64,000 bases of DNA from Thermococcus sp. (GTDB taxonomy: Archaea; Methanobacteriota_B; Thermococci; Thermococcales; Thermococcaceae). Shown here in pieces: positions 1 to 64,000 of the stretch (positions are counted from its first letter, which is position 1; every line of letters begins with the position of its first letter). The notes under the pieces are model-generated. The model had not been told where the DNA came from, did not search any database, and saw nothing but the letters and a program-made list of their open reading frames with translations. Location: contig NZ_JALUFF010000027.1 in NCBI RefSeq assembly GCF_027052235.1, forward strand, positions 62,001-126,000, read 5' to 3'. The position numbers and the translations under genes were made by a program.

Positions 1-696
1 AAAACGCTCAAAGCGCTCCCTCTGCTCCTCCGTCCTTGGGAAGAGCACGATGGGAATCTCTGGTAAGAGGGGTATTACGTCCTCAAGGACGCTTTTCTCG
101 GGCCCGTTGAAGTAGTTGGCCTTTATCGGCTCGGTGCGCATAACTACGTAGCCGTTCCTCTTCAACCCGAGTTCCCTCAGGACTTTCCGCTCGGGTTTGA
201 AGCCGTGGAGGTGGGCCAGCTCGGAGAAGCCGTTGACGGCTTTCATGCCGTTTGGGTCTGCCCCGCACCTAATCAGGTCGTAGGCGTCTATCGCTTTTGG
301 ATAGAGAACAAGCCTGGTGAGCGGTAGGAAGAGCTTGTTCTGGGCAACGGCCGTCTCGTTGTCGACGAAGCCTATGCTCGGTATTCCGAGGCCGAAGGCC
401 ACCCTCGGGGCCTCGACGGAGTGTTTGTAGATGGCCATGTCGGGCTTTTCCTCGATTATAAGCCGGGAGAGCTTGTAGACCCTCTCAGCGCTCGCCAGGA
501 GTTTGCCCTCAAGGGTTGAACCGCCGTGTTTACCAACGACGTAGTAGTCAAAGCCGAACATGTCGAGGATGCCCGTCAGGCCGTCGAACTCTCTCGTGGT
601 TATGAGAACCTCGTGACCGGCCTTTTCGAGTTCCCTTATTACACCCTTGAAGAAGTGAACGTGAGGAGCGTTCGTTATGTCAACCCATACCTTCAT
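1..696 (-). CDS. DUF354 family protein, glycosyltransferase-like (partial, 3' end off window)
   Basis: Reading leftwards from ATG at 696-694 gives MKVWVDITNAPHVHFFKGVI and stays open for 232 codons to the window edge, so the C-terminus is missing. The N-terminal WVDITNAPHVHFF block is the signature of DUF354, a Rossmann-like family related to UDP-GlcNAc 2-epimerases and GT-B glycosyltransferases. The exact substrate is unknown. The gene is divergent from the wecC/wecB pair, which makes UDP-ManNAcA, so a role in surface glycan assembly is likely by context. A TATA-like element on the minus strand lies at about 728-737. Confidence 0.8.
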   Translation of the reverse strand, partial: MKVWVDITNAPHVHFFKGVIRELEKAGHEVLITTREFDGLTGILDMFGFDYYVVGKHGGSTLEGKLLASAERVYKLSRLIIEEKPDMAIYKHSVEAPRVAFGLGIPSIGFVDNETAVAQNKLFLPLTRLVLYPKAIDAYDLIRCGADPNGMKAVNGFSELAHLHGFKPERKVLRELGLKRNGYVVMRTEPIKANYFNGPEKSVLEDVIPLLPEIPIVLFPRTEEQRERFERF

Positions 697-743
697 TCTA
701 CCCACCCTTTCAATGGACGACTTTGTCCAATATAAGCGTTTCC

Positions 744-938
744 AAAAAACGGTTGTAAAAGGGTTTTTTCCGGGGTTTCTAAGGAGTTTTCTGGGCCAAA
801 AACCGTTTCTAACGCTTTCTCTTGGTGAACTGACACCCATACTGTCCCTGAAAAACTTTCGGACTTCTTACGGCCTTCTAAGAGCGTTTTTCATTTGGGA
901 GCCTTTGAAACTGGATTTCAAGCTTTCAAAAACCGTTT
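744..938. repeat. CAAAAACCGTTT short repeats in divergent intergenic region
   Basis: The 290-bp AT-rich region between the divergent DUF354 and wecC genes carries two identical 12-mers, CAAAAACCGTTT, at 797-808 and 927-938. A related element in the opposite sense, AAAAAACGGTT, sits near 745-754. Only the wecC promoter is otherwise visible here. The repeats could be operators, but they could also be chance in AT-rich DNA. Confidence 0.4.
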
Positions 939-950
939 TCTGGAAAAGAC

Positions 951-957
951 TTTTATT
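951..957 (+). promoter_or_regulatory. TATA box for wecC-wecB
   Basis: TTTTATT lies about 36 nt upstream of the chosen wecC ATG at 987 and about 27 nt upstream of the GGTGAG ribosome binding site at 978-983. This is the expected archaeal spacing for a very short leader. Confidence 0.45.
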
Positions 958-986
958 GCCCCTTTCCAAGGATGCTCGGTGAGAGC

Positions 987-2255
987 ATGGAGTTCAGGGA
1001 AATAGCGGTGATAGGCCTTGGATACATCGGCCTCCCAACGGCGATAATGTTCGCAAACTCCGGCCTTAAGGTCATAGGCTATGAAATCAGGGAGGAGGTC
1101 GTTGAGAAGATAAACGCCGGAAGGGCCCACATCTCCGAGCCCGAGATAAACACCCTCCTAAAGAGGGCCGTAGAGTCCGGAAACCTGAGGGCCACCTCAA
1201 ATCCAGAGGATATAAAGGGCAAGGACGCCTACATAATATGCGTTCAGACGCCACTGAAAAGTGATGGCTCACCGGACCTGAGCTATCTGGAGAGCGCCGT
1301 GGATACGGTTGCCGGGGCCATGGAAAAGGGGGCCCTCATAGTCATAGAGAGCACCGTGCCCCCGATGACCACCCTCAGGATGGCCGAGAGAATTAAGAGG
1401 GCCACAGGTATGAAGGCCGGAAGGGACTTCTACATGGTTCACGCGCCGGAAAGGGTCATGCCGGGAAGAATCTTCAAAGAGCTGGTCTACAACTCCCGCA
1501 TATTCGGTGGCATAACCCCTGATGGTGCAGAGCTCGCGGAAAAGCTCTATCGGGCCTTTGTGAAGGGAAGAACCTTCAAGACCAGCTCGACCGTCAGCGA
1601 GGTGGTCAAGCTCATGGAGAACACATTCCGCGACGTTAACATAGCCCTTGCAAACGAGTTCGCCTTTCTGGCCCATCAGTATGGCATAAACGTCTTCGAG
1701 GCGATTGAACTTGCCAACACCCATCCGAGGGTCAGGATACACACGCCTGGCATAGGCGTTGGTGGCCACTGCCTTCCGAAGGATCCACACCTGCTTCTCT
1801 GGCCCGCCAGGGAGGATTTTGGATTGATAAGGCTCGCGAGGGAGATAAACGACTCAATGCCCCTCTTCACCAAGGATTTGCTCTTTTCCGCCCTCAGGGA
1901 GCTGAATATCCCGCCGGGGGAGGCCGTTATAGCGGTTCTCGGCCTTGCCTACAAGGGCGACAGCGACGACACCAGAAACTCCCCCGCACTGGCCTTTGTG
2001 GATGCTATAAAGGACGATGTTGGTGAGGTGAGAACCTATGACCCCTTCGTCGGCGGGACTGCAGGTACTCTTGAGGAGGCCCTTGAGGGGGCCGATGCGG
2101 CGGTAATAGCGACCGACCACTCGGCCTTTAGGGAAATCAACTGGGATGAAGCCGGGAAGCTCATGCGCGCGAGAATACTTGTTGACGGAAGGCACGTAGT
2201 CGAAAGGCCACCGAGGGGCTTTCTCTTCAAGGGCATTGGGAGGGGCGACCTTTGA
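987..2255 (+). CDS. wecC: UDP-N-acetyl-D-mannosaminuronate dehydrogenase (nucleotide-sugar dehydrogenase)
   Basis: Oxidises UDP-ManNAc to UDP-ManNAcA with two NAD+ in the cytoplasm. The NAD-binding motif GLGYIG is at residues 10-15, and the catalytic cysteine is in GVGGHCLPKD (about C262). The C-terminal UDP-binding domain contains LGLAYKGDSDDTRNSPA. The length of 422 aa is normal for the family. I chose ATG 987 over ATG 972 because GGTGAG ends 3 nt before it. The 3' end overlaps wecB by 3 nt (TTGA), so the two are translationally coupled. Other UDP-sugar 6-dehydrogenases share the fold, but the epimerase neighbour favours the ManNAc substrate. Confidence 0.9.
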   Translation: MEFREIAVIGLGYIGLPTAIMFANSGLKVIGYEIREEVVEKINAGRAHISEPEINTLLKRAVESGNLRATSNPEDIKGKDAYIICVQTPLKSDGSPDLSYLESAVDTVAGAMEKGALIVIESTVPPMTTLRMAERIKRATGMKAGRDFYMVHAPERVMPGRIFKELVYNSRIFGGITPDGAELAEKLYRAFVKGRTFKTSSTVSEVVKLMENTFRDVNIALANEFAFLAHQYGINVFEAIELANTHPRVRIHTPGIGVGGHCLPKDPHLLLWPAREDFGLIRLAREINDSMPLFTKDLLFSALRELNIPPGEAVIAVLGLAYKGDSDDTRNSPALAFVDAIKDDVGEVRTYDPFVGGTAGTLEEALEGADAAVIATDHSAFREINWDEAGKLMRARILVDGRHVVERPPRGFLFKGIGRGDL

Positions 2256-3385
2256 AGCCTGCTCTGGTCTTCGGCACGAGGCCCGAGATAATAAAGCTCG
2301 CCCCCGTGATAAGGGGCTTCCTTGAGAGGGGAATTAAGCCACTCCTTATTCACACCGGTCAGCACTACGACTACGAGATGAGTAGCGTCTTCCTCAGGGA
2401 GCTTGAACTGCCCCCCATTGATTACCACCTTGAGGTTGGCTCCGGGACTCAGGCGGAGCAGACCGGAAAGGCGATGATTGGGATCGAGAGGGTTCTCATG
2501 GAGGAGAGGCCCGACGTTACGATAGTTCAAGGAGACACCAACACGGTTTTGGCTGGAGCCCTCGCGAGCGTCAAGCTTAAAATCCCCGTTGCACACGTTG
2601 AAGCAGGACTGAGGAGCTTTGACCGAACTATGCCCGAGGAGATAAACAGGATTCTCGCCGACCACGCGAGCGATGTCCTCTTCCCCCCAACCGAGGAAGC
2701 AAGAAAAAACCTTGAGAGAGAGGGCATAACCGAGAACGTCTACGTGACGGGCAACACGATAGTGGATGCCGTCCTCCAGAACTCGGCCGTTGCTGAGAGG
2801 AAGAGCGACATCCTGGAAAGGCTTTCCCTCAGGCCGGGTGAGTACATCCTCTTAACAGCCCACAGGGCGGAAAACACCGACAGCAGGGAGAACCTGAGCA
2901 GGCTTGTTGAGGTACTCGAATCCCTTCCCATGAGGACCGTTTACCCGATGCACCCGAGGACGAGGAAGAGGCTTGTGGAGTTCGGCCTCTGGGAGAGAGT
3001 TAGCTCGATTGAGCACCTCATCGTAACCAAGCCCCTTGGCTACCTTGATTTCCTCAAGCTTGAGAAGAACGCCTTCGCCGTAATGACGGACTCCGGTGGC
3101 GTTCAGGAGGAGGCGATAATCCTCAACGTTCCCTGCCTGACCCTCCGCTACAACACCGAGAGGCCGGAGACCGTTAAGGCCGGTGGGAACATATTGGTTG
3201 GCCTTGAGAAGGAGAGAGTTCTCCACTACCTTGACCTCCTCATCAACGATTCGGACTTTTACGAGAGGATGAGAGATGCCGAGAACCCCTTCGGGGACGG
3301 CAAGGCCGGGGAGAGGATAACCGAGATACTCCTCGGACTTTACGAGAGGGGGGAACTGAGAGTAAAAAGCTCAAGGTTCATTTAG
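2252..3385 (+). CDS. wecB: UDP-N-acetylglucosamine 2-epimerase (non-hydrolysing)
   Basis: Interconverts UDP-GlcNAc and UDP-ManNAc and so supplies WecC. Family motifs are HTGQHYDYEMS near the N-terminus, HVEAGLRSFDRTMPEEINR in the middle and TDSGGVQEEA in the C-terminal domain. The protein has 377 aa and the GT-B-like fold of the family. The start is TTG (2252-2254), overlapping the wecC stop, with a purine-rich AGGGGCGA just upstream. The 3' end overlaps the convergent gene at 3378 by 8 nt. Confidence 0.93.
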   Translation: MKPALVFGTRPEIIKLAPVIRGFLERGIKPLLIHTGQHYDYEMSSVFLRELELPPIDYHLEVGSGTQAEQTGKAMIGIERVLMEERPDVTIVQGDTNTVLAGALASVKLKIPVAHVEAGLRSFDRTMPEEINRILADHASDVLFPPTEEARKNLEREGITENVYVTGNTIVDAVLQNSAVAERKSDILERLSLRPGEYILLTAHRAENTDSRENLSRLVEVLESLPMRTVYPMHPRTRKRLVEFGLWERVSSIEHLIVTKPLGYLDFLKLEKNAFAVMTDSGGVQEEAIILNVPCLTLRYNTERPETVKAGGNILVGLEKERVLHYLDLLINDSDFYERMRDAENPFGDGKAGERITEILLGLYERGELRVKSSRFI

Positions 3386-4043
3386 AGGCAAGCATGTTCG
3401 CGAGGGCAGAAGAGATCTCCTCCGCAATCAGCTCGTAGGGGTCTCCGTCCGTCAGGGTGCCAACCTTGGCCTTCAGGTTCCACCAGTAGGCCACTCCGCA
3501 CTCGTTCTCCTTAAAGCCTTCCTCTACCGCCCTTTTTTCCGATGTCTGGCATATTCTGGAGGCGTAGTCGTCTATGGTTGACTTCGAGAGTGAATACCTG
3601 AGGGTTGAGTTGAATATCGACTTGGCGTCGCCGGGGTAGGAGTAGTAGAGTACTCCAGAAAGCCAGACCTCTCTGGAGAGGGGGTCTTTTTTCGTTCCCT
3701 CAACCGGGAAGAACGCAACGACGAGTCTGCCTTTGAGGTCGTATTCCCTGTAATCCTCGACGAGCACTGGCTTGAGCCCCCTGCTTTGAACCACCCTGCT
3801 GAGGGCCTCTGCTATCGCATCCTTTAGCTTTCCATCCGCGTAGACCGCTATGTAGACAACGTCGCTGTTCTCGGGAACCTCTTTCGGGGGTTGCCCCTGA
3901 ACTGGAAGGTACGAGAGGGAGCGGTGGCTTTCGCCAGAGTAGTCAGAGCCTACATAGGTTTCCTCGGCAATTGCACCGCTGATTATAAGGCCGATGCCGA
4001 GCAGGATGAGGAGCACTACAGAAAGCTTCTTCAACCCCACCAC
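3378..4043 (-). CDS. Secreted protein of unknown function
   Basis: Up to 221 aa. A hydrophobic signal peptide (KKLSVVLLILLGIGLIISG) ends in AIAEE, consistent with signal peptidase cleavage and no lipobox. The mature part is soluble, mixed alpha/beta, with two cysteines (RICQTSEK and ENECGVAYW) that could form a disulfide. I recognise no family. The first possible start is GTG 4043. A TTG at 4034 is better placed behind GGGTGGT and gives MKKLSVV. It is convergent with wecB (8-nt overlap) and has no clear functional link to it. Confidence 0.65.
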   Translation of the reverse strand: MVGLKKLSVVLLILLGIGLIISGAIAEETYVGSDYSGESHRSLSYLPVQGQPPKEVPENSDVVYIAVYADGKLKDAIAEALSRVVQSRGLKPVLVEDYREYDLKGRLVVAFFPVEGTKKDPLSREVWLSGVLYYSYPGDAKSIFNSTLRYSLSKSTIDDYASRICQTSEKRAVEEGFKENECGVAYWWNLKAKVGTLTDGDPYELIAEEISSALANMLASK

Positions 4044-4079
4044 CCATGTGAGGTAGAGTTATTACCTTAAAACGTTTTC

Positions 4080-5339
4080 TCAGACCTCAGTCCCGATGTA
4101 AATCCCGTGCCTCGTCCTTACAATCCTCACCCTTATCCTGTCTCCAATTTCGGCCTTTGTGCCAACGACTTCAATGAGCCTGTTTCTGGCCTTTGCGAGC
4201 ATTTCCCCCTCTATCCTCCCGGGGAGCACTACCTCAGCTTTAACTATTTCCCCCGGCCTGAATGCTAGAGGGATAAATTCCCTCTTCTCCATTCCAAAGT
4301 GGATCGGCTTGAGGACTAGAGGCTTCATGCCAGTCTTCTCCTCCAGCTTTCTCAGCCAGGCGTAAAACTCCTTGAAGGGCTTTACCTTTGCTATAGTTGG
4401 ATTTCTACCGAACTTGTAGGGGACGTAGTTCTGGAAGCCCAAAGCCGGCCAGCGCTTTCCAGCGCCTATTTTTCGAGCGAACTCTATGAAGGCCTCCGCC
4501 TCGTCGTCGTTGATGCCGAAGATTATGACTGGAGCGATAAGAACGTCGATTCCGGCGTTGACCAGAGCCTCCGCCATGTCCAGAACGTGCTCAAGGTCGT
4601 AGCTCTTCATTCCCATCAGCATCTTGGCCTTCTCCGGGTTGAGGGAGTGTAGCGAGAGGTTTACCCTGTCCAGCCCGGCCTCAGCCAGCTCTTCAACGAG
4701 CTTGTCATTCAAGAGAGTCCCGTTGCTCTGCATCGAGATGACGGAGACGTTCGGGTGCTCGCGAAGAGCCTGAACGAGCTCCACCCTGAATGGGTAAATT
4801 AAAGGCTCACCCTGGCCGTCGAGGTGAGCCTCAAGGCCCCTCCCCTTTATTCTGGCAACGTCATTAAACCACTTCATGAGGTAGTCTATGTCAACGACGT
4901 AGTCGAGCTTTCTGGTTCTCGAATAGGGGCCCTCGTCAACGGAACAGAAGATGCAGCTTAGGTTGCATCCGCTTACTCCCCTGATCTGTATCAGGTTCGT
5001 CCCCCTGTCTATCAGACCGAAGGCGTTGTAGCCGAGGAGCGGGACGTCAAGGCCCTCGTGGATGTAGATGACCTTTCTCCGCGTGTAGCGGTTCCTGAGG
5101 AGCCCTCCAAGGTTGTTCTGGATATACAGTGCCACGTAGCCCTCGACCTTCTCGTTGTCGGTGTTGATGACCAGCGCACCGTCGCGGACGCTTATCTCGG
5201 GGGAGACCCGAAACTTCTTTCTTATTGCCCTCTCAATCTCGCTTTTGTCGAAATCCGCGTAGAGCGTCTCGCGCCAGATGAGCCTGACCTTCTCGCCCAT
5301 ATCTTCGAACCTTGAGTGTGGAAGTCTGAGCTCAATCAT
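4080..5339 (-). CDS. Radical SAM protein with C-terminal TRAM domain
   Basis: 419 aa. An N-terminal region of about 110 residues precedes a radical SAM core with CNLSCIFCS (CxxxCxxC, about residues 129-136) that binds the 4Fe-4S/SAM centre. GEPLIYP and INLSLHSLNPEKA follow as typical core strands. The last 60 residues (RNRLIEVVGTKAEIGDRIRV) look like a TRAM RNA-binding domain, as in MiaB and RumA enzymes. The combination suggests RNA modification, but it is not a canonical methylthiotransferase because the N-terminal UPF0004 domain is absent. Its substrate is unknown. A TATA-like TTTTTTAAGCC about 28 nt upstream implies a leaderless or very short leader. Confidence 0.8.
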   Translation of the reverse strand: MIELRLPHSRFEDMGEKVRLIWRETLYADFDKSEIERAIRKKFRVSPEISVRDGALVINTDNEKVEGYVALYIQNNLGGLLRNRYTRRKVIYIHEGLDVPLLGYNAFGLIDRGTNLIQIRGVSGCNLSCIFCSVDEGPYSRTRKLDYVVDIDYLMKWFNDVARIKGRGLEAHLDGQGEPLIYPFRVELVQALREHPNVSVISMQSNGTLLNDKLVEELAEAGLDRVNLSLHSLNPEKAKMLMGMKSYDLEHVLDMAEALVNAGIDVLIAPVIIFGINDDEAEAFIEFARKIGAGKRWPALGFQNYVPYKFGRNPTIAKVKPFKEFYAWLRKLEEKTGMKPLVLKPIHFGMEKREFIPLAFRPGEIVKAEVVLPGRIEGEMLAKARNRLIEVVGTKAEIGDRIRVRIVRTRHGIYIGTEV

Positions 5340-5377
5340 GTTGATGCGTTTCTGAGCTCGGCTTAAAAAACCGCTTC

Positions 5378-5450
5378 ATGGATAAAACATCCATCTTAAT
5401 GAGACGAGAATCCTTTTAAAGATGGCCCCCTTGAAGCCATGCTGACATGG
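5378..5450. promoter_or_regulatory. Two perfect inverted repeats between radical SAM and ACT-regulator genes
   Basis: ATGGAT-AAAAC-ATCCAT spans 5378-5394 and CCATG-CTGA-CATGG spans 5437-5450. A TATA-like CCTTTTAAAG lies between them at 5412-5421, and a second TATA-like TTAAAAAG lies near 5471. Their position upstream of a putative regulator suggests operators, possibly for autoregulation. This is inference only. Confidence 0.4.
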
Positions 5451-5510
5451 AAACATTTTAATACCATTGGATTAAAAAGTCTACTGGTGAACTTAACTGG
5501 GTGGTAGGGT

Positions 5511-6011
5511 ATGTGGGGTAAGATAGAACATTACTTTGATGAATATCCCGTGAGAAAGCAGATAGCAAAGACCCTGCTCAAGTACGGTCTCAGAGTCTCG
5601 GACGACATGAAGATTAAGGCCGGCAACATAGAGGTTCCCTATACCAAGATAGCCAAGGCCCTCGACGTTGACAGGAGGGTTGTAAAGGAAACCGTTGGCA
5701 TGATTCTCAAGATACCGGAGCTGAGGGACATATACATGAACCTTGAGCCAACAGTTCATATGAAGTACGTTGGAAGACATGTTGGCTATGGGGTAATAGA
5801 AATAGAACCCGAGCCGAGGGCCATAGGAATACTTGCAAAGATAGCCCAGAAGATAGCGGAGCGCGAAATAAACATCGTCCAGGTTGTGGCCGAGGACCCG
5901 GAGCTCTACCCTGAGGCAACGCTGACGATAATCACAGAGAAGCCAATACCCGGAGACCTCATCAACGAGCTCTCGAAGCTTGAGGGAGTTAAGAGGATTT
6001 CGATATACTAG
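5511..6011 (+). CDS. ACT-domain regulator of amino-acid metabolism (COG2150-like)
   Basis: 166 aa. The N-terminal half (about 1-70) resembles a helix-turn-helix (VPYTKIAKALDVDRRVVKETV). The C-terminal half (about 85-166) is an ACT-type alpha/beta domain (GVIEIEPEPRAIGILAKIAQ), a fold that usually binds amino acids. This architecture matches the archaeal family annotated as regulator of amino-acid metabolism. ATG 5511 follows GGGTGGTAGGGT. It is monocistronic, with inverted repeats upstream and a hairpin plus T-run downstream. The ligand and regulon cannot be read from the sequence. Confidence 0.8.
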   Translation: MWGKIEHYFDEYPVRKQIAKTLLKYGLRVSDDMKIKAGNIEVPYTKIAKALDVDRRVVKETVGMILKIPELRDIYMNLEPTVHMKYVGRHVGYGVIEIEPEPRAIGILAKIAQKIAEREINIVQVVAEDPELYPEATLTIITEKPIPGDLINELSKLEGVKRISIY

Positions 6012-6073
6012 CCTCGAATTTTTTGCGTTTTCAGTTCCCATCTTCCTAAATACCTTTTGTTACCTCTTCTTGG

Positions 6074-6100
6074 AAAAAGGGCCTCGATGGCCACTTTTTT
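6074..6100 (+). terminator. Hairpin plus T-run terminator-like element
   Basis: AAAAAG-GGCC-TCGAT-GGCC-ACTTTTTT forms a GC stem with flanking A/T tracts and ends in six T residues. It lies 62 nt after the ACT-regulator stop and before the mbx promoter, so it would insulate the operon. Confidence 0.5.
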
Positions 6101-6140
6101 AGACTATGGGACAAATTAGGGGCCTCTATTTCAACCAAAA

Positions 6141-6178
6141 GTTCTAAACCTTTCTGTTTTACCGGTAAGGTTTATAAA
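6141..6178 (+). promoter_or_regulatory. mbx operon promoter with SurR-like operator
   Basis: BRE/TATA GTAAGG-TTTATAAA lies at 6166-6178, about 65 nt before the mbxA ATG. Upstream, GTTCTAAAC (6141-6149) is an exact GTTnnnAAC, followed 6 nt later by GTT (6156-6158). The published SurR consensus in Pyrococcus is GTTn3AACn5GTT, so the match is exact except for one extra spacer base. SurR is a sulfur-responsive redox regulator known to control mbx genes. Confidence 0.65.
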
Positions 6179-6242
6179 TCGTGGTTAAGAAGGGTCAATA
6201 GTCACCACTCTGGATGATGCCATAACCTCCGGAGGGTTGGAT

Positions 6243-6776
6243 ATGGAAGAAGCAAGTCGCGCCAGTAAGTTCGCGTACACGGTAATCGTGCTGTTTGGTA
6301 TATGGCTCCTTCTAACGGCGAGCCTTGACACGCAGGAGCTCGCAACGGGCTTCGTGCTGTCCCTTATAGTTGCGGCCCTGACCTACGACGTCTTCACAAA
6401 GGCCGGTCTGGCGAACCTCCATCCAAGGAGGGTTGCCTACGCCATAGCTTACCTCCCGTACTTCCTGTGGGCAATGATAATGGCCAACCTCGACGTAGCG
6501 TACCGCGTCCTCCACCCAAAGAGGCCGATACGGCCGGGCATAGTGAAGTGTAGAACAGTCCTTAAGAGCGACACCGGAAAGCTCTCCCTAGCGAACTCGA
6601 TAACCCTGACCCCGGGAACTATAACCCTCGATGTCGACGGGGACAACTACTTCATACACTGGATATGGGTTCAGGATGACGTTCTCAAGGCCGAGACCGA
6701 TGAGGAGCACGTTAGGAACGCCTCTAGGCACATAACCCAGCCCTTTGAAAAGTTCCTGAAGGTGATCTTCGGATGA
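6243..6776 (+). CDS. mbxA: Mbx/Mbs complex subunit A, MrpE-like
   Basis: First gene of the 13-gene membrane-bound sulfane reductase operon. MrpE-like subunit of the ion-translocating module, with two or three N-terminal membrane segments followed by a soluble domain (GIVKCRTVLKSDTGKLSLAN and LTPGTITLDVDGD). I chose ATG 6243 because GGAGGG at 6231-6236 is optimally spaced; a TTG at 6237 is in frame. The stop overlaps mbxB by 4 nt (ATGA). Length is 177 aa. Confidence 0.88.
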   Translation: MEEASRASKFAYTVIVLFGIWLLLTASLDTQELATGFVLSLIVAALTYDVFTKAGLANLHPRRVAYAIAYLPYFLWAMIMANLDVAYRVLHPKRPIRPGIVKCRTVLKSDTGKLSLANSITLTPGTITLDVDGDNYFIHWIWVQDDVLKAETDEEHVRNASRHITQPFEKFLKVIFG

Positions 6777-7027
6777 TAGGGATAAACATCTACCTCGCGT
6801 TAATAGCGATAGCGACGCTCCTCAGCACCTACAGGGTCTTTAGAGGGCCAACGACCGTCGACAGGCTCGTTGCGGTGGATATAATGACGACGATAACCAC
6901 CGGGCTGATGGTTCTCTTCGCCCTCTACTACGGCAGGATGATATACATCAGCGTTGCCCTGGTTTACGCCCTGCTGGCCTTCGGCGGTGTTATAGCCTTC
7001 GCAAGATATCTGGAGGGAGGCCTATGA
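6773..7027 (+). CDS. mbxB: Mbx complex subunit B, MrpF-like
   Basis: 84 aa, three predicted membrane helices. The segment TYRVFRGPTTVDRLVAVD is the characteristic MrpF loop between helices 1 and 2. Part of the Mrp-type cation antiporter module. It overlaps both neighbours by 4 nt, so translation of A-B-C is coupled. Confidence 0.9.
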   Translation: MIGINIYLALIAIATLLSTYRVFRGPTTVDRLVAVDIMTTITTGLMVLFALYYGRMIYISVALVYALLAFGGVIAFARYLEGGL

Positions 7028-7398
7028 ACGCGCTCTCAGCACTCGGTGAGGCCCTTGTCCTCATAGGGACGTTCTTCTACTTCCTCTCGGCACTGGGCCT
7101 TATCAGAATGCCTGACGTTTACAACAGGATGCAGACATCCACAAAAAGCGCCACCCTCGGCTCCCTTGGAGTCATCATCGGCACGGGTCTCTGGGCGGTC
7201 GGCGAGGGAATGTCGTGGTCGTGGGTGGTTCAGACCATAGCGGTCGCCGGATTTATTCTCCTGACCAACCCGATAAGTGCTCACGCCCTCATAAGGGCAG
7301 CCTACAAGCGTGGAATCCCGCTCTGGCACGGGAGCGTTGTGGACAAGTACGCCGAACATCTCGCCGGGAAGTCCTCTGCCGAGGAGGTGAGCGAATGA
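7024..7398 (+). CDS. mbxC: Mbx complex subunit C, MrpG-like
   Basis: 124 aa, three membrane helices. The sequence GLIRMPDVYNRMQTSTKSAT is the MrpG signature. The last about 40 residues form a charged cytoplasmic tail. The stop overlaps the mbxD ATG at 7395. Confidence 0.9.
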   Translation: MNALSALGEALVLIGTFFYFLSALGLIRMPDVYNRMQTSTKSATLGSLGVIIGTGLWAVGEGMSWSWVVQTIAVAGFILLTNPISAHALIRAAYKRGIPLWHGSVVDKYAEHLAGKSSAEEVSE

Positions 7399-7679
7399 AC
7401 TGCTTTGCTTGCATCGAGTACATTCTGGTTGGCGTCATGATACTGTCGGCCATCTTTGCCGTTGAATGGCGCGACCTGCTGGCAGCGGCCGTGGGTATGG
7501 CTGCCGTAAGCCTCTTCGCCTCAATACTCTTCCTGATGCTCCAGGCGCCGGACGTTGCAATGACCGAGGCTGCAATAGGCGCTGCCCTGAGCGGTGCGGT
7601 GTTCATATTCGCCATAAAGAGAACCCAGCGCTTTGAGAGCGAGGAGGAAGAAAGGCCCGGGTGGTGGGTAAGATGGTGA
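7395..7679 (+). CDS. mbxD: Mbx complex subunit D, MrpB N-terminal-like (DUF4040)
   Basis: 94 aa starting MNCFACIEYILVGVMILSAI, with three membrane helices. LQAPDVAMTEAAIGAALSGA is typical of the DUF4040 region found in MrpA/MrpB and in MbhD. The ATG at 7395 follows GAGGAGGTGAG. The open frame extends upstream inside mbxC, but the operon overlap and ribosome binding site place the start here. Confidence 0.87.
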   Translation: MNCFACIEYILVGVMILSAIFAVEWRDLLAAAVGMAAVSLFASILFLMLQAPDVAMTEAAIGAALSGAVFIFAIKRTQRFESEEEERPGWWVRW

Positions 7680-8389
7680 GCATACTCAAGCGCTCCCTCG
7701 CGATAATAACGCTCCTCATAATAGGCTACTGGCTCGCCCAAGGGCTCGCCGGCGTTCCCTTCGGGCAGGACAAGATGCTCGTCGGCAAGTACTACCTCGA
7801 CAACGTCATCCGCCAGACCGGGGCTGTCAACGCGGTAACGGCCGTTGTCGTCAACTACCGTGGTTTCGATACGCTCGGTGAGGTCACCGTTCTGTTCATA
7901 GCCTCAACGGGCGTTGGAGCACTCCTCTGGGCGAAGAGGAGGGAGAGAACCGCCAAGACCGAGGGCTCGATAGTCCTGAAGACTGGCATAAGGCTTCTCA
8001 CACCGTTCGTGATGCTCTTCGGTGCTTACATATTCATCCACGGACACCTGACCCCGGGAGGAGGCTTCCCCGGAGGAGCTACCATAGCGACGGCGTTCCT
8101 ACTGCTCTACATGGCCTACACGATGTACGAGATACCCCACAGGGCCTTTGAGAACACCGAGGGCATAGCGGGAATGAGCTACGTTCTCGTCGGCCTCATA
8201 GGTCTCGCAATAGGTGGCTACTTCCTCTTCGACTGGATATGGCAGACGTGGCACTTTGGCGTCAACAACATAGGCAGAATCCTCAGCGGTGGCTTCATAC
8301 CTGTGATCTACACCATCATAGGCATCAAGGTCGGCACGGAGCTCAGTGGAATCATCGACAACATGCTCAAGGAGGAGGTGAGAGAATGA
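7673..8389 (+). CDS. mbxF: Mbx complex subunit with MrpB domain
   Basis: 238 aa. The first about 100 residues (two helices and a loop, AVTAVVVNYRGFDTLGE) resemble the C-terminal MrpA/MbhE part. The rest is an MrpB domain with the hallmark FIHGHLTPGGGFPGGAT. ATG 7673 overlaps the mbxD stop and follows GGTGGG; in-frame GTG codons at 7661 and 7664 are less likely. It is called mbsE in some nomenclature. Confidence 0.85.
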   Translation: MVSILKRSLAIITLLIIGYWLAQGLAGVPFGQDKMLVGKYYLDNVIRQTGAVNAVTAVVVNYRGFDTLGEVTVLFIASTGVGALLWAKRRERTAKTEGSIVLKTGIRLLTPFVMLFGAYIFIHGHLTPGGGFPGGATIATAFLLLYMAYTMYEIPHRAFENTEGIAGMSYVLVGLIGLAIGGYFLFDWIWQTWHFGVNNIGRILSGGFIPVIYTIIGIKVGTELSGIIDNMLKEEVRE

Positions 8390-8730
8390 TCAGTGTCTAC
8401 TACTTCGGCGCCATCTCGCTCGTCCTTATCGGCCTCTACGCCGTCCTCGTGAAAAAGAACGTCCTGAAGATGCTCATCGGTCTGAGCATAATGGAGACCG
8501 GCGTTAACCTTCTCCTTATAAGCATAGGCTACGTCTCTGGGAGGAGCGCACCAATACTGAGCGAGGGAATAGGCCCCAACCAGGCTGTTGACCCGATTCC
8601 CCAGGCCCTTGTTCTGACGGCAATAGTCATCGGCGTTGCCACCACAGCCATGGCCCTTAGCGTTGCTATAATCCTCTACCAGAGGTATGGCACCCTCAAC
8701 GTTGAGGAGATAAGGAGGTTGAGAGGATGA
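8386..8730 (+). CDS. mbxG: Mbx complex subunit G, MrpC/NuoK-like
   Basis: 114 aa starting MISVYYFGAISLVLIGL, with three membrane helices. The stretch VLKMLIGLSIMETGVNLLLI is the MrpC/NuoK signature, including the glutamate in helix 2. ATG 8386 overlaps the previous stop (ATGA) and is preceded by GGAGGAGGTGAG. Confidence 0.9.
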   Translation: MISVYYFGAISLVLIGLYAVLVKKNVLKMLIGLSIMETGVNLLLISIGYVSGRSAPILSEGIGPNQAVDPIPQALVLTAIVIGVATTAMALSVAIILYQRYGTLNVEEIRRLRG

Positions 8731-10214
8731 ACGTGCAGTACGCTTCGCTCCTCATAGCCCTACCCCTCATAAGCGCGTTCTTCGTCCCCCTGATAAAGGG
8801 GCTTGGCGGGAAGGCCATAAAGGCCTACGTGCTGATAATAACGGCGATACAGGTAGGAATAGCCACATGGGTCTTCGAGGAGGTCTACACTACCGGGAAG
8901 CCGATAGTGGTGATGGCGGGAGGATGGAAGCCACCGGTCGGCATAGACCTATACATAGGCCCCTTCGCGGCGCTCTTCGTCCTCATAGTTGCCCTCGTGA
9001 GCTTCCTGATGGCGGTCTTCAACTTCAGGGCGGTGGATGTTGAGCCATTCGACAAGTACGCCATGCTCTTCCTCCTCCTGATGCTGGGAGCGACCGGAAT
9101 GATAGCGACCGGGGACATCTTCAACCTCTTCGTCTTCATGGAGATAACTGCCATAACTGCCTACGCCCTCACCGCCTACAACAAGACCGGTGAAGCGGCC
9201 GAAGCCTCGCTGAAGTACATGGTTTTGGGGGGCATAGGTTCGAGCTTCTTCCTGATAGGCGTTGCCCTCATCTACGGCGCCACCGGGACGCTCAACATGG
9301 CTCAGATAGCCCAGCTGGCCGGCAACATAAACCCGACCGTTGCTCAGATTGCCCTGGCTTTGGTGATCTTCGGCCTTGCCGTCGAGGCCGAGCTCTTCCC
9401 GCTTAACGCGTGGGCGCCCGACGCTTATCAGGCGGCACCCCATCCAGTAACGGCGATGTTCTCGGCCTTTGTCGTGAAGGCAGGCCTCTACGCCCTCGCC
9501 AGGATACTCTACCTGATGAGCGCAGTTGGGACATGGAAGAACGTCCTCTACCTGCTAATAGCAATGGCGACTTTGACAGTCGTGGTTGCAGAGTTCTCGG
9601 CCCTGAGGCAGAGGAACGTCAAGAGGATGATAGCGTACTCCTCGATAAGCCAGGTCGGTCTGATAGGCCTGGCCTTTGCACTCGGAACCCAGGCAGGTGT
9701 TGATGCAGGCGTCTTCCAGATGGTCAACCACGCGATCATCAAGGTTCTTCTCTTCCTCGGCGTCGGTTACGTGGCGGTACAGCTCGGCGGAGCGGACATC
9801 GAGAACTTCCGTGGCCTCGGAAAGAGGATGCCGCTGACTGCCCTCGGAATAACCGTGGGTTCAATGTCCGCGGTTGGGATACCGCTCTTCAACATCTTCT
9901 GGAGCAAGCTGAGGATAATCCTTGCCACGGTTGATGCAGGCTACGCATGGGCAGCCGCGCTTGTGCTGGGCGCGAGCGTTGTTGAGGCTGTCTATTACTT
10001 CAGGCTGGTGCACACCATATGGTTCGCAGGGGAGGGCGAGAGGCTCAGGGAAAGCGTCCCTCTGGTGGCGATAATGCTGCTCCTGATAGCCCTCATCGTG
10101 GCAATAGGCGTTTACCCGAACTACGTCTGGAACCTTTCCCAGAAGGCCGGTAGCGACATCTTCAACGTCGCCCAGTACATCAAGAACGTTCCACTCATGG
10201 GGGTGGGAGCATGA
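8727..10214 (+). CDS. mbxH: Mbx complex subunit H, MrpD/NuoN-like antiporter subunit
   Basis: 495 aa, about 14 membrane helices. The proton-channel motifs of the antiporter family are visible: the FVFMEITAITAYALTAYNKT helix with a conserved glutamate, AELFPLNAWAPDAYQAAPHP, and the lysine/histidine helix KRMIAYSSISQVGLIGLAFA. It is followed by a second antiporter-like gene, an arrangement typical of Mbx/Mbs rather than of the hydrogenase Mbh. Confidence 0.92.
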   Translation: MNVQYASLLIALPLISAFFVPLIKGLGGKAIKAYVLIITAIQVGIATWVFEEVYTTGKPIVVMAGGWKPPVGIDLYIGPFAALFVLIVALVSFLMAVFNFRAVDVEPFDKYAMLFLLLMLGATGMIATGDIFNLFVFMEITAITAYALTAYNKTGEAAEASLKYMVLGGIGSSFFLIGVALIYGATGTLNMAQIAQLAGNINPTVAQIALALVIFGLAVEAELFPLNAWAPDAYQAAPHPVTAMFSAFVVKAGLYALARILYLMSAVGTWKNVLYLLIAMATLTVVVAEFSALRQRNVKRMIAYSSISQVGLIGLAFALGTQAGVDAGVFQMVNHAIIKVLLFLGVGYVAVQLGGADIENFRGLGKRMPLTALGITVGSMSAVGIPLFNIFWSKLRIILATVDAGYAWAAALVLGASVVEAVYYFRLVHTIWFAGEGERLRESVPLVAIMLLLIALIVAIGVYPNYVWNLSQKAGSDIFNVAQYIKNVPLMGVGA

Positions 10215-12052
10215 ACCTGCTGATTGTGATTCTCTTCGCACCGCTCATAGCGGGCTTCCTGGCGTGGCTCCTCGATTTCAAGGTAATCCGCGAGGCGATA
10301 GGCATAATCGGCGCCTCCATTCCAATCGGAGTGCTTGCCTACTACTACAGCACGGTGACGAGTAAGTCCATAACCTACAGCTTCACTGTTGGAGGCTTCA
10401 CCCTCGGCTTCCAGCTGAGCATGCTCACTTGGTACTTCGCGACCGTTGCTTCAATAGTCGGCGTCGCGATGGCCTTCGGAATGGCGAGCACCTCTAAGAG
10501 CTCCTATGACTGGCTCTTTGCCCTTATAAGCTTCACCGGCGTCCTTGGCGTCTTCCTCAGCTCGGACTTCGTGGGCTTCTTCCTGTTCTGGGAGCTCATG
10601 ACCTTCGGAAGCTTCATGATGGTTCTGAGAAGGAACAGGCACGAGTCCCTCAAGTACTTCGTGCTCAGCGTCATCGGCGCCTACTCGATGCTCGTGGCAA
10701 TAGGCATAATCTACGCCAAGACTGGGGCACTCGACTTCAACACGATAAGGCAGGCCCTCCAGCTCGACGCGATGATTGGTGCCATAAGCAGGGGCGAGAC
10801 GGCATTAATCTACACGCTCTTCCTCGTTGCCTTTGGCGTCAAGGCCGGCGCCGTTCCGCTCCACGTCTGGGCGCCGGGGGCTTACAGCGAGAACGACCAG
10901 AGCTACACGGCCTTCTTCAGCGGTGCTCTCAGCAAGGCTGGCGTTTACGGTTTTGTGCTCCTCTACATCCTGATGGGAGCAAAGCTCTACACCGCCCTCG
11001 GAGTCTTCCACAACCACCTGGTCTTCGCATACATACTGGCTTGGATAGGTGCAATAACCGTCGTCGTCGCGAGCTTCCTTGCGGTGCTCCAGGAGGACAT
11101 AAGGAAACTCTTCGCTTATTCATCGGTCGGTCAGGTCGGCTACATCCTCCTCGGTCTCGGCCTTGGAACGGGACTGGGCTTTGCAGGAGCCCTCTTCCAC
11201 GTCCTCAGCCACGCGATATTCAAGGGCCTCTTCTGGCTGGTTACGGCTGCGATAATCCTCAGAACCGGCAAGACCCGCTTTGAGGACTTCGGTGGATTGG
11301 CAGAGAAGATGCCGGTGACGTTCGCCATGGGACTCATAGCGGTTCTCAGTCTTGCGGGAATACCCCCGATGGCCGGCTTCGCGAGCAAGTGGCTCCTCTA
11401 CGAGGCGGCCATACAGGCCCACATGCCCCTCGTGGCAGGTGCAATATTCCTCGGCAGTGGACTGGCCTTCGCCTACGTCGTGAGGTTCCTCTATGCAGTA
11501 TGGTTCGGCCAGAGGCCGAGCGACCTTGAGGGTGTTAAGGAGGCACCGCTCCCGCTCCTCATTGGAATGGTCATCCTGGCGGTACCGAACCTGGTCTTCG
11601 GAATAGCTCCCGGACTTGTCACAGAATACCTCAACAAGCTCTTTGGAAACACCATAGTTGGAGGGGACTACTTCAGGCTCGTCACACCAACGGGAACCTA
11701 CAACGCCCTTCTGGTCACGGTGCTCCTCGTCCTCGGCCTGAGCATAGCGGGTCTCATATACATCTACGGCGCGAAGACGAGGAGGATACCGGTTACCGAC
11801 ACCTACCAGTCGGCCAACCCTGTAACTGGGGAGTACAACCTCAGCATAAGGAGGAACTTCTACAGACCACTCGCTGAGGCCCTCGACTTCTGGCTCAAGT
11901 ACAGCTGGGACAGGTTCTACGAGAGATTAGCAGGCATAGCCGAGGACTTCGCGGACTGGCTCAGGGAAGGGTTCTACAACGGGAACGCCCAGAGCTATTC
12001 GTGGTATCTGGCGATAGTGCTCCTTATCTTAGCGCTGTGGGGGGTGCTGTGA
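10211..12052 (+). CDS. mbxH': Mbx complex subunit H', second MrpD/NuoL-like antiporter subunit
   Basis: 613 aa, about 15-16 membrane helices. It shows FFLFWELMTFGSFMMVL, KAGAVPLHVWAPGAYSEN, and RKLFAYSSVGQVGYILLGLG. The C-terminal about 120 residues (NFYRPLAEALDFWLKYSWDR onwards) form an amphipathic segment plus a last helix, recalling the lateral helix of NuoL. Two H-type subunits in tandem predict two antiporter-like channels in the complex. Confidence 0.9.
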   Translation: MNLLIVILFAPLIAGFLAWLLDFKVIREAIGIIGASIPIGVLAYYYSTVTSKSITYSFTVGGFTLGFQLSMLTWYFATVASIVGVAMAFGMASTSKSSYDWLFALISFTGVLGVFLSSDFVGFFLFWELMTFGSFMMVLRRNRHESLKYFVLSVIGAYSMLVAIGIIYAKTGALDFNTIRQALQLDAMIGAISRGETALIYTLFLVAFGVKAGAVPLHVWAPGAYSENDQSYTAFFSGALSKAGVYGFVLLYILMGAKLYTALGVFHNHLVFAYILAWIGAITVVVASFLAVLQEDIRKLFAYSSVGQVGYILLGLGLGTGLGFAGALFHVLSHAIFKGLFWLVTAAIILRTGKTRFEDFGGLAEKMPVTFAMGLIAVLSLAGIPPMAGFASKWLLYEAAIQAHMPLVAGAIFLGSGLAFAYVVRFLYAVWFGQRPSDLEGVKEAPLPLLIGMVILAVPNLVFGIAPGLVTEYLNKLFGNTIVGGDYFRLVTPTGTYNALLVTVLLVLGLSIAGLIYIYGAKTRRIPVTDTYQSANPVTGEYNLSIRRNFYRPLAEALDFWLKYSWDRFYERLAGIAEDFADWLREGFYNGNAQSYSWYLAIVLLILALWGVL

Positions 12053-12946
12053 ATGTTCGCGTGGAAGCTTGCACTTGAGGCCATAGGGATACTCATCTAC
12101 GCGACCTTCATGGGCTTCATCTTCATGGGCATAGAGCGAAAAGCCATGGCGAGGATACAGAGGAGGATAGGGCCTCCCATCTACCAGCCCATCATAGACA
12201 CTCTAAAGCTCCTCGGCAAGAAGGAGAGCGTCAGCCACGGCTTCATCTACAACTTCGGGCCGGTGTTTGCCCTTGGAGCGACCATAACGGCGCTCCTCTT
12301 CATACCCATGGGTAACTTCCAGCTCTTCAGCACCAACGCCGACTTAATCGTCGTCGCCTACCTCCTTGAGGTGCCGATGCTCGGGATAATGCTCGGTGCC
12401 ATGAGCTCGGGCAACCCCTACTCAGCGGTGGGTGTCCAGCGTGGACTCCTAACCATGGTTGCCATGCAACTTCCCTACGGTCTGGCCATAATAGCACTCG
12501 TCCAGCACTGGGGAACCTTCAAGCTGGGCCAGCTCGTGGCGCTCCAGCAACTTCACGGATGGAGCATAACCGTTCCGGCTTTACTGCTGGCCTTCATAGT
12601 CTTCGACATAGTCTTCCAGGCATTCCTCGGCCTTGAGCCCTTCGACATAATCACAGCCCCCGCAGAAATCTCCATGGGTCCGATGGTCGAGTACGGTGGC
12701 AAGCATGCGGCTTTACTCTTCACCCAGCACGCGGTCCAGCTCTTCGCCGAGACGGCATTCTTCGCGGTGCTCTTCCTAGGTGGGGCAAGCAACCTCCTTG
12801 AGCTGCTCATCAAGCAGATAGCGGTGCTCTTCATAGCGATATTCGTGGCCAGCATCTACCCGAGGTTCACCATCGATCAGGCCGCGAAGTTCTTCTGGAA
12901 GTGGCCGACGATAATCGGAATAATAGCCGTACTGCTGACGATGTGA
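12053..12946 (+). CDS. mbxM: Mbx complex subunit M, NuoH-like
   Basis: 297 aa, about eight membrane helices. GIERKAMARIQRRIGPP is the NuoH/MbhM loop motif near the quinone-like cavity, and EVPMLGIMLGAMSSGNPYSA is the E-rich helix. This subunit links the peripheral arm to the membrane arm. ATG directly follows the mbxH' stop. Confidence 0.92.
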   Translation: MFAWKLALEAIGILIYATFMGFIFMGIERKAMARIQRRIGPPIYQPIIDTLKLLGKKESVSHGFIYNFGPVFALGATITALLFIPMGNFQLFSTNADLIVVAYLLEVPMLGIMLGAMSSGNPYSAVGVQRGLLTMVAMQLPYGLAIIALVQHWGTFKLGQLVALQQLHGWSITVPALLLAFIVFDIVFQAFLGLEPFDIITAPAEISMGPMVEYGGKHAALLFTQHAVQLFAETAFFAVLFLGGASNLLELLIKQIAVLFIAIFVASIYPRFTIDQAAKFFWKWPTIIGIIAVLLTM

Positions 12947-12956
12947 GGTGATGTGA

Positions 12957-13541
12957 ATGGGTGAGAATGAAGGTTTCATAAGCTACGAGCTCCGGGAGTT
13001 CAAGCTCTTCGAGCCCCTCTTCAGATGGGCCAGGAAGAAGAGCCTCTGGATAGTGGCGTTCTGTACCGGTTGCGGTGGCATAGAGATGCCACCCCTCTTT
13101 ACGGCGCGCTACGACGTCGAGAGGTTCGGTATGATGCCGAATCCCTCCCCGAGGATGGCCGACCTCTTCCTCATTACCGGCTATGTGACTCCGAAGACCC
13201 TCAAGAGGATAATCATTACCTACGAGATGATGCAGGACCCGAAGTACGTTTTAGCCCACGGCTCCTGCCCGATCAACGGTGGTGTTTACTGGGACTCCTA
13301 CAACGTGGTCAAACAGCTCGACAAGTACATCCCAGTAGATGTTGCGATAGCGGGCTGTATGCCTAGACCGGAAGCAGTTATGGACGGCATAATGGAGATA
13401 ATGCGCAAGATAGAGAGCGGTGAAGCCGACGGCTGGAAGAGGTACAGGGAGAACTACGAGTGGTACAGGAAAAATCAGGACGAGCTTTTCGGTGAAGGAT
13501 GGCGCGAGAAGGAGGCCAAGAGGTGGTTGGCATGGATATGA
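12957..13541 (+). CDS. mbxJ: Mbx complex subunit J, NuoB-like proximal 4Fe-4S subunit
   Basis: 194 aa. Cluster ligands are visible: FCTGCGGIEM (CxxC), HGSCPINGG and AGCMPRPEA, the four cysteines of the NuoB/hydrogenase small-subunit cluster next to the active site. GTGATGTG precedes ATG 12957. The stop overlaps mbxK. Confidence 0.92.
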   Translation: MGENEGFISYELREFKLFEPLFRWARKKSLWIVAFCTGCGGIEMPPLFTARYDVERFGMMPNPSPRMADLFLITGYVTPKTLKRIIITYEMMQDPKYVLAHGSCPINGGVYWDSYNVVKQLDKYIPVDVAIAGCMPRPEAVMDGIMEIMRKIESGEADGWKRYRENYEWYRKNQDELFGEGWREKEAKRWLAWI

Positions 13542-14095
13542 ACGAGAAGAAGATTGAAGAAAAGGTCGAGGAGACCAAGCTTCCAGACACGAAGGAAGGA
13601 AAGCTCGTTAAATCTCTCATCGAGAAGGCACCGTACGCCGAAGGCAACGTCAGGCGCGAGAGGAGGGTTGAATTCAAAGTCCCAGCTGAAAGGATACACG
13701 AGTTCCTTGAGCTTGCAAGCGAGGCCTTCGAGATGCTCATGCAGATAAGCGTCGTTGACTGGCTCAAGGAGGGCGAATTCGAGGTCATCTACCAGCTCTG
13801 GAGCGTGGGCGAGAGCGTTCATGCATTTGTAAGGACGAGAATTCCAAGGGAAGGGGCAAAGCTCCCAACGGTCATGGACATCTGGCCTGTTGCAGAGACC
13901 TACGAGAGGGAGGCACACGAGTTCTTTGGAATAACCTTCGAGGGCAACCCGAGGTTAGGGCCCTTCATCCTTGAGCCGAGAGAATACGAGAAGCACCCGC
14001 TCAGGAAGGACTTCAACATGCTCTCCTACGTGAAGGCAATCTATGGAGACGACTTCGACAGGTATGACGAGAGCAAGACGAATTACGTAATCTGA
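13532..14095 (+). CDS. mbxK: Mbx complex subunit K, NuoC-like
   Basis: About 187 aa. NuoC-like 30-kDa domain with the C-terminal block ETYEREAHEFFGITFEGNP and RKDF. The first about 35 residues are highly charged (KKIEEKVEETK). I chose ATG 13532 because AGGTGG sits 5 nt upstream; ATG 13538, which overlaps the mbxJ stop, is the alternative. Confidence 0.88.
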   Translation: MDMNEKKIEEKVEETKLPDTKEGKLVKSLIEKAPYAEGNVRRERRVEFKVPAERIHEFLELASEAFEMLMQISVVDWLKEGEFEVIYQLWSVGESVHAFVRTRIPREGAKLPTVMDIWPVAETYEREAHEFFGITFEGNPRLGPFILEPREYEKHPLRKDFNMLSYVKAIYGDDFDRYDESKTNYVI

Positions 14096-14105
14096 GGTGA
14101 TGCTC

Positions 14106-15290
14106 ATGGCGAATTTGGAAGTCCCAAAGGAGCTTAGGGAAGAGGCAAAACAGCACGACATGTACCTTCACCCCATAGCCAAGGACACCTACGAGCTGTT
14201 CTTTGGGCCGCAGCACATGGCAACCGAGAACTTCAGCATAATCCTGAAGATGGATGGCAACAGGGTTGAGAAGGCTATAGTAAACCCCGGTTTCCTCCAC
14301 AGAGGCTTTGAGAAGCTGGCGGAGCAGAGGCCATACTTCACCAACATAGCATTACTCCTCCGTATCTGCGTTCCCGAGAGCGACGTTCCCGAGAACATTT
14401 ACTCCATGGCAGTCGATGAAATAGTCGGCTGGGAGGTGCCTGAGAGGGCTATATGGATAAGGAACGTCGTCCTTGAGATGGCAAGGTTGAGTGCCTGGAT
14501 GTTCTGGATAATGGGCTTTGGAAACGAGATCGGTCTCTATACCGCGGGCCAGTGGGCGGCAGCTTACCGTGAGAGGTTCATGCGCCTCTTCGAGGAGTTA
14601 ACCGGAGGTAGGGTTTACCACATCTACACCGTGCCCGGTGGCGTTAGGAGGGACATACCCGGCGACCGCTGGTTGAGACAGCTCCGCGACACCGTCGAGT
14701 ACCTTAAGGGCAAGCTCAAGGACTTTGACGAGATACTCTTCGACAACTACATCACCTTCGAGAGGACTGAGGGAGTCGGTGTTATGGACAAGCGCTTCGC
14801 CCTCAGGCACGCTGTAACCGGCCCGAACCTGAGAGCGGTTGGAGTTCCCTACGACGTCAGAAAGGACGACCCGTATTATCTCTACCCCGAGCTCGACTTT
14901 GAGGTTCCTGTCCTCAAAGAGGGCGATAGCCTGGCCAGAGTTCTCGTCAGGAGATACGAGATGGAGCAGGACCTCTACATCCTTGAACAGCTACTCGACA
15001 TGGGGCCGCCGAGCGGGCCCTACATGGTTCAGGATGCCCGCCTGAAGGCCCTTCCAAGGTTCAAGCCGCCCAAAGGAGACGCCTACGCCCACGTCGAGTC
15101 AACAAAGGGCGACTTTGGTGCCTACGTTGTCAGCGATGGAACCCACAAGCCCTACAGAGTCCACATAAGGGGACCGAGCCAGAGTCATGGTGTTACAGTG
15201 CTTGAGGAGCTCCTTAAGGGTGCCCGCTTGGCAGACGTGCCGGTCATATTGAAGACCCTTGACAATTGCCCGCCGGACATAGACAGGTGA
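14106..15290 (+). CDS. mbxL: Mbx complex subunit L, NuoD / hydrogenase large-subunit-like
   Basis: 394 aa. Homologous to NiFe-hydrogenase large subunits and NuoD, but the two CxxC motifs that hold NiFe are degenerate. The N-terminal motif reads RICVPESD and the C-terminal one reads DNCPPDIDR, so one cysteine of each pair remains. This fits a sulfane-reducing Mbs complex rather than a hydrogenase. ATG 14106 follows GGTGAT with 4-nt spacing; GTG 14097 and ATG 14100 are in frame. Confidence 0.9.
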   Translation: MANLEVPKELREEAKQHDMYLHPIAKDTYELFFGPQHMATENFSIILKMDGNRVEKAIVNPGFLHRGFEKLAEQRPYFTNIALLLRICVPESDVPENIYSMAVDEIVGWEVPERAIWIRNVVLEMARLSAWMFWIMGFGNEIGLYTAGQWAAAYRERFMRLFEELTGGRVYHIYTVPGGVRRDIPGDRWLRQLRDTVEYLKGKLKDFDEILFDNYITFERTEGVGVMDKRFALRHAVTGPNLRAVGVPYDVRKDDPYYLYPELDFEVPVLKEGDSLARVLVRRYEMEQDLYILEQLLDMGPPSGPYMVQDARLKALPRFKPPKGDAYAHVESTKGDFGAYVVSDGTHKPYRVHIRGPSQSHGVTVLEELLKGARLADVPVILKTLDNCPPDIDR

Positions 15291-15295
15291 TGGGT

Positions 15296-15919
15296 ATGGC
15301 AAGAGTTGTTGGCGAGGATAAAGTCAAACTCAAGAAGTCCTTCGTCAAGCCTTGGATGGGCATCAAGTATCTCTTCAAGAAGCCAGTAACCATAAAGATA
15401 CCCTACGAGAAGATAGAGCCCGCTCCCAAATACAGGGGCTTCCACACCCTCGACTGGAAGAAGTGCATTGGCTGTAACTTCTGCGGCCAGATATGCCCGG
15501 CCAGGGCAATAGAGATGACGTGGATAGAGGTTGACGGAAAGCTTGAGAAGAGGCCCCACCCGAAGGTCGACTATGGAAGATGCACCTTCTGCCAGTTCTG
15601 CGTTGACGTCTGCCCGACGGGAGCGCTGGGCTTCAGCGAGAGCTACATACTGACCACGGGTGGCGTTGAGGAGGAGCTTGAGCTCTACAACTGGGTTCCG
15701 ATAAACCCTGAGAAGGTTCGGGAGATCAACGAGAAGTTCGGTGACTACCGCTTCCCGGTCGAGAGGATAGAGAAAAAGTCCGACGGAACCTACATTTACC
15801 ACCTCCGCGACGGCTCAAAGGTGGAGTTCAAGATAGTGGGCTACGGCCTCAGGCCCCCGAAGAGGCCCCAGCCGAAGCCTGCTGAAAAGAAAGATGCCAA
15901 AACCGAGAAGAAAGAGTGA
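15296..15919 (+). CDS. mbxN: Mbx complex subunit N, NuoI-like 2x4Fe-4S ferredoxin subunit
   Basis: 207 aa. Two ferredoxin motifs, CIGCNFCGQICP and CTFCQFCVDVCP, carry the two 4Fe-4S clusters that receive electrons from reduced ferredoxin. The C-terminal tail is Lys/Glu/Pro-rich. ATG 15296 follows AGGTGAT; ATG 15290 is in frame. It is the last gene of the operon, and T-rich DNA follows its stop (15920-15940). Confidence 0.92.
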   Translation: MARVVGEDKVKLKKSFVKPWMGIKYLFKKPVTIKIPYEKIEPAPKYRGFHTLDWKKCIGCNFCGQICPARAIEMTWIEVDGKLEKRPHPKVDYGRCTFCQFCVDVCPTGALGFSESYILTTGGVEEELELYNWVPINPEKVREINEKFGDYRFPVERIEKKSDGTYIYHLRDGSKVEFKIVGYGLRPPKRPQPKPAEKKDAKTEKKE

Positions 15920-15961
15920 GTTTTTCTTTCTCTTCTTACATTTGCATCTCTAAATGCTTCT

Positions 15962-16678
15962 CTAAAGGAGCACCCACAGGCCTATGCCGATTAGCAAAAG
16001 GCCCGCTATGACCGAGAGCTCCCTGCTGTGCCTCACCATCGCCCGGGAAAAGCGTTTGCTCTCAGCAACGCTCCCCATGGCGAGCAGTATGACCACAAGC
16101 GGGAGAACGAATATGACGTTGTAGAGTCCCAGCAGGAGGAAGGCCATCTCCCTGCTTCCGTGGGCTATTATCGTGGCGTAGACGAGGTAGCTTCCGGCAG
16201 AACAGGGCAGGAGCGTCGTTGAAACAACGATGCCTAAAACGAACGAACCTATGAAGGTCGCCTCAGCGCTGAAAATCCTCCTCCTGATCTCTTTCTTTCC
16301 CCCGATGCGGGACTTTTCCATGAGGCCAGTCACTATCGTGTATGCTCCAAAAGCTATGGCTAAAGCGCCAGCCCCCCAGAGCGGGATGTACTGTCCCAGG
16401 TAGAGCAACCCAACGCCGAGGAGATAGTAGGAGAGATAAACGGCCACTATGAAGGCCGAGCCTATGAGGTAAAGCCTTCCCCTTGACACGTCCCTGACGG
16501 AGAGGGCTATGAGCAACATCGTGTATATTACGAAGGTGCAGGGGTTCACCGAGTCGCTCATCGAGAGGGCAAAGAACTGAGGGATGAACCACGTGAGGCC
16601 TATGGCATAGAGCGCGAGAGCACTCAGGCCCAGGGAAAGGCTCACTATGAGAGTCAGTGCCTTGACTTCCGCCTTCAT
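15962..16678 (-). CDS. CcdA/DsbD-type transmembrane thiol-electron transporter
   Basis: 238 aa with about six membrane helices. Two membrane cysteines, C47 in DSVNPCTF and C159 in TTLLPCSAG, match the redox pair of CcdA/DsbD-beta, which moves reducing equivalents across the membrane. The neighbouring thioredoxin-like lipoprotein on the same strand (62 nt away) is the obvious partner. It is convergent with the mbx operon. Confidence 0.85.
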   Translation of the reverse strand: MKAEVKALTLIVSLSLGLSALALYAIGLTWFIPQFFALSMSDSVNPCTFVIYTMLLIALSVRDVSRGRLYLIGSAFIVAVYLSYYLLGVGLLYLGQYIPLWGAGALAIAFGAYTIVTGLMEKSRIGGKKEIRRRIFSAEATFIGSFVLGIVVSTTLLPCSAGSYLVYATIIAHGSREMAFLLLGLYNVIFVLPLVVILLAMGSVAESKRFSRAMVRHSRELSVIAGLLLIGIGLWVLL

Positions 16679-16740
16679 GCTTTAATGCTCAATCGGGCCC
16701 TTTTTCTCCCTTTCTGGAACAAAAAGTTGGAAACGGTAGG

Positions 16741-17340
16741 TTAACTCGAATTCAGCTCACTGAGTATCTTCTGAACGTCCACCGGTTCGTGCCTAACAAA
16801 GAGCCTGTAGAGGGCGTTGATGAGGAGTTTCGACTTCTCGTCCTTGCGCGGGAGGAGGTAGGTCTTCCCGACGAAGAGTAGTGTGCCGTTGTTCTGCATT
16901 GCCGCCGCGATTATTTCTGGCGTTGCGCTGACGTTGAACTCGCCCTCTATCACCGCGTAGAGGGTTCCGTTGTAGGTTATCGCTATGGCCGGGACGCCGG
17001 TTATACCGGTCAGCCGGGCGATCTGGCCGAGGAGTTTCTGGTTTGTCTCGTTGTCAACGAGCTCGTAGTAGGTAAGGGCCTCACTTCCGAACTTTTCAGG
17101 GATAAGCTCGTGCATGCGCCTGCAGTGGGGGCACGTCTTCATCCCGTACATATAGAAGTGTATTCTGTCGAGGTATATCCTGTATCCCTTAACTTCAACG
17201 AACTTGGCCACGGACGCTGTGGTGGTAGTCGTTCCCGCGGGGGAGCTTTTCGTTGAGGTCGTTCCCCCGTTGCTCCCCACACAGCCCGAGGCGACGCCGA
17301 TGAGGAAAACGAGTAGCAGTACCATTGCGAGCCTCTTCAT
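16741..17340 (-). CDS. Thioredoxin-like lipoprotein
   Basis: 199 aa. The lipobox GVASGC places the lipidated cysteine at C20, followed by a Thr/Ser-rich linker (21-44) and a thioredoxin-fold domain with the active site TCPHCRRM (C70, C73) and a cis-Pro-like TGVPAIAI. It is predicted to be membrane-anchored on the outside of the cell. It is transcribed just ahead of the CcdA-like gene, suggesting an extracytoplasmic disulfide reductase or isomerase pair. Confidence 0.85.
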   Translation of the reverse strand: MKRLAMVLLLVFLIGVASGCVGSNGGTTSTKSSPAGTTTTTASVAKFVEVKGYRIYLDRIHFYMYGMKTCPHCRRMHELIPEKFGSEALTYYELVDNETNQKLLGQIARLTGITGVPAIAITYNGTLYAVIEGEFNVSATPEIIAAAMQNNGTLLFVGKTYLLPRKDEKSKLLINALYRLFVRHEPVDVQKILSELNSS

Positions 17341-17430
17341 CCAACCACCCGAGAAGGTTCTCGGGCACCGTTAAAAGCTTACCTCCGGAAGCCTTAAATC
17401 CTCCTCTTAGGAGAAAGGTTGTGATGTGCT

Positions 17431-17892
17431 ATGCAGTCATGGTACCGTTCACGGGCGCTCTACGAGACAGTTATGAAGCTCATCAGGGGAGGTCGCTTTG
17501 AGGAGGCCCTGAAATTAGCAGGGGACATTCCGGATCTTCCCGTCCGCTCGAAGGCCTTCAACGAGATAACCGTCGAGATGGCGAAGATGGGCGGGGATTA
17601 CTCCGAGGCCCTTAAGAAGGCCATAGAGACCGCTCTGGAAATTCATGGAGATGGCTCTACAAAGTCCCTCATGGCTCTCGCCTTCGACTTCCTTGAGATG
17701 GGAAAGCCCGAGGGGGCTCTGAGGATAGCCCGGTACATAACCGACATTTCCAACCGCTCGAAGGTTCAGGCGGAGGTTGCCCTGGCCCTCGCCCGGAGGG
17801 GAGACCTTGAGGGCGCGATGAAGCTGATAAACGACATCCTCGATGAGGACGTCAAGACGTGGGCCATGTCGAGGCTGGCGAGCGAGGTTTAG
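17431..17892 (+). CDS. Small helical-repeat protein, function unknown
   Basis: 153 aa, all alpha. It is built from about four units of roughly 35 residues with a shared pattern (GGRFEEALKLAGDIPD, GKPEGALRIARYITD, GDLEGAMKLINDILD), similar to TPR-like arrays. Such arrays usually bind proteins, but no partner is evident. ATG 17431 follows GGTTGTGAT. A gene at 40538 encodes a longer protein of similar style. Confidence 0.7.
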   Translation: MQSWYRSRALYETVMKLIRGGRFEEALKLAGDIPDLPVRSKAFNEITVEMAKMGGDYSEALKKAIETALEIHGDGSTKSLMALAFDFLEMGKPEGALRIARYITDISNRSKVQAEVALALARRGDLEGAMKLINDILDEDVKTWAMSRLASEV

Positions 17893-17991
17893 CGTGAATC
17901 TGATAAAACTTTCCCTTTTCGGGGGCATGTTTGACAGAAATCCCTCCACAACGCTTTTTTGGCCACCTCAGATTTTCCCCGGGGTGAGAAA

Positions 17992-18243
17992 ATGGAGTGG
18001 GGACAGATAATAGGTCTTTTGGGCATGATACTCCTCGTCAGCTCGTGGGTTCCTCAGACGGTTGAGACGGTGAGGAAAAGGCACTGCCCTCTCAACCTTG
18101 AGTTCATAATAATCTACGTAGTCGCAGCTAGCCTGCTCACTGTCTACTCCTACATCATAGGCGACTGGATATTCTTTACGCTGAACTTCCTGTCGGCATT
18201 TCAGAGTGCCATAAACCTGGTGGTAAAATTGATGGAGAAGTAG
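17992..18243 (+). CDS. PQ-loop / SemiSWEET-like small membrane protein
   Basis: 83 aa with three membrane helices. SSWVPQTVETVRKR contains the PQ motif, and the layout matches half-transporters of the SWEET/PQ-loop superfamily. The substrate is unknown. ATG 17992 follows GGGGTGAG; the frame opens at 17959, but that region has no ribosome binding site. It ends 2 nt from the convergent PEBP gene. Confidence 0.72.
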   Translation: MEWGQIIGLLGMILLVSSWVPQTVETVRKRHCPLNLEFIIIYVVAASLLTVYSYIIGDWIFFTLNFLSAFQSAINLVVKLMEK

Positions 18244-18245
18244 AC

Positions 18246-18800
18246 TCACTTCCTCTCGTAGAGCCCTACGACCTCTCCCCACTGAATCACATGGCCTTCC
18301 ATTGCCCTCTCAAGCTCTTTCCTCGTGGCACCGGGCTTGAGTTTGAGCTCTGTATCGAGGGCGTAGACCTTAAAATGATAGTGGTGCGGCTTTCCCCTCG
18401 GCGGGCACGGGCCGTTGTAGCCTATCTTTCCGAAGTCGTTCCTGCCCTGAACAATGTGGATTGGCTCTTCCACGACTTCCTTCTTTGGCAGACCCTCGGG
18501 TATCTCACCCACCGGTGGTATGTTCCATGCTATCCAGTGAGTAAAGGTTCCTCCCGGAGCATCGGGGTCATCAACTATAACAACGAGGCTCTTTGCCTTT
18601 TCGCTGATGTTCCCGATGTAGATTGGGGGATTCCAGTCCTCCCCCTCGCAGGTAAACTTCTTCGGTATGAACTCCCCGTTGTGGAAAACGGAGCCAACCT
18701 TCAGCGTCATCCCAACACCTCCTTCAGGTCTTTCCTGGGAAACACAACCTGCCGCGAGGATGACCAGCGCAACGAGTATCCAGGGGATTATCCCTTTCAT
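18246..18800 (-). CDS. PEBP-family (YbhB/YbcL-like) lipoprotein
   Basis: 184 aa from ATG 18800. The lipobox LVILAAGC suggests membrane anchoring. The PEBP core is clear: IVDDPDAPGGTFTHWIAWNI (DPDxP and THW), GYNGPCPPRGKPHHYHFKVY (GP.PP and H.Y.F). These proteins bind anionic ligands, but the physiological role in archaea is unknown. An in-frame ATG at 18842 would add 14 residues ahead of the signal sequence and is unlikely. Divergent from the SDR gene over an 18-bp inverted repeat. Confidence 0.85.
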   Translation of the reverse strand: MKGIIPWILVALVILAAGCVSQERPEGGVGMTLKVGSVFHNGEFIPKKFTCEGEDWNPPIYIGNISEKAKSLVVIVDDPDAPGGTFTHWIAWNIPPVGEIPEGLPKKEVVEEPIHIVQGRNDFGKIGYNGPCPPRGKPHHYHFKVYALDTELKLKPGATRKELERAMEGHVIQWGEVVGLYERK

Positions 18801-18808
18801 GGTAAGTA

Positions 18809-18826
18809 TTACGTTTCTAAACGTAA
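18809..18826. promoter_or_regulatory. 18-bp inverted repeat between PEBP and SDR genes
   Basis: TTACGTTT-CT-AAACGTAA is a perfect 8-bp inverted repeat with a 2-nt centre. It begins 9 nt upstream of the PEBP start and lies 58 nt upstream of the SDR start, next to the SDR TATA-like TTTATTAA (18844-18851). The position suits a dimeric regulator that controls both genes. Confidence 0.55.
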
Positions 18827-18883
18827 AAATGTTTCGCGTCAATGTTTATTAATCGGAACGTTCAATCTTCAGTGGTGGTTGCC

Positions 18884-19606
18884 ATGGAGCTTAAGGGCAA
18901 GGTTGCCCTCGTTACAGGTTCCGCGAGGGGTATCGGGAGGGCCATAGCGGTTGAACTCGCAAAGAGAGGGGCGAACGTCGTCATAAACTATGCCCACAGC
19001 GAGGAGGAGGCCAAGAAGACGGAAGAAGCCTGCAGGCAATACGGCGTTGAAACGCTTGTCGTTAAAGCTGACGTCAGCAAGAGGGAGGAAGTCAGGGCTA
19101 TGGTGGAGAAGATAATCGAGCGCTTTGGCAGGATAGACGTACTTGTGAACAACGCCGGGATTCTTGGAAAGGCCCTAAGACCGATGGATGTCACCGACGA
19201 GGATTGGGACGCCGTTTTGGCTGTAAACCTCAAGGGGGCCTTCATAGTAACGCAGGAGGTTCTGAAGTACATGAAGAGGGGCAAAATCGTCAATATAGCC
19301 TCCATAGCCGGCAAGGACGGCGGAACTGTTGGCCCGCACTACGCTGCATCTAAAGGTGGCTTAATAGCCCTCACCTTCAACCTCGCAAGGCATCTGGCGC
19401 CTGATATACTCGTCAACGCCGTCGCTCCGGGTCCGGTTGATACAGACCTGATTAGTCCGGAGATAAAGGAAAAACTCAGAAAGCTCTCCCTAACGGGTGA
19501 GATAGCAAAACCAGAGGAGATAGCCCACGCCGTGATATTCCTCCTCGAAAACGACCATGTTACCGGGGAAGTGGTTGACGTCAACGGCGGCAGGCTGATG
19601 GATTGA
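18884..19606 (+). CDS. Short-chain dehydrogenase/reductase (FabG-like)
   Basis: 240 aa. The NAD(P) motif TGSARGIG is at residues 11-18. The NNAG motif is present, as are a catalytic Ser region (IVNIASIAG) and YxxxK (Y153, K157 in HYAASKGG). The C-terminal VTGEVVDVNGG is typical of the family. By sequence it resembles 3-oxoacyl-ACP reductases, but archaea lack the ACP-based pathway, so the substrate is open. ATG 18884 follows GTGGTGGT; upstream ATG 18842 lacks a ribosome binding site. Confidence 0.85.
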   Translation: MELKGKVALVTGSARGIGRAIAVELAKRGANVVINYAHSEEEAKKTEEACRQYGVETLVVKADVSKREEVRAMVEKIIERFGRIDVLVNNAGILGKALRPMDVTDEDWDAVLAVNLKGAFIVTQEVLKYMKRGKIVNIASIAGKDGGTVGPHYAASKGGLIALTFNLARHLAPDILVNAVAPGPVDTDLISPEIKEKLRKLSLTGEIAKPEEIAHAVIFLLENDHVTGEVVDVNGGRLMD

Positions 19607-19671
19607 TAACCGATTAGAACAAAATGTTATGGTGGGGGGTTGTAAGTTCCCGTTTTCTGCGTTATAATTTT

Positions 19672-19700
19672 TGACATTTGTCATTCCATAAGTTTATATA
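19672..19700 (+). promoter_or_regulatory. DUF257 promoter with palindrome upstream of TATA
   Basis: TTTATATA at 19693-19700 is a near-ideal TATA box. TGACA-TT-TGTCA at 19672-19683 is a perfect palindrome about 10 nt upstream, covering the BRE-proximal region. The leader to the GTG start is about 20 nt and holds GGGGGTGAT. Confidence 0.65.
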
Positions 19701-19744
19701 CATACAGGTAGAAACATTGCCCGGTGATAACTGGGGGTGATTAA

Positions 19745-20383
19745 GTGATCAAGAAGGCCGATTGGTTATGGGATAGCTTAAAACCGGGAGAAACGGTTCT
19801 TATAGAGCATGATTCGCTAACGTCTCCGGCCCTTGGGTTTTACTATGCCGTTAAATGGGCGAAGACAAAGGGATACGAGGTCATTGTTGATGATATTCTC
19901 GATACCCTCTACATTCAGATTTCTCACTTAAAGCTCGCTGGTTGGGACATAGGTATTGTGGACGAACTCAAAGTCATAAAGGAGGGCGGAACCCTGAAGG
20001 TGGGGAACGTTGTGGCCCGCCTTAGGCTCGATCAATATGCCATACGACAAACCCAGTATTCACGGGTTTACGAGCCCCTCATCTCCAGAGGGGGCGTAGT
20101 GAATATAGTGCTTGGCTTGGATAAACTGTTCTTGATATCCGATATGCACGATAATATGAAAACGGTCAACTCTATCTTGAGCTATACTGGTGATGACCGC
20201 AGGATAGCCCTATATTTCATTAACAGGGATCTTTTGGGAACCAGCTGTCCTCATTTCCTCCCCCTCTTGGAGGAGATAGCGACCACAGTTATCAAGGTAA
20301 CCAAGGAGAAGGGCAGGTACGTCTTTTCAGTTGTTAAATCCATCAACAACAAACTTGATGGAGAGTCACTGGCACTTCCCTGA
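19745..20383 (+). CDS. DUF257 family protein (Thermococcales-specific, KaiC-like fold)
   Basis: 212 aa. It fits DUF257, a family largely confined to Thermococcales: SLKPGETVLIEHDSLTSPAL at the N-terminus and HLKLAGWDIGIVDELKVIKE in the middle. The fold is thought to be RecA/KaiC-like, but there is no intact Walker A here, so ATP hydrolysis is doubtful. GTG 19745 lies behind GGGGGTGAT. Function unknown. The strong promoter suggests appreciable expression. Confidence 0.78.
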   Translation: MIKKADWLWDSLKPGETVLIEHDSLTSPALGFYYAVKWAKTKGYEVIVDDILDTLYIQISHLKLAGWDIGIVDELKVIKEGGTLKVGNVVARLRLDQYAIRQTQYSRVYEPLISRGGVVNIVLGLDKLFLISDMHDNMKTVNSILSYTGDDRRIALYFINRDLLGTSCPHFLPLLEEIATTVIKVTKEKGRYVFSVVKSINNKLDGESLALP

Positions 20384-20435
20384 GCGTTGGCAATGCATTT
20401 TTAACTTTACCCCTCCTATATTCTCTTGATGCCCG

Positions 20436-20897
20436 ATGGAGATCCTGTGGGAGAAGGAGGTTGCCGCTTCGAGCATAGTGGTTTCGCCGAGGCCGGTCTG
20501 GAAGTGCCGTGCTTGTCTCATGTACAGTAAAAGGCCCTCGTGCCCTCCCCACGCCCCGGACTGGAGGGAAGCTAAGGAGTGGGTTGGGAGCTTTAGGAAG
20601 GCCCTCCTCGTGAAGTTCTCAATAAACATGGAGGACTTTGAAGAGGAAAAGCGGAAAGCCCTTCTCTGGCTCCTCAAGAGGGAAGCCGAGCTCTTCAAGG
20701 AGGGCAAGCTCTACGCGATGGCCCTCTTCCCGGGCAACTGCAACCTCTGCGACGACTGCCCCTTTGAGAGGGGTCAAGCATGCAGGATGCCTGAAAAGGT
20801 CAGGCCGAGCGTTGACGCCGTGGGAATAGAGCTGAGCTCCCTCGTGGATATAGACTTCTCCGAGAGCGTCCTCTACGGCTTGATAATGGTGGAGTAA
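20436..20897 (+). CDS. DUF2284 predicted metal-binding protein
   Basis: 153 aa. DUF2284-type cysteine pattern: KCRACLMYSKRPSCPPHAP near residues 28-46 and CNLCDDCPFERGQAC near 105-119, likely ligands for an Fe-S cluster or zinc. The gene ends 1 nt before the CARF-like gene, so the two form an operon with the PIN gene. No enzymatic role is established for the family. An A/T-rich TTTTTAACTT about 36 nt upstream could be the promoter. Confidence 0.8.
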   Translation: MEILWEKEVAASSIVVSPRPVWKCRACLMYSKRPSCPPHAPDWREAKEWVGSFRKALLVKFSINMEDFEEEKRKALLWLLKREAELFKEGKLYAMALFPGNCNLCDDCPFERGQACRMPEKVRPSVDAVGIELSSLVDIDFSESVLYGLIMVE

Positions 20898-20898
20898 A

Positions 20899-21393
20899 AT
20901 GGCTGGAAAGCTCGCCTACGTGAGTATCTTGGGCCGTTCGCCCTGGGCGTCTGTGAACACTTACTACAAGCTCCTCAGGGAGTACGGGATGGGGGGCATC
21001 GAGAGGCTGTACATCTTCACCGAGGAGAGGTATAGGGAAGGCCTTAGAAAGGTTGTCAGGGCCTTCGATGTTCTCTCCTCGGCTTACAGCATGAACCCTG
21101 AGATATTTACAGTCGTTTTACCTGACTACGGCTTCAACGAGGCTGAGAAGAAGTTCCATGAGCTCTTTTCGGAGCTCGCCGGAGAGGGGTATGGCATAGG
21201 GATAGACATAACCTCCGGTAGAAAGGCCATTGTCGCCGCGGCGATAGTGCAGTCAATCAACTTTCCCGTTTCCTTCATCGTCTACATGGGACTTCTCGAC
21301 AGGGACTTCCCGAACAGGCCCTACATGATGATTCCGGCTCACTTGCAACCCGTTAAGAACTTCATGGGGGCTGGGCTGTGGGAGAAGTCGTGA
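20899..21393 (+). CDS. CARF-like Rossmann-fold protein
   Basis: 164 aa. Strand 1 plus loop reads VSILGRSPWASVNTYYKLL, and a later strand plus loop reads GIDITSGRKAIVAAAIVQSI. These two motifs (an LGxSP-type loop and a D-T-S/G-G-x-K loop) are the ligand-binding signature of CARF domains in Csm6/Csx1-like proteins. It has no effector domain of its own; the next gene supplies a PIN nuclease. If the assignment holds, it would sense a nucleotide signal such as a cyclic oligoadenylate. No cas gene is in the window. Confidence 0.6.
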   Translation: MAGKLAYVSILGRSPWASVNTYYKLLREYGMGGIERLYIFTEERYREGLRKVVRAFDVLSSAYSMNPEIFTVVLPDYGFNEAEKKFHELFSELAGEGYGIGIDITSGRKAIVAAAIVQSINFPVSFIVYMGLLDRDFPNRPYMMIPAHLQPVKNFMGAGLWEKS

Positions 21394-22373
21394 TACAGAA
21401 GCCTGAACTTCAGATACTGATCAACCTTCTGGCCGAGAAAGGAGAACTCGAAGTTTCCTACCCCCTCTACGAGCTTCCCCTTCTCAAGGTTAGACCTTCG
21501 GCGAGAGGGTACGAACTAACCGTCCTGGCCGAGAGGAGAGCTTTTAATGCCCTTTCCCGGGGGCATTCCTCGGAGCTTCCCACGTGGAGCGACTTCTACG
21601 AATGCTTTATTTCCTCCGGCATAGTGAGGTACGAGAACCTTGACGAGTTCGAGAGAACCCTTGAGCTCTACCGCAGGCTGAGGAAGGGCGTCGTTTTCGC
21701 CCCCGACACGAACCTCTTCTACCACCGCTTCATCTCCTCCTACCGACCCCTCGACGGCTACCAGATAATAGTGGCCGAGGGGGTTAAAAAGGAGATAGAG
21801 GAGGCCATGAACTACAAATACCGGAGGAAGCAACTGGAGGAACTCTCAAGGGTCGTCAGAAACCCCCACCTGCTCAGGGAGTTCAACAACAGGCGGACGA
21901 AGAAGAGCAGGAAAGCTGCATACATAGCCCTAAAGGAGTTCGAGAGGCTGAAAGACAGGATAATCATAGCGGAAAGCGTGAGTGAGCCCGTCCACAACAA
22001 CGACGAGCTTATAGTGAAGACCCTGAAGCGCTACGACACGATGAGCCCGGTTTTGGTGGTGTTTCTCACGGCGGACATAGCTGTAACGGACGTTGCCGAG
22101 ATGGAGGGCCTTGAGTACTTCCTCTTCAAATACCCCCGGGAAAGCCTTGGCCACCACGAAGTCTCGGCCTACCAGTTGAGGACGTTGCTCTTCAACCTCT
22201 CGGCCGTCTTTGGTGTCATCGAGGTGAACGGCATCGTAATCTTCGGCGAGTTCGGGGGCAAGGTTGCCCTCAACGAGCTCAAGCTGGCGTTCCCAGGCAA
22301 GGACGGGCTTTACAGTGAGTTCACCTTTCACCTTGACCTCAGCAGAAAGCTGATGGAGATAATGAAAGGTTAA
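21390..22373 (+). CDS. PIN-domain nuclease-like protein paired with CARF-like gene
   Basis: 327 aa from GTG 21390 (327 codons plus stop); GTG 21378 is an alternative. An N-terminal domain of about 100 residues precedes a PIN domain: VFAPDTNLFYHR (D110 and N112, numbered from 21378), GVKKEIEEAM (E139), NNDELIVKTL (D209) and VFLTADIAVTD (D233). These are the acidic metal ligands of PIN ribonucleases. A C-terminal domain of about 80 residues follows. The start codon overlaps the CARF-like stop (GTGA), which implies coupled production. RNA cleavage is a family inference; the target is unknown. Confidence 0.72.
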   Translation: MIQKPELQILINLLAEKGELEVSYPLYELPLLKVRPSARGYELTVLAERRAFNALSRGHSSELPTWSDFYECFISSGIVRYENLDEFERTLELYRRLRKGVVFAPDTNLFYHRFISSYRPLDGYQIIVAEGVKKEIEEAMNYKYRRKQLEELSRVVRNPHLLREFNNRRTKKSRKAAYIALKEFERLKDRIIIAESVSEPVHNNDELIVKTLKRYDTMSPVLVVFLTADIAVTDVAEMEGLEYFLFKYPRESLGHHEVSAYQLRTLLFNLSAVFGVIEVNGIVIFGEFGGKVALNELKLAFPGKDGLYSEFTFHLDLSRKLMEIMKG

Positions 22374-22663
22374 AGCTTCCTGGCCTTTAATGAGACAACG
22401 AGAAACTCAAAGACGAAGGTGAAAGCAGTAAAGAGCTCGGCGAAAACGGTTATGTATCCTCCAACCGGGAGGAGAAGGAGTGCCATACTGACCCCAAAGG
22501 CCGTCAGTTCTTCGCTTTCCCTTGATTCCCCTCCGTATCGGTATTCCATGAGGAAGACCAGCCAGTTCAGGGCAACGAAGAATGCGAGGGTGGGTCTAAA
22601 CTCCCAGAACAGGTAGGCGAGAGAGTAGGCCAGAAAGGGAACCGCCCAGTAAAGTCTCCTCAT
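22370..22663 (-). CDS. Small membrane protein of unknown function
   Basis: 97 aa with three or four predicted helices (LYWAVPFLAYSLAYLFW, LAFFVALNWLVFLMEY, VSMALLLLPVGGYITVFAEL). No family recognised. It overlaps the upstream lipoprotein gene by 4 nt and the convergent PIN gene by 4 nt. Confidence 0.65.
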   Translation of the reverse strand: MRRLYWAVPFLAYSLAYLFWEFRPTLAFFVALNWLVFLMEYRYGGESRESEELTAFGVSMALLLLPVGGYITVFAELFTAFTFVFEFLVVSLKARKL

Positions 22664-23355
22664 CCGTCCACCTCCATACGGGCTGATGTAATCTCCGTGC
22701 CGTTGTGGAGAACGATGAAAGTGTAGCTTCCGGAGTTAGCGAGCCTGAGGATAAGCCTGAGCTCCCCTCTGGTTTCCCCAAGGGTTAGAATCGTGGAGCC
22801 GTTGAGGTTGTTCAGCTCGGCTTTGTCTAGGGCGCCGGAGGCTTTCAGGACAGCTTGGGGCTGCACTTCGAGGTAAGATGTCGTTCCAATGCCTCCCGCT
22901 TCGATGGAAACCGGAATCTTCCGGGCGTAGGAGATGAAAACCGTCCCGTTAACTGGATGGGCGTTGACTGTGACGTTAAAGTCGTGGGGAACAAAAGGAG
23001 GGACGAGCTTCAGGGCGTAAAGGGTAACGCTGGTGTTGAAGTTCTCCCCGATTATCTCCACCTCAAACGTGTATAGCGTTGCGTTTATGCCCTCAAGAAA
23101 CCGCTCGACTTCCTCAAAAACAGTTAGGGGAGCAGTCAGATAGCCGGAGAACGTGCCGTTTATCTCGGCTGTTTTCACCCTCGCAGCTGCCGGGGAGGTT
23201 TCAGTCCCTGCCTGTTTGCTGGGACTGTGATGTGAAATGCTGGAAGTGTCCTCAATGCTGGATGGACTTTGAGCCGAGCCGGTGGTTGAGAGGCATCCAC
23301 TCGTAAGCACTCCGATAATCAGGATGGCGATGAGAAGGGCATAACTTCGGCGCAT
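22660..23355 (-). CDS. Lipoprotein of unknown function
   Basis: 231 aa. The lipobox VLTSGC puts the modified cysteine at about residue 21. A Ser/Thr-rich linker (about 22-56) leads to a beta-rich domain with many Asn-X-Ser/Thr sequons (NGT, NAT, NTS). ATG 23355 follows GGTGAGAG. It forms an operon with the membrane protein downstream. I recognise no specific family. Confidence 0.68.
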   Translation of the reverse strand: MRRSYALLIAILIIGVLTSGCLSTTGSAQSPSSIEDTSSISHHSPSKQAGTETSPAAARVKTAEINGTFSGYLTAPLTVFEEVERFLEGINATLYTFEVEIIGENFNTSVTLYALKLVPPFVPHDFNVTVNAHPVNGTVFISYARKIPVSIEAGGIGTTSYLEVQPQAVLKASGALDKAELNNLNGSTILTLGETRGELRLILRLANSGSYTFIVLHNGTEITSARMEVDG

Positions 23356-23418
23356 TCTCTCACCGGAGGTGTTAATCCACCAAGGCTTAAAAGTGTTACT
23401 AAAAGAAAGGAAAAGAAA

Positions 23419-24744
23419 TCAGCTCAGCATGCCCTCAAGCTTCTCGACGAACTCCATGCTCCTCCTGAGGTCGGCGAAGTACTCCTTTGCCTTTTCCACA
23501 TGCTCCCTCTCGACTCTTCCGCCTTTAGCCAGAACGCTTGCAGGAGCTAGGAGCTGGACGGCATAGCGGAGGCTGGTCTTCTCGCCGAGCTCGGCAAGGT
23601 ATTCTATCGCCTCCTCGCTGACCTCTATCTTCTCCTCCTTTGCGCGAATCTTGACTATCTCGCGGATTTCCTCCTTCTTGTAGGGCTCGGTGTTGATTAT
23701 CAGGAGCCTGTCGAGCATGTCTATTGGAATCCCGTGCGGGGCCTCTATGTCGGTTCCCCTTATCTTTGTCCTTCCACGGTTGGTTGCTAAGATAAGTATC
23801 GGCGCCAGTTCGCTTTCCATCGCCCTCGCTAGGAAGGAGAACGCCTCTATGTCGAGCATGTGAACCTCGTCTATAAAGAGAACCCCCGGGACAAGCGTTG
23901 CCCTTCCTTCCTCCACCCAGCTCTTTACGGTCTCGTCAACGCGCTGTCTTATCTCGTCGCTTATCTCGGCTCCCGTGCTGAATAGCAGGCCGAAGATGTT
24001 TCCGCGCGCGTTGGCGACATCCAAGTCGTGGAGCGTAACCGTGTAGGTGAACTCCTTTATCTTGAGAACCGGCCCGCTCGGAAGGTTGACCTTCCTCTTG
24101 AAGAAGAGTCCCTCTTCCTCCTTCGTGGTTCCAATCTTCGAGACCCTTCCGGTTTCTGCATCGATCTGGATGACGTCTCCCTCCTCAACGCCGAGCTCCA
24201 TGAGCTGATAGGCTATTTCCCTGCCCGCTCTGACGGTCTTCTCGTCGTCTTTAGTGCGCAGGGTTATCACGACGCTTTCCGGAACTTCCACGTAGGGGTT
24301 GAAGGGATGCCTCGTCTTGTTTATTCTAATCTCCTTAACCTCGCCTTCGTACACCTTCCTCTCCTCACTTATTCTAACCCCTATGGCCCTTCTCATGGCC
24401 TGCTTAAGGAACTCCGTCTTGTTGACCTCGGCCGAGTAAATCTCGCTCCCCGCTATCTGGACAAAGGGAACGTCCTCACCAAGTTCCCTGGCTATTCCCA
24501 TCGCTATGGCCGTTTTACCAGAACCGGTCGGCCCGACGAGGAGGATGCCCTTTCCGGCGAGCTTACCGCGCTTTATGAGCTCGACTGCTATTCCCGCGGC
24601 TTCCCTTGCCTTAACCTGCCCGACCATTCCGTCCGCTATGAACCTCGCCTTTCCGTTCTCGTCGAGGCCGAGACCTCTTATGTGGGAGTGCATGCCGACC
24701 CTTTCGAGACTTCTCGGGGCAGTCACTTCCTCTATCACTGGCAT
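23419..24744 (-). CDS. TIP49/RuvB-like AAA+ helicase (archaeal Pontin/Reptin homologue)
   Basis: 441 aa. Walker A GPTGSGKT is at 71-78, followed by the insertion domain (DII, about 120-290) and Walker B LFIDEVHMLD, with sensor-I ILATNRG. The SEIYSAEVNKTEFLKQAMRR block is the eukaryote/archaeal TIP49 signature. It probably forms hexamers acting in chromatin or RNP assembly; the archaeal role is not known. ATG 24744 follows GGGGGTGGTGCC. A TATA element on the minus strand lies at about 24788-24797. Confidence 0.93.
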   Translation of the reverse strand: MPVIEEVTAPRSLERVGMHSHIRGLGLDENGKARFIADGMVGQVKAREAAGIAVELIKRGKLAGKGILLVGPTGSGKTAIAMGIARELGEDVPFVQIAGSEIYSAEVNKTEFLKQAMRRAIGVRISEERKVYEGEVKEIRINKTRHPFNPYVEVPESVVITLRTKDDEKTVRAGREIAYQLMELGVEEGDVIQIDAETGRVSKIGTTKEEEGLFFKRKVNLPSGPVLKIKEFTYTVTLHDLDVANARGNIFGLLFSTGAEISDEIRQRVDETVKSWVEEGRATLVPGVLFIDEVHMLDIEAFSFLARAMESELAPILILATNRGRTKIRGTDIEAPHGIPIDMLDRLLIINTEPYKKEEIREIVKIRAKEEKIEVSEEAIEYLAELGEKTSLRYAVQLLAPASVLAKGGRVEREHVEKAKEYFADLRRSMEFVEKLEGMLS

Positions 24745-24805
24745 GGCACCACCCCCTTAATCTTTCCGAAGGTAACTAAAAGAGGGGATTTAAAAATTTG
24801 ACGGG

Positions 24806-24864
24806 TGGCTCAGGCCGTCGATCCCGGGCATCGGTACCCCAAAGGCCAATCTCATCATCGCCGG
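24806..24864 (-). ncRNA. C/D-box sRNA candidate
   Basis: On the minus strand a perfect C box ATGATGA (24852-24858) is followed 38 nt later by a D box CTGA (24810-24813). Short flanking complementarity (GGC before the C box, GCC after the D box) forms the terminal stem. An internal imperfect C'-like CGATGC lies midway. TATA-like TTTTTAAGAC (24881-24890) would start transcription about 25 nt downstream, at about 24862. The D guide ends ATCGACGGC; the methylated residue should pair with the fifth base before CTGA. It sits between queE and TIP49 and was not found as an ORF. Confidence 0.68.
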
Positions 24865-24895
24865 GGAAAGTTTGGGATTGGTCTTAAAAACACTC

Positions 24896-25657
24896 TCAGA
24901 GAACGTTGAGGTACTTATGCACCTGAAAACTGAGCCCGACGTTCTTTCTTCCCATTACCAGCGCGGCCTCGCGGTAGAGCTCCATAAGCCTCTCCTGGCT
25001 TATTTCAATCGGCTCTCTCGGTTGTATCGCCAGCGGTGCAAGTCCCTTTAAAATCTCCGCATACCAGCGAACGTTTTCAGCCCTCGTCTCCGAGGTAACG
25101 ACGAGCTTGGCGTAGACCTTTGCGCCTTCCCCCTTAAGAATCCTTATGCTCTCGACCTCCCTGAGAACGAGTCCTTTCCAGTCTTCCGTGGCTTTAGCCG
25201 TCTCGTCCTTTATGTCCACGCTCGCGTAGTCCACCAGAGGAGCAACCTCCTTAACAAGCTCTGGAAGACCCCCGTGGGTCTCAAGGAAGTTATCGAAACC
25301 GAGTTCTTTCATGCGCTCCATTAAGGCTTTCAGACCCTTTATCTGGAGCGTCGGCTCTCCCCCGGTGTAGCTTATCGAGTGTATATCCCCTGTATCAAGC
25401 CGTAGAACTGCATCAACGACCTCTTCAAGCGAAGCCGGATTCGGCTTATACTCGAACTTTCCGGTAAAGGGTTCTACCTCATAGCGCCAGCGGAAAACGC
25501 GGGATGCATCGATGTACTGTTTTGAGTCGCAATAATTACAGTGAAGGTCGCAACCGGCGAAGCGGACGAAAATCTGCCTTCTCCCGAAGGCTGAACCTTC
25601 GACGCTTCCCCCCTCGCCCTGCCAGCTGTTGAAGACCTCAGCCATTATGAGCCTCAT
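24896..25657 (-). CDS. queE: 7-carboxy-7-deazaguanine synthase
   Basis: 253 aa. Radical SAM enzyme that converts 6-carboxytetrahydropterin to 7-carboxy-7-deazaguanine for archaeosine/queuosine. CDLHCNYCD holds the 4Fe-4S cluster. The N-terminal FNSWQGEGGSVEGSAFGRRQ and YTGGEPTLQ motifs are characteristic. It overlaps the next upstream gene (25654) by 4 nt, so it is in an operon with two small hypothetical genes. Confidence 0.92.
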   Translation of the reverse strand: MRLIMAEVFNSWQGEGGSVEGSAFGRRQIFVRFAGCDLHCNYCDSKQYIDASRVFRWRYEVEPFTGKFEYKPNPASLEEVVDAVLRLDTGDIHSISYTGGEPTLQIKGLKALMERMKELGFDNFLETHGGLPELVKEVAPLVDYASVDIKDETAKATEDWKGLVLREVESIRILKGEGAKVYAKLVVTSETRAENVRWYAEILKGLAPLAIQPREPIEISQERLMELYREAALVMGRKNVGLSFQVHKYLNVL

Positions 25658-25920
25658 GGCTTTAACTCCTCCACGTTGAGTCCCTTAACTCTCTCGCTCA
25701 CGAAGCCCTCCAGTATCTCCACCTTAACGCTCCTCTCCTCGCCGGTCATGTCTGCCATGAGATGAACCGCTCTCGCGTAGTCCCAGAGCCTTCTCTTCGC
25801 CTCGGCGGTAACTCCCTCGGCCATGACTATCAGCTCTCTCTCCTCGGGATGGGCACTCATCCACCCTATGACCTTTTCCGCGTCCCTCTCGGTGAATACG
25901 CCCCTTTTCTTGAAGAGCAT
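25654..25920 (-). CDS. Hypothetical protein in queE operon
   Basis: 88 aa from ATG 25920 (behind GGTGGTGGGG). The ATG at 25935 overlaps the upstream stop and would add five residues. Basic and acidic, mostly helical, no recognised domain (TERDAEKVIGWMSAHPEERE). It is linked to queE by a 4-nt overlap. Confidence 0.65.
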   Translation of the reverse strand: MLFKKRGVFTERDAEKVIGWMSAHPEERELIVMAEGVTAEAKRRLWDYARAVHLMADMTGEERSVKVEILEGFVSERVKGLNVEELKP

Positions 25921-25931
25921 TCCCCACCACC

Positions 25932-26420
25932 TCATAGGTATTTGAGAAGTGCTCCAATAGCCTCCTCAAAGAGCTCCTTGTCCCTTCCCTCAAGGATTGT
26001 CTCAAGGTAGTGGACGGAGGCGATGTTGAGGATTATGTAGGCGGTGTTCCTGTCGAGGCCTAGGTTGTAGGCGTCGTAATAAACCCTCTCCTCCCCAAGG
26101 GCATCGTTCAGCATCTCGACGAAGTAGTTTATCTCCTCAACTGTTAGCTCGTCAAGCCTGCTCTCCATCTCGTCGAAATAGCGCTCGATGATGCGTATCT
26201 TCTCAAGGTCGAGCTTCAGAGTGCCCTCGACGAAGGGAAACTCCCCAACCCGAAAGACCTTCACGCCTTCATCGTCCTTTATCCCAATGTAGTCCCACAG
26301 GAGTACTCCCTCGACGGGATTATGGCCGTATTTGCTCGCCAGATAGGAAAAGCGCTCCAGAGCGGAGTCCATATCGTCTATAAACTCCTCCTCATCCCTG
26401 AAGTGTATTATCTTGCTCAC
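25932..26420 (-). CDS. Hypothetical protein, first gene of queE operon
   Basis: 162 aa from GTG 26420, which lies 3 nt after GGGTGGA; ATG 26432 and ATG 26441 are in frame. Acidic and helical (DEEEFIDDMDSALERF), no recognised domain. A TATA-like GCTTTTATAACC on the minus strand at 26461-26472 would give a TSS at about 26440. Confidence 0.62.
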   Translation of the reverse strand: MSKIIHFRDEEEFIDDMDSALERFSYLASKYGHNPVEGVLLWDYIGIKDDEGVKVFRVGEFPFVEGTLKLDLEKIRIIERYFDEMESRLDELTVEEINYFVEMLNDALGEERVYYDAYNLGLDRNTAYIILNIASVHYLETILEGRDKELFEEAIGALLKYL

Positions 26421-26515
26421 GGTTCCACCCATGTTTCGCACCGCTTTCGGTTGGGACTTGGGTTATAAAAGCTTTCGAGCCATAAGCCTTTTATCGCTTT
26501 CACTCCATCTTCCCC

Positions 26516-26630
26516 TGCCCGACGAGTATGGGGTTGCGATGACGTCGGGACCCCCAGGGGGGCGACACTTCCCACTGCCCCCCTTACAGCCCTGTAAAGC
26601 AAGTGCTGGCGAAAAAGTGTGTGCTTTTTT
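26516..26630 (+). ncRNA. GC-rich structured RNA candidate
   Basis: This is the gene-free stretch 26442-26745. It contains a GC island with three consecutive perfect stems: CCCGACG/CGTCGGG (26518-26524 with 26543-26549), GGGGGGC/GCCCCCC (26557-26563 with 26577-26583), and TTACAG/CTGTAA (26584-26589 with 26592-26597). A TATA-like CTTTTAT lies at 26488-26494, the right distance upstream, and a T6 run ends it at 26630. The apical loop of hairpin 1 has GCGATGA, similar to kink-loop sequences of archaeal H/ACA guides. No known RNA family is recognised, and the strand is inferred. Confidence 0.45.
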
Positions 26631-26703
26631 GAGATTGATCAAAAGGCATGCGACATATCATGCGCCCATTTGAGTCAAAACTTTTTTGGTGAAGCTTTGG
26701 TAA

Positions 26704-26712
26704 GGTTTATAA
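26704..26712 (+). promoter_or_regulatory. TATA box for DUF357-UPF0212
   Basis: GGTTTATAA lies 34-42 nt upstream of the GTG start at 26746, a typical archaeal promoter position. Confidence 0.55.
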
Positions 26713-26745
26713 GAAGGCTTTCAAAGGACGACCGAGGCGAGACCG

Positions 26746-27033
26746 GTGGGCCGAGAGATAACGGAGGAGAAGCTCCTCAAGTACTTCAAAATAACCGAAG
26801 AAGCACTAAACCGGTTGGAAATAGCCGTTCACGAGAAAAGCCTCCTTATGAAAGTCGCCGAGGACTTTTTGACCATGGCGAGAAGCTATTTTGAGGACGC
26901 CAGATACTACTACGAGAGGGGCGATTACGTTACGGCCTTTGCGGCCCTGAACTACGCCCACGGTTTTATCGATGCGGGCGTAAGGCTTGGCGTCTTCAGG
27001 GGTGAGGACGACAGGCTCTTCGCGTTTGGGTGA
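26746..27033 (+). CDS. DUF357 family protein
   Basis: 95 aa, all-helical. [30 protein letters not shown] is the DUF357 core, an archaeal HEPN-like helical bundle of unknown function. The start is GTG 26746 with only a weak ribosome binding site. It is immediately followed by the UPF0212 gene. Confidence 0.83.
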
Positions 27034-27043
27034 GGTGAGAGAA

Positions 27044-27421
27044 ATGGGGGACTACGTGGTTGTCCTTGAGGCACCTATAATCGTTAGGGACGTTGAGACG
27101 AGCGAGGATGCCATAAACGTCGCGGTGAGCAAGGTAACTAAGGCCCTCAACAAGGAGAAGCTGGACTTCGTGAGGGTCGAGCTCGGCTACTCCCAGTGCC
27201 CGGTCTGCGGTGCCCACTTCGAGAGCGCTTTCGTCGTCGGGAACGTCGGGCTCGTTGGCATGTACCTGACCCTCAAGGTTTACAACGCCCAGACGGTTGA
27301 ACATGCGGTCAGAATAGCTAAGGCCGTTGTTGGAAAGGCCCTAAAGAAGGTTCCCCTCAAGGTCTACGAGATAAGGGAGCTCACCGAGGAGGAGGGCAAC
27401 GGCATCGAGCTGGATGAGTAA
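27044..27421 (+). CDS. UPF0212 (DUF555) protein
   Basis: 125 aa starting MGDYVVVLEAPI. Archaeal conserved family with a CxxC motif in SQCPVCGAHFESAFVVG that may bind zinc. Function unknown. ATG 27044 follows GAGGTGAG 10 nt after the DUF357 stop; the frame opens at 26987 but lies inside DUF357. Confidence 0.85.
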   Translation: MGDYVVVLEAPIIVRDVETSEDAINVAVSKVTKALNKEKLDFVRVELGYSQCPVCGAHFESAFVVGNVGLVGMYLTLKVYNAQTVEHAVRIAKAVVGKALKKVPLKVYEIRELTEEEGNGIELDE

Positions 27422-27448
27422 ATTCCCTCCCTTTTATCCTCTTCCTAA

Positions 27449-29958
<2,510 letters not shown>

Positions 29959-30013
29959 GAAACCACCACCAATGGTAAGGCATCGGAGCTTAAAAGGCTT
30001 CTCCCTAGGAAAA

Positions 30014-30022
30014 GCTTATAAA
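30014..30022 (+). promoter_or_regulatory. TATA box for rps8e
   Basis: GCTTATAAA lies about 50 nt upstream of the eS8 ATG, with GGGGTGAG just before the start. Confidence 0.55.
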
Positions 30023-30072
30023 CGAACTCCCGAAAGTGGCGATGGGTCGTCAAGCTAATCGGGGTGAGATAA

Positions 30073-30465
30073 ATGGCAATCTGGCAGGGAAGATCACTTA
30101 AGAAACCTTCGGGAGGAAGGATTGTCCTCGCGAGGAAGAAGAGGAAGAGGGAGCTCGGTAGGGAACCCGCGAACACCAGGGTCGTTGAGGACGTCGAGAA
30201 GAGGAAGATTATAAGGACGTTCGGCGGTAACAGGAAGGTTCGCCTCGTCGGTGCCCTCTACGCCAACGTCTTCGAGAACGGCAAGGGCAAGAAGGTCAAG
30301 ATACTCAACGTCGTCGAGAACCCGGCCAACAGGCAGTACGCGAGGAGGAACATAATAACCAAGGGCGCCATCATAGAGACCGAGATAGGGAAGGCCATCG
30401 TCACGAGCAGGCCCGGTCAGGACGGTGTTGTCAACGCCGTTCTCATAAAGGAGGAGAACGCCTGA
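30073..30465 (+). CDS. rps8e: 30S ribosomal protein S8e
   Basis: 130 aa, very basic. [17 protein letters not shown] and the [18 protein letters not shown] region are diagnostic of eS8. It is a single gene with its own promoter, convergent with nog1. Confidence 0.96.
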
Positions 30466-30541
30466 TTCCTCTCGGCTTTGCCTTCTCTGTCTTATGCTTT
30501 TGTAACCTTTAAGCTGTAATATGGGAGAAGGTAGTAAAGAA

Positions 30542-31621
30542 TTAAAGCTCGGAACCTTCCCTGTACTTTCTGAGTTCCTTCTCCATGATTTTCTTCGCCA
30601 GCTCTCTGGCCTTTGGCTCCACAACCTTTACAACGCGCTTCCTGAGCTCGTCGAGGCCCTCCCCGGTTAGGGCCGAAATCCTCACAGGTTCGAGGCCCAT
30701 CGAGCGGACGAAGTTTTCGATTCTCTTAATCTTCTCCTCCTCCGCTATGTCCACCTTGTTTATCGCAACTATGAAGGGAAACTCGCCGAACTCCCGGTAG
30801 ATTTCCTCGAAGAGGTGGGTCTGCTCCTCAACAGGATAACCGCAGTGCTCGCTGGGGTCGAAGATGTAGACTATCAGGTCCGCGAGGTGCTTTAAGGCTA
30901 GGATTGCCTGCCTCTCAACATCGTTTCTCTCGCTGAGGGGCCTGTCGAGCAAACCGGGCGTATCTATGACCTGATAGCGGAGGTAGTGCTCCTCGAACTG
31001 GCCGACGTTTATGCCCTTGGTGGTAAAGGGATAGCTCGCAACCTCTGGCTTTGCGTTGGTCAGGGCCCTCAAAAGCGTGCTTTTGCCCACGTTGGGGTGG
31101 CCGGCTATAACTACCGTTGGTAGCTCAAGGTCAACAACCGGTAACCCCTTGAGAACGTTCCTTGCCCTGTTGAGGTACCTCAAGTCATCGTCTATCTCGT
31201 GCAGTATGTCAGCGACGCGCCCGTAGAAGGCCCTTCTGAGCTTCGCTATCTCAACCGGGTCCCGCGAGTAGCGTATCTTCTCCACGTGCCTGATTTCAAG
31301 GTTCCTTATCGTCTTTATCGCCCAGTTAACCCTCGCCAGCGAGCGGTGGAACTGGTCGCGGTCAACGAGTGTATCCACGAGCTCCTGATAGAACTTCGGG
31401 AGCGTTGAAACGCCCGGTGTTCTGTCCAGTATCTTCCTCAGGTTGTCCCTGATGACGTTGGATACAGTTCTTACCCTAAGTTCTTCCCTCCCCCTCGCCT
31501 TTGCCACCTTTCCGCCAACAGGGTTAAACGCCGAAGCGGCTTTCTCGGCCCTCCTGAAGGCCTTATCGATGAGCTCGTCAGCGGTAAGAACCGTTGGCAT
31601 CTTCTCAAACGGGTTCTTCAT
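30542..31621 (-). CDS. Nog1-family GTPase (ribosome assembly)
   Basis: 359 aa. An N-terminal helical domain (about 1-165) is followed by a GTPase domain: AGHPNVGKST (G1, 174-182), VIDTPGLLDRP (G3), NKVD (G4) and ISALTG (G5). The FTTKGINVGQF and SEHCGYPVEEQ blocks match Nog1, which acts in large-subunit maturation. ATG 31621 follows GGGGTGAG; GTG 31627 is in frame. Confidence 0.92.
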   Translation of the reverse strand: MKNPFEKMPTVLTADELIDKAFRRAEKAASAFNPVGGKVAKARGREELRVRTVSNVIRDNLRKILDRTPGVSTLPKFYQELVDTLVDRDQFHRSLARVNWAIKTIRNLEIRHVEKIRYSRDPVEIAKLRRAFYGRVADILHEIDDDLRYLNRARNVLKGLPVVDLELPTVVIAGHPNVGKSTLLRALTNAKPEVASYPFTTKGINVGQFEEHYLRYQVIDTPGLLDRPLSERNDVERQAILALKHLADLIVYIFDPSEHCGYPVEEQTHLFEEIYREFGEFPFIVAINKVDIAEEEKIKRIENFVRSMGLEPVRISALTGEGLDELRKRVVKVVEPKARELAKKIMEKELRKYREGSEL

Positions 31622-31679
31622 TCTCACCCCTCCCCTTCTCTCGCGGAGAAAAAGTTGGGGAGGGGCTTTAAAAAGCTAT

Positions 31680-31877
31680 TCAATCGAGGGAATGGGCTAT
31701 GATGTAGCCAGCCAGAGAGGCCAGCCCGACGATGAATAGCAGAACGAGAGTCATAATCTTCCCGACACCGGAGACATCGCTAAAGCCCGCTATCACCAGC
31801 AGGAAAAACACGACCACGAGCAATATGCCGAGCTTTTCGAAGAGGCCTTCGTACCTGTTCAAAACGTTCACGTCCAT
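31680..31877 (-). CDS. Small two-helix membrane protein
   Basis: 65 aa with two hydrophobic helices (LGILLVVVFFLLVIAGF and LVLLFIVGLASLAGYIIA) after a charged N-terminus. No recognised family. ATG 31877 follows GGGGGTGG. Confidence 0.6.
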   Translation of the reverse strand: MDVNVLNRYEGLFEKLGILLVVVFFLLVIAGFSDVSGVGKIMTLVLLFIVGLASLAGYIIAHSLD

Positions 31878-31939
31878 AGTTCCACCCCCATGGGTTTATT
31901 CTAAGACCTTAGTCGGTGCGAAAATATAAAAAAGTATCG

Positions 31940-32749
31940 CTAGAGCTCCACACTCTTCCCGACGTGGAGGGGCTCTACCCCTTCCATCTGGCACCTCAGG
32001 TATGCGAAGGATTCAAGGCCGGTGCAGTGGCCTGCGAAAAGGAACTCAACGTCGAGGTTTTTAACGACGTCCTCCAGCGTTTCCGGCTTCGCCCCTATGA
32101 GGTGCAGGCCACCTACGAGGGCCTTTACGGGCTTTCCGGAAACTTTCATGGAGTGGTTAGCTATGTTTATCACGCCAGAGTGTCCGCAACCGGTTATTAC
32201 AGCGACGTTCTCCCCGAGGTCGATTATCAGGGCGATGTCGTCCTTCACTGGGTCGGGTTTGAGGTCATCTTCAGCGAGGTAGCCGACTGCCCTGTCCCAT
32301 GTTTCCCTCTCTATCTCCCCCGAGCTCATGAACCCTTCCGTAAACTCGAAGGGTTCTCTCCTCAGGACAAAGCGGGCCCCCAGCTCCTCAAGCTCTTCCT
32401 TCTCAAAGGGTATGCCAATCTCCCTCCTCTCGGGCTTCAGTGCCACCCTCCTCACAAAGATGCCGGGGTGTGCGATGACTTTTACTGGTCTTGAGCGGGC
32501 CTCAAGGAAGGCCTTAAGTCCGCCGGTGTGGTCGTAGTGGCCGTGTGTTATGAAGACGTAGTCTATGGAATCTGGCTCGACGTCCAGCTCGTCCATGTTG
32601 TTGAGGAGAACCCTCCCGTTCGTGCCGGTGTCAACGAGTACCCTCCTTCCATGACCCTCCACGAGTGCGGAGAAGCCGTGTCCTCCCATAAGGCCTTTCT
32701 TGAAGCCCGAGTGGTTCTCGTACAGTATCGTTATCCTGGCCCTCACCAA
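31940..32749 (-). CDS. MBL-fold metallo-hydrolase (COG1237-like)
   Basis: About 269 aa. The metallo-beta-lactamase motif THGHYDHTGG supplies the HxHxDH metal ligands. Later ligands are in GCGHSGVIN and GGLHL. COG1237 members are often annotated as dihydropterin-methyl-ribofuranosylaminobenzene-phosphate synthases of methanopterin synthesis, which would fit the RFA-P synthase and DHPS genes at 55 kb. Several starts compete: TTG 32749 or GTG 32746 behind GGTGGT, or GTG 32761. Divergent from the UppP-like gene. Confidence 0.82.
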   Translation of the reverse strand: MVRARITILYENHSGFKKGLMGGHGFSALVEGHGRRVLVDTGTNGRVLLNNMDELDVEPDSIDYVFITHGHYDHTGGLKAFLEARSRPVKVIAHPGIFVRRVALKPERREIGIPFEKEELEELGARFVLRREPFEFTEGFMSSGEIERETWDRAVGYLAEDDLKPDPVKDDIALIIDLGENVAVITGCGHSGVINIANHSMKVSGKPVKALVGGLHLIGAKPETLEDVVKNLDVEFLFAGHCTGLESFAYLRCQMEGVEPLHVGKSVEL

Positions 32750-32804
32750 AGCTACCACCACGAAAAGTTTATTTTTATCCGTTTAAAATTTGGGATGTGA
32801 TAGG

Positions 32805-33572
32805 ATGATAACGATTGTTGACGCCATACTCTCGGGTTTCATAGTGGCCCTAGCATCAATACTGCCCCTCAGCCCTGAAGGTGAGCCCCTCGCCTCTCTC
32901 ATCTCGAAGTACTCCTACCTCCTTGTCCCGGCCTATCTCGGCGTTGCCTTTGCAGTCCTCTTTTATTTCCGCGACGAGTTTTCGAGGGAGTGCCTCCATG
33001 CCATGAGGGGGATATACCGGGCTCCCCTCAAATTCGTGGCCTTCGCAAGCCTCTTTACGGTGCTCGTGGGTTACCCCCTGTGGAGGTTCTCTCCCGACCT
33101 GCCCAAGGAGGTTTCGGCCGTTGTAAACCTTCTTCTTGGGGCAATTATAGTCCTCTACTCCCTCCGGCCACATCTTAATCCCCTTAAGGACCCGGACGAA
33201 AAGCTCCCCGAGGAACCCAGCATGGTAGATTCCCTCTCCGCCGGTCTGGCAGGTGGAATTGCAGTCCTCGGTTCGCTCTCCAGAACGGGTTTCGTCCTTT
33301 CTGCACTCATTCTCCCCCGGCACAAGCCTAGGGAAGTCCTTGAATGGACCCTCTGGGTGGCCCCAGCTTACATGTTCCTCAAGCTCGCCCTAATCCCATG
33401 GAACTCCTCAGGGGACGTATGGGTGCCGTTCACAGCCTTCCTGTCTGGCTTTATAACTTCCCTTATCGTTATCTACCTGCTCCTTGCCCTTGCGGAGCGC
33501 AGGGGTAAGGAAGTCTTGGTCATTCTCGGTCTGATTGCGGTTGTTGTGTACTCCTTGGAGGTGCTGGTATGA
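32805..33572 (+). CDS. UppP/BacA-like polyprenyl-diphosphatase homologue with altered motifs
   Basis: 255 aa, about seven helices. The order of motifs matches UppP: ILPLSPEGEPL at residues 19-29 in place of FLPVSSTGH, and GSLSRTGFVL in place of PGxSRSG. The glutamates that precede the first motif in bacterial UppP and the histidine of SSTGH are replaced, so classical activity is uncertain. It may dephosphorylate a polyprenyl or dolichyl diphosphate for glycan assembly. ATG 32805 is preferred over 32790. It overlaps the nucleotidyltransferase gene by 4 nt. Confidence 0.78.
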   Translation: MITIVDAILSGFIVALASILPLSPEGEPLASLISKYSYLLVPAYLGVAFAVLFYFRDEFSRECLHAMRGIYRAPLKFVAFASLFTVLVGYPLWRFSPDLPKEVSAVVNLLLGAIIVLYSLRPHLNPLKDPDEKLPEEPSMVDSLSAGLAGGIAVLGSLSRTGFVLSALILPRHKPREVLEWTLWVAPAYMFLKLALIPWNSSGDVWVPFTAFLSGFITSLIVIYLLLALAERRGKEVLVILGLIAVVVYSLEVLV

Positions 33573-34825
33573 AGGGTGTTATCCTAGCAGCTGGAAGGGG
33601 AGAAAGGTTGAGGCCACTGACAGACGACAGGCCGAAGGTCGTTCTGAAGGTCGCCAACAGGCCGATAATCGAGTACGTGATGGAAAACCTTTACCCCTTT
33701 GTTGACGAGTTCGTCATAATCGTCAGGTACAAGAAGGAGTGGATAATCAACTCCCTCGGCGATGAGTTCAGGGGCAAGCCGATAACCTACGTCGAACAGC
33801 TCCCTGGGGAGGGGACTGCCAAGGCCATTGAGAGCTCCGCAGAGAGCGTTGATGAGGACTTTATAGCCGTAAACGGGGACATATACTTCGAGGCCGAGGC
33901 CATCAGAGAGCTTATATCTGCCTTCAGGAAGGAGAACGCCGATGCTTCCCTTGTCGTCAAGCACTTCGGTGACCTGAGTCATTTTGGAAAGGTTGAGGTC
34001 GAGGGAAACGTTGTTAGGAGCATCGTTGAGAAGCCGGGCAGCGTCCCGGGTTACGCAAACCTCGGTATTTACGCCTTCAAGAGCGAGGTCTTCGATTTCA
34101 TCGGGAAGACCCCCCTGAGCGAGCGCGGTGAGTACGAGATAACCGACACGATAAACCTCATGGTCGAGGCCGGCCTCAAGGTCGTTGCAGTCCCATACGA
34201 GGGCTACTGGAACGACATAGGCAGGCCTTGGAACCTCCTTGAGCTCAACGAGTACCTCCTCAGGAACAAGCTCAGGCACGAGATAAGGGGAACCGTCGAG
34301 GAGGGCGCAACGATAATCCCGCCGGTTGAAATCGGCGAGAACACTGTGGTGAGGAGCGGGGCCTACATCATCGGCCCTGTGAAGATTGGGCGGAACTCCC
34401 GCATAGGTCCGAACTGCTTCATACGGCCCTATACGAGCATCGGGGACAACTGTCACATCGGAAACGCCGTGGAAGTTAAGAACTCCATCATAATGGACAA
34501 CTCCAACGCCCCCCACCTCAACTACGTGGGTGACTCGATAATCGGGGAGAACACCAACTTAGGGGCCGGAACGATAACGGCCAACCTCAGGCATGATAAG
34601 GGCAATGTCAAGGTCGAGATAAAGGGCAAGCTTGAGGACTCCGGGCGTTATAAACTTGGGGCAATAATAGGCCACAACGTTAAAATAGGAATAAATGTTA
34701 GCATCTATCCTGGCAGGAAGATAGGGAGCGGGTCGTTTGTTGGGCCCGCGGTGGTGGTCGATAAAAACATCCCGCCCAACAGCCTGGTGGTGCTGAGACA
34801 GGAGAAAGAGGTGCGTAGAGTTTGA
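33569..34825 (+). CDS. Bifunctional sugar-1-phosphate nucleotidyltransferase / acetyltransferase (GlmU-like)
   Basis: 418 aa. The N-terminal nucleotidyltransferase has ILAAGRGERLRPLTDDRPK (residues 5-23), NGDIYF and a lysine in VVEKP-like SIVEKPGS. The C-terminal about 170 residues form a left-handed beta-helix of hexapeptide repeats (IGPVKIGRNSRIGPNCFIRP) as in acetyltransferases. Archaeal homologues make UDP-GlcNAc from GlcN-1-P; dTDP-sugar activity is also possible. It sits in an operon with UppP-like and DUF835 genes. UDP-GlcNAc would feed WecB/WecC. Confidence 0.88.
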   Translation: MKGVILAAGRGERLRPLTDDRPKVVLKVANRPIIEYVMENLYPFVDEFVIIVRYKKEWIINSLGDEFRGKPITYVEQLPGEGTAKAIESSAESVDEDFIAVNGDIYFEAEAIRELISAFRKENADASLVVKHFGDLSHFGKVEVEGNVVRSIVEKPGSVPGYANLGIYAFKSEVFDFIGKTPLSERGEYEITDTINLMVEAGLKVVAVPYEGYWNDIGRPWNLLELNEYLLRNKLRHEIRGTVEEGATIIPPVEIGENTVVRSGAYIIGPVKIGRNSRIGPNCFIRPYTSIGDNCHIGNAVEVKNSIIMDNSNAPHLNYVGDSIIGENTNLGAGTITANLRHDKGNVKVEIKGKLEDSGRYKLGAIIGHNVKIGINVSIYPGRKIGSGSFVGPAVVVDKNIPPNSLVVLRQEKEVRRV

Positions 34826-35940
34826 GCGGTGAGGTTGTTTACCTCTTCAACGTTCTTTCAAGGGCTACCCTGCTCCTCGTTGCCGGTTACAAGTCCTATC
34901 GGGAGAGGAGTGCGGAGTGGATTTACATGACTCTGGCCTTTACTCTGGCTACTTTTGACCCCGAAAGGTTTCTTCTTGCTCCCCTGGGTTTTCATCTACA
35001 TCCCGATGTTGCCTTTGTTCTCGACCTCGTTAACACGCTCTCCCAGGGAATACTCGCAATGGTCGCTGCTGTTTATGTGAAGGAAAAATCGCCTCCTCCT
35101 GAAAAAACGGCGTTTCCGGTTCTTCTTGGTCTTGTGGCGTATCTCTGGGTCGTGGGAACAAACGCTGTTGAACTTAATCTTAGCTTTGCAATCAAAACAT
35201 CAGTTCCTCTTTTCGTATATTCCATCGGTTACTTCTATCTGGGTTACACAATATTCAGGTATTCCCTGCCCGAGAACGTTTACTCCAGGATATTTTCCAT
35301 AAGCATGATGTCCCTTGGTATTCTGAACGCAACGTACCCCTTCACGGTTTCACTTGACTGGTTTAGGCCGTATGGCTTTGCGTTCGGGACGCTGTTCCGC
35401 CTGACGATGGCACTCGGCGCTCTGGGGGTGGCCTTCTGGCCGGTTGAGAGGCTTCATGGCTCATCCGGAGAGAACGTCACTCCGGGAACCCTTCTCCTCA
35501 CATCCCCCGGAAAGGATCTCCTGCGTTTGCTAAGTGGTTTGAGGGGGGCGATTCTTGTAACAAGGAGCGACCTTCGGGACCTTGAGTCCTTTCTAGATCC
35601 TTCTGCAATGGTTTTCTGGGTGACACGCGCCACGGAAGGGGAGCTGCGCAAATCCCCCCATATCTACGCCATAAGTCCAACCCGGCTTGGAATACTCTTG
35701 GATTTGATAACTCGTGCCCTTGATTCGGGATATCGGATGGTTTATATTGACTCCGTGGAATACCTAATACTTGAGAATAACTTCAGGACAGTTCTCAAGT
35801 TCCTAGCCGATTTGAAGGACAGGGCAATAACACGTGGTGCCCGGGTTGTTATAATGATCGATCCAACGACGCTGGATGAGAAACAGGTTAGAATATTGGA
35901 AAGGGAATTTGGAGAAATCAAAGACCGAGTTTCTCTATGA
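34822..35940 (+). CDS. Membrane protein with C-terminal DUF835
   Basis: 372 aa. The N-terminal about 215 residues contain about seven helices, and the soluble C-terminus (about 225-372) is DUF835: GAILVTRSDLRDLESFL and MVYIDSVEYLILENNFRTVL. DUF835 domains are frequent in Thermococcales and look like a RecA/KaiC-related fold without catalytic motifs, so a sensory role is plausible. The start is TTG 34822, overlapping the previous stop by 4 nt. Convergent with the CBS gene by 23 nt. Confidence 0.8.
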   Translation: MSGEVVYLFNVLSRATLLLVAGYKSYRERSAEWIYMTLAFTLATFDPERFLLAPLGFHLHPDVAFVLDLVNTLSQGILAMVAAVYVKEKSPPPEKTAFPVLLGLVAYLWVVGTNAVELNLSFAIKTSVPLFVYSIGYFYLGYTIFRYSLPENVYSRIFSISMMSLGILNATYPFTVSLDWFRPYGFAFGTLFRLTMALGALGVAFWPVERLHGSSGENVTPGTLLLTSPGKDLLRLLSGLRGAILVTRSDLRDLESFLDPSAMVFWVTRATEGELRKSPHIYAISPTRLGILLDLITRALDSGYRMVYIDSVEYLILENNFRTVLKFLADLKDRAITRGARVVIMIDPTTLDEKQVRILEREFGEIKDRVSL

Positions 35941-37090
35941 ACCGCTTTGCGTAACGTATGTCCTTTTCAAGCTCCGCCTTCTGAAGTAGCTGTCTCTCTA
36001 TAGCTCTGAGGGCGTCGTGAACTGCCTGTATGGCGCCCCACGTCTCCCCTGTTGCCACGAAGACTCCCCTGTCGGTGACTATTCTCATCCTGGCCTGGTA
36101 GAGGTGAACTCCCCTGAACTTCTCTGGGAAGCGCCTTATGTGGAGATAGATTATGCCCTCGTTGCCAAGAAGGTCTTCATAACCGTCAACGAAGCGCCTT
36201 ATGTCTTGGATTATTCTCTCCCTCGTGAAGTCGCTCAGTATTGATGCGTCACCGCCGAGCTGAAGGTAAAACCTTGCTTCCTTCTCAGTCATCTTTGATA
36301 CTGGAAGTAGCAGGTCCTTGACCGTTAGAACACCGACCACCTTGTCCTCCTCGTTGACGACGATGAGGCCGTCGATGTCGTTGTCCTTCATCGTTGCCAC
36401 GGCTTCCCTGACTTTTGCATCTGGCAGAATTGTTATGACGCCCCTTATCATGACGTCTCTGAGGGGCATGCTGAAGGGGGGTATCTTCTCTCCGGCCAGT
36501 TCACCGGCCTGCGCCTTGAAGCGGGGCTTGATGAACCTTATGATGAGGTCGTGGAGTGTCACGAGGCCCTCAAGCTTGCCTTCTTCGTTCACAACAGGGA
36601 GTCTGGATATGGCGTGGTCGCGCATAGTAGCGAGGGCCTTTGCGACGGTGTCGTCCGGTCTGAGGGTTATAACGTCCTTCGTCATGAACTCCTCAACTTT
36701 TCTCTTTCCGAAGTCCCCTTCCGCGACCTTTTCAAGGACGGCGAGGTCGTTTATAACCCCAATGATTTCAGCCTTTGACTCCCCAACAGGAAGGGAGCGG
36801 AGGTCAACCTCCATCATGAGCTTTGCGGCCTTGCTAAGATCCTCGCGAGGCTCTATAACTGGGGCGGGCTTGTAAACGTCCCTAACCTTTGCCTTTGTGG
36901 GGTCCCACTTGAGGTGGGAGCGTATAATCAGGTCCTGCGTGAGAACACCCTTATACAGGTTGCCATCGAAGACCAGAATGAGATCGGGGTCTTCTTTCTC
37001 GAAGATGCCTATCGCCTCAGAAAGGGGGGCGTCGATGTCTATCTTCCTGAACCTGTCCGTCATTACCTCCTGCACCTGAATTCCGACCAT
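35918..37090 (-). CDS. Protein with four CBS domains
   Basis: 390 aa from ATG 37090 (RBS GGAGGTGG); ATG 37108 is in frame but precedes the ribosome binding site. Four CBS domains: VQEVMTDRFRKIDIDAPLSE, VRDVYKPAPVIEPREDLSKA, VEEFMTKDVITLRPDDTVAK and LRDVMIRGVITILPDAKVRE, each with GV-type second halves. Such tandem pairs bind adenine nucleotides and regulate other proteins. A C-terminal about 110-residue domain follows (IIQDIRRFVDGYEDLLGNEG) of unknown type. Confidence 0.85.
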   Translation of the reverse strand: MVGIQVQEVMTDRFRKIDIDAPLSEAIGIFEKEDPDLILVFDGNLYKGVLTQDLIIRSHLKWDPTKAKVRDVYKPAPVIEPREDLSKAAKLMMEVDLRSLPVGESKAEIIGVINDLAVLEKVAEGDFGKRKVEEFMTKDVITLRPDDTVAKALATMRDHAISRLPVVNEEGKLEGLVTLHDLIIRFIKPRFKAQAGELAGEKIPPFSMPLRDVMIRGVITILPDAKVREAVATMKDNDIDGLIVVNEEDKVVGVLTVKDLLLPVSKMTEKEARFYLQLGGDASILSDFTRERIIQDIRRFVDGYEDLLGNEGIIYLHIRRFPEKFRGVHLYQARMRIVTDRGVFVATGETWGAIQAVHDALRAIERQLLQKAELEKDIRYAKRFIEKLGL

Positions 37091-37192
37091 TTCTGCCACC
37101 TCCTGCATTTTATACTTCGCTTCCCACGAATTTAAACCTTTGCAACCGTGACACTTTTAGTTAATTCAGGTTAATAAATTTTTCGAGGAAAG

Positions 37193-37200
37193 ATTTATAA
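37193..37200 (+). promoter_or_regulatory. TATA box for tRNA-Ser
   Basis: ATTTATAA lies 27-34 nt upstream of the mature tRNA 5' end at 37227, a typical tRNA promoter position. Confidence 0.6.
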
Positions 37201-37226
37201 GACCGCTCCGGGAAACTTCAAACCGC

Positions 37227-37313
37227 GCCGGGGTAGCCTAGCCTGGGAAGGCGCGGGACTCGAGATCCCGTGGGCGTCCGCCCACCAGGGTTCAAATCCC
37301 TGCCCCGGCGCCA
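37227..37313 (+). tRNA. tRNA-Ser (anticodon CGA), CCA encoded
   Basis: Acceptor stem GCCGGGG/CCCCGGC (37227-37233 with 37303-37309), discriminator G at 37310, CCA encoded (37311-37313). The anticodon stem CGGGA/TCCCG encloses loop CTCGAGA with anticodon CGA at 37261-37263. A long variable arm (TGGGCG...CGCCCA) confirms a class II tRNA such as serine. T-loop GGTTCAAATCC is canonical. Confidence 0.95.
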
Positions 37314-37351
37314 ACTGCCGAGCCCTTCCACAACCTTTTCGGGCGGTTCTC

Positions 37352-38083
37352 ATGGGGCGAAGGGTGGAAGGCAATCCACTGGTTAGGAGAATGCGCTCGA
37401 TTGAGAGAAGATACCACTGCGGAAGATTGGATCCAAGAAAGCCCTTTGTAATCCGCCTTGACGGCAGGTCTTTCTCCCGCTGGACTGGAGGCCTTGAAAA
37501 GCCCTTCGACATGAGGCTCGTAAACCTGTTCATCGAAACGACCAAAGCCCTCTTTCGAGAACTCGACAATCTGAGGTTTGCCTATGGGCAGAGCGATGAA
37601 GTCTCGTTGCTATTCTTTCCCTTACATCCGAACAGTCAGCCAATATTCGGTGGCAAGGTGTACAAGGTGCTATCGTTGAGCGCGTCAATATTCACGGCAA
37701 CCTTCAACAGGTTTCTCCCCCACCACCTACCCGAGAAGAGCGAGCCCGCGAACTTTGACTCCAGGGTGATTCAGTTCGAAAGTGTTGGTGACGTGAGGGA
37801 TTACTTCCTCTGGCGCTGGAAGGACGCCGTGAGAAATTCAAAGAACAGCTTTGCGAGGCTCTACCTCTCACCAAAGGAAATGGCCGGCAAGACCTCTGGA
37901 GAGCTTGTGGAGATTGCAAAGGTCAGAGGTGGCGAGTGGGAGGCCCTTCCGCTGAAAACCCGTTACGGCTGGGCTCTCTATGCCGACTACTCCTCCGGAA
38001 AGCTCCGGGTTGCGGAAGTTATCACATATCCTTTTGAAAAGGTTGAGGGGAAGGTACGCGAGAGCCTCAGGTTCCTTCCGTGA
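37352..38083 (+). CDS. tRNA(His) guanylyltransferase-like protein (Thg1 family)
   Basis: 243 aa. FVIRLDGRSFSRWTGG and YGQSDEVSLLF carry the polymerase-like catalytic carboxylates of Thg1. Archaeal members repair tRNA 5' ends by 3'-5' polymerisation. ATG 37391 (13 codons in) is a possible alternative start; no clear ribosome binding site decides. It lies 39 nt after the tRNA gene, in the same orientation. Confidence 0.9.
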   Translation: MGRRVEGNPLVRRMRSIERRYHCGRLDPRKPFVIRLDGRSFSRWTGGLEKPFDMRLVNLFIETTKALFRELDNLRFAYGQSDEVSLLFFPLHPNSQPIFGGKVYKVLSLSASIFTATFNRFLPHHLPEKSEPANFDSRVIQFESVGDVRDYFLWRWKDAVRNSKNSFARLYLSPKEMAGKTSGELVEIAKVRGGEWEALPLKTRYGWALYADYSSGKLRVAEVITYPFEKVEGKVRESLRFLP

Positions 38084-38088
38084 GTTGC

Positions 38089-39027
<939 letters not shown>

Positions 39028-39118
39028 CTATCTTTTTGGAACCTCGTGACTCACTGTGGAGGGTACTCTGGGAAAAACCTTTTATTCTCCTTTCCTAAGC
39101 CCTACGGACGGTGGGGCG

Positions 39119-40597
39119 ATGCTGGAGTTCGGAAAGCGCATCAACGTTGGCAATGACCTCTTCGTCGTCAGGAACCTTATAGGCTCGATACTTGAGGGGG
39201 TCGGTCTCGCCTATCTCTTTCCGGTTCTTCTTGTCTGGTTTTATCCGACTGAGATCGGTTACGTGCCCTACTTTGCCCTGCCCGGGATGGCCTGCGTTCT
39301 CCTCGGGGCCTGGCTTGGTAGGCACTCGCACAAGATTGAGGACGTTAACCTGAGGCAGGCAATGATAGCTGCGGCCTTCACATGGCTATTCGCTTCTTTC
39401 GTCAGCGTCGTTCCATTTATGGGTATAGCCAAGATGTCTTTTCTTGACTCGTACTTTGAGAGCATGAGCGCGTGGACGGGAACGGGACTTACCATGATGA
39501 GCCATCTTGAGACCTATCCGAAGATGCTCCTCTTCTGGCGCGCGTGGATGCAGTGGCTTGGGGGTATAGGCATCGTTCTCGTCGCCCTTACAATCCTAAT
39601 AAGACCCGGTGTCGCCGCTGCGAGACTCTACAAAGCCGAAGCCAGGAGCGAGAGAATACTGCCGAATCTGGTCAACACATCCAAGGTCATCTTCCAGATT
39701 TACCTCGTCCTGACCCTCGTTGGGGCCTACCTCTACTACCTCAACGGGATGAGCCCCTTCGATGCGCTCACTCACTCAATGACCGGCCTCGGGACGGGTG
39801 GTATGAGCACCCACGACCAGAGCATAGGCTTCTTCCACAGCCCTGCAATAAACGCGGTCACAATCTTCCTCATGATACTGGGTGCCGTTAACTTCACCGT
39901 TCACTACAAGCTCTTCAAGAACCGCTCACTTAAGCCCTTCTTCGAGGACATACAGGTCAGATATCTCTTTTTCTTCCTTCTTCCCGCTGTTGCGATAATC
40001 GCCTACAGCCTCTACCAGGTTGGGGATCCAATCGGCCAGGCGGTTCAGGGGGCCGTCTTCCATGCAGTCTCGGCAATAAGCTGTACGGGCTTTCAGATAT
40101 CGAACCTTTCCACATACCCAGAGGTCTCAAAATTCATCTTGGCGATACTCATGGTGATCGGGGGAGGGGCTGGTAGTACCTCAGGCGGAATAAAGCTCAT
40201 CCGGGTTACCCTGATGTATGAAAGCCTCAAGTGGACGATACAGAGTGCAATACTCCCAAGGGGGGCAGTTATAAGAAGAAAAGTCGGGAACTACGTCTTC
40301 AGCGACGAGGACATACAGGAGGTAATGAGCTTTACGATGACGTATTTAGCCTTCTTTCTCGCGGGGACAATATACACGATGCTCCGCGTGAAGGCCGGTC
40401 TTGCAGATGCCATGTTCGAGGTTGCCTCCGCTCAGGGAAACGTTGGTCTCAGCATCGGCATAACGTCCCCCTCAATGCCGGTTGATCTGAAAGTCCTCTT
40501 CATACTTCTGATGTGGATTGGAAGGCTTGAGATATTCTCAACCCTCGTGTTCCTGATTAGCGTCATCTTCCTCATTTCCTACCTTAGGCGAAAGTGA
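39119..40597 (+). CDS. TrkH-family potassium transporter subunit
   Basis: 492 aa, about ten helices. The four pore repeats with their selectivity filters are visible: SMSAWTGTGLTM, SMTGLGTGGMS, AISCTGFQISNL and SAQGNVGLSIG. Usually works with a TrkA regulator, which is not in the window. ATG 39119 follows GGTGGGGCG and a TATA-like CCTTTTATT at 39079-39087. The last 60 nt overlap the convergent helical-repeat gene. Confidence 0.9.
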   Translation: MLEFGKRINVGNDLFVVRNLIGSILEGVGLAYLFPVLLVWFYPTEIGYVPYFALPGMACVLLGAWLGRHSHKIEDVNLRQAMIAAAFTWLFASFVSVVPFMGIAKMSFLDSYFESMSAWTGTGLTMMSHLETYPKMLLFWRAWMQWLGGIGIVLVALTILIRPGVAAARLYKAEARSERILPNLVNTSKVIFQIYLVLTLVGAYLYYLNGMSPFDALTHSMTGLGTGGMSTHDQSIGFFHSPAINAVTIFLMILGAVNFTVHYKLFKNRSLKPFFEDIQVRYLFFFLLPAVAIIAYSLYQVGDPIGQAVQGAVFHAVSAISCTGFQISNLSTYPEVSKFILAILMVIGGGAGSTSGGIKLIRVTLMYESLKWTIQSAILPRGAVIRRKVGNYVFSDEDIQEVMSFTMTYLAFFLAGTIYTMLRVKAGLADAMFEVASAQGNVGLSIGITSPSMPVDLKVLFILLMWIGRLEIFSTLVFLISVIFLISYLRRK

Positions 40598-41380
40598 CTG
40601 GGCGAGTATGTCCATAACGCTGAGGCGCTCTCCTCTGAGGGAGTGGAGGTAGTCGCTCAGCTTGAGAATAAGTTCGAGTCTTGTATCCGGGTTCTTTATT
40701 TTTTCAGCCTCCCTCATAGCAGTTTCGACAAGCCTGATGGCCTTTCCCCGGTTCCTGTTCTCTTCAACCATCGCGATGTAATAGAGAGCGGTTGCCCTGT
40801 GAAACGGACTTGAAATCATTTTGAGAATAGAGAAAGCAACGTCCTCCCTGCCCTCCTCATAGAACTTCTCAACAAGGTGGACGAAAACCGGCTCTATGAC
40901 ATCCCTGTTCCTCACCATCCTGAAGGCGAAGCCTGCCTTTGAAAGGAGGCCCTCCTCAATGAGGGACATCAGGATTTCTTTTAGAAGGTCAGGGTACTCC
41001 TCCGCCAGGTTTATCGAGGCCTTAAGGGCTAAATCCCCATTGAAGTCGTCACCCAGAAGGTAAAAGGCCTTCGCGACTTCCCCGAGAAGGAGGGCCCTCT
41101 GTCTGTTGGATTCAAGCCCGTTTATGTGAGGTATCAACTCCTTTAGGACAATCCTTAACTCATCTTTTTCGGAGTCGGAAGCAACTTTCAGGCGCCGAAC
41201 AAGCTCCCTGAGGATTATTCTAAGGGCCACGAAGGTGTTGAACTGGGAACGTAGTTCCTCAAGGAAGCCTAAGGCACCCTTTATATCCCCAGCTTCGACG
41301 TGGCTCTCTATCTGCTCCAGTATCTCAACCTCGGACCTTTTGGGTCTTTCGCGCTCGAAGAGTACCTTAAGTTTCTCCAT
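40538..41380 (-). CDS. Helical-repeat (TPR-like) protein of unknown function
   Basis: 280 aa from ATG 41380, which lies behind GAAGGAGGG; ATG 41398 is in frame. Entirely helical with repeated units (GDIKGALGFLEELRSQF, EEGREDVAFSILKMIS), close in style to the protein at 17431. It overlaps the TrkH 3' end by 60 nt and, on its 5' side, the CYTH gene by 14 nt. Role unknown. Confidence 0.72.
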   Translation of the reverse strand: MEKLKVLFERERPKRSEVEILEQIESHVEAGDIKGALGFLEELRSQFNTFVALRIILRELVRRLKVASDSEKDELRIVLKELIPHINGLESNRQRALLLGEVAKAFYLLGDDFNGDLALKASINLAEEYPDLLKEILMSLIEEGLLSKAGFAFRMVRNRDVIEPVFVHLVEKFYEEGREDVAFSILKMISSPFHRATALYYIAMVEENRNRGKAIRLVETAMREAEKIKNPDTRLELILKLSDYLHSLRGERLSVMDILAQSLSPKVGNEEDDANQEHEG

Positions 41381-41918
41381 GATTTCCCTCCTTCTCAAGG
41401 AGGAGTTCCAGATAGGACCTCCTCTCGAATCTCCTCACGCCGAGGTCAAGGAGAATCTCTTTCATCCTTCTGACGAGTTCTGGAACCTTCGTTTCGTCCT
41501 CAACGATGGTCTCAATCTCAACGAACTTTCCTAACCCCTCAACTTCATCCAGGGTTATCACAACGCCCTTTTCGACGTAGTACTTCTCCCTCTTCTTCAC
41601 CACCGTGAGCACTTCAACGAAGCCCAGGCTTTCAAGTATCTGGAGATGCTTATCCGGATCAGTCAGCTCGACTTCTATTTCCTTCCTAGTCTTTGATTCC
41701 CTGTCGAGCTTCGGTCCCTTGTAGGTCATAAAGGCCTCGAAGTGTCCGTTGAAGCGCTTTACCCGTATCCTGAGGGCCTCGTCGGTCTCGGAGAAATCCC
41801 TGCAGGGATGCTGGAAGTAGGTGTCCTCGTGGTATTCCCTCCTCAAAAGCTTGTACCTTTCCCTGACCCGCTCAAAGATCTTCTCGTCGGCGTAGCCCTT
41901 CAGTTCCACCTCTATCAC
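41367..41918 (-). CDS. CYTH-domain protein (class IV adenylate cyclase / triphosphatase-like)
   Basis: 183 aa. N-terminal ExExK motif in MIEVELKGY, with the arginine/lysine-lined strands (DEALRIRVKRF, KTRKEIEVEL) of the CYTH tunnel. Annotated in archaea as CyaB-like. Either cAMP synthesis or polyphosphate/thiamine triphosphate hydrolysis is possible. It overlaps archaemetzincin by 4 nt. Confidence 0.85.
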   Translation of the reverse strand: MIEVELKGYADEKIFERVRERYKLLRREYHEDTYFQHPCRDFSETDEALRIRVKRFNGHFEAFMTYKGPKLDRESKTRKEIEVELTDPDKHLQILESLGFVEVLTVVKKREKYYVEKGVVITLDEVEGLGKFVEIETIVEDETKVPELVRRMKEILLDLGVRRFERRSYLELLLEKEGNHGET

Positions 41919-42475
41919 ATCAACACCTCCAGGTTTTTTGACAGCTTCTCCTCACAGGCGGGGCAGTAGAGGGGCCCCTTAAGGTCGGTATCCAGTATCG
42001 AGTTGGAGAAGTGCATAACGCACCTCGGGTTCGGGCAGTGGTTCAAACCAAAGACGTGCCCGAGCTCGTGCATAGCTTCTTTGATGGCCCTCTCCTTTAA
42101 GAGTTCTTCATCCGGTCTTTCCCCGTAGAACTCGGGTCTTAACCTGCGGAGTGATATTATGGCACTCCTAAGGGATGGATTCGCAAGGCCGAAGATGAAG
42201 TTTAACCCCTCCTCGTAGAGGTCAACCTCTGTAACGCCAAGAACGGCCTTTCCCCCCACCTTTTTCAGAAAACCAGCTAAGGTCGGCAGGAAGACCCGAC
42301 CGAGGTACTGTCTCCTCATTGGGTTGAAGGCGCTGGAAAACGGCTCCACCGGAATCTCGGGCATTACCTTGGTGGAGAGCCCAAAGCGGGAGTAGTAATT
42401 CTCAACGAACCTGGCGACTTCCTCCAGTACGGTGTCGTCTACCCTGCCAATCGGGACGATCAGTATCATCGACAT
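41915..42475 (-). CDS. amzA: Archaemetzincin
   Basis: 186 aa. The zinc protease motif HELGHVFGLNHCPNPRC has H136, E137, H140 and H146, with C147 and C152 plus C171/C174 forming the second zinc site typical of archaemetzincins; VMHFSNS supplies the Met-turn. Substrates are unknown. The start ATG 42475 has no strong ribosome binding site, and a TATA-like ACTTTATT about 30 nt upstream suggests a leaderless transcript. Confidence 0.92.
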   Translation of the reverse strand: MSMILIVPIGRVDDTVLEEVARFVENYYSRFGLSTKVMPEIPVEPFSSAFNPMRRQYLGRVFLPTLAGFLKKVGGKAVLGVTEVDLYEEGLNFIFGLANPSLRSAIISLRRLRPEFYGERPDEELLKERAIKEAMHELGHVFGLNHCPNPRCVMHFSNSILDTDLKGPLYCPACEEKLSKNLEVLM

Positions 42476-42525
42476 CGGTTAAGATTGGAGAAGAGAGCCA
42501 ATAAAGTTTTCGAGGGAAAGAAAAG

Positions 42526-43563
42526 TCAGGGAGTTAAATCCATTGGCTTAAGCTCCTCAAGGAGGTGCTTGGCGAGCTTTATTGTGAGGTCTATGTCCCT
42601 CAAGTCAGCGGTCTCGACCTGGCTGTGCATGTAGCGTATCGGTATGCTCAGCACGGCGGTGGCAACGCCCTCCCTGTTGATCTGCATGATGTTCGCGTCG
42701 GTTCCGGTCGGCCTCGGCGAAGCCTCGACCTGGAGTGGTATCTCATACTTTTTGGCAACCTCATCGGCAAAGGCCCTGAGCTTTGGATTGATGTTTGGTC
42801 CTACGTCCATAACCGGGCCGCCGCCGAGCTTTGGCACTATCTTCCCCTTGTCGCCGACCTGCTTGGCGAAGGTAACGTCCATCGCTATGCCTATCTCCGG
42901 GTCTATCGAGTAGCTGGCAACCCTGGCACCCCTGAGGCCAACCTCCTCCTGAACGCTGGCGACGAAGTAGATGTCGGCCTCGTGGTTCTCAAGAGCCTTG
43001 GCCGTTTCAATCATCGCGTAAAGGCAAACGCGGTCGTCGAGATAGGGTGTTGCTATTCTGTTTTCCGTGAGCTTTGTGAAGGCCGGGGCGAACTCGCCAA
43101 CGGTTCCAACGCGGAAGCCGAGCTCTTCGGCCTCCTCTTTACTGTCTGCACCGACGTCAACGACTATGGTGTCCCAATCAGCGGCCTTCTTCCTGTCCTC
43201 CGGCTTTTGAATGTGTGGCGGTATGTGGCCTACAACACCAAAGCGCTCGCCCTTCTCCGTGAAGAACCTTATCCTCTGCGCAACGAGGGTTCTCGGGTCA
43301 ACGCCTCCAACGGGAATGACGTGGAGGTAGCCTTCTTTGTCTATGTGGTTGACCATGACGCCTATCTTGTCCATGTGGGCCGCTATCATAACCTTTGGCC
43401 CGCTTCCCTTCTTGTGTGCTATAACGTTTCCGAGCTTGTCAACCTTTATCTCGTCCACGTAATCCTTCAGCTCCTCTATTACGGCGTCCCTTATCCCCAG
43501 AAACTCGTATCCGGAAACGCCCGGGGCTTCAACTATTTTCTTAAGCAGTTCAAGGTTCACCAT
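42526..43563 (-). CDS. M42-family aminopeptidase (TET-type)
   Basis: 345 aa. Metal and catalytic residues: AAHMDKIG (His/Asp), YLDDRV (Asp), [10 protein letters not shown] (Glu pair), AMDVTFAK (Asp) and YMHSQVE (His). Thermococcales TET peptidases form large tetrahedral dodecamers that digest peptides from the proteasome. Subtype (leucyl, glutamyl or lysyl) cannot be fixed from the sequence. The long antisense ORF across it is a shadow. Confidence 0.93.
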
Positions 43564-43619
43564 GGCTTTCGCCTCCGTTTAGATTTCCATCTCAATGTGT
43601 TTAGCTGACTTAATAAGGT

Positions 43620-45167
43620 TTATCCAAGGATGGCCTGCAGCTGGGCCTCCTCACCGGGTTCAAGTTCTACCTCCCAGACAATCCTCCCGTCCTCTACTCT
43701 GGCTTCTCCCTTGGTGACCCTGACTTCCCTCGCGTTAACGGACCTCTCAAAGCGGTAGTGAATCCTCCTCAGGCGCGGTGCCCTGAGCTTGGCAAAGTAG
43801 TAGCGGTCGAGGGTTTCCTCGTGAACTAAAGGGGTGGCGAAGGCAAGATACGATGTTCCCGCAAGGATTAGCCCGCTGGCTATAAGGATGAGGGCCATCA
43901 AACCGCTTCCGCTTTTCCCCTCTGATGTCGTCGTGGTTGGAACGCTGTAGGTTACGTTACTGCTCGTTTGGGGAGTGGTCGAGGATGTGGTCGTCGAGGG
44001 TCTCGCCGGTTTAATCACCTGAACAACAGCCTGCGCCCCTATGTAGTCGTCGCTCTGCGCAGAGACCATCAGCGTCCCGTAGCCGGTCTTGTTGAGGTTT
44101 ATAGTTGCCAGCCCCGAGGAGTTCGTAACCGCGTAGTCCTTCCCCAGGGGCCCCGATGCCGAGAGGGTGACGTTCGGCACGGGAAGACCCGTGGAGTCCA
44201 CGACCTTTATTATCAGCGTCGAGTTCCTCTGCTGGTAGCTTATGAAGAGCCTCTTTACCTCGACGAAGGTCGTCACGATTTTTCCGTCAAGGTCGAGGAC
44301 GACCTCGTAGGTTCCGGGTTTGTCCACAGCATATGAGACCTTCCCGCTCTCGTCCGTTGTGAACTCGACACCGTTTATGGCCACCCTTATCCCGGGGACA
44401 CCGCCGCTGGAGTTGTAGACCACGACCGTTATGGCCCCGTTCTTGAAGAAGGCCCTGTACGAGAGCTTCCTCTGATAGACCCTGAAGGTCTTGGTGACCT
44501 TCCTGAACTTGCCCCCAAGGTTGGCCCATAGAGTAACCGTGTAGTTTCCAGTCTCGGGCCTGTGGAGGGTTATGTTCTTTTCCCAGCTCTCCCCTGCCCG
44601 GAGGTAGGTTGAGCTCTCGTTTTCAGCGATTCTGACGCCGTCGCGGGATATTGAGTACCCGATAGTCCCCAGCAGGACGCCGTTTGACTTGGATTTGACG
44701 ATCAGCCTTATCCCCACGTCGTGCCCGTAAATGTATTCCTTACCGACCTCAATGTCGAGGGAGTAATCGCTCAAAATACCGACCCTGATTTTCACCCGTG
44801 CTTGAGTGTAGACTGAACCGGTTCTCGCGACGATTGTGAGGTTGTAAACTCCCGGGGGAATCAGGAGTACTTTGATGCTGAGACTTTCATTGAGGGTTCC
44901 GTTTGGGGCTATTGGAACCCTTATGAGCTTCGTCTGATAAACGAACCCCTCAGCCGGGCCGGTCACGTAAACGGTAACGTTTCCCACGGTGTCGTTTCCG
45001 AGGTTTTTTATCTGGAACGGTATCGTAACCGTCTCCCCGGGAATCGCGTTGATGACCTCCTTCAGGGGGGTTATTATCAGAACCGTCTCGCCGGCGTTGG
45101 CTGGGGAGAGAACGGCCCCGATTGAGAGAAGCAGGATTGGGATGAGAACGAGGCTAAGCCTTTTCAC
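43620..45167 (-). CDS. Large secreted Ig-like / beta-sandwich membrane-anchored protein
   Basis: 515 aa. Signal peptide ending ANAGE (about 25). Then a series of beta-sandwich domains: a NEW1/CARDB-like domain (PGETVTIPFQIKNLGNDTV) and several Ig-like carboxypeptidase-regulatory-type repeats (VPGIRVAINGVEFTTDESGK, PVPNVTLSASGPLGKD). A Thr/Ser-rich stretch, a single TM helix at about 425-445 and a cytoplasmic tail of about 70 residues follow. Many N-glycosylation sequons. Likely part of the cell envelope. It overlaps hjc by 14 nt. Confidence 0.7.
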   Translation of the reverse strand: MKRLSLVLIPILLLSIGAVLSPANAGETVLIITPLKEVINAIPGETVTIPFQIKNLGNDTVGNVTVYVTGPAEGFVYQTKLIRVPIAPNGTLNESLSIKVLLIPPGVYNLTIVARTGSVYTQARVKIRVGILSDYSLDIEVGKEYIYGHDVGIRLIVKSKSNGVLLGTIGYSISRDGVRIAENESSTYLRAGESWEKNITLHRPETGNYTVTLWANLGGKFRKVTKTFRVYQRKLSYRAFFKNGAITVVVYNSSGGVPGIRVAINGVEFTTDESGKVSYAVDKPGTYEVVLDLDGKIVTTFVEVKRLFISYQQRNSTLIIKVVDSTGLPVPNVTLSASGPLGKDYAVTNSSGLATINLNKTGYGTLMVSAQSDDYIGAQAVVQVIKPARPSTTTSSTTPQTSSNVTYSVPTTTTSEGKSGSGLMALILIASGLILAGTSYLAFATPLVHEETLDRYYFAKLRAPRLRRIHYRFERSVNAREVRVTKGEARVEDGRIVWEVELEPGEEAQLQAILG

Positions 45168-45555
45168 GGGCGAGCACCTCCCGCAGGGTTGGCTGTTTTC
45201 CGGTAACCTCTTCGAGGGTCAGGAAGCTCATTGAGGGCTCAACGCGGTAGCTCTTTCCGTTGGGACTCAGTGCCTTCGGATGGAAGAACCTCCACCCCCT
45301 CCCCCTGAACTTGACCGCTAGGAGGGGCCTTCCGCCGAAGCGCTCCGAGAAGGAGATTAGCTTTTCCACATCTTCTTTCGGGATGTATAATCTCTCCTCC
45401 CCCGTGCTCTTGACCTCTATGCAGAGGTACAACTTCCCGTTTCCGGCTATCAAATCGACCCTGTGACTGCCGGCGGAGCGGACGACTGCAAAGCCGGCAC
45501 TTTCGAGCATCCTTGCGAGCTCCCTCTCCGCGTTGGCCCCCCGTCTGTACTTCAT
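45154..45555 (-). CDS. hjc: Holliday junction resolvase
   Basis: 133 aa. The nuclease motif of the Hjc/PD-(D/E)xK family is visible: GANAERELARML (Glu), SHRVDLIAGN (Asp) and CIEVKSTGEE (ExK). Cuts four-way DNA junctions in recombination. ATG 45555 has no obvious strong ribosome binding site. Divergent from the carbonic anhydrase gene. Confidence 0.94.
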   Translation of the reverse strand: MKYRRGANAERELARMLESAGFAVVRSAGSHRVDLIAGNGKLYLCIEVKSTGEERLYIPKEDVEKLISFSERFGGRPLLAVKFRGRGWRFFHPKALSPNGKSYRVEPSMSFLTLEEVTGKQPTLREVLAREKA

Positions 45556-45626
45556 TGCACTTCCCAGTCATACGTTGTCCGGTTATCTTTATAAGTTCTC
45601 CCCGGAACTATAACCCGGTGATTGAA

Positions 45627-46151
45627 ATGGCCGTTTACGAGCTCAACGGTAGGAGGCCCAAAATTCACCCGACGGCGTTTATTGATGAGACTGCCTCCGT
45701 AATCGGAGACGTCGTTCTGGAGGAGAAAACGAGCGTCTGGCCGTCCGCTGTTCTCAGGGGGGACATAGAGCAGATTTACGTTGGTTGCTGTTCCAACGTC
45801 CAGGACAACGTCAGCATACACACTTCCCATGGCATTCCGACGAGGATCGGGAAGTACGTCACCATCGGCCACAACGCAGTCGTCCACGGGGCAACAATCG
45901 ACGACTACACGATAATAGGTATGGGCGCGATAATCCTCGATGGGGCCAAGATAGGGAAGCACGTAATCATAGGCGCGGGAGCCCTCGTCCCCCCGGGCAA
46001 GGAGATACCCGACTACAGCCTCGTCATAGGCGTCCCCGGAAAGGTAGTTAGGAAACTCAGCGAGGAGGAAATCGAGTGGACGAAGAAGAACGCCGAGATA
46101 TACATGGAGCTTGCCGAGATGCACCTCAAGGGGAGAAAGAGGATAGAGTGA
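45627..46151 (+). CDS. Gamma-class carbonic anhydrase-like protein
   Basis: 174 aa. Left-handed beta-helix of hexapeptide repeats (IGDVVLEEKTSVWPSAVLRG). Zinc ligands are visible in SIHTSH and IGHNAVVHG. C-terminal helix EEIEWTKKNAEIYMELAEMH packs against the helix. May catalyse CO2 hydration or be an uncharacterised acyltransferase relative. ATG 45627 follows CGGTGATT. Followed 6 nt later by the cis-prenyltransferase gene. Confidence 0.87.
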   Translation: MAVYELNGRRPKIHPTAFIDETASVIGDVVLEEKTSVWPSAVLRGDIEQIYVGCCSNVQDNVSIHTSHGIPTRIGKYVTIGHNAVVHGATIDDYTIIGMGAIILDGAKIGKHVIIGAGALVPPGKEIPDYSLVIGVPGKVVRKLSEEEIEWTKKNAEIYMELAEMHLKGRKRIE

Positions 46152-46157
46152 GAAGAG

Positions 46158-46952
46158 ATGATTTACAGGCTTCTTTCTCACATCCCCCATATTGTTTTCA
46201 AGCCCGCCTACGACTTTTACGAGCGCTACCTCTTTGAGAGGGTCAAGTCGGGAGAGATTCCAAAGCACGTTGCGATAATAATGGACGGCAACAGGCGGTG
46301 GGCGAGGAGGATTGAAAAACCGCCCTGGTATGGACACCTCTTCGGTTCCAGAAAGCTTGAGGAAATCCTCGAATGGTGCCGGGAGCTGGGGATAAGAACC
46401 CTCACGGTTTACGCCTTTTCGACCGAGAACTTCCGCCGGAGGAGGGAGGAAGTCGAAGCGCTGATGAACCTCTTCGAGAAGAAGTTTAAGGAAGTCGTGA
46501 GGGACGAGAGGGTTCATAAGTACGGTATAAGGGTCAACGTCCTCGGGAGAAAGGAGCTCCTCCCCGAGAACGTCAGAAAAGCTGCGGAGGAAGCTGAGAG
46601 GGCCACTAGGAAGTACACGAACTACACCCTCAACATAGCCCTGGCCTACGGCGGAAGGAGTGAGATAGCTGATGCCGTCAGGGATATAGTGAGGGATGCC
46701 TTGGCCGGGAAGATAAGGCCCGAGGACATCGACGAGGAGCTGATAAAGAACTACCTCTACTACCCCAACATGCCCGACCCGGATATCGTGATAAGAACTG
46801 GCGGTGAGGTCAGGATAAGCAACTTCCTCCTCTACCAGATAGCATACAGTGAGCTTTTCTTCGTTGACGTTTATTTCCCGGAGTTCAGGAAGATAGACTT
46901 CCTGAGGATAATCAGGGAGTTCCAGAGGAGGCAGAGGCGCTTCGGCCGTTGA
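46158..46952 (+). CDS. uppS: Cis-prenyltransferase (undecaprenyl/dolichyl diphosphate synthase)
   Basis: 264 aa. Chain-length-extending IPP synthase; IIMDGNRRWARR near residue 40 has the catalytic aspartate, YAFSTENFRR and LNIALAYGGRSEI are conserved blocks, and PDIVIRTGGEVRISNFLLY closes the domain. Makes the lipid carrier for N-glycans and surface glycans, which links it to the UppP-like and WecB/WecC genes. Confidence 0.93.
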   Translation: MIYRLLSHIPHIVFKPAYDFYERYLFERVKSGEIPKHVAIIMDGNRRWARRIEKPPWYGHLFGSRKLEEILEWCRELGIRTLTVYAFSTENFRRRREEVEALMNLFEKKFKEVVRDERVHKYGIRVNVLGRKELLPENVRKAAEEAERATRKYTNYTLNIALAYGGRSEIADAVRDIVRDALAGKIRPEDIDEELIKNYLYYPNMPDPDIVIRTGGEVRISNFLLYQIAYSELFFVDVYFPEFRKIDFLRIIREFQRRQRRFGR

Positions 46953-47016
46953 GGGCTTTTAAAGTTTTCCCGCTAAAGTTATTAACGTTGGCTTCGACTT
47001 CTCAGCGGTGGGTAGC

Positions 47017-47682
47017 ATGGGCTACGGTGAACTAAGTCCGGGAATCAAGAAAGTGTACTCACAGGTTCGATATCTCGATGAGTATCACTGGGAGATAGAC
47101 GGGAGCTCGATAACTGGCGTACACAAGAGGAGCAACGTTGAGGTCGTCATAGACGTGGCGAAGAACAGGGAGGAGGCGGATTCCCTGGCGGGAAGGGATG
47201 TGGAGGGAATACACCTCGTCGCGATTCCCGACAGGGGAGTTTTCTACATAAAGGACGGAACCTTCGTCCTGACGTATCGCTACCTTAAGGCCACGCTCGC
47301 GGACATAAACGATCACATAGTCTGGGCCGGCTTCAAGGTAGTTGAGAAGGACGGGAGGCTCATACAGGAAGACGTTTACGAGTACCTCGGTGCTTCCCTT
47401 GTGAACCACATAAAGTCCAACAGCCTCGCCGGTCAGGATTACATTTTCTGGCAGTTCTACAAATGTGAGGTCTGCGGAAAATACGTTGACATAGAGAGCC
47501 TTGAAGACCACCTGAAGGAGCACGGTATCAAGCTCCACGAGAAGAGCGAGGAGCGCTATGAAATATTCGAGATAAACTTCAAGGACGGAAAGGTCTACGA
47601 CAAGTTCGGCAATCCTGTCTCCCTCGACCAGTTCAGCGGTGAGGCGAGGGAGTTCATAAACCATGTTCTCTCGGGGCACTGA
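47017..47682 (+). CDS. TBP-interacting protein (TIP26-like)
   Basis: 221 aa. Resembles Tk-TIP26 of T. kodakarensis, a TBP-binding protein that inhibits TBP-DNA complex formation. It has a zinc-finger-like [20 protein letters not shown] with CxxC and downstream histidines, after an alpha/beta N-terminal domain. ATG 47017 follows GCGGTGGGT; GTG 47008 is in frame. The assignment is from memory of the family; I cannot rerun the comparison. Confidence 0.72.
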
Positions 47683-47710
47683 GAGAAAAAGAGAAGGAAA
47701 GGTTTAGCCT

Positions 47711-49591
47711 TCAGCCCCTGAACTTCGGCCTCCTTGAGAGGAGGAGCGGTAAAGGCCTCGGCCTGTACGGGAAGCCCTCGGTTTTCCCCTTTATCTCCCT
47801 TATCAGGTCTTCCAGTTGCATCTCAAGTTGCTTGCCATCCTCCCTCCTCCTCACCGTTACGGTGTTCTGCTCCTTCTCGTTCTTGCCGACGACGATGATG
47901 TAGGGAATCCACTCCTTCTCGGCCTTCCTTATCTTCTTGTTGAGCCTGTCGTTGGTGTCGTCGACGTCAACCCTTATCTTTGCACCCTCAAGCTTGCCTG
48001 CTACATAGAGCGCGTAGTCCATCACATCATCGCTGACGGGTATAACCCTGACCTGTATCGGGCTGAGCCAGAGCGGGAAGCTCGGCTTTATTCCCTTCGC
48101 CTGAAGTTTTGCCTGCTTCTCAAGGATGGCGTACATAACGCGCTCTATCGCACCGCTCGGCGAGCAGTGGAGTATGAGCGGGTAGCGCTCCTTACCTTCT
48201 TCGTCGTAGTAGGTTATGCCGAAGCGCTCGGCGTTCTCAACGTCGATCTGGACGGTGCTCAGAGCGGCCGCTTTGTCGAGGTTGTCCACGAAGTTGAACT
48301 CGAACTTGAGGATGAAGTAGAAGAACCTCTGGTCCCACATCTCGATGAGGACGGGCTTGCCTATTATCCTTGCCAGCTCGACTATGAAGTCCTTGTTAGC
48401 TTCCCAGAAGTCCCTTGTAAAGCGTATGGCGACCTCGTAATCCTCCGGAGTAAGGCCGACCCCCTTAAGGACTTCCATGCTGAGCTTGTACTGCTTCTTG
48501 AACTCGTCCATGGCCTGTTTTAAATCGCGCGCTACCGTGTGCATATCGGGCATCGTGAAGGCCCTTAACCTTCTCAGGCCTGAGAGCTCACCGCTCTTCT
48601 CGCGCCTGAAGGAGTATCTTGTAAGCTCGTACATTCTCAATGGAAGGTTGCGGTAGCTTATGGTGGCGTCCTTCTTTATGAGGAACTGACCGAAGCAGGC
48701 AGCAAAGCGGAGGAAGAACTTCTTGTCGCCGCTTTTAACGATGTACTGCCTCGCCGGGAAGCGGTTGAGATACTTCTCCAGAGCTGGATGCTCGAAGTCG
48801 TACATGATGGGCGTCTCGACCTCCATGGCACCGTATTCAATGACCTTCTCGGTGACGTACTGCTCAAGGAGGCCCTTTATCAGTCTGCCCTTCGGATAAT
48901 ACCTGAGGTTGCCCTGATCACTTCCGGGCTCGTAGTCAACGAGCTCGTGTTCCAGCATGAGCTTAACGTGGGGAGGCTCCCCCTCGGCAATCCTGTTCTT
49001 GCTTATCTCGTAGTTGGCGAACTTCCTGAGGTTCTCGTGACCGGTGAAGTCGAACTTGTTAACCTCGATGAGTTCACCTTCAGGAGTGAGGATGTACCAG
49101 TAGCTCTTCAGCTCTTCCTCCTTCTCAAGGGCTATGTTGCGCTCCTCCTTGCTTACAGCCTCCCCGCTTGGCACTATCGTCCTGCTGAGTTCAGCGAGTG
49201 GGTGTCCCTTGCAACTCAGCTTGAACGCCTTGTAGTATCCGAATGGCGCTCTCTTAACTTCGAAGCCTTCCTCTTTAAGCCTCTCCTCGATCTTCTGGAG
49301 CACTTTGAGAGCTATATCGGGTTTCGCCAGCTCACTGCTCAGGTGGGCGAAGGGGTAAACGAAGACCCTCTCGGCTTTTACCTGTTCAGCCACTTCCTTG
49401 ATTTCCTTCACGGCCTTCTCGACGACTTCTTCTGGGTTTGACTCGTCGACTTTCTCGACGCTTATGAAAACCGCCAGAACTTCGTCAAGTCTTCCCCTCT
49501 TCTGCTCTTCGCTTATTGGCTCGGGGTTCTTCAGGGCCTTGTCCTTGACCTCGTATTCGAGGTAGTCCGCGTGTATCAGAAGCATTTTCAT
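47711..49591 (-). CDS. thrS: Threonyl-tRNA synthetase
   Basis: 626 aa from ATG 49591, giving [28 protein letters not shown] precedes it. The N-terminal about 145 residues are the archaeal DTD-like editing domain, which removes mischarged serine. The class II core follows with zinc ligands in RFAACFGQF and LILHCSPSG and the [20 protein letters not shown] motif 2. The C-terminal anticodon-binding domain ends the protein. Confidence 0.96.
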
Positions 49592-49698
49592 CTCAACCAC
49601 CACCGGAACTTTGTCTGAATTACTAAAACTTTTCTCCCGCCCCTTATAAAACTAAAGGCTTAAAAAATCCGGGCCGGAACTTTCACGGAGGTGTGGGA

Positions 49699-50295
49699 AT
49701 GGAGGATAAGAGGAGTGCCAAAGACGGCCAGCTCGTGCTCCCCGGTGATTACCTAGGCGTTATCGAGGAGTTTCTTCCGGGGGAGGGTGTCAGAGAGGAG
49801 AACGGCGAGCTCTACGCCACGAGGGCGGGTAAAGTCAGGATCAACAGGGAGAGGATGGAAATAAGCGTCGAGCCCGTGACTGATACACCCCCTCTGCCAA
49901 AGGTAGGGGACGTCGTCCTCGCGAGGGTCATAGAGGTCAAGCCCCAGGCCGTTATAGTACAGCTTCTGGCCATAGAGGGCAGGGAAAACGACAGGGAGAT
50001 AGCGACGTCAAAGCTCGCTGGAATCCATATCTCCCAGGTCAAGGAGGGCTTCGTTGAAGACCTGAGCAAGGAGTTCAAGATAGGGGACGTCGTAAGGGCT
50101 AGGGTGATAGCCAACGAGAAGAGCCCCATACAGCTCTCCACGAGGGAACCCGAGATGGGGGTCGTCTACGCCCTCTGCTCCCGTTGCAGGACTCCTCTAA
50201 TAAGGCGCGGGGACAAGCTCATCTGCCCGCGCTGCGGCAACGTCGAGACGAGGAAGCTCTCCCCGCTCTACAGAAAGATAAAGGTGTCTCTATGA
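49699..50295 (+). CDS. csl4: Exosome complex RNA-binding protein Csl4
   Basis: 198 aa. N-terminal domain, central S1 RNA-binding domain (GDVVLARVIEVKPQAVIVQL), and C-terminal zinc ribbon CSRC...CPRC. Caps the archaeal exosome. ATG 49699 follows GGAGGTGTG; GTG 49693 is in frame. First gene of an operon with DUF2067, rpoL and the RNase III-like gene. TATA GGCTTAAAAAA is near 49657-49667. Confidence 0.95.
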   Translation: MEDKRSAKDGQLVLPGDYLGVIEEFLPGEGVREENGELYATRAGKVRINRERMEISVEPVTDTPPLPKVGDVVLARVIEVKPQAVIVQLLAIEGRENDREIATSKLAGIHISQVKEGFVEDLSKEFKIGDVVRARVIANEKSPIQLSTREPEMGVVYALCSRCRTPLIRRGDKLICPRCGNVETRKLSPLYRKIKVSL

Positions 50296-50921
50296 GGGCC
50301 AAGAGGGTAATCACAATCCACGTCAGGGACGACAGGGAGAAGGAGGAGTTCATGAAGGAGCTCCAGAGGCTCCGTCTGCCGGCCTTTATCTACGTCCACG
50401 GGAAGCTGGATTCCCTCAAGATAAACGTCCAGGGGACGAAGGACGAGATAAAGGAGGCTATCAGCAAGATAAGGGAGATTCAGAACAGGGTGAGGGCCAA
50501 GCTCTATCCGGACAGGAGGGGGCTTTACCACTACTCCGTTGACGACCTCCTGAGGGAGGCCGGAACGAGCGTCTCAACGCCCATACTCCTGAAGGCTCTC
50601 CAGCTTCTCGGCGAGAGGGCCGAGCTCAGGGACGGTGAGCTGATAACCTCCATGCCTTGGGAGGAGGCAGTTGAGTTCGTCTCCCAGCTCGGCGAGGCGC
50701 TCTCGGAGATAGCCCTCCAGACGACGAGGCAGATAAGGGAGGTTGTCGTCCCGGTTTCAGTTGCCTTCGGCATATCGCCCAAGGAGGTCATCGAGACCCT
50801 TGTCGAGTTGGGTCTGGCCGAGTGGAAGGAGGATAAGTTTAAATACGAACTGGTCAAGAACAAGGAGCAGGCCCTGGAGGAGCTACTCAAGGCTTTAAAA
50901 GGTGATGCTGATGAAGATTGA
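50292..50921 (+). CDS. DUF2067 family protein (COG4031)
   Basis: 209 aa from ATG 50292, which overlaps the csl4 stop by 4 nt. Conserved archaeal protein, commonly found next to csl4 and rpoL. It begins [19 protein letters not shown], with a winged-helix-like C-terminal half. The operon position suggests a role linked to RNA metabolism or transcription, but none is established. It overlaps rpoL by about 11 nt. Confidence 0.85.
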
Positions 50922-51198
50922 GATCATCAGGCGGGAAAAGAACCTGCTGGAGTTCTACATTGAGGGGGAAGACCACACCTTCGCGAACCTTCTCAAGGAG
51001 TACCTTGAGGAGAACAGGCACGTTACCTTTGCCGGTTACACCATAGAGCATCCCATCCTAATGGCAAGGAAACCGCGCTTTAAGGTTGTCACCGACGGCA
51101 AGGTCACCCCGGAGAAGGCCCTTGAAGAGGCCGCGGAGAAGATATTTGACCGGGCCAGAGAGACCCTTGAGGCCTGGAAGAAGGCCCTTGAAGGGTGA
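50911..51198 (+). CDS. rpoL: DNA-directed RNA polymerase subunit L
   Basis: 95 aa. Homologue of eukaryotic AC19/RPB11. [20 protein letters not shown] and [16 protein letters not shown] are diagnostic. ATG 50911 lies 4 nt behind GGTGAT; GTG 50902 and ATG 50905 are in frame but unsupported. The stop overlaps the next GTG by 4 nt. Confidence 0.95.
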
Positions 51199-51608
51199 AT
51201 CCCTTGGTCTCTTTTTCCTATCCGAGAAAATTCACCGACAGGGGACTTGCAAAGTTCGGTGATTCCCTCCTCAACTTCGTCTTTTCCCTAGCCCTGAGCG
51301 AATACCTCGGGAGGCCAACAGGGGAGAGGGTTCCAAACGCATCCCTCAGCATGGCCCTTGAGATGTCAGGCCTTAGAAAGCTCGCGCCACCGAGAAGCGA
51401 CAAGCATGCCAGAGGAGACGTTGCCGAGGCGATTTTTGCCTATGCCTGGCTTGAAGGCCTGATAACGATTGAGGAAGCCGTTGAGATAATCCGCGAGAGC
51501 CTGAGCGAGGACGTTACCCACTTCACGAGAAAGAAAGAGGCGATAGGTAAAGCCCTTGCGGTTCTCTACGGGGAAATAGGGAAGAGACTCGGGCTCAAAG
51601 GCTCGTGA
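51195..51608 (+). CDS. RNase III-superfamily protein (Mini-III-like)
   Basis: 137 aa, single RNase III-like domain without a dsRNA-binding domain. [13 protein letters not shown] supplies D23 and [19 protein letters not shown] supplies K70, D75 and E78, matching the second motif of RNase III. The glutamate of the usual LEFLGD motif is replaced, as in Mini-III enzymes. Operon with exosome and RNA polymerase genes suggests RNA processing. Catalytic activity is an inference. Convergent overlap of 14 nt with the TIM-barrel gene. Confidence 0.75.
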
Positions 51609-52401
51609 GCAACTCTATCAATCCCTGCTTGTTGGGTATCTTGGCGAATTTCTCGGGGTCCTTAACCTTCAGGAGGAGAGGGACGTCGCCGAAGAGCCTG
51701 AGAACCTTTCCGAAGGGTATGCTCCCTTCGCCGGGCAGGAGGTGGAGGTCGCCGACGCCGTAAGCCAAAGCGTCCTCTGGCTCAACCTGCGGGAAGAGCT
51801 TTCCGAAGTTGTCGTGAATCATGAGTATGACTGTCTTCTCGGTTCCGAGTTTGACGTCCTCAAGGAGCTTCTCGTCGTTGCCCTGTGCGCTCAGGAAGGC
51901 GTGGGCAACGTCAAGGGCGAAGCCAACGTTTTCCCTGTCAACGTTGTCAACGACGTAGAGCGTGTCCTTAACGCTGAAGGTGTTCTCAAGGGCTATCTTT
52001 ATGCCGAAGGGCCCGACCATGTCGGCTAGCTGCTGTATCGCCTCAATCTCAAGGTCAAGCCTCCCTGTTTTTCCGCTCTGCATGACGATTACCTTTGCCC
52101 CGAGCTTTATCGCAACGTCCGCAACCGCCTTCGCAACTCGGAAGTGCCTGCTGTAGTAGATGTGGTCGCGAAGGTTCACCGATATCGGCATTCTGACGAT
52201 GTAGTCTATGCCAACGCCCTTCAGCGTGGTTTCAACGGACCTTAGCTTCCTTTCGACGACGGCACCGTTCTTTATCAGGCCTAGGGCGTGGGGGAATATT
52301 GAGACGAAGTCGTAGTTCTTTATCTTCACGTCCGCGAGGATTGAGGCCAGGCTCTTGTCCTTCGTGATGAAGTGCGGGTATATCGTAACCCCTATCTCCA
52401 T
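51595..52401 (-). CDS. Xylose-isomerase-like TIM-barrel protein
   Basis: 268 aa from ATG 52401 behind GGTGAT. Sugar-phosphate isomerase/epimerase family (AP endonuclease 2 superfamily): [20 protein letters not shown] carries the family glutamate, and [11 protein letters not shown] and IMIHDNFG carry metal-binding His/Asp. The substrate is unknown; endonuclease IV-like repair is unlikely without the full set of nine ligands. Confidence 0.8.
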
Positions 52402-52493
52402 ACCATCACCTTGAAGGGAGTTGCCCCGGGGATATAAAAGCTTAGCGAGGGCAGAGTTTAAAAGCTCCACGTGGAAATCCCGGCGGTGAGAGA

Positions 52494-53480
52494 ATGAGGG
52501 AGAACCTCTGGAAGTACGTCTCGGCAGTCCTCGCGCTCCTTCTTGCGCTTTCTACAGTGGCGATAGCAATCATCTATCACTCGGCATCGCCCTACATCGT
52601 TCCGGCGAACGCCACGGTGAAGCCAGTTGAGGAGAACACCCTTAACGTCAGCCTCAGGTGCAACGCCACCTTTCAGGAGAGGGAACTCGAAGACCAGATA
52701 AGCTTCCTCCGTTCCCTCATAAACCGGACAGGAAACGGCACCATAGCCATCGTCCCGCTCTTCGGAATCATAGATGAGTACACTGCCCTCCAGGTCGTGC
52801 CACTCCTCAGGGAGCTCGCCTCGAACTCCTCCGTTGGCGGGGTTCTGCTGTGGATTGAGAGCCCGGGCGGGAGCGTCGGGCCGGTGATGGAGATATATTC
52901 TGAGGTCAGGAAGCTTTCGCTGGTAAAACCGGTTGTCGCGTACTCCGGGGGAATAATGGCCTCGGGTGGCTACTACGTGGCTGTCGGTGCCGATAAGATA
53001 ATAGCGGACCCCCTTGCGGAGGTCGGGAGCATAGGGGTCATCTACGTCCACTATAACTTAGAGAAGAACTACGAGATGAACGGCATAAAGGTTGAGGTCT
53101 TCAAGACGGGCCCCTACAAGGACATGGGCGCTGAGTGGCGCGGACTAACCGAGGAAGAGAAGGAGATGATATCGGGCATGGTGAACACCTACTTCCAAGC
53201 CTTCCTTAAGGCCGTCTCCGGGGGCAGGGGGATGAACATGAGCGCCGTCAAGGACTTCGCAACGGGAAGGACGTGGTTCGCGGAGAACGTCACAGGAACC
53301 CTCGTGGACGAGACGGGTGGAATAGACACCGCCATATCGGTCCTTGAGGGTCTTATGAACGTGACGGGCGCCAAAGTTGTTATATACAAGAACCTCCAAA
53401 GCCCCTCTGGGTTCACCGTATACGGTAGCCGGGCCCTCTACCTCGACCCGCGCTACGTGGGGCCGTACATAGGGGGGTGA
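52494..53480 (+). CDS. sppA: Signal peptide peptidase SppA-like, S49 family
   Basis: 328 aa. Single N-terminal membrane anchor (residues 8-28), then an S49 protease domain. The Ser-Lys dyad is S157 in GGIMASGGYY and K209 in TGPYKDMG; the separation of 52 residues matches the characterised Thermococcus enzyme. Cleaves residual signal peptides at the outer face. ATG 52494 follows GGTGAGAG. Confidence 0.94.
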   Translation: MRENLWKYVSAVLALLLALSTVAIAIIYHSASPYIVPANATVKPVEENTLNVSLRCNATFQERELEDQISFLRSLINRTGNGTIAIVPLFGIIDEYTALQVVPLLRELASNSSVGGVLLWIESPGGSVGPVMEIYSEVRKLSLVKPVVAYSGGIMASGGYYVAVGADKIIADPLAEVGSIGVIYVHYNLEKNYEMNGIKVEVFKTGPYKDMGAEWRGLTEEEKEMISGMVNTYFQAFLKAVSGGRGMNMSAVKDFATGRTWFAENVTGTLVDETGGIDTAISVLEGLMNVTGAKVVIYKNLQSPSGFTVYGSRALYLDPRYVGPYIGG

Positions 53481-53484
53481 GAGC

Positions 53485-53964
53485 GTGCTCTGCGAGGAGA
53501 AGCTTGAGGTGTTTGAGAACGGCTTTGAGGACGGTAAATTCAAGGTTCGCGTGGAGTTCTACGGGAAAGATGCCAGGAAGCTTCTCCTCGCCATCATAAG
53601 GGAGCTCTACCTTCCCGACTATGGGGAGGACTACGTCTATCCCTTCGAGTGCGCCAAGGAGCTCTGGGGGATTCCCCTTGAGGGGAAGGAAATTCTCCCC
53701 GGCGATGTTGAGCCGAGCCCGGTTAAGTTCGTCAACAGGAGCATTATCGAGAGGCTCAAAAAGACCCTCTCGGCCGTGGATGCCCCTGAAGGGGTTAAGG
53801 AGAGGATAGACCTTGAGAAGGCCCGCATAGGGAAGGTCGGGAAGAGATTGATAGCCATCGGAAGGGACTTCTTCCTCGATGAAGCCGGCTACCTCATAAC
53901 ATTCACCAAGCCCTCGATGGCCGGGCTCATACTCAAATACCTGGGGATGCTCGATGAAACTTGA
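53485..53964 (+). CDS. Hypothetical protein in sppA operon
   Basis: 159 aa from GTG 53485 (RBS GGGGGGTGAG). Alpha/beta, with no recognised family (VRVEFYGKDARKLLLAIIRE). It lies 4 nt after sppA and overlaps the AI-2E transporter gene by 11 nt, so it is in the same operon. Confidence 0.65.
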   Translation: MLCEEKLEVFENGFEDGKFKVRVEFYGKDARKLLLAIIRELYLPDYGEDYVYPFECAKELWGIPLEGKEILPGDVEPSPVKFVNRSIIERLKKTLSAVDAPEGVKERIDLEKARIGKVGKRLIAIGRDFFLDEAGYLITFTKPSMAGLILKYLGMLDET

Positions 53965-54955
53965 GACAGCAGTATGGGCCGTCATTTCGCTCGTAATCCT
54001 CTACCTCACATGGGAGACCGTGAAACCCGTCATATCGCCGATAATCATAGCCGTGACCCTCGCCTACATCCTCTATCCCCTCCACGAACGCCTCTCGGAT
54101 AAAGTGGGCAACCGCTGGTCGGCTTTTATCCTGACCGGGGTTCTCACGGTTATTTCATTCCTCTTCATCCTTGGCTTCGCCCTCTGGATTAACGACATCA
54201 AGCTCTCCCTTGCGGAGTACGTTGACACCTTCTTCAGCTGGCTCCTTGGAATACACCTCCCGCCGGCGACCTACGACCTCACGATGAGGATTTCTCAGGC
54301 CATAACGGAGCGCTTCAACGCCTACGTCCTCGGCTACACCTATTCCCTCCCCAAGCTCGCCCTTCAGGTCGTCGTTATGGTGTTCGCCTTCTACGGCGTC
54401 CTCGTCAACGCAATCGAGATAAAGAACGAGCTCTACTCCCTCCTCCCCCCTGCAAACAGGGAGCTGGCCCAGAAGCTCGTGGAGAGCGGTGCCAGAACGC
54501 TCCACTACATGCTGAGGGGCTGGCTCCTCGTGAGCATCGGCAAGGGGATTATGATGGCGCTGGCCTTCTACATCTACGGCATCTCCGACGCCGGTGGAGC
54601 TATAGCAGCGGGCATACTCACCGTAATCCTTGAGCTGCTTCCCCTTGTGGGGGGTTGGATGGTTTGGCTTGGGGGAGCTTTCTACCTCTACACTGTCGGT
54701 AGGCTCGGCGCCGCCTTGGCGCTCACCCTCTACGGTGCGACCCTGATTTCCCCGATGCCCGATGTTTTCCTCGTGAAGAAGCTGGGGAGAAGACAGTGGG
54801 GTGTAAACGCCTTGGTGAGCATCGTTGGTATATTCGGGGGCTACATAGCCTTTGGCTTCGTTGGGGTTATAATCGGCCCGCTTTCGCTTTCGCTCCTCCT
54901 CACCCTCGTTGATGAGTGGAAGAAGGAGAAGTCTAGGGGGAGAACCCGGCGATGA
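53954..54955 (+). CDS. AI-2E/PerM-family membrane transporter
   Basis: 333 aa, seven or eight helices. The arrangement and the sequence VISPIIIAVTLAYILYPLHE near the N-terminus, and LELLPLVGGWMVWLGGAFYL in the C-terminal half, match the AI-2E transporter/permease family. Substrate unknown; the family also includes Na+(Li+)/H+ antiporters. Convergent overlap of 23 nt with the DHPS gene. Confidence 0.85.
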   Translation: MKLETAVWAVISLVILYLTWETVKPVISPIIIAVTLAYILYPLHERLSDKVGNRWSAFILTGVLTVISFLFILGFALWINDIKLSLAEYVDTFFSWLLGIHLPPATYDLTMRISQAITERFNAYVLGYTYSLPKLALQVVVMVFAFYGVLVNAIEIKNELYSLLPPANRELAQKLVESGARTLHYMLRGWLLVSIGKGIMMALAFYIYGISDAGGAIAAGILTVILELLPLVGGWMVWLGGAFYLYTVGRLGAALALTLYGATLISPMPDVFLVKKLGRRQWGVNALVSIVGIFGGYIAFGFVGVIIGPLSLSLLLTLVDEWKKEKSRGRTRR

Positions 54956-55751
54956 AGCGGGCCACCCTGATAGCATCCAGCGTCTCACCGACATCGTGGG
55001 TTCTCACGATGTTGGCTCCCTTTAGAACGGCAACTGCAGTCGCGGAGATGCTCCCGTAGAGCCTCTCAGACGGGTCTTTTCTCCCGGTTATCGCACCTAT
55101 GAACGACTTCCTTGAGACACCGATGAGTATCGGCTTCCCGAAGAGCTTGAGGACGTTGAGGTTGGCTATTACCCTTGAGTCCCACTCATACCAAGGGGGC
55201 CACTCTGGACGGAGGAAACCTATAGCCGGGTCAACTGCGACCTCTTTAACGCCATGCTCATTTGCTATAGTCAGGCTCTCCTCTAGGAGTTCAACGACCC
55301 TCCTCACGGGGTCCGAAAAGTTCCTGACCTTCCCGTGGGCGCAGAGAACCGCCGGCGCTCCGTACTCCGAGGCCACCTTCGGCATCTCAGGGTCGCCTTT
55401 AAAGCCGGTTACGTCGTTTATTATCTCCGCCCCGGCTTTCAGGGCCTCCTCCGCAACCCTGGCGCTGGCGGTGTCTATGCTTATCGGAACGTCAACGACG
55501 TCCTTCACGACCCCGACGGCCCATACTGCCCTCCTGATTTCCTCCTCAAGCGGTATCCTTGTTTCGAGGTAGGGTGCGGTTGACTTTGCCCCTATGTCTA
55601 TGAACGACGCCCCCTCCTCGACCATCCTGACGGCCGTTTCGGCGAGGGCTCTCTCATCCTTCCGGACGCTCCCCTTGTAAAAGCTCTCGGGGGAGACGTT
55701 TATCACACCCATGACCGCAGGCTCCTTAAGACTGACACCCGCGAACCTCAT
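54933..55751 (-). CDS. folP: Dihydropteroate synthase-like protein
   Basis: 272 aa, TIM barrel. GVINVSPESFYKGS binds the pterin diphosphate, DIGAKSTAPYLE is the next loop, SIDTASARVAEEAL and IGVSRKSFIG follow. In archaea the pABA partner may be replaced by ribofuranosylaminobenzene phosphate, and the divergent RFA-P synthase supports a methanopterin-like role. Confidence in the family is high; the exact substrate is inference. Confidence 0.88.
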   Translation of the reverse strand: MRFAGVSLKEPAVMGVINVSPESFYKGSVRKDERALAETAVRMVEEGASFIDIGAKSTAPYLETRIPLEEEIRRAVWAVGVVKDVVDVPISIDTASARVAEEALKAGAEIINDVTGFKGDPEMPKVASEYGAPAVLCAHGKVRNFSDPVRRVVELLEESLTIANEHGVKEVAVDPAIGFLRPEWPPWYEWDSRVIANLNVLKLFGKPILIGVSRKSFIGAITGRKDPSERLYGSISATAVAVLKGANIVRTHDVGETLDAIRVARFIAGFSP

Positions 55752-55818
55752 GCCACCACCATAGGGAGTTCCGCTAAACCGTTAAAAGCCCCATCCCTCA
55801 ACTTCACCGGGTGAGAGG

Positions 55819-56787
55819 ATGATAGTCAGAACACCCAGAAGGCTCCACCTCGGGCTTATAGACCCCACCGGAAGCCTTGGGAGGCGCTTCGGAAGCCTCG
55901 GGGTTGCCCTCGAAGGGGGCTACGAGCTGAGAATTCTGCCCTACGAGAGAACCGAGATAGTTGCTGAAGGCGAGGACAGGAAAACCATAGCAGAGGTCCT
56001 GCGCAAAATGAACTCCGCCTTTGATACTGGGATGAACTACTACGTTGAGGTCAGGAAGGCCATACCGAGACACGTCGGCCTTGGCTCGACGACCCAGCTC
56101 AGCCTGGCGGTTGGGACTGGTGTGGCGAGGATGAATGGCCTCAGGGTTTCCCTCACGGACATCGCCCGGGCCCTTGGGAGAGGTAAAAACAGCGGGGCGG
56201 GCATATACTCCTTCGCCCACGGGGGCTTCGTCCTCGACGGCGGAGTTAAGGACGGGATTCCTCCCCTTATCCTGAGGGAAGAGGTTCCCCCTGACTGGGC
56301 CTTTCTCCTCGTTATCCCGGAGGTCAAACCCGGGCCCGATGAAGAGGAGGAAAAACCCGTTATGGATTCAGCCTTCGGGAGCGTTGAAGTGGCCAGAGAA
56401 ATAAGCCACCGCATCCTCCTAGGGCTCTTGCCTGCACTAAAGGAGGGCAACATCAGGGCCTTTGGGGAGCACCTTTCGGCTGTACAGAGGCTCGTCGGGA
56501 TGCACTTTAAGGATTTCCAGGGAGGAGAGTTCAGGGAGGACGTGAGGCTCATCCTGGACTTCCTCCAGAGGAAGACCTACGGTGCCGGCCAGAGCAGCTG
56601 GGGGCCGACAGTCTACGGCCTCATCCTGAAGTCCGAGTTCCAGAGGCTTTCCCTTGAGCTCCACGAGTATCTGAAGGAACTTGGGCTGAGGGCGAAGGTC
56701 GAGCTCGGCCTTCCGAGGAACAGCGGTGCTGAAATAGTTGAGGAGAACGCCTTCATCCAGAAAATACTGAGGAGCGTGGCGGGATGA
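55819..56787 (+). CDS. Beta-ribofuranosylaminobenzene 5'-phosphate synthase
   Basis: 322 aa, GHMP-kinase fold. MIVRTPRRLHLGLIDPTGSL at the N-terminus and HVGLGSTTQLSLAVG are the RFA-P synthase motifs. Makes the ribofuranosyl-aminobenzene precursor of methanopterin from PRPP and p-hydroxybenzoate. It is divergent from the DHPS-like gene, which acts in the next steps. Overlaps the AGOG gene by 4 nt. Confidence 0.88.
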   Translation: MIVRTPRRLHLGLIDPTGSLGRRFGSLGVALEGGYELRILPYERTEIVAEGEDRKTIAEVLRKMNSAFDTGMNYYVEVRKAIPRHVGLGSTTQLSLAVGTGVARMNGLRVSLTDIARALGRGKNSGAGIYSFAHGGFVLDGGVKDGIPPLILREEVPPDWAFLLVIPEVKPGPDEEEEKPVMDSAFGSVEVAREISHRILLGLLPALKEGNIRAFGEHLSAVQRLVGMHFKDFQGGEFREDVRLILDFLQRKTYGAGQSSWGPTVYGLILKSEFQRLSLELHEYLKELGLRAKVELGLPRNSGAEIVEENAFIQKILRSVAG

Positions 56788-57575
56788 CCCTTGAGAGGTT
56801 CGTGAAGGTGAAATACAGAGAGGATAAGGAGAGGGTCTCCAGGCTGGTTGAGATACTGAGGGAGCTCGGTCTTGAGTGTGCTAGGACGATTGAGGAGAGG
56901 GTTGACCTGCAGTTCGAGGCGCTCGCCCGCCTTAGGGAGAACCTGAAAAACGACGAACTCTTTATGAAGCTCGTCATTGCAAACGCGCTCGTTAGCTACC
57001 AGCTGACCGGTAAGGGCGAGGACTGGTGGTGGGAGTTCTCAAGGCATTTCTCATCCGAACCCCGGATAGAGGGAATCGCCGAGGCCTACGCCCGGTTTCT
57101 TCCCTCTTCGAGAACCAACAGGAGGCTCGTAGCGGGGAAGCTGAGGCGCCTCGAAAGGCTTGAGCCCTTCCTCAACTCCCTGGGGATGGACGACCTCAGG
57201 CGGTTCTACTTCGAGGACATGGTGGGGCTGAGGGATGAACTCGCCTCGGTTCTCGGCTCAAAGAAGAGCGCCAAAACGATAGTCTTCGCAGTTAAGATGT
57301 TCGGATACGCCGGCAGGATAGCCTTCGGGGAGTTCGTTCCCTATCCGATGGAGATAGACATCCCCGATGACGTCAGGATAAACGCCTATACGAGGCGCTT
57401 CACCAGCGAGCCGCCTGTGGGCTTCTGGAGGAGGATAGCCCTCGAAACGGGCATTCCACCCCTGCACATCGACTCAATCCTCTGGCCGGTTCTCGGCGGT
57501 AAGGGGGAAGTCCTTGAGAGGTTAAGGAAGAACTGCAAAAAGGCCGACCTCGTCCTTGAGCTCGTGGAAATCTAA
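56784..57575 (+). CDS. N-glycosylase/DNA lyase AGOG (8-oxoguanine repair)
   Basis: 263 aa. Archaeal GO glycosylase. LGSKKSAKTIVFAVKMF carries the catalytic lysine of the helix-hairpin-helix variant and VPYPMEIDIPDDVR carries the aspartate. The GDWWW-like GKGEDWWWEFSRHF stretch is conserved. Excises 8-oxoguanine and nicks the abasic site. Confidence 0.9.
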   Translation: MTLERFVKVKYREDKERVSRLVEILRELGLECARTIEERVDLQFEALARLRENLKNDELFMKLVIANALVSYQLTGKGEDWWWEFSRHFSSEPRIEGIAEAYARFLPSSRTNRRLVAGKLRRLERLEPFLNSLGMDDLRRFYFEDMVGLRDELASVLGSKKSAKTIVFAVKMFGYAGRIAFGEFVPYPMEIDIPDDVRINAYTRRFTSEPPVGFWRRIALETGIPPLHIDSILWPVLGGKGEVLERLRKNCKKADLVLELVEI

Positions 57576-57616
57576 GAGCAGGGTTTATCGGCTAGTTGAC
57601 CTCAAGATTGTTAGGT

Positions 57617-57646
57617 ATTTTGTTTAACTTCTCAATTTTGTTTAAC
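57617..57646 (+). repeat. 12-bp direct repeat upstream of promoter
   Basis: ATTTTGTTTAAC occurs at 57617-57628 and again at 57635-57646, 18 bp apart. A TATA-like CTTTTTAAG follows at 57650-57658, so the repeats abut the promoter of the membrane-protein gene at 57694. Likely regulator half-sites. Confidence 0.55.
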
Positions 57647-57693
57647 AAACTTTTTAAGTTCAACTCTCGAAGATACTACAGGTGTTTTGGTGG

Positions 57694-58281
57694 ATGCTAC
57701 TTCCAATGCACATCTTCCTCGCCTACTTCGTGGGACTCTGGAGGGGATGGAACAAAAAGCTCATCGGTCTGTTCGTAATTGCAAACTCGGCACCGGATTA
57801 CAGCTTCATTCAGATGCTACTCATGGAGGGGGACTTTACCAGGACTTTCTTCAATCATGGCTTCGTCTCGTTTCTCTACATGATACCCCTCGGCCCGCTG
57901 GGAATCATCGGGAATGGGTTTCATCTCCTCACTGACTTGCTTACTGGTGGAATACCCTTCTTCCCTGACGGTGTCTGGTATGGTTTCCCCAGAACGGGAT
58001 GGCACCTGTGGGGCAAGTTCATACTCGTCCCCTGGGAGATACCAATACTCATCGCCGGCCTTTACGCGACCTACAAGCTGGGAAAAGAGAGGGTGACCTA
58101 CTCACTCTTGGCGTTCCTGCTTGGCTACGTTGTCTTTATAGCTCTGAGTCCGCTCTACCTTGTTGATCCCTATCTCTCCACGGCCTTGGGTTTTCTTGTC
58201 CTGTGGTATCTCTACGAGAGGGTTGGGCTACTCGATGTACTTGAAACAAAGGTTAGAGTAGGCGGAACGGCTAAACCCTAG
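57694..58281 (+). CDS. Membrane protein with LexA-binding/YdjM-like hydrolase pattern
   Basis: 195 aa from ATG 57694; GTG 57682 and ATG 57706 are in frame, and no ribosome binding site decides. Five or six helices. [10 protein letters not shown] at the start, NSAPDYSFI and [14 protein letters not shown] in the middle hold His/Asp residues typical of the membrane-bound metal-dependent hydrolase family (YdjM/DUF457-like). Ligands partly match; function unknown. Convergent overlap of 11 nt with the UbiD gene. Confidence 0.62.
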
Positions 58282-59533
58282 CCCTCTCGAAGTCCCTCTT
58301 TCTTTCGAGCGGTTTGGTTGCGTCAATCCCCCACTTGGTCGTTAAGCTTTTCTCAGCCGAGGGGTCGAGGGAGCTACCCCTGGCTTTGGGCACTATGACG
58401 AGGTCTCTGTCCGCCTGAAAGCGAGTTGCTATAGCCCACTCCACTTCGCGGTCGTCATATATGTTGATGTCTTCGTCAACCACAACAACGTGCTTTAAAC
58501 TGGGATGGCCCGCAAAGGCAGCTAAGATTGCGTTTTTGCCATCTCCATCGTGCTGTTTGGTTATCGAAACCACCGCGTGGAGCCACATGGCCCCTCCCTC
58601 GGTTAGCCTTACCCCGTGGACTTTGGGGACGACGCGCTTGACGCTCGCGTATATCTGGGGCTCCTTGGGAAGGCCCATGAGCATGAAGTGCTCGTAGCCC
58701 CCGGGGAGGAGGGCGTGGAAGATTGGCTCATCGACGTGGTACATCCTCTCAAAGACCACCAAGGGCTGTTTTCTCACATGGTCGTAAGTGCCGGTTATGT
58801 CTACGAAGGGACCCTCGTCAACGAGCTCGGGCGTTATCTTCGCCTCGAAGACGAACTCGCTCTCCACTGGGACGGGAATGCCTCCAAGATTGACCACCTC
58901 AAGGGGCCTTCCAAAGGCCTTCTCGCTCATCCTGCTGGCTATCTCAAGCTCGCTGATTCCATAGGCGACGCTCGTTGCTCCAGCCAAGAGGAGATGAACG
59001 GGGTTGCCAACGACGATTCTCACGTCGAGCTCTTCTTCCCTTTCAGCTTTCTCCTTCCACATCGCGTAGAGGTGCCTCGGCACGAGCCTTATCGCCCCGG
59101 TCTTCTCGTCGCGAACCATTATCCTGTGGAAGGAGACGTTCACGAAATCCTTATCCTTGGCTATCACCATTGCCGAGGTGAAGTACTGGCCACCGCAGTT
59201 CGGATAGTATTTCGGGACGGGCAGTTCCCTGAGCGAAAAGTCCTCCGTCGAGTTCTTAAGGAATGGGGCCTTTTCAACGGTTCTATACGGAGAAGGGTTT
59301 TCCATCGCGTCGCTTATGAAGTGGAGTAGCTCATCCCGGCTGAGTCCGAGGTATGTGGCTATCCTCTCGCGGGTGCTCCAGATATTGCCAGCAACCTGCC
59401 AGCCCTCAACGTCCTTGAAGAGAACCGGCCTGTCCCTGTACTTCAGGAGGTAGCGCGTGACCTCAAGTTCCTTTTTCACGGGCCCCTCGATTACAACGAC
59501 ATCTTCAAACCCCTCGAGTATTTCCCTCAGCAT
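58271..59533 (-). CDS. UbiD-family decarboxylase, likely archaeal mevalonate pathway enzyme
   Basis: 420 aa from ATG 59533 behind GGTGAC; the frame extends 45 codons upstream without support. UbiD fold with prenylated-FMN-binding residues ([37 protein letters not shown]) and the E..H active-site area near [10 protein letters not shown]. In archaea a UbiD homologue decarboxylates trans-anhydromevalonate 5-phosphate in isoprenoid synthesis; this gene is a good candidate. Other substrates are possible. Confidence 0.85.
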
Positions 59534-59600
59534 GTCACCACCTCTGGGGGTTCTTCCAAAAGGTCTATAAAGCCTTTTTCTAGACCCGATTTGATTGGCT

Positions 59601-61001
59601 ATGCCCATGGTGACCCTCAGGATACCCGACGGCTCCGCACTGGTCAAAATTGAGAAGGCAGAGCCCAAGGTCTACTTCCTCGTCTACGACTTGCTCACCT
59701 ACAAGAAGGACTACGGGAAGTGGGAGAAGCCAGAGAGCCTCTACGATCCCTACGAGAAGACCTTTCCGGTGGGCCTCCTGCCCAGGGTGAAGAAGTTCCT
59801 CAACAGCAAAGGCTACCGTGTTAGGGTCATAGACGAGAGAAAAGTGAGGGGAGCAAAGCTGAACTCCACGTGGAACGAGAACTTCGTCCTCCGCCGTTAT
59901 CAGGAGAGGGCCGTTAAGAAGGCCCTGAAAGCGAGAATGGGTGTTCTGGCCCTTCCCGTGGGGAGCGGAAAGACCGTTGTGGGCCTGAGGATAATACACG
60001 AGCTGGATCTCTCCGCTCTAATCGTAGTCCACACCAAGGAGCTCCTCTATCAGTGGGCCGAACGAGTCGAGGAGATACTCGGCGTGAAAGCTGGCATCGT
60101 CGGGGACAACCGCTGGGAGGAGGAAAATGTTACTGTGGCCATGATTCAGACCCTCCTGTCGAGGGGAGCGGACAAGCTCCAGAGGGACTACGCGATTGTC
60201 ATGTTCGATGAGTGCCACAGAACTTCCGCCGCTGAAAAGTTCTACAAGCTTGGGTTAAGCCTTCCGCAGGTTTACCGCTTCGGGCTCTCGGCGACCCCGT
60301 GGAGGAGGATACGTGGGGAAGAGCTCAAGATAGAGGCCGTTGTCGGGCCGATAATCTACGAGGTTAAGGCCGAGGACCTCATCAGGGAGAGCTTTTTGGC
60401 AAGACCCCGCTTTGAGGTCATAAAGTACGAGTCATCGATGCCCTCGTTCAGCGAGCGTTACAAGGAGCTCTACGAGGACATGATAATGAACAACGACGAG
60501 AGGAACAGGGCTATTGTGGAGAAGGCCGTTGAGCTGGCCAGAAAGGGGCACAGGGTTCTAATAGACGTGAAGCGCATCGAGCACGGCAAGATACTCAAGG
60601 AGATGCTGGAGAAGAGGGGAGTAAAGGCCGAGTTCCTCAGCTCCAAGAGCCCCAACAGGAGAGAGATACTGGAGGCCTACAAGAGGGGCGAGATTCCCGT
60701 CCTGATCTCGACGCTCCTCAAGGAGGGGGTTGACATACCCGAGATATCGGCGATAATCCTGGCCGGAGGGGGCAAGAGCGACATAATGACGATACAGACC
60801 ATAGGCCGTGCCCTCAGACCGAAGAAGGGCATGAAGGCGGTCATAGTTGACGTTGAGGACGATGACCCGTTGCTCTTCACGCACTTCCTTGAGAGGCAGA
60901 AGGCGCTGAAGCAGTACTACGGAAAGTTCTACGACAGGGAGATGGAGCTACAGCTCGAAAAGAGCATCTCCAAAAAGCGCCGCTCTCGTAAGGGCTCGTG
61001 A
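59601..61001 (+). CDS. XPB/Rad25-family DNA helicase
   Basis: About 466 aa. SF2 motifs: [12 protein letters not shown] (Walker A), [10 protein letters not shown] (DECH box), [10 protein letters not shown] (motif III), [11 protein letters not shown] (motif V) and [13 protein letters not shown] (motif VI). An N-terminal domain of about 90 residues contacts DNA. Archaeal XPB is implicated in repair with Bax1, absent here. ATG 59607 is an alternative start. The last 54 nt overlap truA. Confidence 0.9.
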
Positions 61002-61751
61002 ATAGCGCTCGAAAATATCCCTTCTTGCTTTTCTAAGGCCCTTCTCGTCGGTCCGGAACTCTATTCCCGGGTATTCTATCCTCCAGAGCACAAGGCCCTC
61101 CGCCTGTGCCGGGGGAACTTTCTTTCTGTAACTCCCCCCGAGCATCTCCCTTATCTCCTCTTCCCCGAGCAGACCGAGGGCACAGAGTCTCAGGGCGTTT
61201 ACAATCCTCCGGGCCATCTCCCACAGGAAGCTCTTCCCTTCGAGCTCAACTATCAAATAGCCCTGTCTCGGGATAATTTCGATCCGTTTTAGCTCCCTCA
61301 CCGGTTCCCTCCCCGGTTCGAGCCTTGCGAAGGCCGAGAAGTCATGCCTCCCTACGAAGAGGCGGGAGCACCTTTTGATGGCCTCAACGTCAAAGCCCTC
61401 GTCAACGAGATAGTAGCGGTAGGTCTTCGACCTCGCCCAGAACCTCGGGTGGAAGTCCCCTGGAACTTCCGCGACGCCGATGACCCAGACGTCGCTCAGG
61501 TGGTGGTTCAGAACCTCCGGTCTGACCAGATCAGGTCTTTTGGAGGGTATGAAGGAGACGACGTTGAACAGGGCCGAAACTCCCCTGTCTGTTCTGGAGG
61601 CACCTTTAAACTCCGCTTTTTCGGGGTCTTCTATAACCCCCAGCTTTTTCAGGGCCCTGATTATCTCCCCCTCAACGGTTCTCACGTCGGGCTGTCTCTG
61701 GAAGCCGTAGAAGGCCGTTCCATCGTAGGCAACTCTCAGGGCGAGCTTCAT
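60948..61751 (-). CDS. truA: tRNA pseudouridine synthase A
   Basis: 267 aa. ASRTDRGVSA carries the catalytic aspartate D55; YDGTAFYGFQRQPDVRTVE and the C-terminal GSFLWEMARRIV-like block (KSFLWEMARRIVNAL) are conserved. Makes pseudouridine at positions 38-40 of tRNA. Convergent overlap of 54 nt with XPB. TATA-like CATTTATACC on the minus strand lies just upstream. Confidence 0.94.
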   Translation of the reverse strand: MKLALRVAYDGTAFYGFQRQPDVRTVEGEIIRALKKLGVIEDPEKAEFKGASRTDRGVSALFNVVSFIPSKRPDLVRPEVLNHHLSDVWVIGVAEVPGDFHPRFWARSKTYRYYLVDEGFDVEAIKRCSRLFVGRHDFSAFARLEPGREPVRELKRIEIIPRQGYLIVELEGKSFLWEMARRIVNALRLCALGLLGEEEIREMLGGSYRKKVPPAQAEGLVLWRIEYPGIEFRTDEKGLRKARRDIFERYSRALTRAALFGDALFEL

Positions 61752-61900
61752 GGACTGGACTTCGGGGCCCGGTATAAATGGGTTTCCCTGCCATTCTGTC
61801 AGTTTTCTTTACATACATAAAGCACAATCTCGGACAATATCCCAAACTTAAGGAGAAAGGGAAATAAAGGCCCTCTCCAACGGCTTAGGGAGGTGGAAGC

Positions 61901-61996
61901 ATGGAGGAGGCCTTTGATATCGAAGTGTTGCTCAGCGTTGCCAACTTCGAGCTGATGTATACGATAGTAAAGAAAAGCCTGGAGGAGGGCTCATAG
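61901..61996 (+). CDS. 31-aa small protein candidate
   Basis: ATG 61901 to TAG 61996 encodes an acidic helix-forming peptide (MEEAFDIEVLLSVANFEL...EEGS). A strong ribosome binding site GGGAGGTGG (61888-61896) lies 4 nt before the ATG, and TATA-like AAACTTAAGG is at 61844-61853. The 3' end overlaps the convergent pheT by 6 nt. No homologue recognised. The upstream elements make it more credible than a random short ORF. Confidence 0.5.
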   Translation: MEEAFDIEVLLSVANFELMYTIVKKSLEEGS

Positions 61997-63697
61997 GTAG
62001 GGCTCGGTGTAGAGGGGCCTCAGGAAGAGCTCAAAGGTAGCGACGGGCATTTCTAGGCCCCAGTTCTCAAGAACTGTCGGGTGAACCTCCCCGATAACCC
62101 CTATCGCCTTCCCCCCAACGACTATTTTTCCAGCCCTGCCGGGAATGAAGCTCGGGTGTTCGATCTCTTCAAGCCCGTACTCAAAGCCGAGGTGCCTCAT
62201 TACCGAGTCAAGTATTTCCTTGGCCTCGGTGAAGGTAACGCGCGGATGCGCCAAGGCCACCGCTAATTTGCTCTCGCTCACCGTTTTTGTTTCTCTGCTC
62301 TCATCTATCAGCGTCGCCTTCCCGACCTCAAAGATTTTCTGCGGGTACTCCTCGTGGGTGTTCTGGCTCAGGAAGTCGAGCAGGCTCGGCAAAAGCCAGT
62401 TCCTCAGGGCCGACCACTTGGGGCTTATCGGGTTCTCTATCTCGACGAGCTCGGCTGGAGGATTGTTGAGGTAATCCCTGCCGTATTCGAGGTTCATCTT
62501 CGAGTACTGGGCCTCCCTGTTAGTAAGGTTGAAAGTCATGACCTCCTGCAAGCCAAAGCCCACCATGAGTTCCCTCACGGCGTCCTCGAAGTCAGTGAAC
62601 TTGTCCCCCCTGCCCTGAACGGCAAGCTTTGGCTCTTCCGGCTCGATCTCGTTGTAGCCGTAGGCGATGAGGACGTCCTCTAAAACGTCCCTCGCGTGCA
62701 TTATATCGTCGCGGAAGGCCGGATAAAGGAGCTTCGCCCTTCCACCTTCGAGCTCAACATCGTACATCATCCTCTCAAGGAGCTCCTTTATTTCCCCGTC
62801 GCTCAGCTCAAGGCCGGCCAACTTCCTTACGTAGTCCAGCTCGACCTCAAAGGGCTTTGGCGTCAGGTCTGGTGTTTCAATTTCAAAATCGGGATAGACA
62901 ACCTTCACACTCCTGATTTTTCCACCGCGTTCAGCTAAAGCAGTAACAACGACGTTCAAGGCCAGCATGATCTTTCTCAAGTCCCACCCGGTCACGTCAA
63001 CGAAGACGTTCTTGGTTTCGGTCGTTACCCTTCCTGTTATCTCGGAGTTGATTATCGGGGGCATGGAGAGGACTTTGCCCTCGCTGTCAATGAGGAGCGG
63101 GTAGTAGGGCTTATCCTTTATCAGATGCCCGTACTCTTTCCCCTTCTCGTGCTTCTCAAGGATTTCCTCAAGCGTTAGCTCCTCGGTGAAGCCGAGGGGG
63201 ACGAACTTTTCGGCCTTTTCCGCTGCCCTGTAATAGATTGGAGGCTTCACCTTGTCGAAGTCAAATATCCCAATCGCTACCTCCCTTCTGCGCCTTCCAA
63301 AGGTTAGGGCAACTTTCTCCTGGAGGTTTATCATCTGTTTTAGCGCTTCCTCATCGAGTTTTAGGCCTTCAACTATAGCGTAGACACCGTAGGGCCTTAT
63401 CTCTTTCAGTTTCTCATCGACGTAAACTACAACGTTGCTCTTCTCAACTTCGTACTTCGGCAGGCCCTTCTCAATTCCTAAGGCCCACTTAATCTGCCTC
63501 GCTATTCCCTCTGCACTCCAGAGGTCGGGCCTGTTGGTGTCCTTGGAATCTGCCTTGAAGTAGATTTCGCCGTTCTCCTCCCAGACGTCGTCGAGCTCGC
63601 ACTTGGCGTATAGGAAGAGATCCTCCCACTCCTCAACGGTGAAGCTCTTTCCAATGAGCCTCTCAAGGTCGGACTTCGAAACGTCGAACTTCGGCAT
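61991..63697 (-). CDS. pheT: Phenylalanyl-tRNA synthetase beta subunit
   Basis: 568 aa from ATG 63697, 4 nt after GGGGTGAT; ATG 63706 is in frame and overlaps DUF2283. Archaeal PheT layout: N-terminal B1 domain (SDLERLIGKSFTVEEW), B5 and B6/B7 class II-like core (DVLIAYGYNEIEPEEP). Short archaeal form without the bacterial tRNA-binding extension. Partner pheS is upstream, separated by DUF2283. Confidence 0.95.
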   Translation of the reverse strand: MPKFDVSKSDLERLIGKSFTVEEWEDLFLYAKCELDDVWEENGEIYFKADSKDTNRPDLWSAEGIARQIKWALGIEKGLPKYEVEKSNVVVYVDEKLKEIRPYGVYAIVEGLKLDEEALKQMINLQEKVALTFGRRRREVAIGIFDFDKVKPPIYYRAAEKAEKFVPLGFTEELTLEEILEKHEKGKEYGHLIKDKPYYPLLIDSEGKVLSMPPIINSEITGRVTTETKNVFVDVTGWDLRKIMLALNVVVTALAERGGKIRSVKVVYPDFEIETPDLTPKPFEVELDYVRKLAGLELSDGEIKELLERMMYDVELEGGRAKLLYPAFRDDIMHARDVLEDVLIAYGYNEIEPEEPKLAVQGRGDKFTDFEDAVRELMVGFGLQEVMTFNLTNREAQYSKMNLEYGRDYLNNPPAELVEIENPISPKWSALRNWLLPSLLDFLSQNTHEEYPQKIFEVGKATLIDESRETKTVSESKLAVALAHPRVTFTEAKEILDSVMRHLGFEYGLEEIEHPSFIPGRAGKIVVGGKAIGVIGEVHPTVLENWGLEMPVATFELFLRPLYTEPYL

Positions 63698-63702
63698 GAG
63701 TA

Positions 63703-63924
63703 TCACCCCTTGCTTTCAACTTTTCCTTTCGTCTTTACCCTCTCGATGAACTTCATAAACTCTGGCAGGATTAGCTCTCTCGCGCGCCATATCTCGAAGC
63801 CCACAACGTTTCCTTCCTCATCGAGGTCTATCACAACATCTCCCCTCATATCAGCATCCACCGGCTTTTTGTCGGAGACCTTGACGTAGAGGACATCAAC
63901 GCCATGGCGATATTCGACTTTCAC
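63703..63924 (-). CDS. DUF2283 small protein between pheS and pheT
   Basis: 73 aa from GTG 63924. MKVEYRHGVDVLYVKVSDKK and VIDLDEEGNVVGFEI are the DUF2283 core, a small beta-rich domain often found in toxin-antitoxin or nucleic-acid contexts, function unknown. GGTGAC overlapping the pheS stop serves as its ribosome binding site, so it is cotranscribed with pheS and pheT. Confidence 0.85.
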   Translation of the reverse strand: MKVEYRHGVDVLYVKVSDKKPVDADMRGDVVIDLDEEGNVVGFEIWRARELILPEFMKFIERVKTKGKVESKG

Positions 63925-63930
63925 GGCCAG

Positions 63931-64000
63931 TCACCACACCAGCTTCGCTTCCCTGAGCCACCTCAAATCGTAGCTGAAGAGGTAGCGGATGTCGTCAATG
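63931..64000 (-). CDS. pheS: Phenylalanyl-tRNA synthetase alpha subunit (C-terminal fragment, 5' end off window)
   Basis: The last 23 codons are visible: IDDIRYLFSYDLRWLREAKL then VW and TGA at 63931-63933. The IDDIR...YDLRWLRE ending is typical of archaeal PheS. The rest of the gene lies beyond the right edge. Confidence 0.8.
   Translation of the reverse strand, partial: IDDIRYLFSYDLRWLREAKLVW

Follow-up and report, generated by a model that had tools for sequence, protein, structure and literature searches.

The window analysed here, a stretch of 64,000 nucleotides from a Thermococcus sp. genome, contains between a leftward and a rightward protein gene a small GC-rich island (about 26510-26600), in which G+C content reaches 68%, compared with about 40 to 50% in the flanking DNA. 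An earlier note, made from the letters of this DNA, had described such a GC-rich patch in poorer flanks and took it for the gene of a structural RNA, with a promoter of its own, in a genome of the Thermococcales. This core reading holds, as a conserved RNA of 68 nt lies behind a TATA box. The TATA-like box, which the note had put about 25 nt upstream, is found at the distance given in Table 1, and the terminal run of six T that it described is present. The RNA itself is already known, under the name of sRk28. Downstream, the TTTATAA motif is the likely promoter of the next gene, which therefore need not be co-transcribed with the RNA.

Table 1. Features of the RNA locus, in coordinates of the window
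Feature	Positions	Strand	Remarks
QueE-like radical SAM gene	24896-25657	-	Below every NCBIfam QueE cut-off
Genes of two conserved small proteins	25654-26441	-	93 and 166-169 aa; no Pfam or NCBIfam family
Divergent conserved hypothetical gene	25932-26441	-	166-169 aa; lies upstream of the RNA in 59 of the 75 loci
TATA-like box TTTTAT of the RNA gene	26489-26494	+	27 nt before 26516
Conserved RNA, almost certainly the sRk28 ortholog	26516-26583	+	68 nt; 26516 corresponds to the mapped P. abyssi 5' end
Hairpin P1, stem CCCGACG/CGTCGGG	26518-26524 with 26543-26549	+	One pair double-changed in 13 of 45 sequences
Possible pseudoknot GGGU/ACCC	26531-26534 with 26550-26553	+	Allowed in 45 of 45 sequences
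Hairpin P3, stem GGGGGGC/GCCCCCC	26557-26563 with 26577-26583	+	One pair double-changed in 22 of 45 sequences
Trailer derived from a dispersed repeat (degenerate head), with hairpin and T6 (26625-26630)	26584-26630	+	Possible terminator
TTTATAA, probably the TATA box of the downstream gene	26706-26712	+	Read from the sequence
DUF357 protein gene, downstream neighbour in this genome	26746-27033	+	Pfam check

Conservation of the RNA and its identity

Comparison of the locus with 61 genomes of the genus, and then with 94 genomes of the family, delimits a sharp conserved block of about 67 to 70 nt, which extends from 26516-26517 to the GCCCCCC of 26577-26583. Seventy-five intact loci were collected, representing 59 distinct sequences. 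The structure count and a covariance model were built from 45 of these; the 14 left out, the window's own included, have loop or stem lengths that put the 3' strand out of register. Being independent of the window sequence, the model scores 89 bits at 26517-26583 (E 3.4e-17). Strong hits, at E 4e-12 or lower, were obtained in 75 of the 94 Thermococcaceae genomes, distributed over six genera with a single strong copy per genome, while 4 genomes gave weak hits and 15 none. In the phylum set (115 genomes, including the 94 of the family) the model has no hit in the 21 genomes outside Thermococcaceae, and a contig search returned 15 contigs, all from Thermococcus, Thermococcaceae or Thermococcales MAGs. 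An AT-rich hexamer at -30 to -25 of the RNA was detected by pattern search in 59 of the 75 loci and by eye in the remaining 16 (15 TTTTAT and one GATAAA).

Over the whole window, Rfam at gathering scores recognises only a tRNA (37227-37310) and nothing at the RNA locus; with lax filters to E 10, the RNA region gives only two weak, unrelated matches. The note's impression that the sequence fits no recognised family is thereby borne out, and an alignment and a model are now given for an RNA absent from Rfam. Separately, we observed a sub-threshold match to HgcC in the locus of one relative (L059, 469-584, plus strand; 31.4 bits for a cut-off of 50, E 3.6e-4).

Three of the genomes searched are presumably those of P. 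abyssi GE5 (G064), T. kodakarensis (G012) and T. sibiricus (G078). In G064, the element lies at 527742-527798 on the minus strand according to BLAST and at 527730-527797 according to the covariance model, and the gene of a PP-loop protein is found directly behind it. For P. abyssi, Phok et al. (2011, PMC3124441) place sRk28 at 527697-527833 on the minus strand, with a 5' start at 527798 and sizes of 70/100 nt; they report a putative pseudoknot, little or no RNA in stationary phase, an adjoining gene, PAB1992, for an ATPase with a QueC-like domain, and conservation in all but T. sibiricus. In T. kodakarensis, Jaeger et al. (2014, PMC4247193) describe sRk28 as a small orphan transcript whose gene context is different: it lies upstream of TK1195, a gene with a BRE-TATA of its own. 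The start of our hit in G064 coincides with the published 5' start, on the same strand, G012 has a layout of the kind published for T. kodakarensis, and the RNA is absent from G078, in agreement with the T. sibiricus exception. From this concordance of position, strand, 5' end and distribution, we are almost certain that 26516-26583 is the sRk28 ortholog of this genome. Transcription of the orthologs in P. abyssi and T. kodakarensis has been followed by Northern blot and dRNA-seq, and is regulated by growth phase (PMC3124441, PMC4247193). In a literature search the name sRk28 appeared in seven papers, two of which concern archaea.

Fold and covariation

The covariance among Thermococcales relatives that the earlier note had proposed to look for was found, with compensatory changes in both P1 and P3 (Table 1). 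The note held that an RNA gene would be refuted if there were neither transcription nor compensatory changes in relatives; such changes occur, and ortholog transcripts are published for both P. abyssi and T. kodakarensis. The 18 pairs considered, pseudoknot included, make 810 cells over the 45 sequences, of which 99.8% pair; the two that do not are both at the ends of P1. Cells changed on both sides number 35, versus 13.6 in shuffles, and the covariation score was reached by none of 500 shuffles and is lost when partners are slid. Covariation support is good, but it is based on two column pairs, a count of doubly changed pairs that is not above that of shuffles, and the kinship of the sequences inflates such scores. 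Three further pairs, designated P1b, are invariant. Loop positions are mostly invariant in the same alignment: the P1 loop carries the invariant AGUA and GGGUUGCGAUGA, and the P3 loop starts with GACA. A pseudoknot between the GGGU of the P1 loop and the ACCC behind the stem is likely. Among the 45 sequences it shows only three one-sided changes, all to G-U, and since it is almost invariant, comparison cannot prove the pairing.

Taken alone, the window would have made a weak case. The folding energy of the region is by itself not remarkable (z -1.70, with 17 of 200 shuffles folding equally well or better; z 0.00 for the opposite strand). Moreover, the computed minimum of the window's own sequence differs from the fold backed by covariation: GGGGUU pairs with GACCCC in place of P1, at -31.3 versus -26 to -27 kcal/mol, pseudoknot terms not counted. 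Four other orthologs are computed to fold into P1 and P3. The RNA may have two-state behaviour. As to the three perfect stems in tandem described in the earlier note, the first two stand as P1 and P3 of the conserved RNA; the third, from 26584 onward, does not belong to it and is part of a repeat head.

Repeat heads behind the RNA

The sequence behind P3 is not conserved among orthologs, and in most of them the third hairpin is missing or replaced. In the window, the head of a dispersed repeat is present in degenerate form at 26584-26630, with T6 where other copies have T-runs. One of three related repeat heads lies behind the RNA in 31 of the 75 loci, starting 0 to 8 nt past P3, and the same test finds none in the other 44. 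In this genome the segment may serve as trailer and terminator, as suggested by its hairpin and T-run.

The earlier note had taken the entire stretch of about 115 nt as the RNA gene. We find instead an RNA of about 68 nt followed by a repeat-derived trailer of about 47 nt, and a repeat head with T6 directly behind the RNA would explain the length that was proposed. A single 115-nt hairpin gene was rejected on account of the third hairpin, missing or replaced in most orthologs. The broader view that the 115 nt form a single RNA gene, whose functional unit comprises all three hairpins, can draw on the hairpin and T6 immediately following the RNA and on the 100-nt species listed beside the 70-nt one in P. 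abyssi (PMC3124441). We hold it to be very unlikely, given that the sequence past P3 is not conserved, that a repeat head is present in fewer than half of the loci, and that the same heads follow tRNA genes.

Related heads indeed occur elsewhere in the genus. Exact heads of type B number 71 in the 61 genus genomes, and the neighbours of 70 of them were examined. A stable RNA gene directly precedes 49 of the 71: a tRNA in 42 cases (41 recognised by a T-arm pattern and one by Rfam), the C/D RNA sR36 in two (Rfam), and sRk28 in five (by coordinates against model hits). The other 21 lie elsewhere, most of them, as judged by eye, immediately following a start codon and its C-rich leader in antisense orientation. 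The proposal that the repeat is specific to RNA genes is consequently only partly true; what the sites have in common may be a C-rich end. Among 40 heads of types A and B sampled earlier, 33 were beside a tRNA predicted by ARAGORN, at a distance of at most 3 nt where coordinates were compared; by eye, three more resemble tRNA ends and four do not. The repeat-head loci catalogued are 26584-26630 of the window, L153-L192 and L259-L278.

An insertion of the IS200/IS605 (tnpB) type behind the RNA was also considered and rejected: no recurrent cluster of tnpB-like ORFs was found within about 1.5 kb (cluster names were assigned by eye, with a Pfam check for only some of them), and the repeat is located at the ends of tRNAs. 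Among the titles listed in literature searches, none concerned tRNA-end repeats of Thermococcus. A repeat family that is often found directly behind tRNA, C/D and sRk28 genes is relevant to the question of site choice by archaeal repeats.

The proximity of this repeat, together with several losses of the RNA, could suggest that the whole element is non-functional DNA or a repeat remnant. This is hardly credible for an element that six genera keep as a single strong copy in each genome, with compensatory changes, a constant promoter distance and published transcripts of its orthologs.

Gene context, loss and possible function

In 59 of the 75 loci the RNA has the divergent hypothetical gene beside it, and in many cases a small gene and a QueE-like radical SAM gene come next; in the window, this QueE-like gene and two genes without a recognised family form an operon-like row divergent from sRk28. 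The divergent gene is kept in 87 of the 94 family genomes, also where the RNA is lost, which rules out its product as a dedicated partner of the RNA. Downstream genes are of at least seven kinds: the DUF357/PyrG block, topoisomerase-like, ribosomal L37Ae-like, HTH-CBS, DUF2284, helicase-like and PP-loop (DUF357, HTH-CBS, DUF2284 and PP-loop were checked with Pfam, the others named by eye). Each of the 8 loci from the Pyrococcus-type genus has the PP-loop gene as its downstream neighbour.

Papers of 2011 and 2014 floated the reading of sRk28 as a preQ1 riboswitch (PMC3124441, PMC4247193), which would act in cis on the next gene. The RNA has a small, pseudoknot-like fold, a PP-loop ATPase with a QueC-like domain adjoins it in P. 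abyssi, and in the window a QueE-like radical SAM gene is only two genes away on the other strand. Against this, the RNA matches no preQ1 model of Rfam even at E 10, the PP-loop protein obtains 29 bits with the NCBI QueC model, whose cut-off is 150, the QueE-like gene is divergent and so cannot carry the RNA as a leader, and in T. kodakarensis the transcript is an orphan. No queuosine or preQ0/preQ1 gene was found in cis, neither here, where the next gene encodes a DUF357 protein, nor among the downstream kinds listed above. The downstream gene changes between lineages and the RNA does not, making a cis riboswitch unlikely; we rate the preQ1 reading as very improbable. The RNA is independent of its downstream gene, and its constant sequence before changing genes, together with several losses, weakens the published guess.

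These losses take several forms. Copies with many broken pairs are found in G079 and G084, before the same gene as in relatives (HTH-CBS by eye), with unrelated DNA at the expected promoter site; G048 has a diverged copy near the usual neighbour gene, and the copy of G041 is without an internal stretch. Beside the divergent gene, the RNA is absent with the next gene present in G035, G039 and G044, it is absent in G043, G078 and G083, and only a P3-like part is left in G075. Decayed, truncated or diverged copies were recorded at L126 96-160, L127 1176-1240, L128 1133-1191, L088 1215-1265 and L254 1465-1504. Draft assemblies may contribute to apparent losses. Having decayed or disappeared in several lineages, sRk28 is conserved yet dispensable, and its repeated loss argues against a core housekeeping role.

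A second possibility is that of a trans-acting antisense or guide RNA whose GGGUUGCGAUGA loop would pair with mRNA or rRNA. The loop is long, nearly invariant and has free nucleotides, and the layout is that of a trans-encoded RNA. Yet the longest complements to rRNA, about 10 nt, are within shuffled expectation, also when the rRNA genes are taken alone. The genome-wide search for exact 12-nt complements of one loop, outside sRk28 itself, revealed no sense target that recurs among the 20 places read, the largest recurring group, of 5, being antisense to its reading frame (by eye). A same-sense match of 11 nt between GGGACCCCCAG and 16S rRNA, present in both genomes tested, was set aside, being equalled by 8% and 2.5% of shuffles.

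Nor does the RNA have boxes of either guide class. The C box of a C/D guide (RTGATGA) lies near the 5' end and its D box (CTGA) near the 3' end, and the kink-turn consensus needs a GA on the strand opposite GAUGA. Here the only candidate is the GCGATGA in the middle of the RNA, and by eye there is no CTGA in 26516-26583. The note had suggested a kink-loop for GCGATGA; the motif sits in the P1 loop, where its GAUGA would face a single A if P1b forms, and the other strand offers AG in place of GA (by eye), so that this suggestion is not sustained and the K-turn or K-loop of H/ACA RNAs is not seen. Behind the basal stem there is no conserved ANA box as defined for H/ACA RNAs (PMC4652768): the ACA at 26586-26588 is part of the repeat head, is not conserved past P3, and the TTACA of that head is also found behind tRNA genes. 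We consider a guide or antisense role unlikely. With these tests null, the view that remains is that the invariant loop most likely meets a protein or a small molecule.

The account that we find the more probable overall is that of a free-standing sRk28 ortholog, composed of P1, a likely pseudoknot and P3, and acting in trans. Transcription would start from the RNA's own TATA box, and the RNA would fold into P1 with its large, nearly invariant loop, the loop-to-ACCC pseudoknot and the second hairpin, P3. In this genome, the transcript may run on for about 47 nt to the T6, with subsequent trimming of its 3' end. The invariant AGUA, GGGUUGCGAUGA, ACCCCCA and GACA could then be presented in trans to a protein or a small molecule; binding of such a partner as the function of sRk28 is a tentative proposal, for which we would claim slightly less than an even chance. 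More speculative, and in our opinion rather doubtful, is the idea that sRk28 founds a class of archaeal RNAs that are free-standing and pseudoknotted and act in trans as regulatory aptamers, which would bind a metabolite or a regulatory protein through the invariant loop during growth, with neither a cis gene nor an antisense target.

Among known systems, preQ1 riboswitches are similarly small and possibly pseudoknotted, and the 2011 paper remarked on shared features (PMC3124441); sRk28 differs in matching no model, in having no preQ1/preQ0 gene in cis and in its changing downstream genes. Archaeal H/ACA and C/D guides are likewise small stable RNAs, and two C/D genes also have a repeat head behind them, whereas sRk28 is without ANA box, C/D box pair and kink-turn signature. 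The Hgc and SscA RNAs of Rfam are GC-rich stable RNAs from the intergenic DNA of AT-rich hyperthermophiles of the same order, although neither HgcC/E/F/G nor SscA matches the RNA region. With published sRk28, the RNA shares position and strand in G064, 5' end, length class and conservation in Thermococcales except T. sibiricus; a pseudoknot has been proposed for the published RNA as well. The window copy is set apart by its Thermococcus-type context, with a divergent hypothetical gene and a DUF357 gene behind, by the repeat head that follows it, and by its TATA-like box, for which the 2011 paper reports no counterpart in P. abyssi (PMC3124441). A gene that was unannotated thereby gains a name and published expression data.
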